Part shown: positions 1 through 64,000 of the stretch, in pieces | Layout of the letters: each line of letters opens with the position of its first letter | How positions within the stretch are numbered: the first letter of the stretch is position 1 | Assembly (NCBI RefSeq): GCF_043290135.1 | Contig: NW_027464589.1 | Location: forward strand, 377,001 to 441,000 | Length of the DNA stretch: 64,000 bases | DNA from: Rhipicephalus microplus | Lineage: Eukaryota > Arthropoda > Arachnida > Ixodida > Ixodidae | Reading direction: 5' to 3' | Made by a program: the position numbers and the translations under genes | Notes under the pieces: model-generated | What the model was told of the DNA's origin: nothing | What the model saw: only the letters and a program-made list of their open reading frames with translations | The model's database searches: none

Positions 1-179
1 AATAGACTTTTGAAAAATAACTTATAAGTAATAAGATATCCGCTCTGCATAACACTGCAAAATAGAGGTGGGTATTTCCTGAGGCTTGCATGCTTTTTTA
101 TAATCAAGAGACAAGTGATTCTTCAACATTCGTTCTCGACTGATCGAAGTCTCACCCATCGGCTCAGATAAGCGGCATA

Positions 180-359
180 TTACATCCTATGTTTCAGTGT
201 CCCATTGCGTCTTGTAAAAACTGACTGAAAGAAATTGTTAAGGCTATCTGCAATATGAACATTCTGTGTCATGATTTCATTTCCACGTTTCAGCTGGTCA
301 ATTTTATCCCGCCTAGTCAGCAATCCCGGGGGCTCCAGCACACTTGCACTAATAAAGTT
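180..359 (-). pseudogene. LINE reverse-transcriptase linker fragment
   Basis: About 60 codons read on the minus strand, entering from the adjacent tetranucleotide array and ending at a stop at 180. The translation contains IADSLNNFFQSVFT. This is the pattern found between the endonuclease and RT domains of CR1/L2/Jockey-type LINEs, and a similar block (HFNQYFKSVFNTS) occurs in the LINE at 2539-2916. No RT motif follows, so this is a short fragment cut off on both sides. The low-complexity residues that precede it in the open frame are translated microsatellite and are not part of the gene. The assignment to a LINE is reasonably secure; the exact clade is not. Confidence 0.55.
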
Positions 360-362
360 TTT

Positions 363-515
363 CTGTCCGTCCGTCCGTCTGTCCGCCCGTCCGTCCGTCC
401 GCCCGTCCATCTGTCCGCCCGTCCGCCCGTCCGTCCGTCCATCCGTCCGTCCATCCGCCCGCCCGCCCGTCCGTCCGTCCGTCCGTCCGTCCGTTCGTCC
501 GTCCGTCTGCCTGCC

Positions 516-554
<39 letters not shown>

Positions 555-563
555 CTGTCTGTC
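363..563. repeat. (CCGT)n/(CTGT)n tetranucleotide microsatellite
   Basis: About 200 bp of tandem 4-mers, CCGT-rich on the left and grading to CTGT on the right, with scattered substitutions. All frames through it are open because the unit lacks stop codons, which explains several spurious long frames on both strands. Confidence 0.97.
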
Positions 564-785
564 GAACATATAATGCAAGAACTTGCGAGTTGAAAGGCTG
601 CTGTAGTGCTAGTGGGCAAATAAGTTTGAGCTAAAGTTTTTACCATGCATGTTCATCAAAGTGCCTCCGTATCTCTGCAATTTACTGCCATAAATCGCAG
701 CATCCATCGTCAGCAACGGTAAATGTGTTTGCATTCTTCGTTGTACAAGAAGTATCGCCTAATACAAGATTAGTGTATCCATGGC
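564..785. other. Short spacer without recognised feature
   Basis: No coding frame, repeat or RNA signal recognised between the tetranucleotide array and the 3' tail of the LINE. Confidence 0.5.
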
Positions 786-1070
786 TTTAATTTATTTATT
801 TATTCAATACTGCAGACTCGAGGTCCAAGCAGGGTGGTAATACACATACAAATAAAGTAATTGCGAAACGAAACAATAAAGAGCGAAGAATGTTGTTATG
901 TAGGTTAGTTCATTCATCACATAAATTAGTAAGACAGTTTCATTCACTTATGGTTTTTTGAGAGTACGAATACTTCAGTAGGTCTGTGCGAGCAAAATAT
1001 GGGATCAAGCCCTTTGGGTGCTGGTGTCGGGTGGGCCGGCTACTAAGGGGTGTCAAATACGGGGATGGGT

Positions 1071-2916
1071 CTAGAGATATTTTTTGTTCAAAAGTTGATC
1101 AAGGAATTCTAATCTAGCTTTTTGTCTTCGCATCTGCAGTAATGGAATGTTGTTGGCTAGCATTAAATCTGAAGGTGAGTCTAACATGGAGTACTTGTTG
1201 AATATAAATCTAACAGCTTTTCTTTCAATACGCTCAAGAGTGTGTATAATACGTTTTGTATAAAAATCCCATACTATGCTCGCGTACTCTAGTTTTGGCC
1301 GCACAAGGGCTGTGTAACAAAATAGTTTAACATTCGTGCGAGCACTTTGAAGTTTATGTTTAAGAAGACATAGTTTACGAATGGCAGATATACAAACATT
1401 ATCAATATAGAGATTCCAAGATAAGTTGGAAGTGAGTGTCACACCAAGGTATTTGTAGGAGTTTACTTGTAGCAGTGGTGAAGAACCTAATATGTATGTA
1501 TACGATTGTGGATTCTTTTGGCGAGTCACTGGAAGGCACATACATTTGTTCGCGTTGAGACACATTCCCCATTTGTTGCACCATTCATAAATATTGCAAA
1601 GACTAGTGCTCAGATCGTTGAAATTGTTAGTGGAACGTATTTATTTGAACAAAACACAATCGTCTGCAAACAATCTTATTTCTACACTAGGGTGAATAAC
1701 ATTAACAATATCATTGATGTACAATAGAAAAAGCGAAGGGCCTAACACACTGCCCTGTGTTACGCCCGATGTGGCCGGAAGACAGTCCGATTATTGGCCC
1801 CCTACATCAACGTACTGTTCGCGATTACTTGAATATGCAGAAATCCAACAAACGAATATTTCGGGTATACCTATTTTTCTGAGTTTGGAAATGAGTTTAC
1901 TATAGGGAACTTTATCGAAGGCTTTGCAGAAATCTAAGAAGAGCATATCTGTCCTACCGTGTCTATCGATGTTTAATGCAAGAAAGTGAAACAGTATGAC
2001 GAGTTGAGTTGCCCCGCCGCGGTGGTCTAGTGGCTAAGGTACTCGGCTGCTGACCCGCAGGGCGCGGGTTCGAATCCCGGCTGCGGCGGCTGCATTTCCG
2101 ATGGAGGCGGAAATGTTGTAGGCCCGTGTGCTCAGATTTGGGTGCACGTTAAAGAACCCCAGGTGGTCTAAATTTCCGGAGCCCTCCACTACGGCGTCTC
2201 TCATAATCATATAGTGGTTTTGGGACGTTAAACCCCACATATCAATCAATGACGAGTTGAGTTACGGTAGATAATCCTTTCCGAAAAGCATGTTGATAAA
2301 TGGTTGATATAGAGTGTTTTTCAATATACTTGTTTATACTAGTAGCTATGATGTGTTCAATAATTTTAAAACATTGTGAAGTTAGTGAGATTGGACGGTA
2401 ATTTCCTAGTGCTAAGCGGTCCCCCTTTTTAAAGATGGGTACAACGCGGGCTGTCCTCCAGTCACTGGGCAGCTGGGAAGACAACAAAGAACAGCGAAAA
2501 ATAATAACCAAAAACTTTGCTAGAGATAAAGCATATTGTCATAGAAATACGCTCGGTATGTTATCAGGACCACAGGATGCCTTAGTTTTTAAATTTAGCA
2601 ACATAGACACCACGCATAGATAAGAAATAAACAGCGATTCAGCATAAGGAAAGGCTGTAGCATTAGATACACACTTGAAATCAGAAGTGTTGAACACACT
2701 CTTGAAATATTGATTAAAATGCCTTGAAATGTCTCTCTGATCGGTGACGCTGGTTCCATCAATTAATATTTGGGATACAGGTATTTTCTTTTGACTGATA
2801 AAACTCCAGAATTTACTGAGGTCATTTGCAATAAACTTAGGTAATGAGGTTTTGAAGTAATACTTCCTAGAGCTGCGAACAGTTTGAGCGACACTGTTGT
2901 GCGCATTATGTATCAA
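1071..2916 (-). pseudogene. LINE reverse transcriptase and C-terminal domain, SINE-interrupted
   Basis: Several frames together give an RT read leftward: linker (2916-2539), fingers with VVPIFKKGD and NYRPISLTS (2511-2264), KAFDKVPYSKL (about 1925-1880), TQGSVLGP followed by LLYINDI (about 1770-1700), and the active site FADD at 1659-1670. The C-terminal region 1565-1071 carries YKYLGVTLTSNLSW and RPKLEYASIVWD, typical after the LINE RT thumb. The catalytic FADD is preserved, but the frame changes several times and a SINE is inserted at 2011-2248. The enzyme would have copied element RNA at the nicked target site. Confidence 0.8.
2011..2248 (+). mobile_element. tRNA-derived SINE with 15-bp target duplication
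   Basis: A 238-bp element with an internal RNA polymerase III promoter: box A-like TGGTCTAGTGG at about 2023-2033 and a perfect box B GGTTCGAATCC at about 2068-2078. The body is tRNA-unrelated and the end is ATC/ATCA-rich. Both flanks carry ATGACGAGTTGAGTT (1996-2010 and 2249-2263), a perfect 15-bp target site duplication. The insertion cuts the RT region of the minus-strand LINE. Two further copies lie at 13133-13376 and 59631-59880. It resembles the SINE family described from ixodid ticks (Ruka); that identity is from memory and unverified. Confidence 0.85.
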
Positions 2917-3182
2917 ATCAGCCGTTGCCCACCTTTTTTCAGTCGCTTAACTTTGCGCTTCATATGAATGATGTTGCGATTTATCCATGGTGTTTGTTTG
3001 TTAACTTTTTTGTGCTTGGAAGGCACAAAATTATCTAAACAAAAATGACACATTTGTTCGAATCGTGTCCAAAGCACGCTAACATTTACGTCATCAAAAT
3101 TTGTAAGACATGTTTCCAGGTGTTCAATTATATCTGTATCATTAGCCCTGGAAAAGTCTTTAAAGCAGCAAAATACCGGCTT

Positions 3183-3821
3183 TTAATGACCAGTTAGTGG
3201 AACAAGAGGAAAGAAAGTGAAGACATAGCTATGATGAGAAAGACCTTGCCTTACTTCTACAGTATATTCGGAGAAATTGCGGTTCAGAAACACAAGATCT
3301 AATATTGAGGTGGAATCCCTCTGTATGCGCGTGGGTACATGAATTACCTCCGATAGGTCACGTATAAGCATGATGTCAAACACTATGTTAACATGTTTTG
3401 AAGTGTTGATGCCGGCGTCAAGGTGCTCCCAGTCTACTCCAGGTAGGTTCATGTCACCAATCAGTAAGACCTTTTTACTCTCAAATTTGGCCATACAAAT
3501 TTTCAGTGTGATAAGGTATTCTGAAGTAACGTCTTTGGGTCTGTACAACCCAATTACAACGAGACAATGACCCCAGCATCTAGCCCTAATACATAAGCAT
3601 TGTATGTCAACAAGGTTATCCAACAAAACAGCATCGATACACTGTTTTACCAATATAGCAACCCCTCCTCCCCTAGCGCGTCTGTCTTTACGAAAAACTG
3701 TATACGATGAGGGGAAGACGTCGTCATTAGGCAAATGCTTGTGTAGCCAAGTCTCGGTAACAAAAGTAATATGTGGATCATGTTGCAGCAGAAGCACTTC
3801 GAACACTTCAGTTTTATTCAC
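3183..3821 (-). pseudogene. LINE APE-type endonuclease domain (ORF2 N-terminal part)
   Basis: An open 212-codon stretch with the order of motifs of the exonuclease-endonuclease-phosphatase family: FVTETWL (catalytic Glu region), RARGGGVAILV, LIGDMNLPGVDW (GDxN) and ILDLVF. This nuclease nicks target DNA to prime reverse transcription. The motif normally reading SDH near the C-terminus appears here as LSHHS, so the catalytic Asp is replaced. The frame ends at 3183 and the following linker (2916-2539, with HFNQYFKSVFNTS) is in a different segment, so the ORF2 reading frame is broken. Part of the LINE at 786-5080. Confidence 0.8.
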
Positions 3822-4188
3822 AATGCTTCGGGAATTAATATTTAGTATCCTAACTGTTTGTTACAGTGTGCTGGAATAGGTCACGAGTGCGGCTTGCAAG
3901 ATTGACGGTCTCCTGCTTTTATTTGCCTGTTTTGCAATTCATTCCAATAAAATGTATCTTTATCTACTATAAGCCTGTCGTATACTAAGAATACTTTTTT
4001 CCTTGTCGCTTGTCGTTCTTAGCACTGTCCCACAGCATTTTTTCTTTCTTAAGAGTCAACTGCGAATAATCATTCTGAATAGATACCGTCTATCCTTTCA
4101 GTTTTTTGGCATTTTCTAATATTACTTTCTTTTCATTAAACTTTTGAACGTGGAGGATGACAGGCCTTTTCCCAATTTGTTTTCCTAG

Positions 4189-4600
4189 TCAGTGTATGCG
4201 TCCGATGGAATCACATTTCAGACTAAGCTTTTCTGTGAATATTTCCTTAACCACTTTTTCCCTCAGGGTTGCATCAGTTTCATTAGGGCACTCGGTAATA
4301 CCGTGAATAATCAAATTCGGCCATCTGGAACGGTCTTCGTGGTCGGTAAGCTTTTTGTTTTTAAAGCTTACAATATGTTCCAGTGATCGTAACATATTTC
4401 CCACCTTTTCACTGGGATTGCTATGTTCTTGGGAATCCTTTTGTGCCGTAATGAAATTATGTACCATATATTCAATTCAATAAACTGTTTCTTCAGTTCA
4501 AGCACATCATCGTGAATTTTTGCTTGGCCGATGAGCACTTCTTCAGATAGTTTTTTCTGGGTTTGTTTCCAGGTCACCGCATAAAATCAACCGACAAGCA
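4189..4600 (-). pseudogene. LINE ORF1 remnant with 2A-like motif and coiled coil
   Basis: Reading leftward from about 4600, one frame gives RLILCGDLETNP before a stop, which resembles the 2A-type motif (DxExNPGP) reported at the N-terminus of some CR1/L2 LINE proteins. The terminal GP is missing here. The neighbouring frame continues as a charged, heptad-like stretch (SEEVLIGQAKIHDDVLELKKQ). After another frame change near 4470, 4467-4189 ends with EDRSRWPNLIIHGI, the conserved entry to the RRM-like domain of L1/CR1-type ORF1 proteins. ORF1 proteins bind element RNA as chaperones. At least two frameshifts make this copy non-functional. Confidence 0.6.
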
Positions 4601-4701
4601 CGAAAACACTCATATGCTATATTCCGACAACGCCGAGGGCATGGCAAGACCAAAATAAAGCGATAATCACTACGAAACGAGCCCACGTTGGAACTAACCT
4701 G

Positions 4702-5079
4702 CATGAGGCAGAACATAGACGTAAGTGCCATGGTCGCGCCGTGTCCGCCGTGCCCACGAGGCTCGAAGGCTTGCGGTGATCCTTTTATAGCGATGTACAG
4801 CGATGAAGTGGCTCTGCGCTGTGCACCGGTAGATACCCATACGCGGCCTCCTGTGCTGTGCGCAGTGAATTGCGCTGTCGTGCTTGCCGTGTCATTCAGT
4901 GATAATGGCTCCATGCGATGACGCATTAGCATCCGTTGGTCCGCATCGCTGATACACAGTTTGCTGATTCGCAGACGGCCGGCAGTTGGGAATATGACAA
5001 ATCCGAGAATGCCCTGCATGAGGCAGAACATAGACGTAAGTGCCATGGTCGCGCCGGGTCCGCCGTGCCCGCCGTGAAT
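4702..5079 (-). repeat. Repeated block in LINE 5' region
   Basis: A block of about 57 bp beginning ATGAGGCAGAACATAGACG occurs at 4702-4758 and again at 5018-5076, in the same orientation and nearly identical, about 316 bp apart. Both lie at the 5' end of the minus-strand LINE. Tandem 5' units are known for some LINE families; here only two partial units are visible, so a promoter role is inference. Confidence 0.55.
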
Positions 5080-5080
5080 A

Positions 5081-6373
5081 TAATTCAGTACACACTCAAT
5101 TGTATAGCACCAATGATGTCATGTGTGTATAAGCTCAGGGAAGTGCGTTTTAGTGAATGATTTTATTTGAAAAAGAGAGGAACATCACTGCTCCTAGTAT
5201 ATCTAACACTAGGTTTTAGTACTTGTGTAATGTTATCCCACTGCCTATCCATCCTTCAGTCTACTTCTCTGTTTCTACTGTGTAAGTGTAACTTTTTAAT
5301 GTAGTCTTTTCTCAGATAGGCTTGTTCATAATGTAATTCAGTACTATGCAAATGACTTAACATTTCTGCAGCTTTCCTCGTGTTACAATGAAAACTATAT
5401 ATTTTATTTTATAAGTAGCTATAGCATGCTTTTACTTATCTTTTTCTAGGTGCATGTCCAATTGTTTAGTCTTGCAAAGGCACTGGTATACTCTTCTAAT
5501 GAAGCTGGTGCCTTAAAATGTTTTTAATGGGGGGGGGGAGTAACAATGTGTTTATAACCAATATTACTATTCTCAGATGAGCTGTGAAAGCTTTACGAAA
5601 ATGTATTTACATTTTTTGAACTGTGCGAAGGCAAATGTTCTTATGTTCTTCTACTGTAGTCCCTGTTGCATGCAAATGACACATAATTAGTTTGTAGTGG
5701 CATAGTTTTAGTTGTGATTTTACACATATGTGCTAAGCAACATTGCCGTTGAGGCCAGCAGCAAGACATACATGCAGTGCACTGGAGCATGACCTTGCAT
5801 ACTTGGTGTACAGTCTTTGCCTACCAGTGAACTGATTTTTTTCAAGTAGACTAAGAGACAGCTGTATGGGAAGTGTGCTCATTTGCGAACTTTGAACCTC
5901 CTTTTTGGGGAGTGTTTTCGGGAAACAAAATGGGGTCTACTGCTGTCAATATAAACACTGTTCGCACCGAAGTGCTGAGTAGCTCAGAATTGTATTATTC
6001 ATGTATTGTCTAAAACTTCTTTGCGCTGTGTGGTCTTTTCAGCCCAAGTATACCTAAATACTTTGTTAGTGTGTTGTTAATTAGCCGAGCTATGCAAATA
6101 AACAGAGTAATACCGCAGACATGTACCAAATTTTGATGCACAGCCTTTTTCTTTGGCATGACATTGTCAAGGGCTTCTTGAATTTTTATAGAAACTGCTT
6201 GTCACTTGGCAGCAGCAAGAACTACGCTTCAAGCTTTTCCAAGATGATTCGAGAAACACCGAGTTCAGACATAATTGTGCTGTGGGATTTCTCTCGTAAC
6301 TTACTTTCTGTATTCAAAAGGAGTGTATTAGAATTGTTGTTGTATAGCCATTCATCTGATTAATTAAACCTCA
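5081..6373. other. AT-rich stretch with no recognised feature
   Basis: About 1.3 kb without a recognisable coding frame, LTR, tRNA-like promoter or clear tandem repeat. A short G run lies at about 5528-5538. An 80-codon open frame at 6121-6363 shows no motif or compositional support and is not called. Confidence 0.5.
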
Positions 6374-6561
6374 GTGTGTGTGTATGTATGTATGTTTGTA
6401 TGTATGTATGTATGTATGCATGTATGTATGTATGTATGTATGTATGTATGTATGTATGTATGTATGTATGTATGTATGTATGTATGTATGTATGTATGTA
6501 TGTATGTATGTATGTATGCATGTATGTATGTATGTATGTATGTATGTATGTATGTATGTAT
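6374..6561. repeat. (TATG)n microsatellite, first segment
   Basis: About 185 bp of TATG units with rare TGCA variants. It is the left part of one array that reappears at 11748-11861, 13048-13132 and 13377-13555, separated by three insertions. Confidence 0.97.
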
Positions 6562-6720
6562 TGTACCGAAGCATAGTGGCGCCAGCTCTGTGCCAGCGTG
6601 AAAGAAGACGTTGACGTCCGTGTGTGGCTCGTGCTTGCCGGGTTCCTGCCTGTACCAGCTTGTTGCGGCTAACGTTTCTGGAATGATAACCTGTGTTTTT
6701 ACGCAACCTTGCTCGTTGCA
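6562..6720 (+). repeat. Gypsy A 5' LTR
   Basis: 159 bp starting TGTACCGAAGCATAGTGG and ending CTCGTTGCA, so it has TG...CA ends. It matches 11589-11747 except for three substitutions. A TGGTGGAAACGTGC motif lies two bases after the LTR (about 6723-6736), in the position of the tRNA primer binding site. Confidence 0.93.
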
Positions 6721-6786
6721 TTTGGTGGAAACGTGCTAGGTAACGTCCTGGAGCTCCGCAGCCGTAAGGTACCATCTCAGTCCACG

Positions 6787-8010
6787 ATGACCGAGCGCGT
6801 CGATCCCCCACAAGGCTCTTCCACGCTGCCACTCGTCATGTGTTCTGGTGTACTTCGTCTGCGTGACCCACTAGTATACAACGGCACTGAAGATCAAGAT
6901 GTCGAGGACTGGCTGGGAGAGTACGAGCATGCCAGCGCGATTAACAAGTGGGATGACACTGCGAAGCTGATTCACGTCATCTTCTACTTGACGGATTTGG
7001 CTAACCTATGGTTCACCAACCACCAAGCCGACATCCCCACCTGGTCGGTTTTCAAAGAGGCCGTCACCTCGTTTTTCGGTCGTCCAGCCATGCGTAAGCT
7101 TCGCGCTGAACTGGGACTGCGGGGACGATTTCAGCGAAATGGTGAGAGCTTCACGAGCTACATTGAGGATGTGATCAGCCTCTGTAGGCGAGTTGATGCC
7201 AGGATGACGGAGGCTGACAGAATAAAGAACATAATGAAAGGCATTGATGACGACGCTTTTCATATGCTTGTGGCCAAAGACCCACAGACTGTCACGGCCT
7301 TGATTCAGTTACGTCAAAGTTTCGATGAGCTGCGCAAGCAACGAGTTTCTACACGTCGCGCTAATATGCAGACAGCTGATATTTCGGCCTTGGATTGCAA
7401 AAGCAGTCGCTCCAACTACAGCGTGTTAATGCCTCAAATTCAACAATACATCCGGGAGGAAGTTGCTCGACAGCTCTCTCTTGTCGCCACCATCAACGAG
7501 ACCCCCACAACACTGGACCACTCACTTCGCCGTGCTATTCAGACGCAAGTTGCCGAGGCTCTCCCTTCGCCCACATCCCCAATATCAGTGGCTGCACCGC
7601 TGACTTATGCAGAAGCCGTCCACCGACCTTCTGCCCAACCGCCGCTCCCTTCATACAGTCCAGCCACCAACTACTACAGGTCACCAGTTTCAGTTTATCC
7701 GGTAAATCGGCCCATTCCACCACCTCGAGCACCTGTCAACTCTTGGCGTACTCCGGATAACCGGCCCGTCTGCTACAACTGTGGTATTTCAGGACATGTC
7801 GCGCGCTACTGTCGTCGCCGTGGATTCTATTTTAATGATGTGCAGCATTCCGGTAACATACCTCGGCCTTCAGAATCGCATGTGACACCTGATTCACATG
7901 ACCCCCGCTCACGTCGACCAGACTTCAGCCGACGTCGATCTCCTTCACCCCGTCTTCGGTCTCCTTCCCCCATGCTTCGCCGTTCCAACCACGCCCAGGA
8001 GGAAAACTAA
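6787..8010 (+). CDS. gag: Gypsy A Gag polyprotein
   Basis: A 407-residue open frame from the first ATG after the LTR. The frame is open further upstream without an ATG, so this start is chosen. Gag builds the cytoplasmic virus-like particle that packages element RNA. The N-terminal half holds the retrotransposon Gag region (DVEDWLGEYEHAS, later SYIEDVISLCRR and IMKGIDDDAF). A CCHC zinc knuckle CYNCGISGHVARYC lies near residue 329, followed by an Arg/Ser/Pro-rich tail. The gene ends GGAAAAC-TAA at 8001-8010, and pol is open in the -1 frame across this point, so Gag-Pol is probably made by -1 frameshifting. No internal stop is seen; this is the only intact gene of the element. Confidence 0.9.
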   Translation: MTERVDPPQGSSTLPLVMCSGVLRLRDPLVYNGTEDQDVEDWLGEYEHASAINKWDDTAKLIHVIFYLTDLANLWFTNHQADIPTWSVFKEAVTSFFGRPAMRKLRAELGLRGRFQRNGESFTSYIEDVISLCRRVDARMTEADRIKNIMKGIDDDAFHMLVAKDPQTVTALIQLRQSFDELRKQRVSTRRANMQTADISALDCKSSRSNYSVLMPQIQQYIREEVARQLSLVATINETPTTLDHSLRRAIQTQVAEALPSPTSPISVAAPLTYAEAVHRPSAQPPLPSYSPATNYYRSPVSVYPVNRPIPPPRAPVNSWRTPDNRPVCYNCGISGHVARYCRRRGFYFNDVQHSGNIPRPSESHVTPDSHDPRSRRPDFSRRRSPSPRLRSPSPMLRRSNHAQEEN

Positions 8011-11000
8011 CAGTCGCAGTTCCTGAGGCAAGAGCTGCGCCACCGATGAAATTTCCAAGGCCTCATCTATCGCCCCCTAACGAGATTGCCGTGTTTGTGG
8101 ACGGTTTCGCCACAACTGCTCTTGTCGACACAGGTGCCGCTATTTGTATAATCAGTGAAGTGTTATGCCGCAAACTGAACAAAGTGACGACTCCACTGGT
8201 TGAAATTTCTTTACGCACGGCGAGTTCGCAACACGTCCAACCTTCTGCCACATGCACTGCTGGTGTTGTGATTCAAGGAGTGCTTTACATCGTAGAATTT
8301 GTCGTCCTTCCGCATGCGTCTCATGAAATCATCCTGGGATGAAACGTTCTTTCCGCTAATCATGCGGTTGTCGACTGCGCTCGTGCTCAACTCGTTTTGT
8401 TTCCATTCAGCACGACGTTCATAGATCTCCCTCGCTCACCCGAAAAGGTGATCGTCGCCGCTGACGTCGTCATTTCTGCTTTTTCGGTCACCGCGGTATC
8501 TCTTTTGTGCAACTCTGTTTCCGATTCAACTGCCCTATTTATGCCGTCACAAGAATGCGCTCGTCGCCGGAACCTTGCCGTCCCGTTTGCCGTCATAACA
8601 CTTGCCGATGGCTCCAGTGCCGTGTACGTGTGCAATCCGTTCCCTTGTCCCGCTACCTTATTGCATGGCGAATGCATTGGGAGTCTTGACACTTATAATG
8701 ACATCTTTCCTTTCGATGCTCGTTCTGATACGACACCGATGTCCGTGGATGCTGTCACAGCTGGCACCGCGCCCTCACTACCTGACGAAGACGTTCTGTT
8801 GCGCAGCGTAGACACCGGCCTTGCGCAAAACCAGCGAAATCAGCTCATTCAACTACTTGACCGTTTCCGCGCCTCCTTCGACCACGGACAACCTCCCTTG
8901 GGACGCACGTCAGAGCTCGCTCACCATATCGACACCGGTCATCATACTCCACTTCGTCAGCGCCCCTACCGCGTCTCGCAGGCCGAGCGTGACGTCATCA
9001 CTCAACACGTCGACGAGATGCTGCAACGTGGTGTTGTTCAGCACTCACACAGTCCTTGGGCTTCGCCAGTGGTCCTCGTGCGAAAAAAGAATGGCTCCAT
9101 CAGGTTTTGCGTGCATTATCGTCGACTAAACAACATCACACGCAAGGATGTTTATCCCCTGCCACGCATTGATGACGCCTTGGATTGCCTTCAAGGTGCG
9201 GAGTTTTTCTCTTCACTGGATCTGCGCTCTGGATATTGGCAAGTACCAATGGCTGAACCAAACCGTCCAAAAACGGCGTTTGTGACCCCTGATGGCTTAT
9301 ATGAATTTAATGTAATGCCCTTCGGTCTTTGCAATGCGCCTGCGACTTTTGAAAGAATGATGGACAGTGTCCTCAGGGGACTTTAATGGCACATCTGTCT
9401 TTGCTATTTAGGCGACATAGTTGTATTCTCGGCGAATTTCGAAACTCATCTTTCCCGTCTGGAACAAGTTCTCCAGTGCCTTACGGCAGCCGGGTTGCAA
9501 CTTAACTTCATGAAATGTCGTTTTGGCGCCCGCAAACTCACAATTATCGGCCACGTCGTTTCAAAAGAAGGAATATCGCCAGATCCTGCCAAACTCCGTG
9601 CCGTTGCTGAGTACCCCAAGCCTACTACCCTAAAGGAGCTTCGTAGTTTCATAGGCTTGTGTTCCTATTTTCGGCGTTTCATTCGCAATTTTGCCTCTAT
9701 AATTGCCCCTCTGACTCAGCTTCTCTCCCATAGCACGGACCTCTCTGGCTGGAATTCCCACTGCGATGAGGCATTCACGGTGCTACGCCGGCTACTGATC
9801 TCTCCGCCAGTTCTCCGCCACTTCGATCCCAATGCACCCACTGAAATTCACACGGATGCAAGCGGTGTCGGCCTCGGTGCCATTCTCGCTCAACGCAAGG
9901 ATGGCTGTGACGAGTACGTTGTCGCCTATGCCAGCCGTACACTAACGAAGGCAGAGTCCAACTATTCCGTTACGGAAAAAGAGTGCTTGGCTATCATTTG
10001 GGCTATAGGAAAATTTCCCACCTACCTTTACGGACGCCAGTTTGATGTTGTCACAGATCACCATGCCTTATGCTGGTTAGCGTCCATGAAAGATCCTACT
10101 GGCCACCTCGCTCGTTGGGCTTTACGCCTTCAGGAATACGATATCCGTGTTGTTTATCGCTCAGGACGCAGACATTCAGACGCCGATGCACTATCCCGTT
10201 CTCCACTGCCTCCTGACCTTGCCTGCTTATCAACTGCCATTTGCGATTCGTCATCGTTGAGCATCACTGACATGCCATCCGAACAGCGCAAGGATCCCTG
10301 GATCAATTCTTTGCTCGACGTCCTCTCTCACAGTTCGTCAGAAATGACTTAACGCTCCCTCTCTCGTCAAGCAAGACACTTTGCTGTCCGTGAAGGCTTG
10401 TTGTATCGCCGCAATTACGTGACGGATGGCCGTAGGTGGCTCCTTGTCATCCCTCGTCATTTGCGTTCGGACATCTGTACTGCCTTTCACGATGACCCCC
10501 AGTGTGGCCACGCTCGAGTATTTAAGGCTTACTCTCGCCTTCGTCTAAGATACTACTGGCGCGGCATGTATCGGCACGTTCGCTAGTACGTTCGGTCATG
10601 CACCACGTGTCAACGACGCAAGACGCCTTCTAACAGCACTGCTGGCCCTTTGCAACCCTTAACATGCCCAGCGAGACCATTTGACCGCGTCGGAATTGAT
10701 ATTTATGGTCCTCTACCCAACTCTCTTCGAGGCAACCGGTGGATTATCGTCGCCGTGGATCATTTAACACGCTACGCTGAAAAATCTGCGCTGCCTGCTA
10801 CCACTGCGAAAGACGTTGCGTCCTTTCTTCTTCACCATCTCATTTTGCGACACGGTGCACCTCGTGAATTACTCAGTGACCGTGGACGCGTATTTCTCTC
10901 GAACATCGTCGACGAGCTACTCAAGCCATGTCGCACTGTCCATAGGAAATCCTCGGCATACCATCCCCAAACCAATGGCATGACAGAACGCTTTAACCGC

Positions 11001-11552
11001 ACCCTTGGAGATATGCTTGCCATGTACGCCTGTGACGACCACACTAATTGGGACCAAGTGCTCTCTTTTGTCACGTACGCGTACAACTCTGCGCCACAAA
11101 CAACCACTGGCTTTTCTCCTTTCTTCCTTCTGTACGGACGTGAGCCATCATGCTCCATGGACACCATTCTCCCTTACAGGCCTGATGTTTCCGAACCGAC
11201 GACTGTTTCTGAAGCAGCTGCTTATGCCGAAAAGTGTCGTCAACTCGCTCACTCATTTACCGCACAAGACCAATGGCGCCAGAAAACTGACCACGATTTC
11301 TCTGCGTCTACTGTACACTATAACCCAGGAATGCTGGTTTGGCTCTGGGTCCCGTCTACCCCTCCCAGTCTTTCCCCGAAGCTTTCGTCAAAATACCATG
11401 GCCCCTACCGTGTGGTGCGGCAAACATCTCCTGTCAACTATGAAGTTGAGCCCATTGATCCACCCTCGGAGCAACGCTGCCGTGGGCGTGAAACAGTACA
11501 CGTATCACGCCTCAAACCGTGCTATGACCCCCTTGTCGTGTCCTTTCCCTAG
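8001..11552 (+). pseudogene. pol: Gypsy A Pol polyprotein with in-frame stops and YLGD
   Basis: One continuous phase, -1 relative to gag, interrupted by four stops: TGA 8340-8342, TAA 9384-9386, TAA 10350-10352 and TAG 10584-10586. Domain order is aspartic protease (LVDTGAA, about 8125), RT ([24 protein letters not shown]), RNase H ([21 protein letters not shown]) and integrase. The integrase has an HHCC finger around 10487-10620, Asp at GIDIYGPLP, Asp at LLSDRG, Glu at NGMTERFNRT and a C-terminal GPY/F module (YHGPYRVV). The RT active site at 9405-9416 reads YLGD instead of YLDD, which removes a metal-binding Asp. No chromodomain is seen. Substitutions dominate over indels, so the frame is preserved despite the stops. 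Confidence 0.92.
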
Positions 11553-11572
11553 GTCGCCAGGTTGGCTCCTTT

Positions 11573-11588
11573 CTGCGCGGGGAGTAAT
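11573..11588 (+). promoter_or_regulatory. Gypsy A polypurine tract
   Basis: A purine-rich run GCGCGGGGAGTAAT lies directly before the 3' LTR, where plus-strand DNA synthesis is primed in LTR retrotransposons. Confidence 0.6.
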
Positions 11589-11747
11589 TGTACCGAAGCA
11601 TAGTGGCGCCGGCTCTGTGGCAGCGTGAAAGAAGACGTTGACGTCCGTGTGTGGCTCGTGCTTGCCGGGTTCCTGCCTGTACCAGCTTGTTGCGGCTAAC
11701 GTTTCTGGAATAATAACCTGTGTTTTTACGCAACCTTGCTCGTTGCA
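11589..11747 (+). repeat. Gypsy A 3' LTR
   Basis: 159 bp, TG...CA ends, three substitutions relative to the 5' LTR at 6562-6720. It is followed directly by GTAT and more of the microsatellite. Confidence 0.93.
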
Positions 11748-11861
11748 GTATGTATGTATGTATGTATGTATGTATGTTGTATGTTGTATGTATGTATGTA
11801 TGTATGTATGTATGTATGTATGTATGTATGTATGTATGTATGTATGTATGTATGTATGTAT
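11748..11861. repeat. (TATG)n microsatellite, second segment
   Basis: A continuation of the array that begins at 6374, with two TATGT phase slips near 11775-11790. It lies between Gypsy A and the candidate at 11862. Confidence 0.95.
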
Positions 11862-13047
11862 TGTACCAGACAGAGAACAAGAGACAACACCCGATCCTGA
11901 GCCAGCTGTTATTATTCTGCACTTCGTCTTTCTCTACCTTCTCTTAGCTGCCCACGCTCCAGAGCCCCAGCGTCTTTCTTCGTCTTGACACTCGGCCATG
12001 ACTGCGTGCGCGTGGAGCTGGCGGCAAAGTCTTTGGTGGGCGGGCTTCGCTTAATCGTGGTGGTCAGCCCGGACCACCATGCAACATAGAGCGACGGTCT
12101 GGGAGAAGCGTCTCTGGTGGACGGCACTGGCTGCATCTCGGAGGTCGGCCTTGGCCAAGCTGAAACTGGGTGCCAGAGTCTTCCATAGGTCTATCGGGAG
12201 GTCGAGACTGGCTGCATCGTTGTGGTCGGTCTCGGCCATGCAGAGACTCTGTGGGAAGCAGTTAAACATGCACCTGACAGCGCCGCTCGGACGGATGTAG
12301 CTGCCTCGCACCACCTTGAGGCAAGCCCATTGGAGCAACGCAGGCAACTTTGGGGCACCCTCCTACAGAGCAGCTGGACGGCGTTAGTGGCACGCAATTC
12401 TGTCAGCATTGCAGGAGCTCGCTCGGATATTGACGCTGTCAGTTCGTTAGTCTTGACGCGAAATAGCGCAATGGTACGCAGCAGGTTCGCGGCGCTGCCG
12501 TGTGTGAAGTCCGAAGCGTTGGTGATCGCGGTCTTCGAATGAGTAGCGGTTGCAGCACTCACTCCGGTGAAGTTGACGAGCGGAGAAGCCTGGACGGCGT
12601 TCCCTGGCAGCTCGTATGTTGAAAGAGTGCGGCAACGGGAATGTAGGCCATGGGAAGCGTGAGCGGCATTCCCAAAGGACAGGAGCCGGTGCGTATCCCT
12701 GCCGCGAAACGGTGGCAAGGTGTCAATAAGGTCATGCCCTACAACCCCAGGGGAGGCCTGGACGCCGTCCACTGGTGGTTTGAAGGGTAGCTGAAGCGGC
12801 GGGTGGGACCCCGTTGCCAAGGAAGTGTGACGGCGTTCCTCGATGGAGAAGCCCGCACTGCCGACGAACCACGAAGACACGTACCGGTGGCTTCCTGCAG
12901 AGTGTTCACTTGTCGGACTGCGCCATTGTGATACGCGAGACAGACACAACACCCGTTCGTCGGGCAAACTGTTCTATTCTGCCTCTTCCTCACTCGCCTA
13001 GCATGCACGTCTGTGTCAGAGTGCCAGTTTCGGTCTTCGTCGTCACA
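11862..13047. mobile_element. Candidate non-autonomous LTR element (LARD/TRIM-like)
   Basis: A 1.19-kb GC-rich insert in the (TATG)n array. The ends are related but diverged: 11862-11990 (TGTACCAGACAG...CTTGACA) and 12927-13047 (TGTGATACGCGAG...CGTCACA). They share CACACCCG-like, CTGTT.TATTCTGC and TTCGTC blocks in the same order, as degenerate LTRs would, and both have TG...CA ends. GTAT flanks both sides (11858-11861 and 13048-13051). The interior has loosely repeated TGGACGGCGTT-type blocks and a 258-codon minus-strand frame (12191-12967) without recognised domains. No clear PBS or polypurine tract is seen, which weakens the LTR interpretation. Confidence 0.45.
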
Positions 13048-13132
13048 GTATGTATGTATGTATGTATGTATGTATGTATGTATGTATGTATGTATGTATG
13101 TATGTATGTATGTATGTATGTATGTATGTATG
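13048..13132. repeat. (TATG)n microsatellite, third segment
   Basis: TATG units between the LTR-like candidate and the SINE. Confidence 0.95.
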
Positions 13133-13376
13133 ATTTATTGATTGATTTGTGGGGTTTAACGTCCCAAAACCACCATTTGATTATGAGAGACGCCGTAGTG
13201 GAGGGCTCCGGAAATTTTGATCACCTGGGGTTCTTTAACGTGCACCCAAATCTGAGCACACGGACCTACAACATTTCCGCCTCCATCGGAAATGCAGCCG
13301 CCACAGCCGGGATTCGATCCCGCGACATGCGGGTCAGCAGCCGAGTACCTTAGCCACTAGACCACCGTGGCGGGGC
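13133..13376 (-). mobile_element. tRNA-derived SINE, minus strand
   Basis: The reverse complement of the SINE at 2011-2248 with scattered differences. The tRNA-like head is at the right end: box B-like GGGATCGAATCCC on the minus strand at about 13308-13320 and box A-like TGGTCTAGTGG at about 13355-13365. It interrupts the TATG array, so any target duplication is hidden in the repeat. Confidence 0.85.
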
Positions 13377-13555
13377 TATGTATGTATGTATGTATGTATG
13401 TATGTATGTATGTATGTATGTATGTATGTATGTATGTATGTATGTATGTATGTATGTATGTATGTATGTATGTATGTATGTATGTATGTATGTATGTATG
13501 TATGTATGTATGTATGTATGTATGTATGTATGTATGTATGTATGTATGTATGTAT
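13377..13555. repeat. (TATG)n microsatellite, last segment
   Basis: About 180 bp of near-perfect TATG units, the right end of the array that begins at 6374. Confidence 0.96.
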
Positions 13556-14547
13556 CTTTAAATAAGAATTCCTATATCATTGATGAATAAGTTTGGTAAT
13601 GATCTGACTGAATTTCTTTGTAGTTCTTTTTCTTCTGAGCCAATATACGTTTCAATTGGTTTTTTACTGCATAAAAGTAAATATAACCTTACACAAAATA
13701 TGTGCATTCGTAGAATTTGTTTCGTTTGCCAACGTACAGTCTTGAGCAACAAATTGGGTAAAACAGAACCAAACAGCGAAGAATAGTTTGGAGAAGCTCC
13801 TCTACATGGCATATCTGGTATACATTGCGTTGGTCAAATATGTCGATTTCAACATGTCAACTTCAATCATAATAAACAAGCTATCACCCGTGGTTGTATA
13901 GGTGTGTTATATTTATGCATATTGTAATACCTGTTGGCAATTGCTATTAGGAGCACAAACTTAGTCAAGCTGAATACAGAGATTTTGTCCATGCACTTTC
14001 CATCTGTACTGGTACTGTTGTTAATAAAAATTATGTTGGTTTAAAAATTTATTGTGCAAACCAAAAGCAAAGTATCTTTCTAGGACACTAATGAAATTGC
14101 TGTTGTTCTGTACTCTTACCTGCTGTTGTTCATTTACACTGAAGCGTGCAACGTGACAGGCAGTGGGAGTGAAGACACAAGCTCATCACTCTGTTCGTGT
14201 CATTTCTAACTTTCCGTGCTCTTCTGCCTAGTTGCATGTAATGATTTCCACTAAATAAGCATGAAAACGTGTTCCGACAAAGGCAGTCAACTTGGCCGCA
14301 ACAATAAGCTGGCGGCATGTCTAGATTTTCTTCAAAACATCGTGATGACTGATATCACTGGTAGAGTATCCAAACACCTGAAAAGTAACATACTATGTAT
14401 GATATTGGTATTTCGGCACTAGGCACTCTTACTATAACACAGGATGGAGGGGGAAATATCATCCCTGAAATATGTAATTCATGAAGGAGCACGGCACAGT
14501 GCTTTTGAGTAAAAAAAATTCCGCCATATCCACGAAGTGAATGATGA
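13556..14547. other. Unassigned AT-rich DNA
   Basis: No coding frame with recognisable motifs, no LTR and no tRNA-like promoter. Short open frames on both strands look like chance. Confidence 0.45.
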
Positions 14548-15013
14548 TTAGTGGGCGAAGCTCCGGAGGTAAACCTGGTAAACCATGAATCCTCTGTACA
14601 TTTTTCCCACTCGATTTTATTACATCGCTCCCCCTAGCGTACGTCGCAGCACTAAATCGAACGATTGCCTTCAACCAATGACACGCGCCATATGTGACAT
14701 CATTCCTATTTTATAAGATTTCGCGTCTTTCATCAACTACAAGTACCGCTTTCTAGTTTATAACATCTTGCATCTTTTCATCATCAGCTACAAGTACCAC
14801 CATCTAGTAAACACTACAAGAAATAAACGAGAGGTGGCTACATACAGGAGACGGTACCGCCATCTAGTGAACACTGCAAGAACTAAACTAGAGGTGGCTA
14901 CATACAGGAGACGGTACCGCCATCTAGTGAACACTGCAAGAACTAAACTAGAGGTGGCTACATACAGGATACAGGGGACGCACAGCCCACGCCCTGAGGA
15001 GCTTCGCCCCTAA
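14548..15013. mobile_element. Candidate TIR element (MITE-like) with internal tandem repeat
   Basis: The left end has TTAGTGGGCGAAGCTCCGGAGG (about 14548-14569). The right end, read on the minus strand, has TTAGGGGCGAAGCTCC (about 15012-14997). The shared core GGGCGAAGCTCC in inverted orientation suggests short terminal inverted repeats. The right half contains the 60-bp tandem array. No transposase is seen. Target duplications are not evident, so this is a tentative call. Confidence 0.35.
14793..14970. repeat. 60-bp tandem repeat, about three units
   Basis: A unit starting TACCGCCATCTAGTGAACAC and ending near ACAGGAGACGG repeats with a 60-bp period. The last two full units are identical or nearly so and the first is more diverged (ACCACCATCTAGTAAACAC). 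Because 60 is divisible by three, one plus-strand frame stays open and shows a 20-residue periodicity; this is read as a consequence of the repeat. Confidence 0.85.
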
Positions 15014-18006
15014 AAGAGAGTGAAAGAAGAGAGCGCGAAAGCCACTTTAACAAGAATCGAGTGCCCACCACAACGCATATTCTCAGGCCAGGCAATTTCT
15101 TGAAGAAAGAAAGTGCTCGCTGCCATTGCGAATCAAACCTAGTACCTCTCAGATTGTAGCTTAACGCTTTAAACGCTCGTCACTGTGGCAGTGCTTGAAA
15201 TGAGAGCTTGCCACTGCAGCATTTAGCCTATTGCTGATATATTGTCAATGATTCAAATGACGTCAAATGCACAACGTCTGGGGAAACTCGGTCAGAAGTA
15301 GAAAAATAATTAAAATGCGCTCGCCCAAGGTTACAAGAAGGTTGAAACCCCCAAGTGTGGCTGTATAATCGTGCACTATTTATCTTGTACACTACTGTCA
15401 TGACGTTGGGATAACCGACTCTAACCTAAGCTAACTTCCCATATTTGGCAAATATAAATAAAAAATAAAAATGTATCGGCAATTACATTGCTAATCAACT
15501 ATTCTGAATGCGCTGTCGCTAGTGTCACTTTCACTAATAGAATACTCAGTTTGTTTCCATTATCGTCATTTGAGGAAATTTGACTGAATAACACACAACT
15601 CTCCTAATTATCATTGATTCTCACATTTAAAGTCAGTCACACTTCATCTCGCTTTCTGAGTGGCTGTCGCTCCCATAAAACGCGTGCTTCACTTTTTATG
15701 TTCTCTTAGAATCCGACGCTGCTTTCCGGAAAATTTTCCTGACCTCTGCTCAATCGTAAATTGTACTTAATATTTATCACTTCGATTTCAGGATTTCGCG
15801 GAGACCAAACGAAGGTCTCGCTCTCTTTCTTTTCGTCCTTTTCGTGCGTGTGGTAAAGTCTCTTGACTTCAACATTCGTATAGACGTCCCTTGCTTTGTT
15901 TGCTTAATCAAATACCGCTGGACGGAATAAGTGCACCGTGGTTTGTGAATAGCATTAGTACTGAAACACCTCCCGATGGCTGTCCCTCGTTTTACGTAGA
16001 TAATATCTAAGCGTATACGCATGCACGTTCTCGCAATCCGGCTTCATCAAAATGCTGTTGAGCATGGAACCTCCGAAATTCCGCTGACAATTTCATGTTA
16101 TTACTGCTGTTACATATTTCTGCAGAATTCGTCCACAGGCACAGAAGCTGCTCCCGTGTCTGTCAATAAGAATATTGCAAGAAAGGCAACTTTCTACATA
16201 TAGCTACAAATAACCATTATGTTTACCACTATACCATGCTCAATTACACCAGATTAGCTGAGTAGCAGCACAACTTTATTAAATTGCAAGGTAATTGGTC
16301 GCGTTAAATAGGGGAAACATTTGAGGCACATTTTCAAACGTTTCATTCATTGATTTTTGCGTGTTTTTTTGATATGGTGCACCTGGAATGATATTCACTT
16401 GTACTTGGCGAGATAGTGCAGGGATTATTGCTTAAGGCCATCGAGCCATTTCTTTTTAGCTACAGCCTTTGATGAAACTTGAGCACCTAATTGAATTTGC
16501 ACAACACACTCAGACGTATATTACAACGCGGCATCGCGTGAGTGCTGCAGCAGATGCCAGTGGAACTTAAACTGAGGTGCAGCAAATAATTGGCCATCAT
16601 CGCATACTCTCGATGCTAGACGCTTTGCGTGCTACCTTATAATACCGGGACTTACTTCTTTCTTTCCTTGTCGTTTAACTGGCTATCGTGTGTCTTGCTT
16701 GCCCTCTCAAGGTAAATTTGTACCCATGCTATAGTAATCCCTCGAGCTAAAATAACTGCTGGCTAAGAAAATTCGTAGCAAAGAGAAAGCTATGTCAGTT
16801 CGGCCGCAATTCATTTTTACATTTTCAAATACTGCAGTCAAATACAGGACTATTGGAAAAGTGGGATACATTTAAATAAACAAAATACACGGATTATAAA
16901 GTTGATGTCATTGTGAAAAAAATAGAGAAAGAATAGTTTACTGTAACTGTGCGTCTACGAAATTACAACGCGGCAATTCACGAATACTTCCAGGTATTTC
17001 GTTCCACCTGTCGCTAATAAAGGAAAAAGAAGGGGCGTGGGCACGAGGAAGAACCACGCACACTGGCTCGCTCAGTCGCGCCGTTCAGCTTCAATGCAGC
17101 CAGACGCTTAGGAGCGGGTTTCTCCTTCATTTCTCACACTTCGTTCTGCTTTTTAAAGACGATAGTCTTTCTCGGGGACCTTCGACGGAAACATTTTGGA
17201 CAGATGATCAACTTGCTCGAGCTCAGCAGAGACGCTACCGCCAGGATCGGGCTTGACACTCGATCGCTGGACTCCGTGCCGACTGGTTGTGCTCTCATGA
17301 TCTCCGATGACAGTGCAGCTCTGGCTTACTGGGTTTGTCTTACGCGACCTCCTGACGACGGTTTCCTACGACGACGACAGCGTAGCTCTGACCGACTGGA
17401 TTAGCATATGCCATCTTCCTTCGCCGACAAGAGCTCTCGCCAGTGGTGCCCCGTCCTCAGACTTCTGCAACCGTGTCGATCTTTCCTGTCTTCTCCTTAC
17501 TTCCGTTGCTCCCTGTTCCTGTGCCACGCTCTCTCCTTCCTCTCTCTGTATCTCTTTACCTTTAATCCTATCAAATTATTCCCTTCTCTACCTCCATCCC
17601 TCGTGAGCTACTGTTGAGGTGTCCTCCCCCAGAGAGACAGTACGGGGCTCACTGTTCTCCTAATTTCTTTTACAATCACTCTCCCCCTTCCCCCCAGGAT
17701 CGGGCTTGAGGAGAATATTGGGCGAGTTGTAGGGTTGCGTACGTTGTAGCTCACTGGGCCAGTTCTGGAGGTACACAAGACCGGTGACGGGCAGTACATG
17801 CTTTGCCATCTTTGTTTGGGGAGGGGGGCGAGGAACTACCTCAGAGCGAAAAAAACCGGGTACTTGTAGTTGACGCGCATGGCGCACTCGGGGTTTTCCG
17901 TTGGCCTTCTAACGCTCCCCGGCGTGCCTTGCGGATGAGTCCTCGCACTGAAGTGCCGTGAATCACGTGGAAACTAACAGACCTTGCGGCATGTACCCGG
18001 CACTTT
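15014..18006. other. Unassigned region
   Basis: About 3 kb with no supported gene. Open frames near 17204-17606 (plus) and 17608-18029 (minus) lack clear motifs. A minus-strand TGPVSYNV near 17740-17765 resembles the C-terminus of some Gypsy integrases but stands alone. C-rich tracts lie at about 17625 and 17685. Confidence 0.4.
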
Positions 18007-18505
18007 TCAACCGGTGTGTGTTGGTTCAAAGTTGTCTACAGGCTCGTGCGGGACCAACTGCGTAGCCTGGGTTAGCGTGATGTGATGCGTTACAGTCGGA
18101 TGGCCGTGAGAAGGTAATGTGATGGCGTGCTGGGACGACGAGGCGGGAGAAGTCGGGAAGCGGGTTGACCGTGAAGTCGCAGCTTGCTGCAACGTCGAAG
18201 CGAGCGAAGTCGAGAGCCCATTCGAAGGCGAAGTCGCAGTCTGCTGCCACGTCAATGTGTAGGGCGTGGTGAGGGCGGTTGACTCTGAAGTCTCGGCCCA
18301 TTGCGAGACTTCAGTGAGAGTAGTGGAGAGACCTGACGAAGGCGGAAATTCGGCCTGCTCCGACGTCGAAGCGAGAGGAGTATAGATACCGTTTGAAAGC
18401 AAAGTAGCGGCCTGCTGTGACGTAAAAGCAAAAAGAGTCGATAGGCTGGACGAAAACGAAGTTGCTGCCTGCTTCGACGTTGAGGCGAGAAGTTGAAAGG
18501 CTGAT
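18007..18505 (-). repeat. Degenerate 57-bp minisatellite, open as 19-residue repeats
   Basis: About seven diverged units of 57 bp. Plus-strand units begin GAAGTCGCAGCTTGCTGC and contain GACGTCGAAGCGAG. On the minus strand one frame is open through the units, giving a Ser/Thr/Ala/Gln-rich 19-residue repeat such as GLSTSLASTLQQAATSRS. The open frame has no clear ATG and ends at 18007. Unit length is constant in multiples of three while nucleotides diverge, which could reflect past coding constraint or simply short repeat age. Product and function are unknown. Confidence 0.55.
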
Positions 18506-19657
18506 CAAAGACGCATCGCGGCAGGCTACGATGTGAATTCGAGAGGCTTACTGAGTGCAGTCGTAGTGACGGCAGCTGAAGCTGATGGGGTTGGCGGCCA
18601 CGGATCAGTTGTGCAGCGAGATCTGCCTTGAGCGCAAATGACTTTGTTCTGGAACTCCCTGGCTGTGATCTGGTCTTCTTTCAAGTCCTCATAATGAAAG
18701 TAGCCTAGATCTCTTCGGCGACATTCATTAGGGGGGCATTTTTCGCAACGATAATTATAAGAATCTTTTGGAGCCGGAGGGTGAAAGTCATTGAGTCGGC
18801 CTGAAGGGCGTCGAGCATCGAAATAGCATTGAAGTGGCTCTTGGTGTGTGTACTCAATCTATGAGCGAGTGTCGAAGGCCAGACAGTCATGTGGGTTTTC
18901 ACACCAGAAAGAAGGGCGAGAAACAAAGAACAGACTGGACCGGACCAAGTGTCTAACTACATCGAAGAAAAACGGAACAAATGAGCGAGCCAGCACCCAT
19001 GGCTCTTGCTTGTGCCCGCGCCCTTTCTTTCGTCTTTATTCGCAACACCACCTTTCAAGTTGAAGGAATATTAGTATATCAGAATAATGATGTGAAGATA
19101 GTTGAGAAGAAGAGTAGAAAAATTTGTGCAATAGCTTCGAAGAGTCGGTATCCTGTCTGGTGGACAGGAGAAAGAGTTTCAAAGATTTCAGTGCAGATGA
19201 AGTTGAAAAGTTACGATCATAGAAATGGGAATTAAAACAAATCACTTTACTTTGAACAGATCAAAATTTGTTTACGTCGCATGTTTCATGTGGATTTGCG
19301 GCACAGGAAGTATATTCTAGTATAGCGCATATGAACGTTTTATACAAATGACACTGATATATCACGCTCATGGAGTTTCAGTTTCGGTGCGCTATCCTAA
19401 TATACACCAAAATTTATGTTGAAACACGTGACTGTATGACAACGATGATGTGTGGGTATCGATAGCGCAATGTTTCACCAAATGGCGCCGTAAACAATAT
19501 TGAAAGAATAACAGTGGTCCATGACTTTAGGAGGTAGGTACAGCGTATGAGCTGTCAAAAAGAAAGAGCGCGAAAACGAAAAATGAGAGACCAGACGAAA
19601 GGAAAACAGACAGAGCGTTGACATACAACAAAAACTTTATTTTTCGAACCACGCCTT
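18506..19657. other. Unassigned region
   Basis: No supported gene, RNA or mobile element recognised between the minisatellite and the (TA)n tract. Confidence 0.4.
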
Positions 19658-19658
19658 T

Positions 19659-19689
<31 letters not shown>

Positions 19690-19690
19690 A

Positions 19691-19768
<78 letters not shown>

Positions 19769-19769
19769 T
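19658..19769. repeat. (TA)n microsatellite
   Basis: About 110 bp of AT dinucleotides interrupted by AAAT and CATA variants. Confidence 0.95.
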
Positions 19770-19840
19770 AACGAGATCTAACAGACAGTAATGCCAAGGA
19801 ATGTACAGGGGAAGTTAATATAACCAATTGAATGTAAATA

Positions 19841-19999
19841 AGAAGAAAGAAAAGTGGATGAAAAAATAATTAGCCGTGAGCAGGAATCGAACCTACGACC
19901 TTCGAATAACGCAATCGAGAATCGAACGCGTTATTCGAAGGTCGTAGGTTCGATTCCTGCTCACGGCTGATTATTTTTTCATCCACTTTTCTTTCTTCT
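19841..19999. repeat. 72-bp inverted repeat with tRNA-like arm
   Basis: The left arm at 19841-19912 and right arm at 19928-19999 are reverse complements with one mismatch, separated by a 15-nt loop (19913-19927). The right arm holds a perfect box B GGTTCGATTCC and a foldable T-arm (GTAGG/CCTGC) followed by TCACGGCT, so it looks like the 3' part of a tRNA-derived repeat. A transcript through it would fold into one long hairpin. Confidence 0.9.
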
Positions 20000-20083
20000 T
20001 CGATTTTCTAGTGTCCCTGATGTTCGGTACCAACAGTGTTGAGGCAGCCCAAAGAGCTTCGTCGCACCCTCTGATCCACTGTC

Positions 20084-20126
20084 GGGTGCCCACTGTCGGG
20101 TGTCGGGTGTCGGGTGCCAGGTGCTA
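20084..20126. repeat. GTCGGGTG short tandem repeat
   Basis: Four to five imperfect copies of GTCGGGTG/GTCGGGTGCC, just upstream of the Gypsy C PBS-like motif. Confidence 0.8.
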
Positions 20127-20212
20127 TTTTTATTGGTAGCATTCTGGTAGAGGTGCTGGGTATGATTGCAAGCCCACCACCGGCAAGGGAGAGAAGCCCA
20201 GATCCCAGATAA

Positions 20213-21524
20213 TTGGAGCCAGCAGAATTCACATTGGTGCATAAACGCATGAGTCGACGACTACGTGGTGAGCAGCCTGAGTTTGGTCCCCTAATTGATA
20301 CATCAAGTCCTGTCGAGACCTCAAGCACAAGTGTCATTACGATGGCCACCTATTCGATGCCATCTTCATCTCACCTCATTGTGGATTCACCACGTGCACC
20401 AGAGGTCTTCCACGGTGACACCTTTGAAGATGCCGAGTACTGGCTCGAAGGCTTCGACTGCGTTGCACGTTTGAATGGTTGGGACGAAGCCCGGAAACTT
20501 CGTTACGTTTATGTCACCCTGCAAGATTCGGCACGTACGTGGTTTGAGAACTAAGAGGTGTCTTTGCTGTCGTAGGGCGACTTCCAACGAGAGAACATGG
20601 ACCACAAAGGCAAGGCAGAGGCTGCTCTTCAGTCGAGGAACGAACGGAATAACGAGAGCCTGACCATGTACATAGAAGACATGTCACGGCTCATCCGCCG
20701 AGCCGACTAAAACATGGCCGAGGAAAAGAAAATGCGGCACCAAATGCGCGGAGTAAAACAGAAAATTTTTGCACGCCTGGTGCGTAATCCACCGCGAACA
20801 GTGGTGGAGTTCTGGTTTAAGGCAACGACCATATAAGGACACTACAGCAACGTGCACGACTGTACAACAGAGACTTCGGCGTCTTTTCAGTTAGGGTGGA
20901 GTCAACAACCCTCCCAACCAGCGTTGACGTCCTCCGGGAAATGGTGAGGAGGAGGGTTAGGGAGGAGTTCCAGAAGCTGCAACTCACTCAAAGTCCTCCA
21001 GCGATGTCCTCGATCCGGTCGTTGTACGTGAAGAAGTGCGGCAAGCAATTCTTCAGCCACAGCCTCAGGTGCTTCTCCGCACGCAACCAGAAGCTCCTCA
21101 GCCACAGCTGTCGTATACGCTAGTCGTATGGCAAGACATCAGACGCCTGAACTTTGCACAAGCTCCCGTTATGCCACTGACGTTTCCTTGTAGTACGCCA
21201 CCGCTGATGAGAGAAGTCAGACCCCGTAAAATTGATGTGTGGCGCACTGCAGACCGGTGGCCCCTCTGCTACCACTGTCGGAAGGCAGGTCATCTTTATC
21301 GGACATGCCACTACCCTCGAGTCTGGCTACGTGGCTTTTCGGAGAATGCACCCTGCCCTCGTAATGGTGAGCGCCCTTACGAAATCGAAGAACTTTTATC
21401 TTCGCGCTATGCCTCTCCAAATATTCAGCGACATGAATCGCAGTCGATTGCATCGATGCGCAATAGCTCGCCGAGTCCACGCCCATCATCTACTCTCCCG
21501 AGGCACAGTTCACCAAGCCCATGA
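20213..21524 (+). pseudogene. gag: Gypsy C gag remnant
   Basis: The N-terminal part (20213-20554) gives VFHGDTFEDAEYWLEGFD and KLRYVYVTLQDSARTWFEN before a stop, matching Gypsy D Gag (VFHGDSYEDVEDWLDLFE). The middle is scattered over frames. The C-terminal part (21036-21524) has the zinc knuckle CYHCRKAGHLYRTC, then APCPRNGERPYEIEELL and an Arg/Ser/Pro-rich tail, again parallel to Gypsy D. A TGA at 21522 ends the frame just before the GGGAAAAAAAG tract where relatives have the frameshift signal. Multiple frameshifts and stops make this non-functional. Confidence 0.8.
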
Positions 21525-21599
21525 CGGGAAAAAAAGAACCAGCAACCTGTGCAAAGAGGGCCACTAATTTTTATAAAACTGAAAAACCTCAATCTTTAA

Positions 21600-22573
21600 C
21601 TAGATCAGACGACGACACTGGCATAATAACGGCAAAGGCGGACAAGTGCAGTGATGGCGACGTGACATTCGAGTCAGAATCGACGAAGTCGAGACCATAG
21701 CGTCAAATTCACTAGCGGAGACTACTCAGTAATAGGTAGCATGCTCGCAAAGAAGCTGAAAAAGTGCTCTCTCGTTATACCGGCCGCAGATACGCTAGGC
21801 CGGAGGGCACTTAGTCAGCCCCATAGGACTGTGCCCAGCGCTAGTGGCAATAAGAGGCCTTGTGTATGTAAGCAGTTTTATTGTTCTTTCCGAATGTTCC
21901 CGTGAGGCAATTCTGGGCGTAGACTTCCTGCAAGTAAACAGTGCCATCATCAACTTGCGGAAATCCCAAGTTTTTTTTTCTACAGAGAATGCTGTTACTG
22001 TGTGTCATGCGGAGCAACCAATCGTTTCGTTTTTTTCATATTGTGGATGAAGGTGTGACAGTGCCGCCACGTAGCAGCGTGACATTTGCTGTGAAAAGCG
22101 ACGTTTTTCGTGAATATGCCTGAATAGCTGATTGAAATATTGAACTGCTACTCACAAAGAAGTTATGCATGGCGAAAAGTCTAGTGAACCTGCGGATTGA
22201 ATATACTGACGTGCTGTTGACTAACGAACGAGGCACAACATCTGGCAAAGGGAGCAGCCTTAGCATCACTTCATGACTACCTACAAGTGTCAGATGTTTG
22301 CACTATAGAAAAAGCAAAACAGTTTCCTCAACAGTACACAGTGTCCTCGAGAAAATAGACATCGACTGAGAGCTTTGATTTTCGCACAAATACCAGATTA
22401 TGGAGTTGCTCAAAGAATCCGCAGAGTGTTTTTCTCTTCATCGAAAGTCAGACGTACTCCTGTAGCAGAGCACCGCATGTAATCAAAGAATACGTTAGAC
22501 CAGTATGGCAGCATCCATACCATTGTAGCTCAGAATGAAAGGGAGACGATTAAGAAACAAGTGCAGGAGATGA
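21600..22573 (+). pseudogene. pol: Gypsy C pol remnant (protease and start of RT)
   Basis: Fragments in several frames. SGDYSVIGSMLAKKLKK corresponds to the protease active-site region, but the DTG motif is lost. At 21844-22000 LVYVSSFIVLSECSREAILGVDFL matches the protease C-terminal part of Gypsy D. Near 22440-22570 a remnant with QNERETIKKQVQEM aligns with the segment just before the RT palm. Everything downstream is missing. No catalytic function is possible. Confidence 0.7.
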
Positions 22574-22583
22574 CGAACAGTAG

Positions 22584-22586
<3 letters not shown>

Positions 22587-22669
<83 letters not shown>
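22587..22669. repeat. (TA)n microsatellite, left of Gypsy B
   Basis: Pure AT dinucleotides up to the first base of the Gypsy B LTR. The array continues at 27968. Confidence 0.97.
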
Positions 22670-22672
<3 letters not shown>

Positions 22673-22848
22673 GAAGAAGAAAACGCATCGTTGGCAAACA
22701 ACATCGCCACCGCTTGGGTACTGGTTGCTTGGCTTCGCTCGCTCGGTTCGTGCTGATCATCGCCGGCATCTGCTCGACCGTTGCTCTTGTCCGATCGTGT
22801 TTCATCGTAGGACCACCGTCGCAACAGTCGCCAATAAACCCTTTTTCA
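22670..22848 (+). repeat. Gypsy B 5' LTR
   Basis: 179 bp from TGTGAAGAAGAAAACGCATC to CCCTTTTTCA, TG...CA ends, with AATAAA near the end (about 22832) as a likely polyadenylation signal. The PBS-like TTGGTGGAGGGTGCTG begins two bases after it. Confidence 0.95.
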
Positions 22849-22948
22849 ATTGGTGGAGGGTGCTGACATTCCCCATCGCCTGAACCTGGGTGCTGCCATT
22901 CGCCGTCGCCTCAACCTGGAGCTGCGCAACCGAACGCTACCTACCATC

Positions 22949-24211
22949 ATGGCTACCAACAACGCGCAACCTGGCTCTTCCACTCCATCCCCCAGCAACC
23001 CCGGCGTTCTTCGTTTGCGAGAGCCCAAAGTCTTTAGCGGAGCTGATGAGACTGACGTGGAAGACTGGTTCGCTAACTACGAACTGGTAAGCGCAAACAA
23101 CAAGTGGGATGACGCGGACAAATTGACTTACGTCATCTTTTACCTCACTGACGTAGCCGAAATGTGGTATAACAACCACAAAAACGACATTACGACGTGG
23201 TCCATCTTCAAAACGTTGTTCGCTGACGTTTTTGGCCGACCCGCTGTCCGCAAGTCCAGAGCCGAACAACGCTTGCGGACTCGCGCACAAAAACCAACGG
23301 AATCTTTCACAAGCTACATTGAAGACATCATTGGACTTTGCAACCGATTGAACACCACCATGCCCGAGTCGGAGAAGATTCAACACATCCTCAAAGGGAT
23401 AAATGACGGTGCATATCAGCTGCTCCTCGCCCGTAATCCTGCCACCGTTGCGGAACTTGTTACTTTGTGTCAAAGTTTCGACGAGTTGAGCAAGCAGCGT
23501 GCCCTGACTCGGCCATTTTCCTCACACGCCGACTCGCTCTCCAGTCTCACTTCCGTTCCCGACCACGCACCAACCCTGCAAGAGATTAAAGACTTCGTGC
23601 GAGAAGAAGTAGCTCGGCAACTGTCGTTGATTCCCTTCACGCAGCAGCCGCCGTCCTCTCGTCTGCCCTCACCACTCCGCGACGTTATTGCCGAAGAGGT
23701 AGCTCAGGCTGTTCCCGTCGCTGCCCACCAGCAGCCTGTGGCCGTGACTGTTCCCCATGTGCCGGCTATGCAGCCCGTGGCCGCGCCTCTTACCTATGCC
23801 CAGGTGGTACGCAGCAGACCCCGCCAGCAGCTTTTGCCACCCATGCCTGCAGTTGCTCCCCACTCTACCCCTCTTTCGACACCTTGGGCTGCACCGCGAG
23901 TCAGCAATTCCTGGCGCACTGCTGACAATCGACCAATCTGCTACGCCTGCGGTACTCCAGGACACGTGGCACGATATTGTCGTCGTCGTTTCCAATCGCA
24001 ACACAACGCTACTTGGCCGTTACCGTATGACCCGCCGCCCACGCACCTACCTGCTCCCTATCCTTCACCGCAGTATGGCTACACTAATCTTCCCGGGTCT
24101 CAGTCACCCCAGCGCCCAGCTCCGACTCACTCTTCCCGCTCGCCGTCTCCTCGCAGGCGATCTCTGTCCCCAATGCGTCCCCGACCCGCTTCCTCCAACC
24201 GGGAAAACTGA
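22949..24211 (+). CDS. gag: Gypsy B Gag polyprotein
   Basis: A 420-residue frame from the first ATG, open further upstream without ATG. It is the structural protein of the particle. The Gag core has [35 protein letters not shown] and [12 protein letters not shown]. The CCHC zinc knuckle [14 protein letters not shown] lies at about residues 331-344. The tail is rich in Pro, Ser and Arg, consistent with RNA binding. The gene ends G-GAA-AAC-TGA (24202-24211), with pol open in the -1 frame across the site. It is close to Gypsy A and E Gag over the whole length. No break was found, so this gene may be functional. Confidence 0.93.
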
Positions 24212-27200
24212 ACGCCGCAGTTCCAGAGGCAAGAACTGCGCCGTCATCGAAATGCCCAAGTCCTCGCACTTCACCTGCTAACGTCGTCGCCATATCTGTC
24301 GATGGTGTTTCTACATTCGCCCTCATCGACACAGGTGCTGCCGTTTCTGTTATAGCCGCCCAGCTCTGCCGCTCCCTACGCAAAGTGACCACGTCGCTCT
24401 CTGGACTATCGCTTCGTACGGCTAGCGCACAGCCAGTCAGACCTCTCGGCACCTGTACAGCCCGCATTTTCATCCAAGGCTCTATGTACGTTGTCGAGTT
24501 CATCGTCCTTTCGGTGTGCTCGCATGACGTTATCCTCGGGTGGGACTTCCTGTCACAACATCATGCCGTCATCGACTGCGCACGCGCTGAAGTTCAATTT
24601 TCGCACCTGTATGACGAACCTTTGCACGAAACTCTTGAGCGGTCTCCAAAACTCGTCGTACGTGAAGACACTGAAATTCCGCCAGCATCTCTTGCCGTTG
24701 TCCCTGTTTGCTGCGATGACCATAACGACGCTACAGTAATGTTTACACCTTCCGACATTTTCATGGGCCGCAGAGCCGTTTCCTTGCCTTTCGCTACACT
24801 CGACGTCACTGCGGGCCGAAGCAATATTTTCGTCCACAACCCCCTTTCTGCACCGCTTACGCTACTTGCCGGCGAATGTCTCGGTCGAGTGGAGTACCTC
24901 GATTCCTCTTTATTCCTTAACATGCCAGACGAATCGTGCAGTAGCGCCTCGACCGAACTTCATGCCCTTTCCCCACTGGAATGCTCATCGAGTGACACCT
25001 TCTCGAGTTCCATCGCCGACACCTTAAGTGCCCATGAACGCGCCGAGCTTCTTAATCTTCTCCAGCACTTCGCGAATTCATTCGACGTTTCTCAGCCGCA
25101 ATTGGGTCGGACTTCCGCAGTGCACCACTACATTGACACCGGTTCGCACCAGCCATTGTGTCAAAGACCGTACCGTGTCTCTGCAGCAGAACGTCACGTC
25201 ATCAACGACCAGGTCGAAGAGATGCTACGCCGTCGCGTTATTCAACCATCGCACAGTCCTTGGGCATCTCCTGTCGTTCTAGTTCGAAAGAAGGATGGAT
25301 CTATTCGATTTTGCGTCGACTACCGGCGATTAAACAAGGTGACGCGGAAAGACGTCTATCCATTACCCCGCATCGACGACGCCCTTGACAGCCTCCAAGG
25401 AGCCGAATTTTTCTCCTCCTTAGACTTACGATCTGGATACTGGCAGGTTCCTATGGCAGAAGCTGATCGCCAGAAAACTGCGTTCATTACACCAGATGGC
25501 CTGTACGAATTTAACGTAATGCCATTTGGGCTTTGTAATGCTCCTGCCACGTTTGAACGACTCATGGACAACACACTGCGTTGACTGAAGTGGTCTGTGT
25601 GTCTATGCTACCTCGACGACATTGTCGTTTTCTCTCCCGATTTTCCTACACATCTGCGTCGGCTCCAACTGGTGCTGACGTGTTTAACCAACGCTGGGCT
25701 CCAACTGAACCATAAAAAGTGGCGCTTCGCCGCGCGAGAGCTGTCCATCTTAGGGCACATCGTGTCCAAGGATGGTGTTCGACCCGACCCTGCAAAACTG
25801 CGAGCAGTCGCTGAGTTCCCGAAACCTACTACACTGAAAGAATTACGCAGTTTTGTCGGACTATGCTCGTACTTCCGGCGCTTCGTGCGAAATTTTGCGT
25901 CGATCATGTCACCACTGACCAACCTCCTACGCGGTGATGCAGACCTTTCATCCTGGTCTTCTGACTGCGACGTCGCGTTTGCCACGCTCCGTAGTCTGCT
26001 AACATCTCCTCCAATTCTTCGGCATTTCGACCCAACAGCTGCAACGGAAGTTCACACAGACGCTAGTGGGGTTGGTCTAGGCGCCGTCCTCGCCCAACGC
26101 AAGCCGGGCTACTCCGAATACGTCGTCGCTTATGCGAGTCGCACACTTACTAAAGCTGAGGCCAATTACAGCGTCACTGAAAAAGAGTGCTTGGCGCTAG
26201 TGTGGGCGCTTCGCAAGTTCCGCCCTTATTTTTACGGTCGCCCATTCGACCTGGTAACGGACCACCATGCACTTTGTTGGCTCGCCACATTAAAAGATCC
26301 TTCTGGCCGCCTAGCTCGGTGGGCACTGCAAATCCAGGAGTACGACATTCGTGTCATCTATCGCAGCGGACGCAAGCATTCTGACGCCGACGCCCTGTCG
26401 CGTTCGCCTTTACCTCCCGACTCGGCCTGCGAAACCAATGGTACCAACTCCGTCGCATCTCTCGACCTCGACTCTTTTACCGGTGAACAACACAAGGACC
26501 CGTGGATCGCTTCCCTTTTTAACTGTCTCTCTGGATCGTCAACCACTGCGGTACCACGATCTCTCCGACGTCAAGCTGCTCATTTCGCGATTCGTGATCG
26601 GCTGCTACACCGACGCAACTACGCCCCCGAAGGTCGTAAGTGGCTCTTGGTTGTCCCGCGCAGCTTGCGATCACAAATCTGCGCCTCCTTTCACGACGAT
26701 CCCCAATGTGGTCATGCCGGAGTTTTCAAAACTTACGAACGCATTCGCCATCGCTTCTACTGGCGCGGAATGTATAATTTCGTTCGAAAATTCGTTATGG
26801 GCTGCCCTGACTGTCAACGCCGCAAATCACCGCCTTTCCACTCGTCCGGTGCGCTTCAACCGCTCCCGTGCCCTGCCAAACCTTTCTATTGGATCGGAAT
26901 TGATCTCTATGGCCCTCTACCGACAACATCAGATGAAAATCGGTGGATCATAGTCGCTGTGGACCATTTAACACGCTACGCTGAGACCGCCGCCCTTCCA
27001 AGTGCCACTGCGCGGGACGTAGCATCCTTCATCCTTCATCGCTTCATACTAAGACATGGTGCACCTCGAGAGCTACTAAGCGACCGAGGTCGAGCCTTCC
27101 TATCAGAAGTCGTCACGTCTCTGCTTTCTCAATGCCATGTTGTTCATCGCAAGACCACTGCATACCACCCGCAAACTAACGGGCTCACGGAAAGATTTAA

Positions 27201-27753
27201 CCGCACCCTTGGCGATATGCTCGCCATGTATGTGACATCCGATCATACTAACTGGGATCGCATTCTTCCATTCATCACGTTCGCATATAACACCGCGGCA
27301 CAGTCTACCACTGGATTTTCACCTTTCTTTCTTCTTTATGGACGCGAACCATCCCACACCATCGCCACTCTCCTTCCATACCATCCTGACGCATCCGAAT
27401 GCCCATCTGTGTCCGAAGCTGCCCGTAATGCGGAAGAGTGCCGTGAACTCGCACGCACCTTTACGTCGCAAGAACAACAGCGCCAGAAAGAAAACAACGC
27501 CGACTCTTCACAAAGCCCCAGCTATTCCTCGGGATCACTTGTATGGCTGGCTGTTCCTTACCAAAGCCCCGGCATATCCTCAAAACTCGTACCAAAGTAC
27601 GAGGGCCCATACCGCGTTTTGGAGCAAACCTCGCCGGTGAATTTTCTCATCGAACCACTTTCCCCATCTGACGACATGCGCCGGCGTGGACGTGACATCG
27701 TCCACATCGCCCGCCTTAAGCCATATCATAGCCCTCTGCCTCCAGACTCTTAG
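24202..27753 (+). pseudogene. pol: Gypsy B Pol polyprotein, single nonsense codon
   Basis: One phase, -1 to gag, open from the frameshift site to the final TAG except for TGA at 25582-25584, just before the RT active site. Domains in order: protease ([12 protein letters not shown], about 24325), RT ([39 protein letters not shown]), RNase H ([17 protein letters not shown]), and integrase with the HHCC finger ([12 protein letters not shown] ... CPDCQRRK), Asp at GIDLYGPLP, Asp at LLSDRGRAF, Glu at [10 protein letters not shown] and GPY/F module YEGPYRVL. All catalytic residues I can identify are present. The stop is a likely single C-to-T change in an Arg codon. No chromodomain is visible. Confidence 0.94.
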
Positions 27754-27770
27754 GTCGCCAGGATGGCTCT

Positions 27771-27788
27771 TTTTCGGTGGGGGCAAAT
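27771..27788 (+). promoter_or_regulatory. Gypsy B polypurine tract
   Basis: CGGTGGGGGCAAAT immediately before the 3' LTR, the expected plus-strand primer site. Confidence 0.65.
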
Positions 27789-27965
27789 TGTGAAGAAGAA
27801 AACGCATCGTTGGCAAACAACATCGCCACCGCTTGGGTACTGGGTGCTTGGCTTCGCTCGCTCGGCTCGTGCTGATCATCGCCGGCATCTGCTCGACCGT
27901 TGCTCTTGTCCGATCGTGTTTCATCGTAGGACCACCGTCGCAACAGTCGCCAATAAACCCTTTTT

Positions 27966-27967
<2 letters not shown>
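27789..27967 (+). repeat. Gypsy B 3' LTR
   Basis: 179 bp with two substitutions relative to 22670-22848. It is followed directly by ATAT and the rest of the (TA)n array. Confidence 0.95.
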
Positions 27968-28040
<73 letters not shown>

Positions 28041-28064
28041 TATTTATTCATTTATTTATTTATA
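27968..28064. repeat. (TA)n/(TTTA)n microsatellite, right of Gypsy B
   Basis: TA dinucleotides grading into TTTA units. Confidence 0.95.
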
Positions 28065-28312
28065 GTGTGAGCACTGACTATGTACTTGATCTTCACCTGC
28101 ATGACAAAACCATTGTAGTGATCATCATCGCATGTCACGCGGGCTGGGTCTCTTTGGATCGTGCACCTGGATTAAAAAGGCTGACCTGGTTACTGGCGTA
28201 TCGGACGTGGTCTCATAAGTGGTGGAGCATGCTTTGGTTCCCACGTCCTCCTTCTCTACCCATTATCCATGGACCTCCAGTCTGGTCGACGGTTGTGCTC
28301 TCAAGAAACAGC

Positions 28313-29524
28313 GATGGCAGAACCCAACGCGCCCACTGCTGCAGCCACTCCTTCTCAGCCAGTTAGGCTTCACTATACTATGAGTACCTCTCACCGAGAC
28401 CCTCCAGTATTTTCCGGCCTTCGCGGAGAAGACGTCGAAGAATGGCTGGACAGTTATGATCGAACCAGCGTGTGTAATTATTGAGACGAGGCGCAAAAAC
28501 TGTGCTATATTCCTTTTTACCTCGATGGCGTCGCTTAAACCTGGTATTACAACCACGAGAGCGACTTCTCTAATTGGTCGGCCTTCACGGAGCATCTTTT
28601 TCAGCTATTTGGCACATCTGCAGGATGCTCTGCAGTAGCAAAACAGAGGCTTGCGACCCGCATCCAGGGGGACGACGAATCATATACGTCCTACATTGAA
28701 GATTTTCTGGCTCTCTGTCGCCGAGTACAGAATCACATGACGGAGGCGGATCGCATCCGACGCCTACTAAAAGGTATCTACTCTGTGGCCTTGAATTTTC
28801 TCGTTATCCACAACCCACCTACCATCCAGGACGTCACCACCACATGCTAACGCCTGGACACGCTTTATCCCATGCGCCCGCCACACGCCTCCTGCGACGC
28901 TCACTTTACCGAACAGCACGAATTGCGAGCACTTATCCGCACAATGGTCAGAGAGGTGCTGCACAGCCTTATTTCAGGCAACTCAACCATTGCGTCTGTC
29001 CACCCACCTCGTCCCAACCTGCGTTGAGATAATGAACGACGAACTGGCATCAATGACAAGCGCTGCATATACCCCCTTCCTTGTGCGCTTTCCGGCACCT
29101 CCTACGCTGAAGTTGAATCACGGGCCCCGGCACCAGTTCCAACCGTGCCTGTGGACATCGGATGCGACCATTTGGTTGCGATGGCAATGAAAGAGCCAAG
29201 GCCACCCCACTATTCTGCATGGCGTCCTCTGCGCCCCGTCTGCTTCTACTGTGGCAGAAGGGGTCATATATATTCTGTTTCCGCCGCCACCGTCAGCAGA
29301 ATGAACGTCGTGATTATTCAGCTTACGGAAGAGACTTCGCCCCGAGATCCGATGAATACGATCCTGCACCGTATCCGTCCACGTCGCGTCGGTCACCCTC
29401 CCCTCCACGGTCTCAAGCTGAACCAAATCCTTCTCGTTCATCTCGCTACCGTTCTCTATCACCGTTTCGGCGTACGTCATCGCCCCTGCGTCCCGCGCCG
29501 ATCTCTCTGGACTCGGAAAACTAA
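28313..29524 (+). pseudogene. gag: Gypsy E1 gag remnant
   Basis: The frame from 28313 gives RDPPVFSGLRGEDVEEWLDSYD, then stops at 28482, 28537 and further on. The same phase continues with SYTSYIEDFLALCRR and RLLKGIYSVALNF. A frame change falls around the zinc knuckle (CFYCGRRGH, about 29240). The last part ends in an RS-rich tail with DSEN and GGAAAAC-TAA at 29515-29524, the gag-stop signal seen in the other elements. Homology to the Gag of A, B and E is clear; function is lost. Confidence 0.8.
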
Positions 29525-30055
29525 AAGGTGAAGTTTCTGGAGGGGAAACTGCTTGTTGTCGAAACGTTGCAACTCCTCCGTCTCGCCCAGCTAATTTACT
29601 GCCTGTTTGTGTGGAAGGTGTATTTGTTGATGCCCTTATAGACATTGGATCCGCCAGTTTAGTAATTAATCGTGAATTGTGTTTCCGCCTGCGTAAAGTG
29701 CAAACTCCTTATTCCGGTCCCATGTTATGTGGCGCTAATGACAGTCCGATTTGCCCGACCGGATTGTGTACTGCTCATGCTCTCATCGATGGAATCCGTC
29801 ATCACGTGCATTTGGCTGTGCTATCTTCGTGCGCTCATCAGATAATAGTAGGCTGGGACTTTTTTCAGCTGCGTCTGCTGTAACTTCGTGTGATGGGCCC
29901 CTCATTCGTATTATGGACACTGAGCTTTCTTCAGCGGCCAACCTTTCGTTGCCCAACCTTGTCACAGCTGCAGATTTTCTCCTGCCTCCCGGACAAGAAC
30001 GGGTCCTTACGGTCAAGTCACGAGCATATCCCACATTCCAGGAGGTATATGACGT
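29515..30055 (+). pseudogene. pol: Gypsy E1 protease remnant
   Basis: The frame -1 to gag gives VEGVFVDALIDIGSASLVI, in which the aspartic protease motif DTG reads DIG. HLAVLSSCAHQIIVGWDF follows, then a stop at 29881. The remaining 170 bp continue with weak similarity before the junction with PLE1. The active-site change and truncation make it non-functional. Confidence 0.75.
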
Positions 30056-31462
30056 TGTCTGAGTCACAGTCAAGTGCACCTTTTATCCTGTGCTTAAAAT
30101 CCGAGTGGGTGCTTTTCGCCACTGTCGTTGTCTGCATGTGTTTGCATACCTTGCATCTGCTTTTTCCGCAAGGTTGACACCCAATTTGAGATTTCCGTCT
30201 ATCTTTGAATTTATTAAATGATCATTTATATTTTTAGGCCGTCTGTATACAACACAAGGAGGAGAAGTGAAAATTTTGGATAGTCGCACGCTTTGTTCCA
30301 ATATGTTAGTGTTTTCTTAGGACCTTTTTTATGTTCGGTGGGTTGCTCGTGAAAGTTAATAGCAAGTTTTTGTTGCGGTGTTGCTCGGCGTTTTTCTCGT
30401 GGTTGAGAAGAATCTGGCGGTCCAGATTTTCAGCTTTTTTGATGGCGTCATTGATGATAGCTGGCGGGTATTCTTGATTAGGGATTACTTCGCGCATATG
30501 TGTGCTGTTTTTGTGGAAGTCCTTGATGCGGGAGCAGATTCGTCGGAATATGTGTGCTTGGGAATAGGGAATGTTGGACTTGCAATGTCGAGAGGCAACT
30601 TTTGAAGTGCAGGTATTGTTGCCTGTCCGTAGGTTTTCTGTATACGCTATTTACCAACGCACCATCGTCAACTCGAATGAGTACATCAAAAAAGTTTATT
30701 TCAGTGTTAGAGTAGGAGTGCGTAAAATAAATGCTGGGGTGTACCTGGTTGAATGCCTGTATAAATTTGAGGAGCTCGTTTTCCGAATGTGTCCAAATTA
30801 TGAATATATCATATAGGTATCATTTATAGCAAAATGGTTTGATATCACAAGATGAAAGAAAATTGGACTCTATATTGTGCATGAATATGTTAGCGTAGTT
30901 TAGGGCCATTCTGGCACCCATTGCCGTGCCGCTGATTTGAAGGTAGTACTGGTTGTTAAATTCAAAGCTGTTCAATTCGAATACAAGTCTTGTGAAGATT
31001 TCGATTACTTTTTTGCTTGGATATGCGACAGGGTTGTGTGTGCCATACGATTCAACAAGCCCCCGTACACCATCGTCATTTGGGATATTTGTGTAGAGTG
31101 AGCTAACATCCAATAATACGAGGAATGCACCGTCTGGAATTTTCACGTCTGCTATTTGCCGAAGGAAAGGGTTGGTGTCACGCAAGAAGGACTTATGTGT
31201 GGGTGGTATGTCTTTGAATAAAGAATCAATATAACTGGAAATGGGTTCCATTAACGTTCCCGTGCCTAATATAATGGGCCTGCCAGAGTTATTCTCTTTA
31301 TGAATTTTCGGCAGCATGTAAAAACGACCAAGCGCCGAATGTACCGTAATTAGTGCATTTTTAAGCTTTGAATCAATGGCGCCTTCACGTGTGAGATCCT
31401 CTAGGGTTGTTACAATGATCTTTTTGTGCTCCGTGGTAGGGTCAAAGTTGAGGTGTATGTAG
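30056..31462 (-). pseudogene. PLE1: Penelope-like RT and GIY-YIG remnant, right-hand part split off by Gypsy E
   Basis: A minus-strand Penelope-like element. 31512-30820 holds RT motifs GRFYMLPKIHK, GRPIILGTGTLMEP, VLLDVSSLYTNIP and SGTAMGARMALNYANIF. Downstream the active-site region reads YLYDIFIIW, with a stop before it, where family members have YxDD, so one catalytic Asp is lost. The later part gives VYRKPTDRQQYLHFKS and GCQPCGKSRCKVCKHM, the Cys-rich linker before the GIY-YIG nuclease. The nuclease itself is cut off at about 30055. The N-terminal part lies at 36677-36872, beyond Gypsy E. Confidence 0.85.
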
Positions 31463-31638
31463 TGTAGGGAACTATGCGAACGACGACGAAGCAGCATGAA
31501 ACGGCAAGCCACAGCGTTGGTGCATGCGCGCGACCCGAGCTTGCGTTTGTTTTGTATTTTTCGGCCTGTTGGCGTTCCTCGCTCTTCTGGCGTTCCTCGG
31601 CCTTCCAGTAGGTCTGTACTTGAATAAACTGCGTGACA
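31463..31638 (+). repeat. Gypsy E 5' LTR
   Basis: 176 bp from TGTAGGGAACTATGCGAACG to AATAAACTGCGTGACA, TG...CA ends, with AATAAA close to the end. Confidence 0.93.
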
Positions 31639-31715
31639 TCGGGTGAAGGTATGTGGACTCCCGTACGAACCTGGAACTTCGCTCCCGTACGCTTCCCCCT
31701 CTACGTGACACGAAC

Positions 31716-32920
31716 ATGGCCACCGAGACGCCTCTCCAGGTGGGACCTTCGACCGTCCATGTCACTTGCGGTGCCGCGAATCCTCAACGAGACCCTCCTA
31801 TCTTCACGGGCTCCACTGAGTCGGACGTCGAAGATTGGTTGGCGAGGTACGACAAAGTCGGCGCAAGTAACAAATGGGACGACCCAAGTAAGCTGGGCTA
31901 CGTCACATTCTACCTTGCGGACACCGCGCAATTGTGGTTTAATAACCACGTAGCTGACATTACTACGTGGTCTGCATTACGGCTATTACGAACGTCTTTG
32001 GACGACCTGCGGCACGCAAGCTTCAAGCCGAGTACCGTTTACGTCACCGTGCGCAGCAACCAGGTAAGACCTACACGGGCTACATTTAAGATGTGTTGCA
32101 TCTATGCAACCGCATCAACTCTACCATGCCTGAGGAAGAAAAAATCTGGCACATATTGAAAGGCATTGACGACGGCGCCTTTCAGATGTTGCTCGAGAGA
32201 AATCCCCCCACAATTGCTGTCCTCGTTTCCCTCTGTCAAAGCTTCGATGAATTGCGTAGGCAGCGCGCAATTGCTCGTCAAGCCCTCACGACGCCAGACA
32301 CGCTCGCAAGCTTGCACCTAGCTGCCCATCCTACCGATCAGCAGCCGCTGCTTTCGACAATCAAGGACTTCGTCCGCGAAGAGGTAGCGCGCCAGCTGTC
32401 ACTGCGGCCACTGACACATGATCCCACACAAGCTTTGGCACCGGACCTCCAACACGTCATTCGGACCCAAGTCGCTGAAGCCCTTCCGCCGGTGCATCAG
32501 CAACCACCAGTCACTACGCCTCTCACGTATGCCGCCGTCGCTGCTCGTCCTACGCAACAGCGTATGCCATATGCTCAACCTGCCATGCCACCCTATGTCG
32601 TGCCTACAACTCCAATTGCGGCGCCGTATCTCCACGCGAGATCTTCAGCTCCATTTTACCGTCGCTCAGACGCTTGGAGGACGCCGGATAATAGGCCCAT
32701 CTGTTTCGCCTGTGGTATCGCTGGACACGTCACCCGCCACTGTCGCCGAGATCCCCCTCCAGTCGACACTGTGGGCAGGCCAATGGCATCGTCGTCTAGG
32801 ACGCCATCAAGGTACACCACTTACGGTCCTTGACCCTACGCAAACCATCGGTCACCATCGCCCCGACGACGCTCCCTGTCACCTTTGCGTCGCCGACCTG
32901 CTACGGAAGAGGGAAACTGA
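31716..32920 (+). pseudogene. gag: Gypsy E gag, broken
   Basis: The first ATG is at 31716. The N-terminal Gag core (RDPPIFTGSTESDVEDWL, NNHVADITTWSAL) shifts frame near 31975-31990. The new phase continues through a TAA at 32087, then HLCNRINSTMPEEEKI, the zinc knuckle CFACGIAGHVTRHC and a TGA at 32831. An RS-rich tail follows, ending G-GGA-AAC-TGA at 32911-32920. The heptamer GGGAAAC is a textbook -1 slippery site, and pol is open in the -1 frame. One indel and two nonsense codons disable this gene. Confidence 0.88.
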
Positions 32921-35900
32921 TCGCTGCAGCGCCGGAGGCAACATCTGCATACACTTCGAACTGCTTAAGGCCTCCATCTTTCTCGCCGCAAAACGTTATT
33001 GACGTCAATGTTGAGGGGACCGCCGCACAAGCGCTAATCGACACAGGGACCGCCGTTTCCATAATCTGTGAGACCTTATGCCGCAAGTTGAAAAAGGTAA
33101 CGACGCCCCTTTCGGGCCTGATGCTCCACACGGCCAACTCGCAGTGCATAGAACCTACAGCTGAGTGCACTGCACGTGTCATTATCCAAGGTTAACTTTA
33201 TGCCATTGAATTTTTTGTGTTGGCATCATGCTCCCACGAAGTCATTCTTGGATGGGACTTTCTTTCGCGTCATCGGGCCATCATAGATTGCTCACGTGCA
33301 GAAGTTGCCCTTACACCGCTGCCAACCTCTTGTTTGGTGGATTCTCTTCCTGAACCTTACAAACTTGTCGTTGTTTCAGACACGGAAATAGCACCGAGAA
33401 CCTCCACCCCTGTAGCCCTGACCTCTACGGCCGCTCTTGCCGGAACTGTTTTGTTCACCCCGTCTGACGTATTTACCCGCCGCCATAGCCTACACCTGCC
33501 CTTTGCCGTACTCACCATGGAATCCGGTGCTACCGCCATGCTCGTCGCGAACTCGCTATCGTCGCCAGTTACCTTACTTCGCGGAGAATGTTTGGGTAAT
33601 ATACAAGACGTTGACCTCTTGCGCCCTCTAGAGTTCGCCGAACGCGCACCTCACCTCCAGCTCAATGCTATGACGCCACCTGTGGCCACACTGCCCGCGC
33701 CAGACTCATTCCAGCCCTCTGTTGCCGCTGAGCTATCGCCGACTCAAAGAAGGGAACTCTTGTCCCTTCTTCGAAAGTTCCGTTCTGCCTTCGATTGCGC
33801 TCAACCATCTTTGGGTCGCACTGCGAACATAACGCACCACATTGACACTAGTACTCATGCACCCTTACGCCAACGACCATATCAAGTTTCAGCGGAAGAG
33901 CACCGTATTATCAATTAAAAGTCGACGATACGCTCAAGCGTGGTGTCATCCAGCCATCGCAGAGCCCTTGGTCGTCCCCTGTTGTACTTGTGCGCAAAAA
34001 GGATGGGTCTATCCGATTTTGTGTCGACTACCGCAGGCTAAATAAGATAACTCGGAAAGATGTGTACCCGTTGCCACGCATCGACGACGCTCTCGATTGC
34101 TTGCAAAGGGCAAAATATTTCTCCTCTTTAGATTTACGCTCAGGATATTGGCAAGTTCCAATGGCTGATCCTGACCGATCCAAGACTGCATTTGTAAAAC
34201 CTGATGGGCTGTATGAGTTCAACGGCATGCCGTTTGGACTCTGCAACGCCCCAGCTACCTTCGAACGGATGATGGACACCATCCTTCGCGGCTACAAGTG
34301 GAACACGTGCCTTTGCTACCTAGACGACATCGTCATTTTTTCTCGCGACTTTTCAACTCACCTTGTTCGTCTTCGTGCTATTCTCACGTGTGTCACCTCT
34401 GCTTGCCTTCAACTTAACATCAAGAAGTGCCATTTTGCCGCACGTCAGCTCACTATACTGGATCAAGTTGTCTGCAAAGAGGGTGTTCTCCCGGATCCGG
34501 CAAAACTCCGCGCCGTGGCCGACTATCCGAAGCCCAATTCCATCAAGACGCTTGGAAGTTTTATCGGCCTGTGCTCATACTTTCGTCGATTTGTGCGCAA
34601 CTTCTCTTCCATCATCGCGCCTCTTACCAACCTGTTGACAACTTCCAAAGGCATTTCTGCTTGGTCAAAAGAGTGCGACGAATCCTTCACCACGCTTCGG
34701 CGGTTATTACTATCACCTCCAATACTACGTCATTTTGACCCTGATGCGCCTACGGAGGTTTACACCGACACCAGTGGTGTCGGTCTTGGTGCTGTATTGG
34801 CTCAACGAAAACCAGGGTACCAAGAATACGTTGTCGCTTACGCGAGTCGAACTCTCAAGAAAGCCGAGTGTAATTATTCCGTCACGGAAAAAGAGTGCCT
34901 CGAAATTGTCTGGGCTTTGACGAAGTTCCGCCCATACCTTCATGGCCGCACTTTAGAAGTCGTCACGGACCACCACGCTCTATGCTGGCTATCATCGCTC
35001 AAAGACCCGTCGGGGCGCCTTGGTCGTTGGGCGCTTCGCCTACAGGAATATGACAATCGTGTTGTATACCGATCCGGCTGCAAGCACTCCGACGCTGATG
35101 TACTATCCCGCTCGCCGCTACCGGCTGACCCAACCCCCTCGTCACCTTCTTCAGCTGTCATAACACCAATCGACTTCACAGACATGGCATCAGAACAACG
35201 CAAAGATGTGTGGATTTCCCAACTCCTCGCCTTTCTGACTGATCCGTTAGCTAATTTGGTCTCAAGAAGTATCCGCCGTCAAGCCACACATTTCGCTATT
35301 CGAGACGACCTACTCTATCGGCGGAATTACACGTCTGAAGGTCGGAAGTGGCTGTTAGTGATACCCAACCACATGCGCTCGGAAATCTGTACTGCTGTCC
35401 CCAACGACCCGCAAAGCGCTCACGCTGGCACTCTCAAAACGTACAACCGTTTACGTCAGCGGTACTACTGGCGCGGCATGTACACATTTGTCCGCAAGTA
35501 CGTACGTGCTTGTACTGCATGCCAGCGACGTAAAGTCCCACCTCAACGCCCTGCCGGTACACTTCAGCCTCTGCCTTGTCTAGCGCGTCCGTTTGACCGC
35601 TTCGGTATCGACTTATACGGACCACTTCCCACGTCGTCTTCTGGAAATAGGTGAATAATTGTCGGCGTGGACCACCTCACGAGTTACACGGAGATGGCAG
35701 CACTACCCGCAGCAACCGCGAGGGAAGTTGCGTTTTTCATCCTGCGCAACTTTGTTCTTCGCCCTGGTGCTCCCCGCGAACTTTTCAGCAACCGGGGGCG
35801 TGTTTTCTTGTCTGACGTCATTCAAGCGTTGCTCGCTCAGTGCAACATGGTTCATCGCATGACGACAGCATATCACCCGCAGATGAATGGCCTCACAGAA

Positions 35901-36465
35901 CGATTTATTCGCACCCTCGGTGATATGTTGACGATGTACACAGCTTCAGACCAGACCAATTGGGACACTGTCTTTCCATTCGTCACGTATGCGTATAACA
36001 CCGCTACGCACGCGACAACAGGGTTCTCCCCTTTCTTTATGTTGTACGGACGCGAACCATCGTGCACGCTGGACACTATCCTTCAATACACGCCCGACTC
36101 CTCTGAGTACACTGCAATTTCTGATGTTGCCAGGTACGCAGAAGATTGCAGACGATTGGCCCGTTCACTGACAACCGAGGACTAAGGCCACCAGAAGCTA
36201 CGGCATGACACCGACCGACATCTCTCTACTTTCGCGACTGGTCCTCTCATTTGGCTCTGGATTCCACCGAGCACTCCTGGCCTTTCGTCGAAATTACTCG
36301 CACGATACCACGGGCCCTTCCGCATTCTCGCACGTACGTCACCAGTCAATTATGAGATTGAGCCTTCGACACATTCTCATGACTTACGCTGTCGTGGCCG
36401 AGAAATTGTGCATGTGAGTCGCCTGAAGCCGTATTACGACCCCGCTATAGTGACTACGCCTTAGG
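32911..36465 (+). pseudogene. pol: Gypsy E Pol, broken, integrase Asp replaced
   Basis: Protease with ALIDTGTAVSII (about 33040), TAA at 33193, and a one-base frame change near 33918. RT follows from about 33920 with [15 protein letters not shown] and YLDDIVIFS. The RNase H entry reads [11 protein letters not shown]. Next come the HHCC finger (ACTACQRRK) and [13 protein letters not shown] at 35652 replaces a Trp codon. The second catalytic position of the integrase reads LFSNRGRVF (Asn at 35790-35792) instead of the Asp of LLSDRG. TAA lies at 36183, then GPFRIL and the final TAG. The domain set equals Gypsy A and B. Confidence 0.92.
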
Positions 36466-36500
36466 TCGCCATGTTGGCTACGCTATTCACTGGCGGCCAA

Positions 36501-36676
36501 TGTAGGGAGCTATGCGAACGACGACGAAGCAGCATGAAACGGCAAGCCACAGCGTTGGTGCACGCGCGCGACCCGAGCTTGCGTTTGTTTTGTATTTTTG
36601 GGCCTGTTGGCGTTCCTCGCTCTTCTGGCGTTCCTCGGCCTTCCAGTAGGTCTGTACTTATATAAACTGCATGACA
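36501..36676 (+). repeat. Gypsy E 3' LTR
   Basis: 176 bp, TG...CA ends, about six differences from the 5' LTR. It is followed by the GTAG target duplication. Confidence 0.93.
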
Positions 36677-36872
36677 GTAGAATTGTTTGTTATTTAGTTG
36701 TCACTTGCCTTTCTCAATGTAGTCCGATCTATTCAGAACAACAATCATGCCTCCTTTGTATGATGGTCTAATGACGAGATCTTTGCAGTTGCTCAACGTG
36801 AGTAGCGCCTCTTTTTCTCGTTTTGATATGTTATTCACGCTTGCGTTGTGCACCTTTTACGCATGTATAATA
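36677..36872 (-). pseudogene. PLE1 N-terminal part, left of its Gypsy E split
   Basis: The minus-strand frame gives CKDLVIRPSYKGGMIVVLNRSDYIEKG, shown here in pieces: DLVIRPSYKGG, MIVVLNRSDY. It matches the PLE3 segment DIVKKPADKGGAIVIMN at about 53296-53345. It lies directly beyond the GTAG target duplication of Gypsy E, so it continues the RT of 30056-31462. Confidence 0.8.
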
Positions 36873-36885
36873 TCTTTCTGAACCA

Positions 36886-36913
36886 CGTCTATATAGAGAT
36901 CCCTATATAGACG
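36886..36913. repeat. Short palindrome
   Basis: 11-bp arms CGTCTATATAG and CTATATAGACG with a 6-nt loop. It lies between the PLE1 remnant and the Gypsy G scrap; role unknown. Confidence 0.7.
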
Positions 36914-36929
36914 CGGTTAGTCTCTACAT

Positions 36930-37382
36930 ATAGGGCAGTGTCCGTGAGAAACAGTGCTACGTTATCCAGGTGATCGATAGAGTTCCAGCGGTTGTATCGG
37001 CTCACCCTTTGGTAGTGCGTTAGCCACGCGTCTACATCTTCTCCCGCCATTCCTGCAAACGAGCGGGATTCCATGTAGTGATGCCTGGGTGTAGCCAGCG
37101 TAGACCTGCACGAAGTCGAGGGAGTTAATTCCCGACCTTCACTCTCGGTCATGACGGTTGTTGTCGGTGGCAGACCAGCAAGACGACGACTCCGGCGAAC
37201 TCCGAACAGCTGGGGCTCCACGGTACGTCGACGTGCCGTCCCCAGCACCTCCACCACTCTGTTACGTCTACGAGAGGGGTTTATTCAGAGCCGACGTAAC
37301 GGTCGACTGGACAATATACAGCAGTGAACGCGCCCCAGCATGCTCTTGCCATCAACCGAACATCCTCCTCTTCTGAAACCAC
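36930..37382 (-). pseudogene. gag: Gypsy G: LTR end and gag N-terminal fragment
   Basis: On the minus strand, LTR-like DNA (about 37382-37260, with AATAAA and a ...ACGTAACA end) is followed by GAGTGGTGGAGGTGCTGGGG, the PBS-like motif shared with Gypsy C and D. A frame then gives SFAGMAGEDVDAWLTHYQRVS and ALFLTDTAL, the Gag N-terminal core. It ends abruptly near 36935. No zinc knuckle or pol follows. The fragment adjoins the PLE1 N-terminal remnant. Confidence 0.65.
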
Positions 37383-37425
37383 CCTGTTCCCGGCTACACT
37401 GGTGCACACATACCTAAATTACATT

Positions 37426-37430
<5 letters not shown>

Positions 37431-37499
<69 letters not shown>
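37431..37499. repeat. (TA)n microsatellite
   Basis: 69 bp of AT dinucleotides at the 3' end of PLE2 (minus). The copy at 53918-53968 is 18 bp shorter. Confidence 0.97.
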
Positions 37500-37501
<2 letters not shown>

Positions 37502-39960
37502 TACTGGCAGCTTACATCAAGGCATGCGCAGAACAGGAGGTGCACTGAGGCAGCGTTGCCATACTTATAACGAAAATCAAGAGTGGTTTAAATAACTAAA
37601 TTCTTTTTATGCAGTGTGACGGATGGTTAACTTATGGACATGCTACTCCTAATCTTTATATGACAGGCCTCGCTGATTTTTCTCGTGAGTTCGTTAGAAT
37701 GTTTGAAGATGACGGTGGTTTTCGAAAAATATGACGAAAACTACATGACCTGCAATGTGCAATATTCCGGTAGATGAAGTCGTGTGACCCGCTGAAGAGA
37801 TAGCTCATGATCCCTTAAACGATCATTTACACACCATTTCGTTTGTCCCACGTACTCCCTACCACACGATAATGGAGTGAAATACAGAAATTTTTCCACT
37901 GCTTGCAATATACTTGTTTCTGTGATTACACTACATTTTTCTTTTGCTTGTTTGTACTTCAGCACTTTATCAACCATTGGGCAAATGAGACCTACCCTAT
38001 GTTTAGCAGCGAACAGAACGTCAACGCCATACCTTCAAGCCACGTTTTTTAGTTCTTGCGCCAATTTGTGTACATAAGGAAAAGCTGCTCTTTATTTTTT
38101 GTTATCAGACTTTGTCTAAACTCGTCTGTATTTCACGAGTTTAACGCTCCGAACGATCGTCTCACACACAAAAGAAATCGATATCACCTTGTTAGAATAC
38201 CCTGCATCTATAGGCGTTTGACCTGGTGATGGAAGGCAGAATTCGACATGTGCACATCAGATTTCCTGAGCGATGCATTTAGGATTGTCTTCTCAATTGC
38301 TCTGTTGACAATCTTAGAGTGGCCATACTAGTAGTTTTAGATAGGCTTCACTGATCGTAGGTCGTATTTCAATGCATATTTTTTTCTACCGAAAGTTAGT
38401 ATTAGGTCCAGAAACTGTAGCACGTAACTCTGAGAGACTTCGTGAGTGAAAGGGAGACCTCTACCATGCTGACTGAACAACTTAAGAATGCCATCATTGT
38501 CTTTAAGATGAATGTCATTGAGGGAAAAAAACTACAAAATCATCGACACGACGAAACACAACACTCCAGCACATACTAAGGTGGCCCTCCAGCTGCCTGT
38601 CATGTTTGCCTAAAGCATTGTCATTAATGATAGAGGCCACGCATGACCCTTTGCAGATGCCAGACTTCTGTACATAAAGATTTCTCTGCCACGACACAAA
38701 GGAACTCTCCAGGTAAAATGAGAAATTTTAAGAAATTATTTAAAGAAATGCCGCAACCATCGATGAAAGATTATTCATCGTTGTCAAACACTATACAGTC
38801 TTTTACGCATTTCGTAACTTGGCAATGCGGGTGGGAATAGTATATCTTTTCTATATCTACGCTGAATGCGCTACTTAAGCTCATCGAGATGTTTTTCAGG
38901 TACTCACCCACAGAATCGAAATTCAGTATGCGGAAGAGGTAAAAAATGTTCAGGCTTTCAAGGTTCTTTTGTAGAAAACTGGAAATATCCAACTGCAAGC
39001 TACCTTTTCCGAGACTCTAGCCCAGAAAGGCATGCCTTCCTTGCGCGATGTCACTGAAAAGAAGACCTGTACCTCCAGGTTTTTCTACCTCTTTACGCTG
39101 GCCGCCAAACGCATATTCGATCCTTCTAACATTGGAAGTCCTCGGTGTTTTACTTCTAAAGTCTTAACACTGACACGCCTGAAATTTCTCTCAATTGCGT
39201 CCTCGCTCTTTTTATATCCGCTTCAAAAGTTATAACGCCGAAGTATCCTTGTTTGTCGGGTACTAGAACACGCAGTTTGTTTTCACAAAAAAAGCCCACT
39301 AGTGGTCTTAGCGAGTCCTCAATCACCCGCACTTTTCTTGTTCTGACAATGGTGTCAACACAGTCCGAAAACACCTTGAACGTTCATCCTCCTTGGCACA
39401 TCTTGAGACCACCCTCGCTATGGCTATCTTTTCAAAAAGGTACAGGTGAAGGTCGAAGAAGTACTTCGGTCCAAGTCCCTGCATCCTCTCATGTTCCTCC
39501 GGTATTGGCAATGCACTAAGGTTAAGCACATGGTTCTGTACCAGGCCCCCCCTTTTTTTTCAACCGGAACGTCGGACGTACAATGCGCGAGAGGAATTCG
39601 CAGGTGGATGCAGCCGCCTTGCACCACTGTCTATACATGCGCGAAACCGGGTATTGATCCAGATGAGTTGAAAATGCAATACGAAGTAGGTCTTTGAGCA
39701 TCCTAACTTGCCGCCGCCATTCAGACAAGATATTTGCATATCCTTCAAGAATGCCCATCCGAAGGCTTCAGCCAACCGCCCAACATCTGCACATCGGCTG
39801 GGCAAATTTCTCGTATAACGTGCCAGGAAGCAACTCTGGCCCTACACACACTTACGGCAGTCATGGCTGCCAGGCAAGCCGGGTCATCAAGGTTCGAATT
39901 TACACACAGTAAAGAACCCTGAGTACTAGATATATATTGCCGTAAGAGGGTAAGTTGGAC
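37500..39960 (-). pseudogene. PLE2 (copy 1): Penelope-like element of a second type, decayed
   Basis: Minus-strand fragments in several frames, in PLE order: LGPKYFFDL (about 39460), LRVLVPDKQGYFGVI (about 39270), FSVDIEKIYYSHP (about 38860) and then YVQKSGICKGSCVAS with FRRVDDFVVFF (38697-38515), which is the RT palm with the catalytic DD kept. The GIY-YIG nuclease follows as YFTPLSCGREYVGQTKW and NDRLRDHELSL (37977-37741). The RT motifs differ from those of PLE1, PLE3 and PLE4, so this is another PLE clade. Stops and frame changes throughout make it inactive. The 3' end abuts (TA)n. Confidence 0.8.
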
Positions 39961-40065
39961 CAGTTGGTGGGGACCCATCGTGAACTTGTTGACAGCGCAA
40001 CACTTGAAACTCGGGACAAAACGACAAGACGGTGCTGACTCAGAACCGTTTTTTACTGAAAAAAG

Positions 40066-40068
<3 letters not shown>

Positions 40069-40112
<44 letters not shown>
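40069..40112. repeat. (TA)n microsatellite, left of Gypsy D
   Basis: AT dinucleotides up to the first base of the Gypsy D LTR. The array continues at 45650. Confidence 0.97.
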
Positions 40113-40114
<2 letters not shown>

Positions 40115-40352
40115 CCGCGACAGGTTGGCCACGTCCAAGTAGCCCGCCGCAATCATCATGGCAAGAGCACCAGCAAGACCCGGCTGGCATGTGCCACTCG
40201 TTCGTGCGCTCCAACAACGAGAAAGAGGAGTTTGTTGAATCTGTGCATCTCGGCTACTCGGACTCGACGACCATAGTCATTAGACTTGTGGGCACAAGTT
40301 CGTCCTAATAAAGTTACTTGTTTTTTAGCCTGTCTGCCTCAGCATCGCTACA
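40113..40352 (+). repeat. Gypsy D 5' LTR
   Basis: 240 bp from TGCCGCGACAGGTTGGCC to AGCATCGCTACA, with AATAAA at about 40307. CTGGTGGAGGTGCTGGG follows about four bases downstream as the PBS-like motif. Confidence 0.95.
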
Positions 40353-40373
40353 TTTCTGGTGGAGGTGCTGGGT

Positions 40374-41792
40374 ATGAATCGAAGCCCCGCGAGCTCAAGA
40401 CAGCGTAGCCCCGACGACCAGCGTATCAACCCCGTGGAAGTGACTCCTGTACACCAGAGGGCAAGTCGCCGTCTTCGAGGTGACTCACCTGGGTTCGGTC
40501 CTCTTCACTTCATACCAAGGGGAATTCAAACTATGGATGCCACCACTATGACTACCCAGGTAACACCGGCACAAGTGTTCATTAGCCAACCGCACCAGCC
40601 GCCAGTATTCCACGGCGACTCGTACGAGGATGTTGAAGATTGGCTGGACCTGTTCGAGAGAGTCGCGAGCTTGAATGAATGGGACGAAAGAGAGAAAATC
40701 CGTCGCGTATACTTCGCCCTGGAAGACTTCGCAAAGACATGGTTTGAGAACCATGAAACCTCGTTGTCTACCTGGGAGGTATTTCGAAGACAAGCGGTGG
40801 CTACGTTCGCGAACATGGACCGAAAAGAAAAAGCGGAAGCTGCTCTTCAATCCAGGAACCAGCTCACAAACGAGAGTGCTGCCATGTACATTGAGGACAT
40901 GGTCCGTCTGTTCAAGCGTGCGGATTATAACATTGCGGAGGATAAGAAGGTGCGCCATCTAATGCGCGGAGTGAAGCAAGAGCTGTTCGCCGTTCTCGTC
41001 CGCAACCCTCCAAGCACTGTTGCCGAGTTTTATTCGGAAGTGACGGCCATCGAAAAAACACTAGAACAACGCGCTCGGAAGTACAACCGGAATCTTAACT
41101 GCGCATCTGCACAGGTATTCTCTGGAGGCGTGCGAAACGACGTTAAAGCCCTGCGAGAACTCATTAGATCAGTCATTAGGGAAGAACTGAGCAGACTGCA
41201 AATGCACCAGACTCCAACTGTACTATTTGTTACAGACGTTGTTCGTGACGAATTGAGGCAAGTCATACGAGAACCAGAGCGTGAGCTGCAGCCGGTTCGA
41301 CCTATCCGAACGTACTCTAAAGTTCTCCGACAACCCACAGTACACAACAATGCAGCAGTTGCGATGGCGGTGACTCCTCTCCCATCTACAGCACGCAGCG
41401 CACCTCGTCCACGGGAACCAACGGCTACCTATCTGCCCCCAGGAGCACGTAGCACGCATCGCTATGTGGAGCCTAGGCCCAGGAAAAGTGACGTCTGGCG
41501 TGATCACGAGCGCAGGCCTCTTTGTTTCCATTGTGGCGAAGCGGGTCATTTGTACAGATTCTGCCCTTACCGACAGGCCGGATTAAGAGGCTTCCCATCG
41601 TATGCACCGTGCCCCCGAAATGGCGAACGACCAGCAGAGATTGAGGAGTACTTGTCCACGCGCCAGAACTCGTCACCACTACGCCAACGTCGGTCGCGGT
41701 CACCATCACCTATGCGCTACCGGTCATCCAGCCCACGTGCACCTTCAAGGCAGCCTGGTCATCGCTCTCCAAGTCCACTCCCGGAAAACTGA
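40374..41792 (+). CDS. gag: Gypsy D Gag polyprotein
   Basis: A 472-residue frame from the first ATG. The Gag core has VFHGDSYEDVEDWLDLFE, KIRRVYFALEDFAKTWFEN, AAMYIEDMVRLFKR and HLMRGVKQELFAVLV. The zinc knuckle CFHCGEAGHLYRFC lies near residues 384-397, followed by APCPRNGERPAEIEEYL and an Arg/Ser/Pro tail. The gene ends G-GAA-AAC-TGA (41783-41792), with pol open in the -1 frame. No break is seen. The copy at 56847-58061 is cut just after the zinc knuckle. Confidence 0.93.
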   Translation: MNRSPASSRQRSPDDQRINPVEVTPVHQRASRRLRGDSPGFGPLHFIPRGIQTMDATTMTTQVTPAQVFISQPHQPPVFHGDSYEDVEDWLDLFERVASLNEWDEREKIRRVYFALEDFAKTWFENHETSLSTWEVFRRQAVATFANMDRKEKAEAALQSRNQLTNESAAMYIEDMVRLFKRADYNIAEDKKVRHLMRGVKQELFAVLVRNPPSTVAEFYSEVTAIEKTLEQRARKYNRNLNCASAQVFSGGVRNDVKALRELIRSVIREELSRLQMHQTPTVLFVTDVVRDELRQVIREPERELQPVRPIRTYSKVLRQPTVHNNAAVAMAVTPLPSTARSAPRPREPTATYLPPGARSTHRYVEPRPRKSDVWRDHERRPLCFHCGEAGHLYRFCPYRQAGLRGFPSYAPCPRNGERPAEIEEYLSTRQNSSPLRQRRSRSPSPMRYRSSSPRAPSRQPGHRSPSPLPEN

Positions 41793-44700
41793 AGCAGGCG
41801 ACCTGGGGAGGTGAGGCCGCTGATAACATCAATTACGAAGATACTCCAATATGGCTTGAGGGAGACGACGGTGTATTTCCGGTAAATGGGTACAGCCACG
41901 AAAGCGTTACTTCAGATTTGCGGTTGAGAATGGAAGGATGGGAGCTGAATGCCTTAGTCGACACCGGTGCTGATTATTCAGTGATAAGTCACAAGATGGT
42001 GAAGAAGTTAAACAAAGTTGTAACACAGTGGAGTGGATCGCAGATACGCACGGCAGGTGGTCACATTATTACGCCCCTTGGCAGATGCACCGCAAGACTT
42101 GAAATACGGGGCTTTATTTACGTTGCCGATTTCATTGTACTACCAGAATGTTCAAGAGACCTCATTATAGGAATGGATTTTTTGCGAGCTAATGGCGCCG
42201 TAATTAACCTGCGTAGGTCCAGCGTGTCGTTTTCGACTGAACGAGCTATACCTGTAGAGGAATCTGAGGAGCGACGCCTAACTGCTCTACGCGTTGTTCA
42301 TGATGACGTAACTGTGCTGCCACGCTGCAGTATAATGGTGCTCGTAGAGAATGACGCATTTTACAACCGCGAAGGCATAGCGGATACAAATCTAGGGCTG
42401 TTTTTAAACTAAGGTGTCTGCGTATCTAGGGGTCTTGTTCACTTGACAAAAGGCCGTGCAGATGTCCTACTCACAAATTTCTCCAATGAACTTCAACACA
42501 TCGCTCAAGGCACGGCTATTGCCTACTTACACGACTTCTGTACGGCGACTGAACTATGCAGCTTGACGACATCAACCACTCGACCAGTAACCTGCAACAT
42601 CGACACATCCGTGACCGTCAATCAGAGCCTTCCGGACAGTCAAAAGAAACGGATTTACGCCTTAGTAAAAGAATTCTCTGATTGCTTTTCGATTGCCTCG
42701 AAGGTCAAGCGCACGTCAATTACGAAACACAGAATTATAACTCAAGACGACATAAGGCCTATATGCCAGCATGCATATCGAGTGTCACAGAAAGAACGGG
42801 AAATCATTAAGAAGCAAGTGGAGGAAATGCTTTCGGATGATGTCATCCAGCCTTCGAATAGTCCATGGGCGTCCCCCGTAGTGCTCGTTAAGAAGAAAGA
42901 CAATACGCTTAGATTCTGTGTCGACTACCGTAAACTCAACAGTGTAACTAAACGAGATGTCTACCCCTTGCCACGTATTGACGGTACACTAGATCGGCTG
43001 CGCTCCGCAAAGTTTTTCTCCTCCTTGGATCTGAAAAGCGGATATTGGCAAATAGAGGTAGACGAGCGGGACCGTGAAAAAACGGCATTCGTAACACCAG
43101 ATGGCCTCTACGAATTCAAAGCGCTTCCATTCGGCCTCTGTTCCGCGCCAGCGACGTTCCAGCGAATGATGGACACTGTCCTCGCGGGATTGAAATGGCA
43201 GTCATGCCTAGTGTATTTGGATGACGTGGTGGTATTCTCCGCAACGTTCGACAAACACCTAGAGCGACTGCGCACTGTATTACAGGCTATCAGGTCAGCA
43301 AACTTGACAATCAAACCCGAAAAATGCCACTTCTGCTTCGAAGAGCTGAGATTCCTTGGACATGTCATTAGTTCTGACGGTGTTCGTCCTGATCCCGAAA
43401 AGACAGCCGCTGTTCAGAGGTTCCCTACACCCAAAGACAAAAAGTCAGTGCGTCGATTTTAGGGTTTATGTGCCTACTATAGGCGATTTGTGGAAAATTT
43501 TTCAAAGATCGCGGAACCTCTAACAAAACTAACGAAAGACGACGTGCCCTTCATATGGGAAAGCGAACAACAGAAAGCTTTTGATGAATTAAGAAAACGG
43601 CTACAGGGTTCACCAATACTTGCCCATTTTGATGAGACAGCCGACACTGAAGTCCATACCGATGCCAGCAATGTCGGCCTCGGCGCCATCCTGGTCCAGA
43701 GGCAAAATGGTCAAGAGAAAGTGTTAGCCTACGCCAGCCGCAAACTATCAAAAGCTGAGGCAAACTACTCTGCTACTGAAAAAGAGTGCCTCGCAGTCAT
43801 CTGGGCAATAAATAAGTTTCGACCCTACCTTTATGGTAGACCGTTCAGAGCTGTCAGTGACCACCATGCTCTATGCTGGCTAGCAAATCTCAAGGATCCG
43901 TCAGGTCGACTAGCCAGATGGAGCCTTAGGCTGCAGGAGTATGACATTACGGTCGTATACAAATCTGGAAGGAAACACAGTGATGCCGACTGCCTGTCAC
44001 GTTCTCCCGCCGATCCAAGTGTACCTGAAGAGGAAGACTTCCCGTTTCTAGGCGTTGTCGACGCATCCAAAATCGCTCAACAACAACGAGATGACCCGGA
44101 TTTGCTGGCGCTTATACAACACCTGCAGGGTCTCGACGTTCAAGTTCCTAGCATATTCTCCAGAGGGCTATCCACGTTCTGCCTTCGAGGAAGTGTCCTT
44201 TACAGGAGGAACTTTGAACCTAATGGCGAAACGTTTTTACTAGTCGTGCCCACAACCATGCGACAGAAAATTCTGCATGCATGCCATGACGAGCCATCAT
44301 CTGGCCACATGGGTGTGAGCCGAACATTCGCCAGGATTCGCCTGAAGTACTATTGGCCTAAGTTGCTCGCATCAGTGCAGCACTACGTGAAAACTTGTCG
44401 TCAATGTCAACGGCGCAAAACTCCAGCCGTAAAACCAGCCGGCCTTCTCCATCCAATAGAGCCTCCGGATGCCCCATTCCAACAAGTCGGCATGGACTTC
44501 CTAGGACCTTTCCCGACATCATGTGCAGGCAAGAAATGGATTGTCGTAGCTACAGATTATCTGACCCGTTATGCTGAGACTGACTCTCTGTACAGTGCGA
44601 CAGCTGCCGAAGTTGCCAAGTTCTTTGTGAACAACATAGTGCTCAGACATGGTGCGCCCATCGTCGTTATTACGGATCGGGGTACCGCATTTACTGCAGA

Positions 44701-45346
44701 CCTTATGCAATGTCTGATGCGCATGACAAATACCGATCACAGAAGAACAACGGCGTATCACCCTCAGTCAAATGGCTTAACAGAACGCCTCAACCGAACT
44801 CTGACCGACGTGCTATCAATGTATGTCGATGTTGAGCATAAACAGTGGGATGAAATATTACCCTACGTAACATTCGCATATAATACGGCCGTTCAAGAAA
44901 CAACACACGTTGCCCCTTTCGAACTAGTATTCGGCCGAAGAGTGACCACCCCACTGGATGCCATGTTACCACTACAGGACGAAAACAGCTATCCACCTGA
45001 CTTAGATGACTTCTTGCAAAGAGCCGAAGAAGCACGACAAATGGCAAGATACCGAATACGCCGTCAACAGCGCATCGACTCTAGTCGGTACAACAAGCGA
45101 CGCAGTGACGCACTCTATCATCCCGGTGACAAAGTGTGGATATGGATCCCAGTGCGCCGCGGCGGACTCTCTGAAAAGCTTCTTTGTCGATACTTCGGCC
45201 CTTATGAAGTACTCAACCGTATCAGCGACGTCACTTATGAAGTCAGATCCGCGGGACACGTGAGCTCAAGACGCCGCAATACCACGGAAGTGGTACACGT
45301 AGTCCGCATGAAGCCCTATCATGACAGATCGTCGGAAAACGAGTGA
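41783..45346 (+). pseudogene. pol: Gypsy D Pol polyprotein with two nonsense codons
   Basis: One phase, -1 to gag, with TAA at 42410-42412 and TAG at 43460-43462. A linker of about 45 residues precedes the protease (LVDTGADYSVI, about 41955). RT has FCVDYRKLNSVTKRD, LPFGLCSAPATFQR and VYLDDVVVFS. RNase H has HTDASNVGLGAILVQR and SDHHALCWL. Integrase has a finger (HDEPSSGHMGVS ... CRQCQRRK), Asp at GMDFLGPFP, Asp at VITDRGTAF, Glu at NGLTERLNRT and a GPY/F module (YFGPYEVL). All catalytic residues I can identify remain. The second stop lies in the motif usually reading RRFLGLC after the RT thumb. Confidence 0.94.
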
Positions 45347-45392
45347 GAGGGCGCATGTATCATTTCACTCTCTCAAGCATCGGGACAATGCA

Positions 45393-45409
45393 TCTGAGGA
45401 GGGGGATGA
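45393..45409 (+). promoter_or_regulatory. Gypsy D polypurine tract
   Basis: CTGAGGAGGGGGATGA immediately before the 3' LTR. Confidence 0.7.
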
Positions 45410-45646
45410 TGCCGCGACAGGTTGGCCACGTCCAAGTAGCCCGCCGCAATCATCATGGCAAGAGCACCAGCAAGACCCGGCTGGCATGTGCCACTCGTTC
45501 ATGCGCTCCAACAACGAGAAAGAGGAAGTTGTTGAATCTGTGCATCTCGGCTACTCGGACTCGACGACCATAGTCATTAGACTTGTGGGCACAAGTTCGC
45601 CCTAATAAAGTTACTTGTTTTTTAGCGTGTCTGCCTCAGCATCGCT

Positions 45647-45649
<3 letters not shown>
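45410..45649 (+). repeat. Gypsy D 3' LTR
   Basis: 240 bp with five substitutions relative to the 5' LTR. It is followed by ATAT and the (TA)n array. Confidence 0.95.

Positions 45650-45722
<73 letters not shown>
45650..45722. repeat. (TA)n microsatellite, right of Gypsy D
   Basis: AT dinucleotides followed by a short (GT)n run at about 45724-45734. Confidence 0.97.
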
Positions 45723-45723
<1 letters not shown>

Positions 45724-45800
45724 GTGTGTGTGTGAATGAAAAAGAAGGTGTGCCTATACCAAGAAGTAGAGGACGGGCGAAACGAAAACATTCATTTTAC

Positions 45801-45834
45801 CTATGTTTAAGCCCAGGACCGGCCTTCATCAGGG
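45801..45834 (-). ncRNA. Hammerhead-ribozyme-like core, PLE4 tail
   Basis: On the minus strand CTGATGA is followed by AGGCCGGTCCTGGGCTT, which can form a short imperfect stem, and then AAAC. This resembles the CUGAUGA-stem II-GAAA core of the hammerhead ribozymes reported in the terminal repeats of PLEs. The GAAA element is imperfect and the cleavage side was not established. Inference from pattern only. Confidence 0.35.
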
Positions 45835-46366
45835 AAAACACGATACAAGAAAGCGCTTTTCTTAAGTAGGCATGATATATCAAGGGCCCCTGACATGCGA
45901 GTCATCACTATCATCCACTATCTACTGCGATGCGGCGAGTAATGAACAGTGAGCAGAGAATGTCAAATCAATGTTAAAGTAAAATTACGAGAATGCATGA
46001 ATGGTGCTTACATCAAATAGGTCACATGAATAGCAGTTTCAAAACTACTGTGATATATACAAAAAAAAATAAAAATAAAGCTATCACACCCTTATAGAAA
46101 ATCACGCGCACGAAACCCAAAAGTATAACAGAAAACGTTCGAATAAAAAAGTTGCGTTATAAAAATTTCATGGGGCACAAACAGAATCGATAACACAAAG
46201 TGAAGAAATTCACCTCACCGAAACCGTGTACTGAAAATCTGTGTGTACAGCGATTATTAACAGACTGTGATGAAACTGGAACTTATTTCTGCGCCGAAAG
46301 AAACGTCCGTTTGCCTGGATTTTCATTTATACCGGATAAGTTGGCGTTGAACTTGTTTATTAGCAA

Positions 46367-46611
46367 TTACTCGTACAGTTCCCTATTATATTGAGAAGGG
46401 AAACCTGATTCCAGTATAGTAGCTGTTAGTTTATACAATGAGTGACCAGGATTGTTAACGTGCTTAGACAAAGGTAGATTGGGTAGGCTTGTGGCATGTG
46501 ACTTATGATTATTAAAGCGCAGTCTAAAAGACGTTTCAGAATGTCTGAAGTATAGGACTTTGCACACAGAGCATTCAAGCATGTACACAATGTTGCTTGT
46601 GTCGCAGTCAA
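46367..46611 (-). pseudogene. PLE4 GIY-YIG nuclease domain
   Basis: The minus-strand frame MLECSVCKVLYFRHSETSF then RLRFNNHKSH and LPLSKHVNNPGHS aligns with the PLE3 nuclease (LLQCSLCDLQYIGQ, RLRFNNHRSH). GIY-YIG nucleases of PLEs nick target DNA. The YIG motif reads YFR here, so the active site is damaged. A premature end lies at 46367. Confidence 0.8.
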
Positions 46612-47199
46612 AGTCCCCTTTAATTTTTAGATGAAAGAATGATGCTGTGCTCTTAACAAAAGTTATCTTCGTTATATGGTTGCAAACTTTGCAACGGGGT
46701 TCGTTGAATAGATGACAACCAGAAAACTGGTGGGGGTAATCCTTGATGATGTTGGTACGTCACGTAGGTCCTTAGATCTGCGCTATGCCACACGTGAGGG
46801 ATAAGGAAAAGTGTTTTTAAGGTGATCACTCTGTAGTAGTATGTTGTGATGCTTCTAAATAATGCTGCTGATGTTTGGTGTAGATGCGGAGTACGTTATA
46901 GCCAGGCTCGCGCTTGACGATGCGGCGTTCTTCTTCCGAATAAAAAGTTCCTTACGGTCAATGTTCTTAGCCTGTTTTATTAGCATGGTTGATGATTCGT
47001 GGTGGATATTTTTGTTTCTTTAGAGCCCCCCGAAGTCTGGAGCAGTTGTCTGTAAATCTGAATTTTTCGAACATATTTTCTTTAAACGCAGTGCTTGACC
47101 ATAGGGGATTGCCGTTTTGCAGTGCTTTCGATGTGAATTTTTGAAATATAGGTATGACTGCCGATCCGTGGGTTTTCTAAAGTGTTTAGTCGTCACTTG

Positions 47200-48980
47200 A
47201 TTAGCCCGTTTAGTAACCGTGACGCCAAGAAAGATTATTGCTGTGCTTGAGTATGATTTTGAAGAAGAGATGGTGAGATGAGCCTTGTAGAAGTATGCAA
47301 CGAACGACAGAAGTTCTGTCTCTCCGTGCTGTCAGATCAGAAACACATCGTATATATAACACCTATAATAAATTAGTTTGAGACAGCATGCGTCTAAGAA
47401 TTTATCTTCTAGTTGGCCCATAAGGATATTTGCATAGCATTGGTCCAATTTTCGTACACATAGGAATGCCACTAACCTGTTTATAATGCGCACCATCAAA
47501 TGCGAAAGTGTTCAATGTCAGGATTGGTTCTAGTAACCACGCTTGTGTGTTGCTGTCCACCGTTTTGTTAGAAACGTTTTGTTCATAAGCCTCCATATTG
47601 GTTGAATGCCATCAATATGCGGGATGTTCGTATAGAGTGAGGCTATGTCTAGTGTCACAAGCAATGAACTAGGTGGCACGTCGAGGTCAATGATGTCGAG
47701 CAAAAAATGGTTTGTATCTTTTAGGTATGAATTGAAAGCGGGTGGGATATTCCTAATGAGATTATCAACGAAGCTAGACATTGATTCACGTTGCCAATAG
47801 CAGAAACAACGATGCCAATAGCAGAAACGATGCCAATAGCAGAAACAATGGGTCGGCAAGGATTGCTTGCTTTGTGTATTTTCGGCAGGATATCAAATCA
47901 CCACGAGCTGGGGATAAGGGGGATCAATGACCTAATAACTCTCTCGCTGATTTTGTCACGTTTTACAAGGTCGTTTATGGTATTGGAAACTATTTTCCTG
48001 TACCACTCTGTCGGATCGTCATCAAGACGCTTACAGAAATGAATATCATTCAGCTCTCTTTGAATCTCAGTAATTTATTCAAACCTATTCATTGTTACTA
48101 CAGCGCCTCTTTATCTGCTGGTTTGATAATTATGTTTTCGCGATCTTAAAGCTTACGGAGGGCTTTTTTCAGAAATGGACAGATTATGCTTAAAGGAAGT
48201 GGGTTTCTTATAGGCTTCTAGAATGTCGCCTTGTACTGCTAAGATGTAGGGATCAAGAAACGTGGCACGTTCGTTGGAGGTGTCCAGAGCTCGCGGCATC
48301 GCATGTGCGAAGAAGATGGCCGTTCATGAAAGAATTCCCTTAAACCTAGGTTTCGTGCAAAATTTCTAAAATCCTTTGCTAGCTGGAACTCGTTTTTTTC
48401 TTAACTCGTTAAAGCCACCCGTCGCAGGATAAAAGTTTAAACCCCGAGCAAGTACTGCTAATTCCGGTTCGGATAGAATAACCTTAGAAGTGTTGACAAT
48501 GTTAGTGGACTTGTCTACTTCTGTATTATCAGAATCGGCTATTCCTTTACCAGCTGTCTCAGGAAATATTTTGTCGCGGAGCAAGTTGCTAGCCTTTTTT
48601 GAGTGGATTTCAGCGTATTTACTTTGTTCGTATTCGTTGAGGGCCCTGATCTCTGAAGAACTCATCGGATGCGAGACGCGTAGTTGTCGGTCAGTGTTAA
48701 ACAATGCTTTGGGGGATTCTATGTAATGGTCGATCACGACACGCGTTAGGTCTAAAGAAGGATTTGTTAAGGTTGCATTCAATATGTCACTGTTGTGGCT
48801 CGATATTTAGGAAGTTGCTGGTTTCAACGAAAGTCGACGCCCCTCAGATACCGTCAAAGCAGTTACATAGGTACAAAGTGTGGACACGTGGAGAGCATGA
48901 CGGATTCGTTTTTCAATAACCTTCCTGATTTTACAAAAACCCGAATAGTTTGATAGATTAACTGCCGGTTGGAATACTAG
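47200..48980 (-). pseudogene. PLE4 reverse transcriptase, broken
   Basis: The phase continues directly from the TGA-CTAG junction at 48983. KIRKVIEKRIRHALH and a stop in KPATS-stop-ISS come first, then VVIDHYIESPKALFNT and LSEPELAVLARGLNFYPATGGFNEL (48782-48366). Later fragments have LLVTLDIASLYTNIPH (about 47670-47620) and HYKQVSGIPM (about 47490). The active-site region reads YIYDVFLI (about 47360), so the first catalytic Asp of YxDD is a Tyr. Several stops and frame changes. Homologous throughout to PLE3. Confidence 0.82.
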
Positions 48981-49990
48981 TCAATAATTAGAGACCTTGC
49001 TGAATTTAGCAATTCTAAGCTTGTGTGGGTGTGAAGTAGGAAAAGTGACGAACCTTTTTTGTGGTGGCTGCGTCTGCAAACTTGAAGCGTTGTTTTGAGG
49101 AGCCTGGTGCTCTGTCGTATGAAGGGAGTCACCGGTGCGTTGGTTTTGCGAGGGAAACGGTCGGGTGGCGTGCTCTTGCTTTGAGGGACTGTTCAACTGT
49201 CCAATGAAGGAGGGCTCCTTTGTGTATTGCTTCGGTTCGGGTGGTATGCGGTTGAACGAACCTTGCTTCGGAGATGCTCTTTGCTGTCGTTTGCCCGAGG
49301 GCTTACTTAGCTGTTGATCCAGGGATGACAGCAGTCGATCGGGCGACTTCTGTTTTCGGGAACAGCTGGTTGCGTGATCAAGCCATGAGCAAGATATGAT
49401 ATTGCGCATGTTGCGAGGACATAGTTGTCGGATATGGCTCGCCATGAGGACGACGCTCTCGTAGCTGGGATGTAGCCACCAGCAGCGAGAACACGTGGCG
49501 ATGGGAACCACTCGAAACCGTGGTTCATAAATAATACAAGACGAGAGTGGCGGCAAAATTCTTTCAGGCGGCGATTAAATTCACATGCTTCTCGATTGCA
49601 GTGTTGTACAGTCGCTGTGTTGCAGCTGCCGCGGCAACAATTCGTAAATCGATGAAGGACTAACCTTGCATGTATCCGGTGTATTCCAGAGCGTTGCGAA
49701 GCAATGAAGTTCAGCAGGTCTCTATATTTATCAAGCGCCACGCGACCGGTGTTGCGGATGAGGTCATTAGTCCCGACGCTTAGGATAAGGGTCGTTGTTG
49801 ACGATGGCATGAAGTCCAGTAACACACGTACGTCATCGATGTTGGCGGCACACTGTGGAACGAAGGCGGGACTGCCTTCTCGAGCAGGCTTGAAGTGCTG
49901 TTAAAGGTACGTTGTTTGGGAGTCCTCTACAACGGCCGTTGAAACCAGCGTCTTTGGGAACTTCCACCGTTTCTTGAAGTGCTCAAAGTG
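48981..49990 (-). pseudogene. PLE4 ORF1, SGNH-hydrolase-like, with TGA-CTAG end
   Basis: The frame from about 49990 gives FPKTLVSTAVVEDSQTTYL then a stop at 49901. The same phase gives STTTLILSVGTNDL (block with GxND, 49825-49500). A one-base frame change near 49465 is followed by LHPSYESVVLMASHIRQLC. A Pro/Gln/Ser-rich tail ends KVSNY at TGA 48983-48981. It aligns with PLE3 ORF1 (51527-52435) over its length, including HCNREACEFN and EWFP.PRVLAA. In this copy GDS reads EDS and the Asp of the DxxH block is lost, so it is dead. The stop is followed by CTAG and the RT phase continues in frame. Confidence 0.78.
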
Positions 49991-49994
49991 AAGT

Positions 49995-50119
49995 TGTTTT
50001 ACATGGCTACTTTTGAAATGAAGGTGTCGGTGAGCGTCGGTGGGTTTTCTGTATACTTTAGTAGATAATTTTTCGCCGCAAAAGGCAAAAAATTCATTCA
50101 AAAGCAGCCATGTAAAACA
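49995..50119. repeat. Inverted repeat at head-to-head PLE junction
   Basis: 23-bp arms (49995-50017 and 50097-50119, one mismatch) encode the same PLE peptide FKSSHVK in opposite orientations, with a 79-bp spacer. Confidence 0.85.
49998..50096 (-). pseudogene. PLE RT thumb fragment, minus strand
   Basis: The frame gives CGEKLSTKVYRKPTDAHRH then LHFKSSHVK, matching PLE3 at about 58524-58605. It is joined on its left to PLE4 ORF1 and on its right to a plus-strand PLE fragment in inverted orientation. Confidence 0.75.
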
Positions 50120-51370
50120 TTGTAAGACGAGTATACCCTACAGTCAAGCACTTCGTTTCAAAAGGCTGTGCTCTGAAAGTTCAGACTTTACTGAAAACTG
50201 TGATAATCTTCGTGATTCCCTAACTGTACAACAGTACCCGCCTCAAATTATCGACAACGCGATCATGCGCGCCGATGCAATGGACCGAACAGCGCTTCTA
50301 AAATGAAATAAAGAACCTGCGCTCCGGAAGCACATCAATTTAATTCTGACACATTCTCCGGCAATTCCAAATGCTAACGCGATTCTCAAAAAGCACTACA
50401 ATATACTAATGCAGAGCAATCGTCTCAAAGACGTCTTCCCGGAGCCTCCACGAGCAGTTTACCGCCGATCGAGAAACCTACGAGACATACTTACGTCATC
50501 CAAACTATCAACGCCAGCCAATGTGGGGTGTCACCCATGCAACAAGGCACGCTGCAAGGTGTGCCCACACATGACCACGTCGCGTATTGTTAAGAGCTCT
50601 GCATCAAACTTCACTCTCTGGATAAAAGGCGATTTCGACTGCGACACGAGCAATGCAATCTACTTGCTGCAATGTTCATTGTGTGACCTCCAATATATTG
50701 GTCAAACGGAGACAACTTTCCGGTTGCGCTTCAATATTCACAGGTCACACGTCAGGTGCCTGCCTAGCCTTCCCCTGTCCAAACACCTCGCTACCCCAGG
50801 CCACTCTTTCGACAACATAACTGCCACAATTCTCGAATCTGGTTTTAAATCGCACTACAAAAGAAAAGTCTGTGAATCTTATTCATAAATTTAATGTCAT
50901 AGCGTCTGGAATAAACGAGAACCCAGGGAGGCTTACGTTTTTACCGGCAAAAGAGATAAATCAACCGCCGTAGCCCACATACACGTTTTTTCACTGCCGT
51001 TATTACGTTGCGGTGTCATTGGTGACACATTAGTTAGTTTACCAGAAAGCATGCACACTCTGTTACCACATTTGTGACATCAATGGTGATATTATGTTCA
51101 TGTATATTTTATTGACAATGAACGTAACTTACCATGGCGTTGCCTTTTTTGTTCATTCACAAATGTTGCGATATCACAAGTGTCCATCGTATTATTTGTA
51201 TCTATGTTTTCAACTCACCTTGCCCTACCATATTCTGTATAGCGCACTGCTGCTCCGTTATCAAGAAAATGCTGTGCATGTCTCAATATCTTTTTGTTAA
51301 CATGTATGTCAATATTGCTAAGAGTGATTATTCACAATTGGGGTCCCCCACGCTGTGTTCTTAAGAAGTG
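50097..51370 (+). pseudogene. PLE 3' half: RT end, Cys-rich linker and GIY-YIG domain
   Basis: The frame continues PLE3-type sequence from KSSHVKHCKTSIPYSQALRF (given here in part) to a TGA at 50304. The same phase then gives GCHPCNKARCKVCPHM, a Cys/His linker typical before the PLE nuclease. The GIY-YIG region follows: IYLLQCSLCDLQYIGQTE, RLRFNIHRSH and ATILESGFKSHY, ending at a natural-looking stop at 50886-50888. The C-terminus is complete here, unlike in PLE3. It lies upstream of PLE3 in the same orientation, so it forms a partial tandem copy, a common PLE arrangement. Confidence 0.85.
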
Positions 51371-51395
51371 CGTGTTAGTGTAATATGCACGTATG
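50890..51395 (+). other. PLE 3' non-coding region
   Basis: AT-rich non-coding DNA between the GIY-YIG stop and the hammerhead-like motif, taken as the 3' region of the tandem PLE copy and the start of PLE3. Confidence 0.5.
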
Positions 51396-51396
51396 C

Positions 51397-51445
51397 CCTG
51401 ACGAAGGCCGGTCCCCGGCCGTAACGTTGGCAATAAAGCATCGTT
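51397..51445 (+). ncRNA. Hammerhead-ribozyme-like motif upstream of PLE3 ORF1
   Basis: CTGACGA (51398-51404) is followed by AGGCCGGTCCCCGGCC, which forms a perfect 6-bp stem with a 4-nt loop, and then GTAACG. The hammerhead core is CUGANGA-stem II-GAAA. The GAAA part reads GTAA here, one change away. Hammerhead ribozymes are known in PLE terminal repeats. The motif lies about 80-130 bp before ORF1. Activity of this copy is doubtful. Confidence 0.45.
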
Positions 51446-51526
51446 TTTAGTTTGCTCGTTCGCTTCTTCTGGTGACTTATAACTCGACCGGAATCCAGGA
51501 AGACTTTCAAGAAATACCAAATACCT

Positions 51527-52435
51527 ATGGATTCTGGCAGGACGGCAACGAAAACGATCAAACGGAAATTCCCGAAGACGACAGTTTCAATGGCTGTCGT
51601 TGGCGACTCCCAAACGAAATATATGTTTCAGCATTTCGACCCTCTTCGAGAGGGCACTCCTGCGTTCATCACACAGTTTGGCGCTGTGATACGTGACGTA
51701 CATGGCCTTTTGGACTTCGTGCCATGTTCAACGACAACTCTGATTCTTCATGTTGGAACGAATGATTTGGTTCACAGCACTGGATGTGTAACGTTCCACA
51801 AGTACAAGGCCCTGCTACAACTCATTCTGTCGAAACGCCCCATGATAACCCGGATCTATGCAACTTTATTACTACCCAGTGCTTTAAACTGCCGTCGTGA
51901 CAAGCACAATGAAGCAATTGTCCGCCACTGTAATCGCGAAGCCTGTGATTTCAACGACCACCTATTGAGCTTCTGCTGTCGCTCTTACCGGGTGTTCTTT
52001 CTGGACCATGCCTTGGAATGGTTTCCATCGGTGCGCGTCCTCGCGGCAGACGGCCTTCACCCAAACTTCGAGGGCGTTGCACTGATGGCTGGCCACATAA
52101 AGCAGATGTGTTTCCGGAACTCAACGGACGCCTCATCTTCCTCTTGGCTAGACCACATGCCCAGTGGTCCGTTGAAGCAATCCTCCAACGCCCACCAACC
52201 TGGTCTTGTGGAACTTGCATCCTCGCCCCGCTCATCTTCACCCCAACGCCTCCAAGTGCCCGAAATCTACACCGAGCCACTTGCGCAAGAAAAATCTACC
52301 TACGCCACAGTTGCTGCGAAATCAAGGAACCAAGGACTCTCCACTCGTGAAAGGTCTGGAAACAATTCTTTGTCTCACCGTTACGCTTTAAGAAAATTCA
52401 ATCGTGAAAAAAGCACTGTATCTTCAAAGAATTGA
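51527..52435 (+). CDS. PLE3 ORF1: SGNH/GDSL-hydrolase-like protein, intact
   Basis: A 302-residue frame with ATG start and TGA stop. The motif blocks of the SGNH hydrolase superfamily appear in order: AVVGDSQTKYM near residue 26 (GDS, nucleophile Ser), TLILHVGTNDL near residue 75 (GxND, oxyanion-hole Asn) and AADGLHPNFEGV near residue 170 (DxxH, catalytic Asp and His). The C-terminal third is Ser/Pro-rich and low in complexity. SGNH enzymes hydrolyse esters; a PLE role is unknown. Esterase-like ORF1 proteins are known from CR1-type LINEs, but I do not recall them from PLEs. The stop is TGA-CTA and the RT frame follows in phase. The diverged copy in PLE4 supports conservation. Confidence 0.8.
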   Translation: MDSGRTATKTIKRKFPKTTVSMAVVGDSQTKYMFQHFDPLREGTPAFITQFGAVIRDVHGLLDFVPCSTTTLILHVGTNDLVHSTGCVTFHKYKALLQLILSKRPMITRIYATLLLPSALNCRRDKHNEAIVRHCNREACDFNDHLLSFCCRSYRVFFLDHALEWFPSVRVLAADGLHPNFEGVALMAGHIKQMCFRNSTDASSSSWLDHMPSGPLKQSSNAHQPGLVELASSPRSSSPQRLQVPEIYTEPLAQEKSTYATVAAKSRNQGLSTRERSGNNSLSHRYALRKFNREKSTVSSKN

Positions 52436-52438
52436 CTA
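52433..52438 (+). promoter_or_regulatory. Candidate readthrough stop TGA-CTA between ORF1 and RT
   Basis: The ORF1 stop TGA is followed by CTA. UGA-CUA is a known leaky context for stop-codon readthrough. The next codons continue in the same phase into the RT N-terminal region (RDFLRIRKIVEKRVKYKLH) with no further stop until 52691. PLE4 has TGA-CTA-G at the matching place (48983-48977), again in phase. Whether readthrough occurs is inference. Confidence 0.55.
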
Positions 52439-53873
52439 ATACCGATCTCATGCGACAACGCTATTCAGGGTCGTGACTTTCTCAGAATTAGAAAAATTGT
52501 GGAAAAGCGAGTGAAATACAAACTTCACCCGTCTATGCTAAACACCTATGTAAACACCTTGACTGTACCGAAAGGACTTGTGATTTCGCTCAAACCAGCA
52601 ACTTCCCAAATGTCACAACGCAACGTCGAGAAATGGAACGAAACGTTAAAAAATGCGTCTCTAGCTCTCATGCGCATCATCATCGACCATTAAAATTCTG
52701 CTGTCAAAGCGTTGCTAAACAGTGAACGACAGTTGCGCAAGGCTCGTATGTTGGATCCCTCTGAATCGGCTTCGCTGGTTAAATACGAACAGAGAAAACA
52801 ATTAGAAGTTGAACAGAAGAAAGCAAAAAAGTTTTTGCGTGACCACATTACCCTTCCAAAACCACTGACCAACGAAGATTCCCTTCCCGTCGAATCATCC
52901 TGTTCTAGACGAGACAAACTATCAGCTAGACCTAACGTAGTAAACGTTTCAAACTTGGTTTTATCTGACTCAGAAATGAGTGTGCTTGCTCGGGGCTTGA
53001 ATTTCTGTCCAGCTACTGGCGGCTACAATGAATTTAACTTGGTAAAAGACTTAAATAAATTCGCGCACAGTATGAAGCTAAGCGAATTTTTCCATAAACG
53101 TTCATCATCCAAGAGTAACATGTCTTCCCATCAACACTGGACGCCGCCAACACAGCGCGATTAATTCCTCGATATGTACATTTCTGCAGTTTAGCGTGAC
53201 ATCCTGCAGGCTTATGGGAACCGCATTTCATTCAAAGGAAACCTCACATTCAAAGAACGGAATGCAGTTAAATGTTTACAAGAACGCACAGATATTGTAA
53301 AAAAACCGGCTGATAAAGGAGGCGCAATCGTGATAATGAACACAACGGACTACGTTTATGAAGCTCAGAGACAGCTAGATAATGACACGTTTTACAAGCG
53401 ACTCAGTGAAAACCCCACCGAAGAATATAAAGACATCGTTACTGATACAATCAAGCATTTACTACTGGATGACAAACTTCCCGATAAAGCAAAGTACTCA
53501 TTAGTCCCACTGAGCCCTGTTCCAGGAAGGTTTTACCTATTGCCTAAAATACATAAGCCCAATAACCCTGGTCGTCCTATAGTGTCAGGCATTGGCACTT
53601 TCACCGAACTACTTTCAAGCTATGTCGATGGCCTGATTTATACTACCTCCAACTTTTCCATCCTATCTGAAGGACACTTCTCATTTCCTCGCTGACATCA
53701 TCGACCTGAATATACCTGCTGACTCATTTCTGGTAACATTAGATGTTGCGTCACTTTATACTAATATTCCCCACAAAGACGGCATTCGTGCCATAGTGGA
53801 TGCTTATAACGACTCATCATGTGACAAATCCGTTGATAGCTTTACAATAGCCACATTAAAAAAACTCATCCTG
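52436..53873 (+). pseudogene. PLE3 reverse transcriptase, N-terminal and middle part
   Basis: In phase with ORF1. RDFLRIRKIVEKRVKYKLH, then stops at 52691, 53162 and 53192. Recognisable segments are LSDSEMSVLARGLNF, KKPADKGGAIVIMN (about 53300), PGRFYLLPKIHK and GRPIVSGIGTFTELL. A frame change near 53640 restores as FPSYLKDTSHFLADIIDLNIP and VTLDVASLYTNIPHKDG (about 53740). The duplicated block begins at 53874 and the last 180 bp are repeated at 58033. The enzyme would copy element RNA; this copy is broken. Confidence 0.88.
53694..53873 (+). repeat. 180-bp direct duplication, left copy
   Basis: Identical to 58033-58212. It encodes the PLE3 RT segment DIIDLNIPADSF to TLKKLIL and flanks the inserted duplicate block. 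Confidence 0.97.
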
Positions 53874-53912
53874 TTCCCGGCTACACTGGTGCACACATAC
53901 CTAAATTACATT

Positions 53913-53917
<5 letters not shown>

Positions 53918-53968
<51 letters not shown>
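53918..53968. repeat. (TA)n microsatellite in copy 2
   Basis: 51 bp, 18 bp shorter than the tract at 37431-37499. Confidence 0.97.
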
Positions 53969-53970
<2 letters not shown>

Positions 53971-56433
53971 TACTGGCAGCTTACATCAAGGCATGCGCAG
54001 AACAGGAGGTGCACTGAGGCAGCGTTGCCATACTTATAACGAAAATCAAGAGTGGTTTAAATAACTAAATTCTTTTTATGCAGTGTGACGGATGGTTAAC
54101 TTATGGACATGCTACTCCTAATCTTTATATGACAGGCCTCGCTGATTTTTCTCGTGAGTTCGTTAGAATGTTTGAAGATGACGGTGGTTTTCGAAAAATA
54201 TGACGAAAACTACATGACCTGCAATGTGCAATATTCCGGTAGATGAAGTCGTGTGACCCGCTGAAGAGATAGCTCATGATCCCTTAAACGATCATTTACA
54301 CACCATTTCGTTTGTCCCACGTACTCCCTACCACACGATAATGGAGTGAAATACAGAAATTTTTCCACTGCTTGCAATATACTTGTTTCTGTGATTACAC
54401 TACATTTTTCTTTTGCTTGTTTGTACTTCAGCACTTTATCAACCATTGGGCAAATGAGACCTACCCTATGTTTAGCAGCGAACAGAACGTCAACGCCATA
54501 CCTTCAAGCCACGTTTTTTAGTTCTTGCGCCAATTTGTGTACATAAGGAAAAGCTGCTCTTTATTTTTTGTTATCAGACTTTGTCTAAACTCGTCTGTAT
54601 TTCACGAGTTTAACGCTCCGAACGATCGTCTCACACACAAAAGAAATCGATATCACCTTGTTAGAATACCCTGCATCTATAGGCGTTTGACCTGGTGATG
54701 GAAGGCAGAATTCGACATGTGCACATCAGATTTCCTGAGCGATGCATTTAGGATTGTCTTCTCAATTGCTCTGTTGACAATCTTAGAGTGGCCATACTAG
54801 TAGTTTTAGATAGGCTTCACTGATCGTAGGTCGTATTTCAATGCATATTTTTTTCTACCGAAAGTTAGTATTAGGTCCAGAAACTGTAGCACGTAACTCT
54901 GAGAGACTTCGTGAGTGAAAGGGAGACCTCTACCATGCTGACTGAACAACTTAAGAATGCCATCATTGTCTTTAAGATGAATGTCATTGAGGGAAAAAAA
55001 CTACAAAATCATCGACACGACGAAACACAACACTCCAGCACATACTAAGGTGGCCCTCCAGCTGCCTGTCATGTTTGCCTAAAGCATTGTCATTAATGAT
55101 AGAGGCCACGCATGACCCTTTGCAGATGCCAGACTTCTGTACATAAAGATTTCTCTGCCACGACACAAAGGACCTCTCCAGGTAAAATGAGAAATTTTAA
55201 GAAATTATTTAAAGAAATGCCGCAACCATCGATGAAAGATTATTCATCGTTGTCAAACACTATACAGTCTTTTACGCATTTCGTAACTTGGCAATGCGGG
55301 TGGGAATAGTATATCTTTTCTATATCTACGCTGAATGCGCTACTTAAGCTCATCGAGATGTTTTTCAGGTACTCACCCACAGAATCGAAATTCAGTATGC
55401 GGAAGAGGTAAAAAATGTTCAGGCTTTCAAGGTTCTTTTGTAGAAAACTGGAAATATCCAACTGCAAGCTACCTTTTCCGAGACTCTAGCCCAGAAAGGC
55501 ATGCCTTCCTTGCGCGATGTCACTGAAAAGAAGACCTGTACCTCCAGGTTTTTCTACCTCTTTACGCTGGCCGCCAAACGCATATTCGATCCTTCTAACA
55601 TTGGAAGTCCTCGGTGTTTTACTTCTAAAGTCTTAACACTGACACGCCTGAAATTTCTCTCAATTGCGTCCTCGCTCTTTTTATATCCGCTTCAAAAGTT
55701 ATAACGCCGAAGTATCCTTGTTTGTCGGGTACTAGAACACGCAGTTTGTTTTCACAAAAAAAGCCCACTAGTGGTCTTAGCGAGTCCTCAATCACCCGCA
55801 CTTTTCTTGTTCTGACAATGGTGTCAACACAGTCCGAAAACACCTTGAACGTTCATCCTCCTTGGCACATCTTGAGACCACCCTCGCTATGGCTATCTTT
55901 TCAAAAAGGTACAGGTGAAGGTCGAAGAAGTACTTCGGTCCAAGTCCCTGCATCCTCTCATGTTCCTCCGGTATTGGCAATGCACTAAGGTTAAGCACAT
56001 GGTTCTGTACCAGGCCCCCCCTTTTTTTTCAACCGGAACGTCGGACGTACAATGCGCGAGAGGAATTCGCAGGTGGATGCAGCCGCCTTGCACCACTGTC
56101 TATACATGCGCGAAACCGGGTATTGATCCAGATGAGTTGAAAATGCAATACGAAGTAGGTCTTTGAGCATCCTAACTTGCCGCCGCCATTCAGACAAGAT
56201 ATTTGCATATCCTTCAAGAATGCCCATCCGAAGGCTTCAGCCAACCGCCCAACATCTGCACATCGGCTGGGCAAATTTCTCGTATAACGTGCCAGGAAGC
56301 AACTCTGGCCCTACACACACTTACGGCAGTCATGGCTGCCAGGCAAGCCGGGTCATCAAGGTTCGAATTTACACACAGTAAAGAACCCTGAGTACTAGAT
56401 ATATATTGCCGTAAGAGGGTAAGTTGGACCAGT
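53969..56433 (-). pseudogene. PLE2 (copy 2), decayed
   Basis: The same sequence and defects as 37500-39960, carried by the duplicated block. RT palm with FRRVDDFVVFF at 55166-54984 and GIY-YIG part at 54446-54210. One substitution relative to copy 1 lies at about 55173. Confidence 0.8.
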
Positions 56434-56534
56434 TGGTGGGGACCCATCGTGAACTTGTTGACAGCGCAACACTTGAAACTCGGGACAAAACGACAAGACG
56501 GTGCTGACTCAGAACCGTTTTTTACTGAAAAAAG

Positions 56535-56537
<3 letters not shown>

Positions 56538-56585
<48 letters not shown>
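56538..56585. repeat. (TA)n microsatellite in copy 2
   Basis: AT tract before the copied Gypsy D LTR, four bases longer than at 40069-40112. Confidence 0.97.
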
Positions 56586-56587
<2 letters not shown>

Positions 56588-56825
56588 CCGCGACAGGTTG
56601 GCCACGTCCAAGTAGCCCGCCGCAATCATCATGGCAAGAGCACCAGCAAGACCCGGCTGGCATGTGCCACTCGTTCGTGCGCTCCAACAACGAGAAAGAG
56701 GAGTTTGTTGAATCTGTGCATCTCGGCTACTCGGACTCGACGACCATAGTCATTAGACTTGTGGGCACAAGTTCGTCCTAATAAAGTTACTTGTTTTTTA
56801 GCCTGTCTGCCTCAGCATCGCTACA
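56586..56825 (+). repeat. Gypsy D 5' LTR in duplicated block
   Basis: 240 bp. At all five positions where the Gypsy D LTRs differ it carries the 5' LTR state, so it was copied as part of the block and is not a solo LTR of independent origin. Confidence 0.95.
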
Positions 56826-56846
56826 TTTCTGGTGGAGGTGCTGGGT

Positions 56847-58026
56847 ATGAATCGAAGCCCCGCGAGCTCAAGACAGCGTAGCCCCGACGACCAGCGTATC
56901 AACCCCGTGGAAGTGACTCCTGTACACCAGAGGGCAAGTCGCCGTCTTCGAGGTGACTCACCTGGGTTCGGTCCTCTTCACTTCATACCAAGGGGAATTC
57001 AAACTATGGATGCCACCACTATGACTACCCAGGTAACACCGGCACAAGTGTTCATTAGCCAACCGCACCAGCCGCCAGTATTCCACGGCGACTCGTACGA
57101 GGATGTTGAAGATTGGCTGGACCTGTTCGAGAGAGTGGCGAGCTTGAATGAATGGGACGAAAGAGAGAAAATCCGTCGCGTATACTTCGCCCTGGAAGAC
57201 TTCGCAAAGACATGGTTTGAGAACCATGAAACCTCGTTGTCTACCTGGGAGGTATTTCGAAGACAAGCGGTGGCTACGTTCGCGAACATGGACCGAAAAG
57301 AAAAAGCGGAAGCTGCTCTTCAATCCAGGAACCAGCTCACAAACGAGAGTGCTGCCATGTACATTGAGGACATGGTCCGTCTGTTCAAGCGTGCGGATTA
57401 TAACATTGCGGAGGATAAGAAGGTGCGCCATCTAATGCGCGGAGTGAAGCAAGAGCTGTTCGCCGTTCTCGTCCGCAACCCTCCAAGCACTGTTGCCGAG
57501 TTTTATTCGGAAGTGACGGCCATCGAAAAAACACTAGAACAACGCGCTCGGAAGTACAACCGGAATCTTAACTGCGCATCTGCACAGGTATTCTCTGGAG
57601 GCGTGCGAAACGACGTTAAAGCCCTGCGAGAACTCATTAGATCAGTCATTAGGGAAGAACTGAGCAGACTGCAAATGCACCAGACTCCAACTGTACTATT
57701 TGTTACAGACGTTGTTCGTGACGAATTGAGGCAGGTCATACGAGAACCAGAGCGTGAGCTGCAGCCGGTTCGACCTATCCGAACGTACTCTAAAGTTCTC
57801 CGACAACCCACAGTACACAACAATGCAGCAGTTGCGATGGCGGTGACTCCTCTCCCATCTACAGCACGCAGCGCACCTCGTCCACGGGAACCAACGGCTA
57901 CCTATCTGCCCCCAGGAGCACGTAGCACGCATCGCTATGTGGAGCCTAGGCCCAGGAAAAGTGACGTCTGGCGTGATCACGAGCGCAGGCCTCTTTGTTT
58001 CCATTGTGGCGAAGCGGGTCATTTGT
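56847..58026 (+). pseudogene. gag: Gypsy D gag, truncated copy
   Basis: Identical to 40374-41553 apart from two substitutions (at about 57137 and 57736). It is cut in the zinc knuckle after CFHCGEAGHL, and the frame runs a few codons into PLE3 DNA to a stop at 58059-58061. No pol follows. Confidence 0.93.
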
Positions 58027-58032
58027 CATTTG

Positions 58033-58212
58033 GACATCATCGACCTGAATATACCTGCTGACTCATTTCTGGTAACATTAGATGTTGCGTCACTTTATAC
58101 TAATATTCCCCACAAAGACGGCATTCGTGCCATAGTGGATGCTTATAACGACTCATCATGTGACAAATCCGTTGATAGCTTTACAATAGCCACATTAAAA
58201 AAACTCATCCTG
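58033..58212 (+). repeat. 180-bp direct duplication, right copy
   Basis: Identical to 53694-53873. The PLE3 reading continues from its end at 58213. Confidence 0.97.
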
Positions 58213-59327
58213 GAGCTTAAAAATTTTCAGTTCGACAGTGTTCACTACGTACAAGTTAGTGGCTCTTCAATGGGCACCGAAATTGGTCCAAATTACGCGA
58301 ATATATTCATGGGCCAATTGGAAAATCATTTTCTTTCAACGTGCAGACTACAGCCATACTACTACAATCGTTTTATAGACGACATTTTTTTCATCTGGCA
58401 TCACGACGAAGCGGAACTAATGACTTTCATTGCAGACTTTAACAAGGTTCATCCATCCATTTCATTGTCACAATCGTACTCGAAGGCATCCATCTGTTTC
58501 CTGGATGTAACAGTATCCCTTTGCGGCGAAAAATCATCTACTAAAGTATACAGAAAACCCACCGACGCTCGCCGATACCTTCATTTCAAAAGCAGCCATG
58601 TAAAACATTGTAAGACGAGTATACCCTACAGTCAAGCACTTCGTTTCAAAAGACTGTGCTCTGAAAGTTCAGACTTTATTGAAAATTGTGATAAGCTTCG
58701 TGATGCCCTAACTGTACAACAGTACCCGCCTCAGATTATCGACAACGCGATCATGCGCGCCGATGCAATGGACCGAAGAGTGCTTCTAAAATCAAATAAA
58801 GAACCTGCGCACCGGAAGCACATGAATTTAATTCTGACACATTCTCCGTCAATTATAAATGCTAACGCGATTCTCAAAAAGCACTACAACATGCTAATGC
58901 AGAGCAATCGTCTCAAAGACGTCTTCCCGGAGCCTCCACGAGTAGTTTACCGCCGATCGAGAAACCTATGAGACATACTTACGTCATCCAAACTATCAAC
59001 GCCAGCCCATGTGGGGTGTCACCCATGCAACAAGGCACGCTGCAAGGTGTGCCCCCACATGACCACGTCGCGTATTGTTATGAGCTCTGCATCAAACTTC
59101 ACTCTCTGGATAACAGGCGATTTCGACTTCAACACGAGCAACGCAATCTACTTGCTCCAATGCTCATTGTGTGACCTCCAATATATTGGTCAAATGGAGA
59201 CAACTTTCTCGTTGCGCTTCAATAATCACAGGTCACACGTCGGGTGCCTGCCTAGCCTTCCCCTATCCAAACACCTCGCTACCCCAGGCCACTCTTTCGA
59301 CAACATAACTGCCACAATACTTGAATC
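58033..59327 (+). pseudogene. PLE3 RT C-terminal part, Cys-rich linker and truncated GIY-YIG
   Basis: Continuous phase with VTLDVASLYTNIPHKDG, QVSGSSMGTEIGPNYANIF, the active site RFIDDIFFIW (about 58372, both Asp present) and STKVYRKPTDARRYLHFKS. A TGA at 58969 replaces a codon that is CGA in the tandem copy at 50097-51370. Beyond it lie GCHPCNKARCKVCPHM and the nuclease start IYLLQCSLCDLQYIGQ with RFNNHRSH. Similarity to the PLE3 type ends at ATILESD near 59327, so the last part of the nuclease is missing. A long open frame starting at 57937 that joins Gypsy D DNA to this part is artificial. Confidence 0.88.
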
Positions 59328-59618
59328 TGATCACCTATGCAAGGCGTTGCATGACTTCATTTACCGGAACAATGCAGGTCAAGTGGTTGTGATCTCGTTT
59401 TTAAGAAAACCACAGTCGTCTACAAGCATTCTAACCAAATAACAAAAGAAATCACCGAGGCCTGTCATTTAGGGGTAGATGTGCATAAGTGAACCATCCG
59501 TGACACTGTATGAAAACAATTTTGGTATTTATGCCACTCTTGATTATCGTTAGGAATGTGACAACACTGCATCGGTGCACTTTTTACTATGCACATGTCG
59601 TCATGTAAGCTGCCAGTA
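59328..59618 (+). pseudogene. PLE2-type 3' tail
   Basis: From 59328 the sequence resembles the reverse complement of 37500-37760: a GAGGCCTGTCAT block, AACCATCCGTGACACTG, CACTCTTGATT.TCGTTA and finally AAGCTGCCAGTA followed by TA repeats. It is the 3' end of a PLE2-like element on the plus strand, joined to the PLE3 nuclease. Confidence 0.7.
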
Positions 59619-59630
59619 TATATATATATA

Positions 59631-59986
<356 letters not shown>

Positions 59987-59996
59987 ATTTTATTAA

Positions 59997-60124
59997 TGTG
60001 TATCAATACGGTGCGATGCCTTTATTTACGAGAGATGATGAGTGCGAGAGTCCAGGAATTTGGTAGATCACCGCTCGTGCCCACCTCGTTCTCTTCTTCC
60101 AACCGTCCCCTCAGTATCGTAGCA
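59997..60124 (-). repeat. Gypsy F 3' LTR
   Basis: On the minus strand it starts TGCTACGATACTGAGGGG right after a purine tract and ends AATAAAGGCATCGC...ATACACA, 128 bp with TG...CA ends and an AATAAA signal. No partner LTR is in the window, so the borders rest on ends and purine tract only. Confidence 0.65.
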
Positions 60125-60138
60125 ATTCCCCCTTTGCA
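60125..60138 (-). promoter_or_regulatory. Gypsy F polypurine tract
   Basis: GCAAAGGGGGAAT on the minus strand, adjoining the 3' LTR. Confidence 0.65.
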
Positions 60139-60139
60139 G

Positions 60140-63100
60140 ACGATGCACCGGGCGAGTTAGGCTTCGTCGCGATAATGATAGCACTTTAAACGGGCGACAT
60201 GAACGACGTTGGTCTTGCTTGAGGGGCGGCCAGTTGACAACAGCCGAGATATCACGTATGTGACATCGCTCAGACGTTCCAGGACAACAAGCGGACCTGT
60301 GTAGTTGGCCAGAAACTTTTGGCAGAGGCCTCATTTGCGAAGCGGCATCCAAAGCTACACCAAATCCCCTTTATCAAACAATACGTGCCAGTGACTTCTG
60401 TCGAAACGGTTCTTCGAGCGTTTCTGGGAGACAAAAGTTCGAAGACAGGCGATGCGCCGGGCCTCTTCTGTACGGCAATTGGTTTCGGCGAGAGTAGGTT
60501 TATCAGTCTCGGAAAAAGGAAGAATACTGTCAAGAGCTGTGCGGGGTTGGCGTGCGTAGTGCAGATAATATGGACTGTATCTCGTTGTTTCGTGCTGTAC
60601 AGAGTTGTAGGCGTAAGTTATAAATGGCAAAGATTGCATCCCATGTTTTGTGTCCGGAATCGACATACATGGAAATCATGTTGACGAAAGTCCTATTAGT
60701 TCGTTCCGCCAAACCATTAGCCTGCGGGTGATACGAAGTAGTGTGACGGAAATGGCACGAAGCTAGACGAAGGAGGTCTTCAGCTACATCGGCAACAAAT
60801 TGCCGCCCGCAATCACTGATGATGACAAGGAGAGATCCATGGCGTAATATAACGTGCGACAGCATGAACTGTGAAGCTTGAGTGGCCGTTGCCGCAGGAA
60901 TCGCCGCAGTGTCGGTGTAGTATGTGAGGTGGTCAACGCCCACAATAATTCATCTGTTGCCGTTAGTTGATCGCGGAAAAGGGCCGAGCAGGTCAACACA
61001 GACGACGTCAAATGGTGAACTCGGGGGTGCTATTGGATGAAGTAGTCCAGCTGGCGGAGTTCTAGGACGCTTGGGGCGTTGACATTGCTCACAGCTCGCA
61101 ACATATGAAGTGACGCTTTTACGCATCTTCGGCCAGAAGAAGCGTTCTTGCGTGCGATAAAATGTCCTAGAAAAACCCATATGGCCAGACGTTGGGTCAT
61201 CGTACATTGCTCGAAGTACGTGTTGTCGCAGACTGGTAGGCACAACTAGAAGTAGGTGAGAGCCGTTTCTTGTTGAAATAATTCTTTTTGTAAAGAACGC
61301 CATCCTTTACGACGAAACCACGTTGACCATTCAAAATAAATAAAGAAGCGAGACTGTTATCACTGCGCTGCTCTACTCGAAACGTTCTTAGGTCAGGAAA
61401 CGGAGTATCCACTACTGCCAAATATTCATCAAAGTTGTCAGCGTTACACTCGATTGTTGGAAGGCGAAGCCGTGAAAGGCAATCGGCGTCAGCATGACGA
61501 CGACCGCTCTTGTAACAGGCTTCAAAGTCGTGTTCTTGCAATCGTAACGCCCAACGAGCAAGACGACCAAATTGGTCCCGTGGTCCAGTGAGCCAACATA
61601 AACAATGGTGGTCCGTCATAATCGAGAATCGGCGTCCTTAGTTATAAGGGGAATCTTGTGCACGGCGAATATAACCGCGAGACATTCCTGCTCTGTGACA
61701 GTATAGTTTCGCTCCGGTTTACTTAAACAGCGGCTGGCATAGGCAACGAAGTGTTCAGCAGCTCCATGGCGTTGTACCAAGACGGCACCGATACCTACAC
61801 CACTGGCGTCGGTATGAACTTCTGTGGCAGCAGACGGGTCATAGTGGCAAAGTGTGAGCCCTGACGTAAGAACAGACTTGAGTTGCCAAAAAGACGACTC
61901 ACACTCCGCTGACCACCGAAAGGTGCATTTTTGTTGAGTAGGGACGTCAAAGGGTAAGCGACGTCGGCCAACTTGGGCACGAAGTGACGGAAATACGAGC
62001 ATAGGCCCAAAAAGCTTCGCAACTCTCGTACCGACTGAGGTTGTTTGAAGCTGCTGACTGCAGCGACTTTCTGGGGGTCGGGTCGAACGCCATGCTAGTC
62101 CACCAGGTGACCGAGAATGATAGTCTCACGGCTGCCGAAGTGACACTTCTTAGAGTTAAAGGTGAGCTTAGCTTTCTCAAGGCAGGTGAGAACAATGTCT
62201 AGACGATGGTTGTACTTATAGAATGTACGGCCAAAATTATAATGTCCTCCAGGTAACGAAGACAAACTTCCCACTTTATTCCACGTATTATAGAGTCCAT
62301 GAAGCGTCCAAACGTGGCTGGAGCATTGCATAGGCCAAATGGCATTACCTCGAATTCAAATGAAGCATCTGGGGTAATGAAGGCCGTTTTCTCTTTTTCA
62401 TTCGGGTGCATGGGGATTTGCCAATAACCAGATCTCAAATCCACCGTGGAGAAGTACGATGCCGAATGTCAACAATTGATGACGTCATCAATCCTGGGAA
62501 GCGGGTAGACATCCTTTTTAGTAACAGAGTTGAGCCGTCTGTAGTACACGCAGAATCGCCATGTACCATCCTTCTTTCGGACAAGAATCACAGGGGCAGC
62601 CCAAGGGCTACAGGACTCTTGTATGACCCTTTTCTTTAACATTTCTTCTACCTGTTGAGCAATGACCTTGCGCTCCGCAGATGAGACATGGTATGGTTTC
62701 TGCCAGATAAGGTGAGCGGATCCTGTGTCGATCCTGTGGCGAGTACGCGACTCAGGTACACTTATTTGTTCTCCATTCTGCGCGAAGCCAAATATAGTAG
62801 CGTGCTTCGCAAGGACTTCGACCAAAGCTTGACGTTTTTCTGACGATATCAATTTGTTTACCATACCCAAAAAGTTTGCTTCAGTACAGTGCGTTGCACG
62901 AATGTGATCTAGGCTCACGTCACATAAAGATGCTATAAAACTGTTCGCATTTTGTTCGAAGGAGGCGAGTGGTAATCCGCAGGGTAGCATGACAGGTTCA
63001 TCTGAATAGTTCTACACCCATAAGGCTGGTCGTCTATCACTGATCGACAGAACACAATGTGGAACGAGCACATTTTTCTTGGCGCGATTGAGAGGAAAGG

Positions 63101-63659
63101 ACTCCACAAGAACATCAAACGTGCTGGCGTCCGAGGCAGAGGCGTCAACGCGTACGTTCTTTATCAAGTTGGGCGGCAAGACAACATCCTCAATGACGGT
63201 GATAGATCCTTGAAAGCGCCGGGAATCTTCAGTAAATGCCAACAGCATAATCTCTCCAGCACCGCGATCTACAGTAGCACTACACTCGCGTAGAAAATCG
63301 ATCCCCAAGATGATGTGATGGGTGGAGATAGTCAGGACAGCGAATTCAGCCTCGAGTACCATGTCGCCCAAAGGGACACTAATAACGCACACACCGATTG
63401 GGCACAGCGTCTCTCCGCTCACTGCACGAAATAATGCACAACTGTCCCAGCGAAACATCACTTTATGTCCTAGCCGCAATTTGAAGTTAAGACTCATCAT
63501 TGAAACAGCTGCTCCAGTATCTATCAAAGCCATCGTAAGAAGCCCATCGATAAGCACGGGGACCTTATTTTGCGTCATAAAAACGGGTAGAGGCATCGGT
63601 GGATGCAGTGGAAAATGTTCGGCGACCTCACTTCCATTGGCCGCACAACCTAGTTTCCC
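60140..63659 (-). pseudogene. pol: Gypsy F Pol, broken
   Basis: Frame -1 to gag. Protease [12 protein letters not shown] (about 63520), TAG at 63012, RT with [18 protein letters not shown] at 62469, [14 protein letters not shown] and an active site reading YLED (62244-62255), where Asp is replaced by Glu. The frame changes near 62230 and TAG lies at 62095. RNase H has [16 protein letters not shown], with frame changes near 61960 and 61640. The integrase finger begins YDDPTSGHMG, with the first His lost, and TGA lies at 60950. CVDLLGPFP, ISDCGRQF and NGLAERTNRT keep the DDE residues, and YTGPLVVL is the GPY/F-like end. At least four nonsense codons and several indels. Confidence 0.88.
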
Positions 63660-64000
63660 GGAGGCGGGAAGGTGACGCGTCGACCAGGAGACGGGGAATG
63701 GAACCGGCGTGTTGCGGGGGACGTCCAGCTTCGCTCGGAAGAAGGCGAGTCGTTGCGTGAATTCCGGCGGAAATTGCGTTCCACATGTGTATCACTGTGA
63801 GTAGTTTGCTGGAAGCCGTCCCCAACGTTCGCGTCCCGCATTGAGCGCATACCACTGCGCCAGCGGTTTTGTCGAGAAGCTGATGATACCTCATAGTAGC
63901 GCTGCTGGGGGCGACGCCTCTGACCACAGAATCGAGCCACATGTCCACGGAGACCGCAGTTATAGCACACAGGGGCCTCACGCACGTCGCCAAACCTTCC
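63650..64000 (-). pseudogene. gag: Gypsy F gag C-terminal part (window edge)
   Basis: The frame entering from the right edge holds the zinc knuckle CYNCGLRGHVARFC and an Arg/Ser-rich tail ending PPPGN. The end is G-GGA-AAC-TAG (63659-63650), where GGGAAAC is a textbook -1 slippery heptamer and pol is open in the -1 frame. The visible part has no break; it is labelled incomplete because the start lies outside the window. Confidence 0.85.

Follow-up and report, generated by a model that had tools for sequence, protein, structure and literature searches.

A conserved in-frame UGA between an SGNH-hydrolase ORF1 and the reverse transcriptase ORF2 of tick Penelope-like elements suggests Gag-Pol-like readthrough

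The analyzed stretch of DNA, called the window in the following, comprises 64,000 nt of a Rhipicephalus microplus contig. Its plus strand contains an open reading frame of 302 codons (ORF1, 51527..52435, ATG to TGA), which encodes an SGNH hydrolase domain (residues 1 to about 205) and a basic tail with a YxLR motif. The ORF1 stop codon and the following three nucleotides read TGA CTA (52433..52438), and the comparison of junctions across families marks this site as a putative readthrough context. The remnant of ORF2 (52436..53873) follows in frame with ORF1 and comprises an N-terminal domain and the first part of a reverse transcriptase (RT), with homology to the RT of Penelope-like elements (PLEs) from 52610 to 53873. 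This ORF2 is damaged, as an in-frame stop codon lies 85 codons past the ORF1 stop, further lesions are present, and the homology ends at 53873. The window element is a dead copy of family A, the term family denoting an informal grouping of copies by sequence.

On the same strand, the ORF1 start codon is preceded by a pLTR or inter-unit region (50971..51526), the placement of which matches the region between the tandem units of two other loci, L015 and L024. Before it lies the 3′ part of another, incomplete family A unit, arranged head to tail with the window element (50097..50970, RT tail and GIY-YIG region; tblastn with the ORF2 of locus L009, 90–94% identity). The GIY-YIG domain was detected in the fragment 50409-50888 with an E-value of 0.0046, below the gathering score. 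A fragment of a further copy of this family, starting at ORF2 residue 327, is located at 57949..59328 on the plus strand (tblastn, 86% identity to the L009 ORF2). More diverged PLE RT remnants were observed at 30024-31488 and 36677-36976 (minus strand), neither of which was found to have an SGNH frame next to it.

A second element of the window, PLE4, is located on the minus strand and has the same order as the window copy. It consists of a diverged SGNH ORF1 (48984..49963; tblastn, 34–59% identity; SGNH homology 49963-49161), a TGA CTA junction that was read in the sequence (48978..48983) with ORF2 in frame after it, and an ORF2 remnant with N-terminal domain, RT, and endonuclease region (46286..48977; tblastn, N-terminus aligned; RT homology 48932-46286). 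The preliminary description had placed a diverged homologue of the SGNH gene here, and tblastn supported the homology, but the SGNH frame of PLE4 is broken.

A degenerate, hammerhead-ribozyme-like core (CTGACGA, a GC stem II, GTAAC) was noticed at about 51398-51425 on the plus strand, and a similar core occurs in other families. It lies about 100 nt 5′ of the ORF1 ATG in the window and in L010, L011, L015, L016, L019, L021, and L022, and it has the same placement in the pLTRs of L024-L026 and L028. The core was found in 7 of 7 families inspected, with the core or the cleavage triplet altered in several of them; the window reads GTAAC, and several other families read GAAAC. Stem II is changed on both sides between families (GGCCG/CGGCC versus GGCAG/CTGCC, pairing by eye). 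Rfam reported no hammerhead at gathering scores in the window and none in seven loci up to an E-value of 1.

The preliminary description had recognized an intact 302-codon SGNH frame with the blocks GDSQ, GTND, and DGLHP in order. The frame and all three blocks are present, and the profile searches proposed there agreed with the assignment. The window protein matched the Pfam family Lipase_GDSL_2 with an E-value of 8.1e-6 (26.9 bits, below the gathering score of 32.9), and its top match among solved structures was 4c1b, the ORF1 esterase of the zebrafish LINE retrotransposon ZfL2-1 (E 6.5e-4). The E-value of the 4c1b match was 6.2e-7 with a profile of 10 sequences from the same genome, and it was 1e-14, covering residues 4-169 of 171, with a profile made of the window protein and 63 database relatives. 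The second-best structure for this 64-sequence profile was 2hsj (E 1.2e-4). PF13472 was detected at E-values of at most 1e-3 in 60 of the 64 sequences, including the window protein (best 2.3e-11).

The catalytic SGNH set was located by alignments. The codons lie on the plus strand at 51608..51610 for the catalytic Ser28 (GDSQ), at 51761..51763 for the oxyanion-hole Asn79 (HVGTND), and at 52049..52060 for the catalytic Asp175 to His178 (DGLH). S28, G52, N79, D175, and H178 are identical in all 10 aligned sequences. Among 107 database proteins, many of which are fragments, Ser is found at position 28 in 77 of 85 ungapped cases, Asn at position 79 in 79 of 96, and His at position 178 in 105 of 107. 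H75, the equivalent of the transposon-specific H191 of ZfL2-1, is present in 10/10 aligned sequences and in 81 of 93 ungapped relatives. The position aligned to the likewise transposon-specific S228 is occupied by Thr in 55 and by Ser in 41 of 100 ungapped relatives. The ORF1 protein is presumably an active esterase. In the 7 families examined for this feature, its tail has a basic character and contains many disorder-promoting residues. Of 56 long relatives, 28 have an xYxLR-type motif within their C-terminal 90 residues (shuffled average 0.18). In several families, this motif sits shortly before the ORF1 stop. Among the matches listed (120 of 204 in one search, many of them nameless), the named relatives of the SGNH protein were from ticks.

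The 3.26-Gb genome, in which the window belongs to contig C16, was searched with the window protein, and 130 of 2067 candidates were scored. Twenty loci were fetched from the SGNH matches, picked to spread over the groups. A PLE RT was found downstream of the SGNH ORF1 on the same strand in all 20 loci (only partly in L023), so that, within this genome, further copies with the SGNH frame 5′ of a PLE RT do exist and the gene belongs to the element, as had been claimed. It is hardly conceivable that the SGNH frame is a chance neighbor or a host gene beside a PLE fragment, because the same order recurs in 20/20 loci and tandem units have periods of 4172 bp (L015) and 4237 bp (L024); the chance-neighbor reading was ruled out on the former ground.

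Both frames are open in family B (L015-L018) and family D (L024, L025). Rows with identical scores in the ORF1 search suggest many near-identical copies, and thus some families look young. In ORF2, the Pfam domain RVT_1 was found with E-values of 1.5e-6 in L015, just below the gathering score, and 1.4e-8 in L024, above it. The GIY-YIG domain PF01541 had E-values of 5.1e-5 in L015 (above the gathering score) and 0.0011 in L024 (below). The RT was assigned to the PLE type because of this domain and of SLYTNIP and similar motifs, which we take to be PLE-type. On this sequence evidence, the window frame was confirmed as ORF1 of an endonuclease-bearing PLE of the tick. A search for ORF2 relatives in viral contigs yielded none. 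SGNH and ORF2 trees of 7 families showed no strongly supported conflict, with two of the four inner forks open in each.

The preliminary description knew of no SGNH esterase in a PLE and proposed a parallel acquisition. The former is refuted by two publications, PMC3905857 (2013) and PMC5408684 (2017). Schneider et al. found the esterase "even in Penelope-like elements", listed SGNH esterases in CR1, RTEX, and PLEs, and proposed a monophyletic origin (PMC3905857). Rodriguez et al. described GDSL ORFs in the Athena PLEs of rotifers (PMC5408684), which a review of giant transposons repeats for Terminons (PMC6431247). A parallel acquisition is also not favored, because 4c1b is the closest structure, H75 corresponds to H191, and monophyly has been argued (PMC3905857). 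In addition, the PLE SGNH domain aligned to a tick SGNH set, which was built around the SGNH domain of a local MULE, with an hhalign probability of 99.5% (E 1.3e-22). The closeness to this MULE-centered set, the match to 4c1b, and the H75–H191 equivalence fit a shared pool of transposon esterases better than a fresh capture of a host gene.

Two other esterase-bearing transposons of the genome were observed. In MULE copies (C11:320084213-320086831 of assembly G000, L029, and L045), an SGNH domain (PF13472), a ZSWIM3_N-like region, and a MULE transposase domain (PF10551) appear to share an open frame of about 1525 codons, and many highly similar copies have offsets that are multiples of three. 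In this arrangement, a cut-and-paste DNA transposase seems to carry the SGNH module as a fusion. An abundant LINE (L034, L037, and others) has a 345-codon ORF1 with an SGNH-like domain (PF13472, E 7.7e-11) without the canonical D..H, and its ORF2 encodes an APE-type endonuclease in an overlapping, different frame. Capture of the PLE module from this LINE esterase (345-codon frame, L034) was considered but is not supported, as the profile probability was 0.9%, with five LINE sequences only in the comparison, compared with 99.5% for the tick SGNH set and an E-value of 1e-14 for 4c1b.

The in-frame UGA CUA junction between ORF1 and ORF2 had been overlooked in the preliminary description. The junction was read in 12 families (A, B, C, C2, D, E, F, PLE4, G, H, I, and K). 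An in-frame TGA separates ORF1 and ORF2 in all of them, the next base is C in 12/12, and the next codon is CTA in 10/12. TGA is the stop codon at 22 of the 23 junctions read in families A, B, C, C2, D, E, and F, and the single deviation is a TTA in L014, a decayed copy of family A. CTA follows throughout these 23 junctions except for the five of family E, which have CTC. All eight family A loci L001-L008 have TGA CTA, several of them being the same copies as among the 23 junctions. The frame that opens after the stop runs into ORF2 and has 890–897 codons where it is complete (L009, L015-L019, L024-L026); it is shorter in damaged copies.

The junctions of families G, H, and I (L059, L060, and L061) were fetched afterwards by their coordinates as a test of the predicted in-frame TGA. 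All three have TGA CTA with ORF2 in frame. For these families, the sequence read was the junction only, and the frame upstream is probably SGNH, as judged by open frames about 1241, 1303, and 1285 codons long and by the tail. TGA CTA is also present in L062, a close relative of family F. Family K (L063, G000 C1:150853250-150853650) has an in-frame TGA CAT and an SGNH match upstream. CUA is thus not universal after the UGA, with UGA CUC in family E and UGA CAU in family K.

In a table of 11 families, TGA CT is invariant (11/11) and the following A is found in 10/11, whereas the other positions reach 4–8/11, except for position −2 (A in 11/11). The flanks of the conserved site have diverged between families. 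In six ORF2s, CTA accounts for 98 of 553 Leu codons (17.7%). The chance of 10 CTA among 11 Leu codons was calculated by hand to be about 3e-7 under the assumption of independent families, but the families share ancestry and are not fully independent cases. Folding of 90 bases in 8 families did not reveal a common 3′ RNA stimulator. Notably stable 3′ folds were obtained only for E and C2 (z −2.8 each; −3.6 for E over 140 bases).

The genome-wide distribution of the stop codons was analyzed with three queries that span the junction and carry a residue in place of the TGA. The stops were listed for each match and counted by hand, the position of a stop within the row not being given. A single TGA was the sole stop in 115, 123, and 121 of the 150 rows listed for each query (of 151 matches for the third one); the three queries overlap in loci, and the counts are not additive. 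Junction-covering rows with another sole stop were restricted to one TAG, one TAA, and one TAG for queries 1, 2, and 3, respectively. The remaining rows either lacked a stop, in part since the match began only past the junction, or contained several, which is expected of decayed copies. In the control, a search with ORF1 alone, stops occurred in 25 of 130 rows, and the lone stops were 6 TGA, 6 TAG, and 7 TAA, i.e. unbiased. Frames of 1199 codons, as in family B (304 + TGA + 894), were present in at least 22 rows of the first query, and frames of 1297 codons, as in family D (406 + TGA + 890), in at least 18 rows of the second.

Selection was quantified as dN/dS, as the preliminary description had suggested for copies of the element. 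Among family A copies, the ratio was 0.26–0.61 in 7 of 10 pairs, and for the closest three, it was 0.33, 1.19, and undefined. Because these copies are dead or damaged, the values are uninformative on present function. For the related intact families C and C2, a single pair, the Nei-Gojobori method gave ratios of 0.15 (SGNH domain), 0.14 (ORF2), and 0.43 (ORF1 tail). In this pair, the SGNH domain is therefore constrained as tightly as the RT.

An alignment of 8 families showed that the conserved ORF2 protein starts about 16 codons past the TGA. The first AUG after the stop is found at codon 209 in C and codon 208 in C2, and earlier in families D (50), F (39), E (30), and B (19); it varies among family A copies (59 for L009, 34 for the window copy, 2 and 73 elsewhere). 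Between C and C2, the 192 codons 16–207, which precede the AUG, have a dN of 0.124 and a dS of 1.099, a ratio of 0.11, compared with 0.14 downstream. The stretch is thus under strong purifying selection in this one pair, and consequently, it is very probably translated.

This observation bears on the possibility that ORF2 is translated separately, by reinitiation, internal ribosome entry, or a non-AUG start, and that the shared frame is the relic of an old fusion. Reinitiation occurs in other retroelements. The AUG at codon 19 of family B lies where the conserved ORF2 begins, so an independent start is possible in that family, and an AUG at codons 30–59 in others would also allow it. However, C and C2 lack an in-frame AUG before codon 208–209 even though codons 16–207 are constrained. 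Furthermore, reinitiation requires neither a common frame in 12/12 families nor a UGA stop that mostly precedes CUA. A non-AUG start is not favored either, as most CTG and GTG codons do not coincide in position between C and C2; nevertheless, GTG 35 of C and GTG 34 of C2 may correspond, since C2 is one codon shorter. In summary, separate translation of ORF2 is improbable, and it is still the best of the rival explanations.

Considerably less probable is that splicing removes the stop and that a spliced mRNA encodes the fusion. There is a precedent in the intron within the ORF of the PLE Pen5 of Adineta vaga (PMC3846280). However, among the 39 junction positions tabulated for 11 families, TGA CT is invariant but neither a GT nor an AG is, and splicing gives no reason why the stop codon itself should be conserved. 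Decoding of the UGA as selenocysteine would agree with the use of UGA in 12/12 families, but it is most unlikely, as no SECIS match was found in seven loci (Rfam, up to an E-value of 1) and the UGA is flanked by a disorder-prone tail on one side and by a diverged linker on the other.

Taken together, the organization of the element, the conservation of the junction site, and purifying selection before and after it are evident at the sequence level, as is, for C and C2, a constrained ORF2 start that lacks an AUG. We infer from them, with a probability of roughly 0.8, that programmed stop codon readthrough yields a minor SGNH-RT-endonuclease fusion beside an abundant SGNH protein. ORF1 and ORF2 would then be one continuous frame, the only interruption being a UGA in a leaky context, mostly UGA CUA. 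The majority of ribosomes would terminate at the UGA and release the SGNH protein, and a small share, perhaps 1–2% by analogy with human UGA CUA sites, would read through and produce a fusion of SGNH domain, tail, RT, and endonuclease. UGA CUA is the high-readthrough consensus for human genes, with 0.61–2.29% readthrough at three sites in HeLa cells (PMC4359377). The abundant SGNH protein might bind the element RNA or direct it to a destination, probably membranes, as has been proposed for ZfL2-1, and the fusion might take the RT into the same putative particle, as with Gag and Gag-Pol.

The link between SGNH esterases and PLEs is real and of a known kind, and the SGNH-UGA-RT/endonuclease arrangement appears to be new in the literature searched. 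Among the literature matches listed, no report of stop codon readthrough in a PLE was found, with subscription papers and Repbase outside the search, and the available text of a recoding review does not mention Penelope (PMC5009743). The closest systems each share a part of the arrangement. The esterase ORF1 of CR1/L2-type LINEs such as ZfL2-1 (4c1b) has profile homology (E 1e-14), the catalytic residues, the H191 equivalent, and the upstream "gag-like" position in common with the tick ORF1, and its role is likely similar. In contrast, these LINEs combine a LINE RT with an APE endonuclease instead of a PLE RT with GIY-YIG, the tick relatives have Thr or Ser at the S228 position, and the tick ORF2 sits in frame behind a UGA. 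Moreover, the LINE-type ORF1 has an N-terminal coiled coil (PMC3905857), whereas the tick GDSQ starts at residue 26, so that the 25 residues before it leave, by length alone, little room for one. The tick ORF1 is therefore regarded as working like the CR1-type esterase and not as a member of that type.

The Repbase PLEs reported in PMC3905857 likewise carry an SGNH esterase. The esterase-bearing elements of all clades aligned there are from chordates, cnidarians, and sponges, whereas the elements described here are from a tick, and the available text does not describe an ORF1-ORF2 junction, the comparison being one by description only. The Athena PLEs and Terminons of bdelloid rotifers also have a GDSL esterase (PMC5408684, PMC6431247), but Athena elements are endonuclease-deficient, reach 40 kb, and contain many ORFs (PMC6431247). 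LINE esterases do not cluster with the Athena GDSL ORFs (PMC5408684). The Poseidon PLE of Anolis (PAc) shares the tandem units with a pLTR and the order N-terminal domain-RT-GIY-YIG; its pLTR holds a hammerhead, where the tick families have a hammerhead-like core. It differs in having a single ORF with its own start, and neither an ORF1 nor an esterase is mentioned in the available text (PMC11167929).

With regard to the mode of expression, retroviral Gag-Pol is the nearest case. The Gag-Pol stop codon of murine leukaemia virus is a UAG with a pseudoknot. As proposed for the tick element, one frame with a single leaky stop delivers the enzyme as a fusion (PMC5009743), but the tick element has UGA CUA, no capsid Gag, and a PLE RT, and it would thus work alike without being a member. 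The readthrough genes AQP4 and LDHB have the same UGA CUA stop context, and the alphavirus context has been called similar (PMC4359377). In these cases, the products are cellular C-terminal extensions or viral proteins and not transposon proteins.

With almost the same confidence as for readthrough itself, we suggest that tick PLEs, in at least 12 families of this one genome and perhaps in ticks at large, express their enzyme by Gag-Pol-like programmed UGA readthrough from an SGNH "gag". The RTs of PLEs share ancestry with the telomerase RT (PMC3846280, PMC5718144), and little is known about the mechanism of PLE transposition (PMC11167929). The site of six bases is directly testable, and many apparently young copies exist. 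If the reading is true, an excess of SGNH protein with a minor SGNH-RT-endonuclease fusion would follow the stoichiometric logic of Gag and Gag-Pol with a protein that is not a capsid. It would also suggest a reason why esterase ORFs recur in unrelated elements: the esterase may be a gag substitute that brings the enzyme to the membrane.
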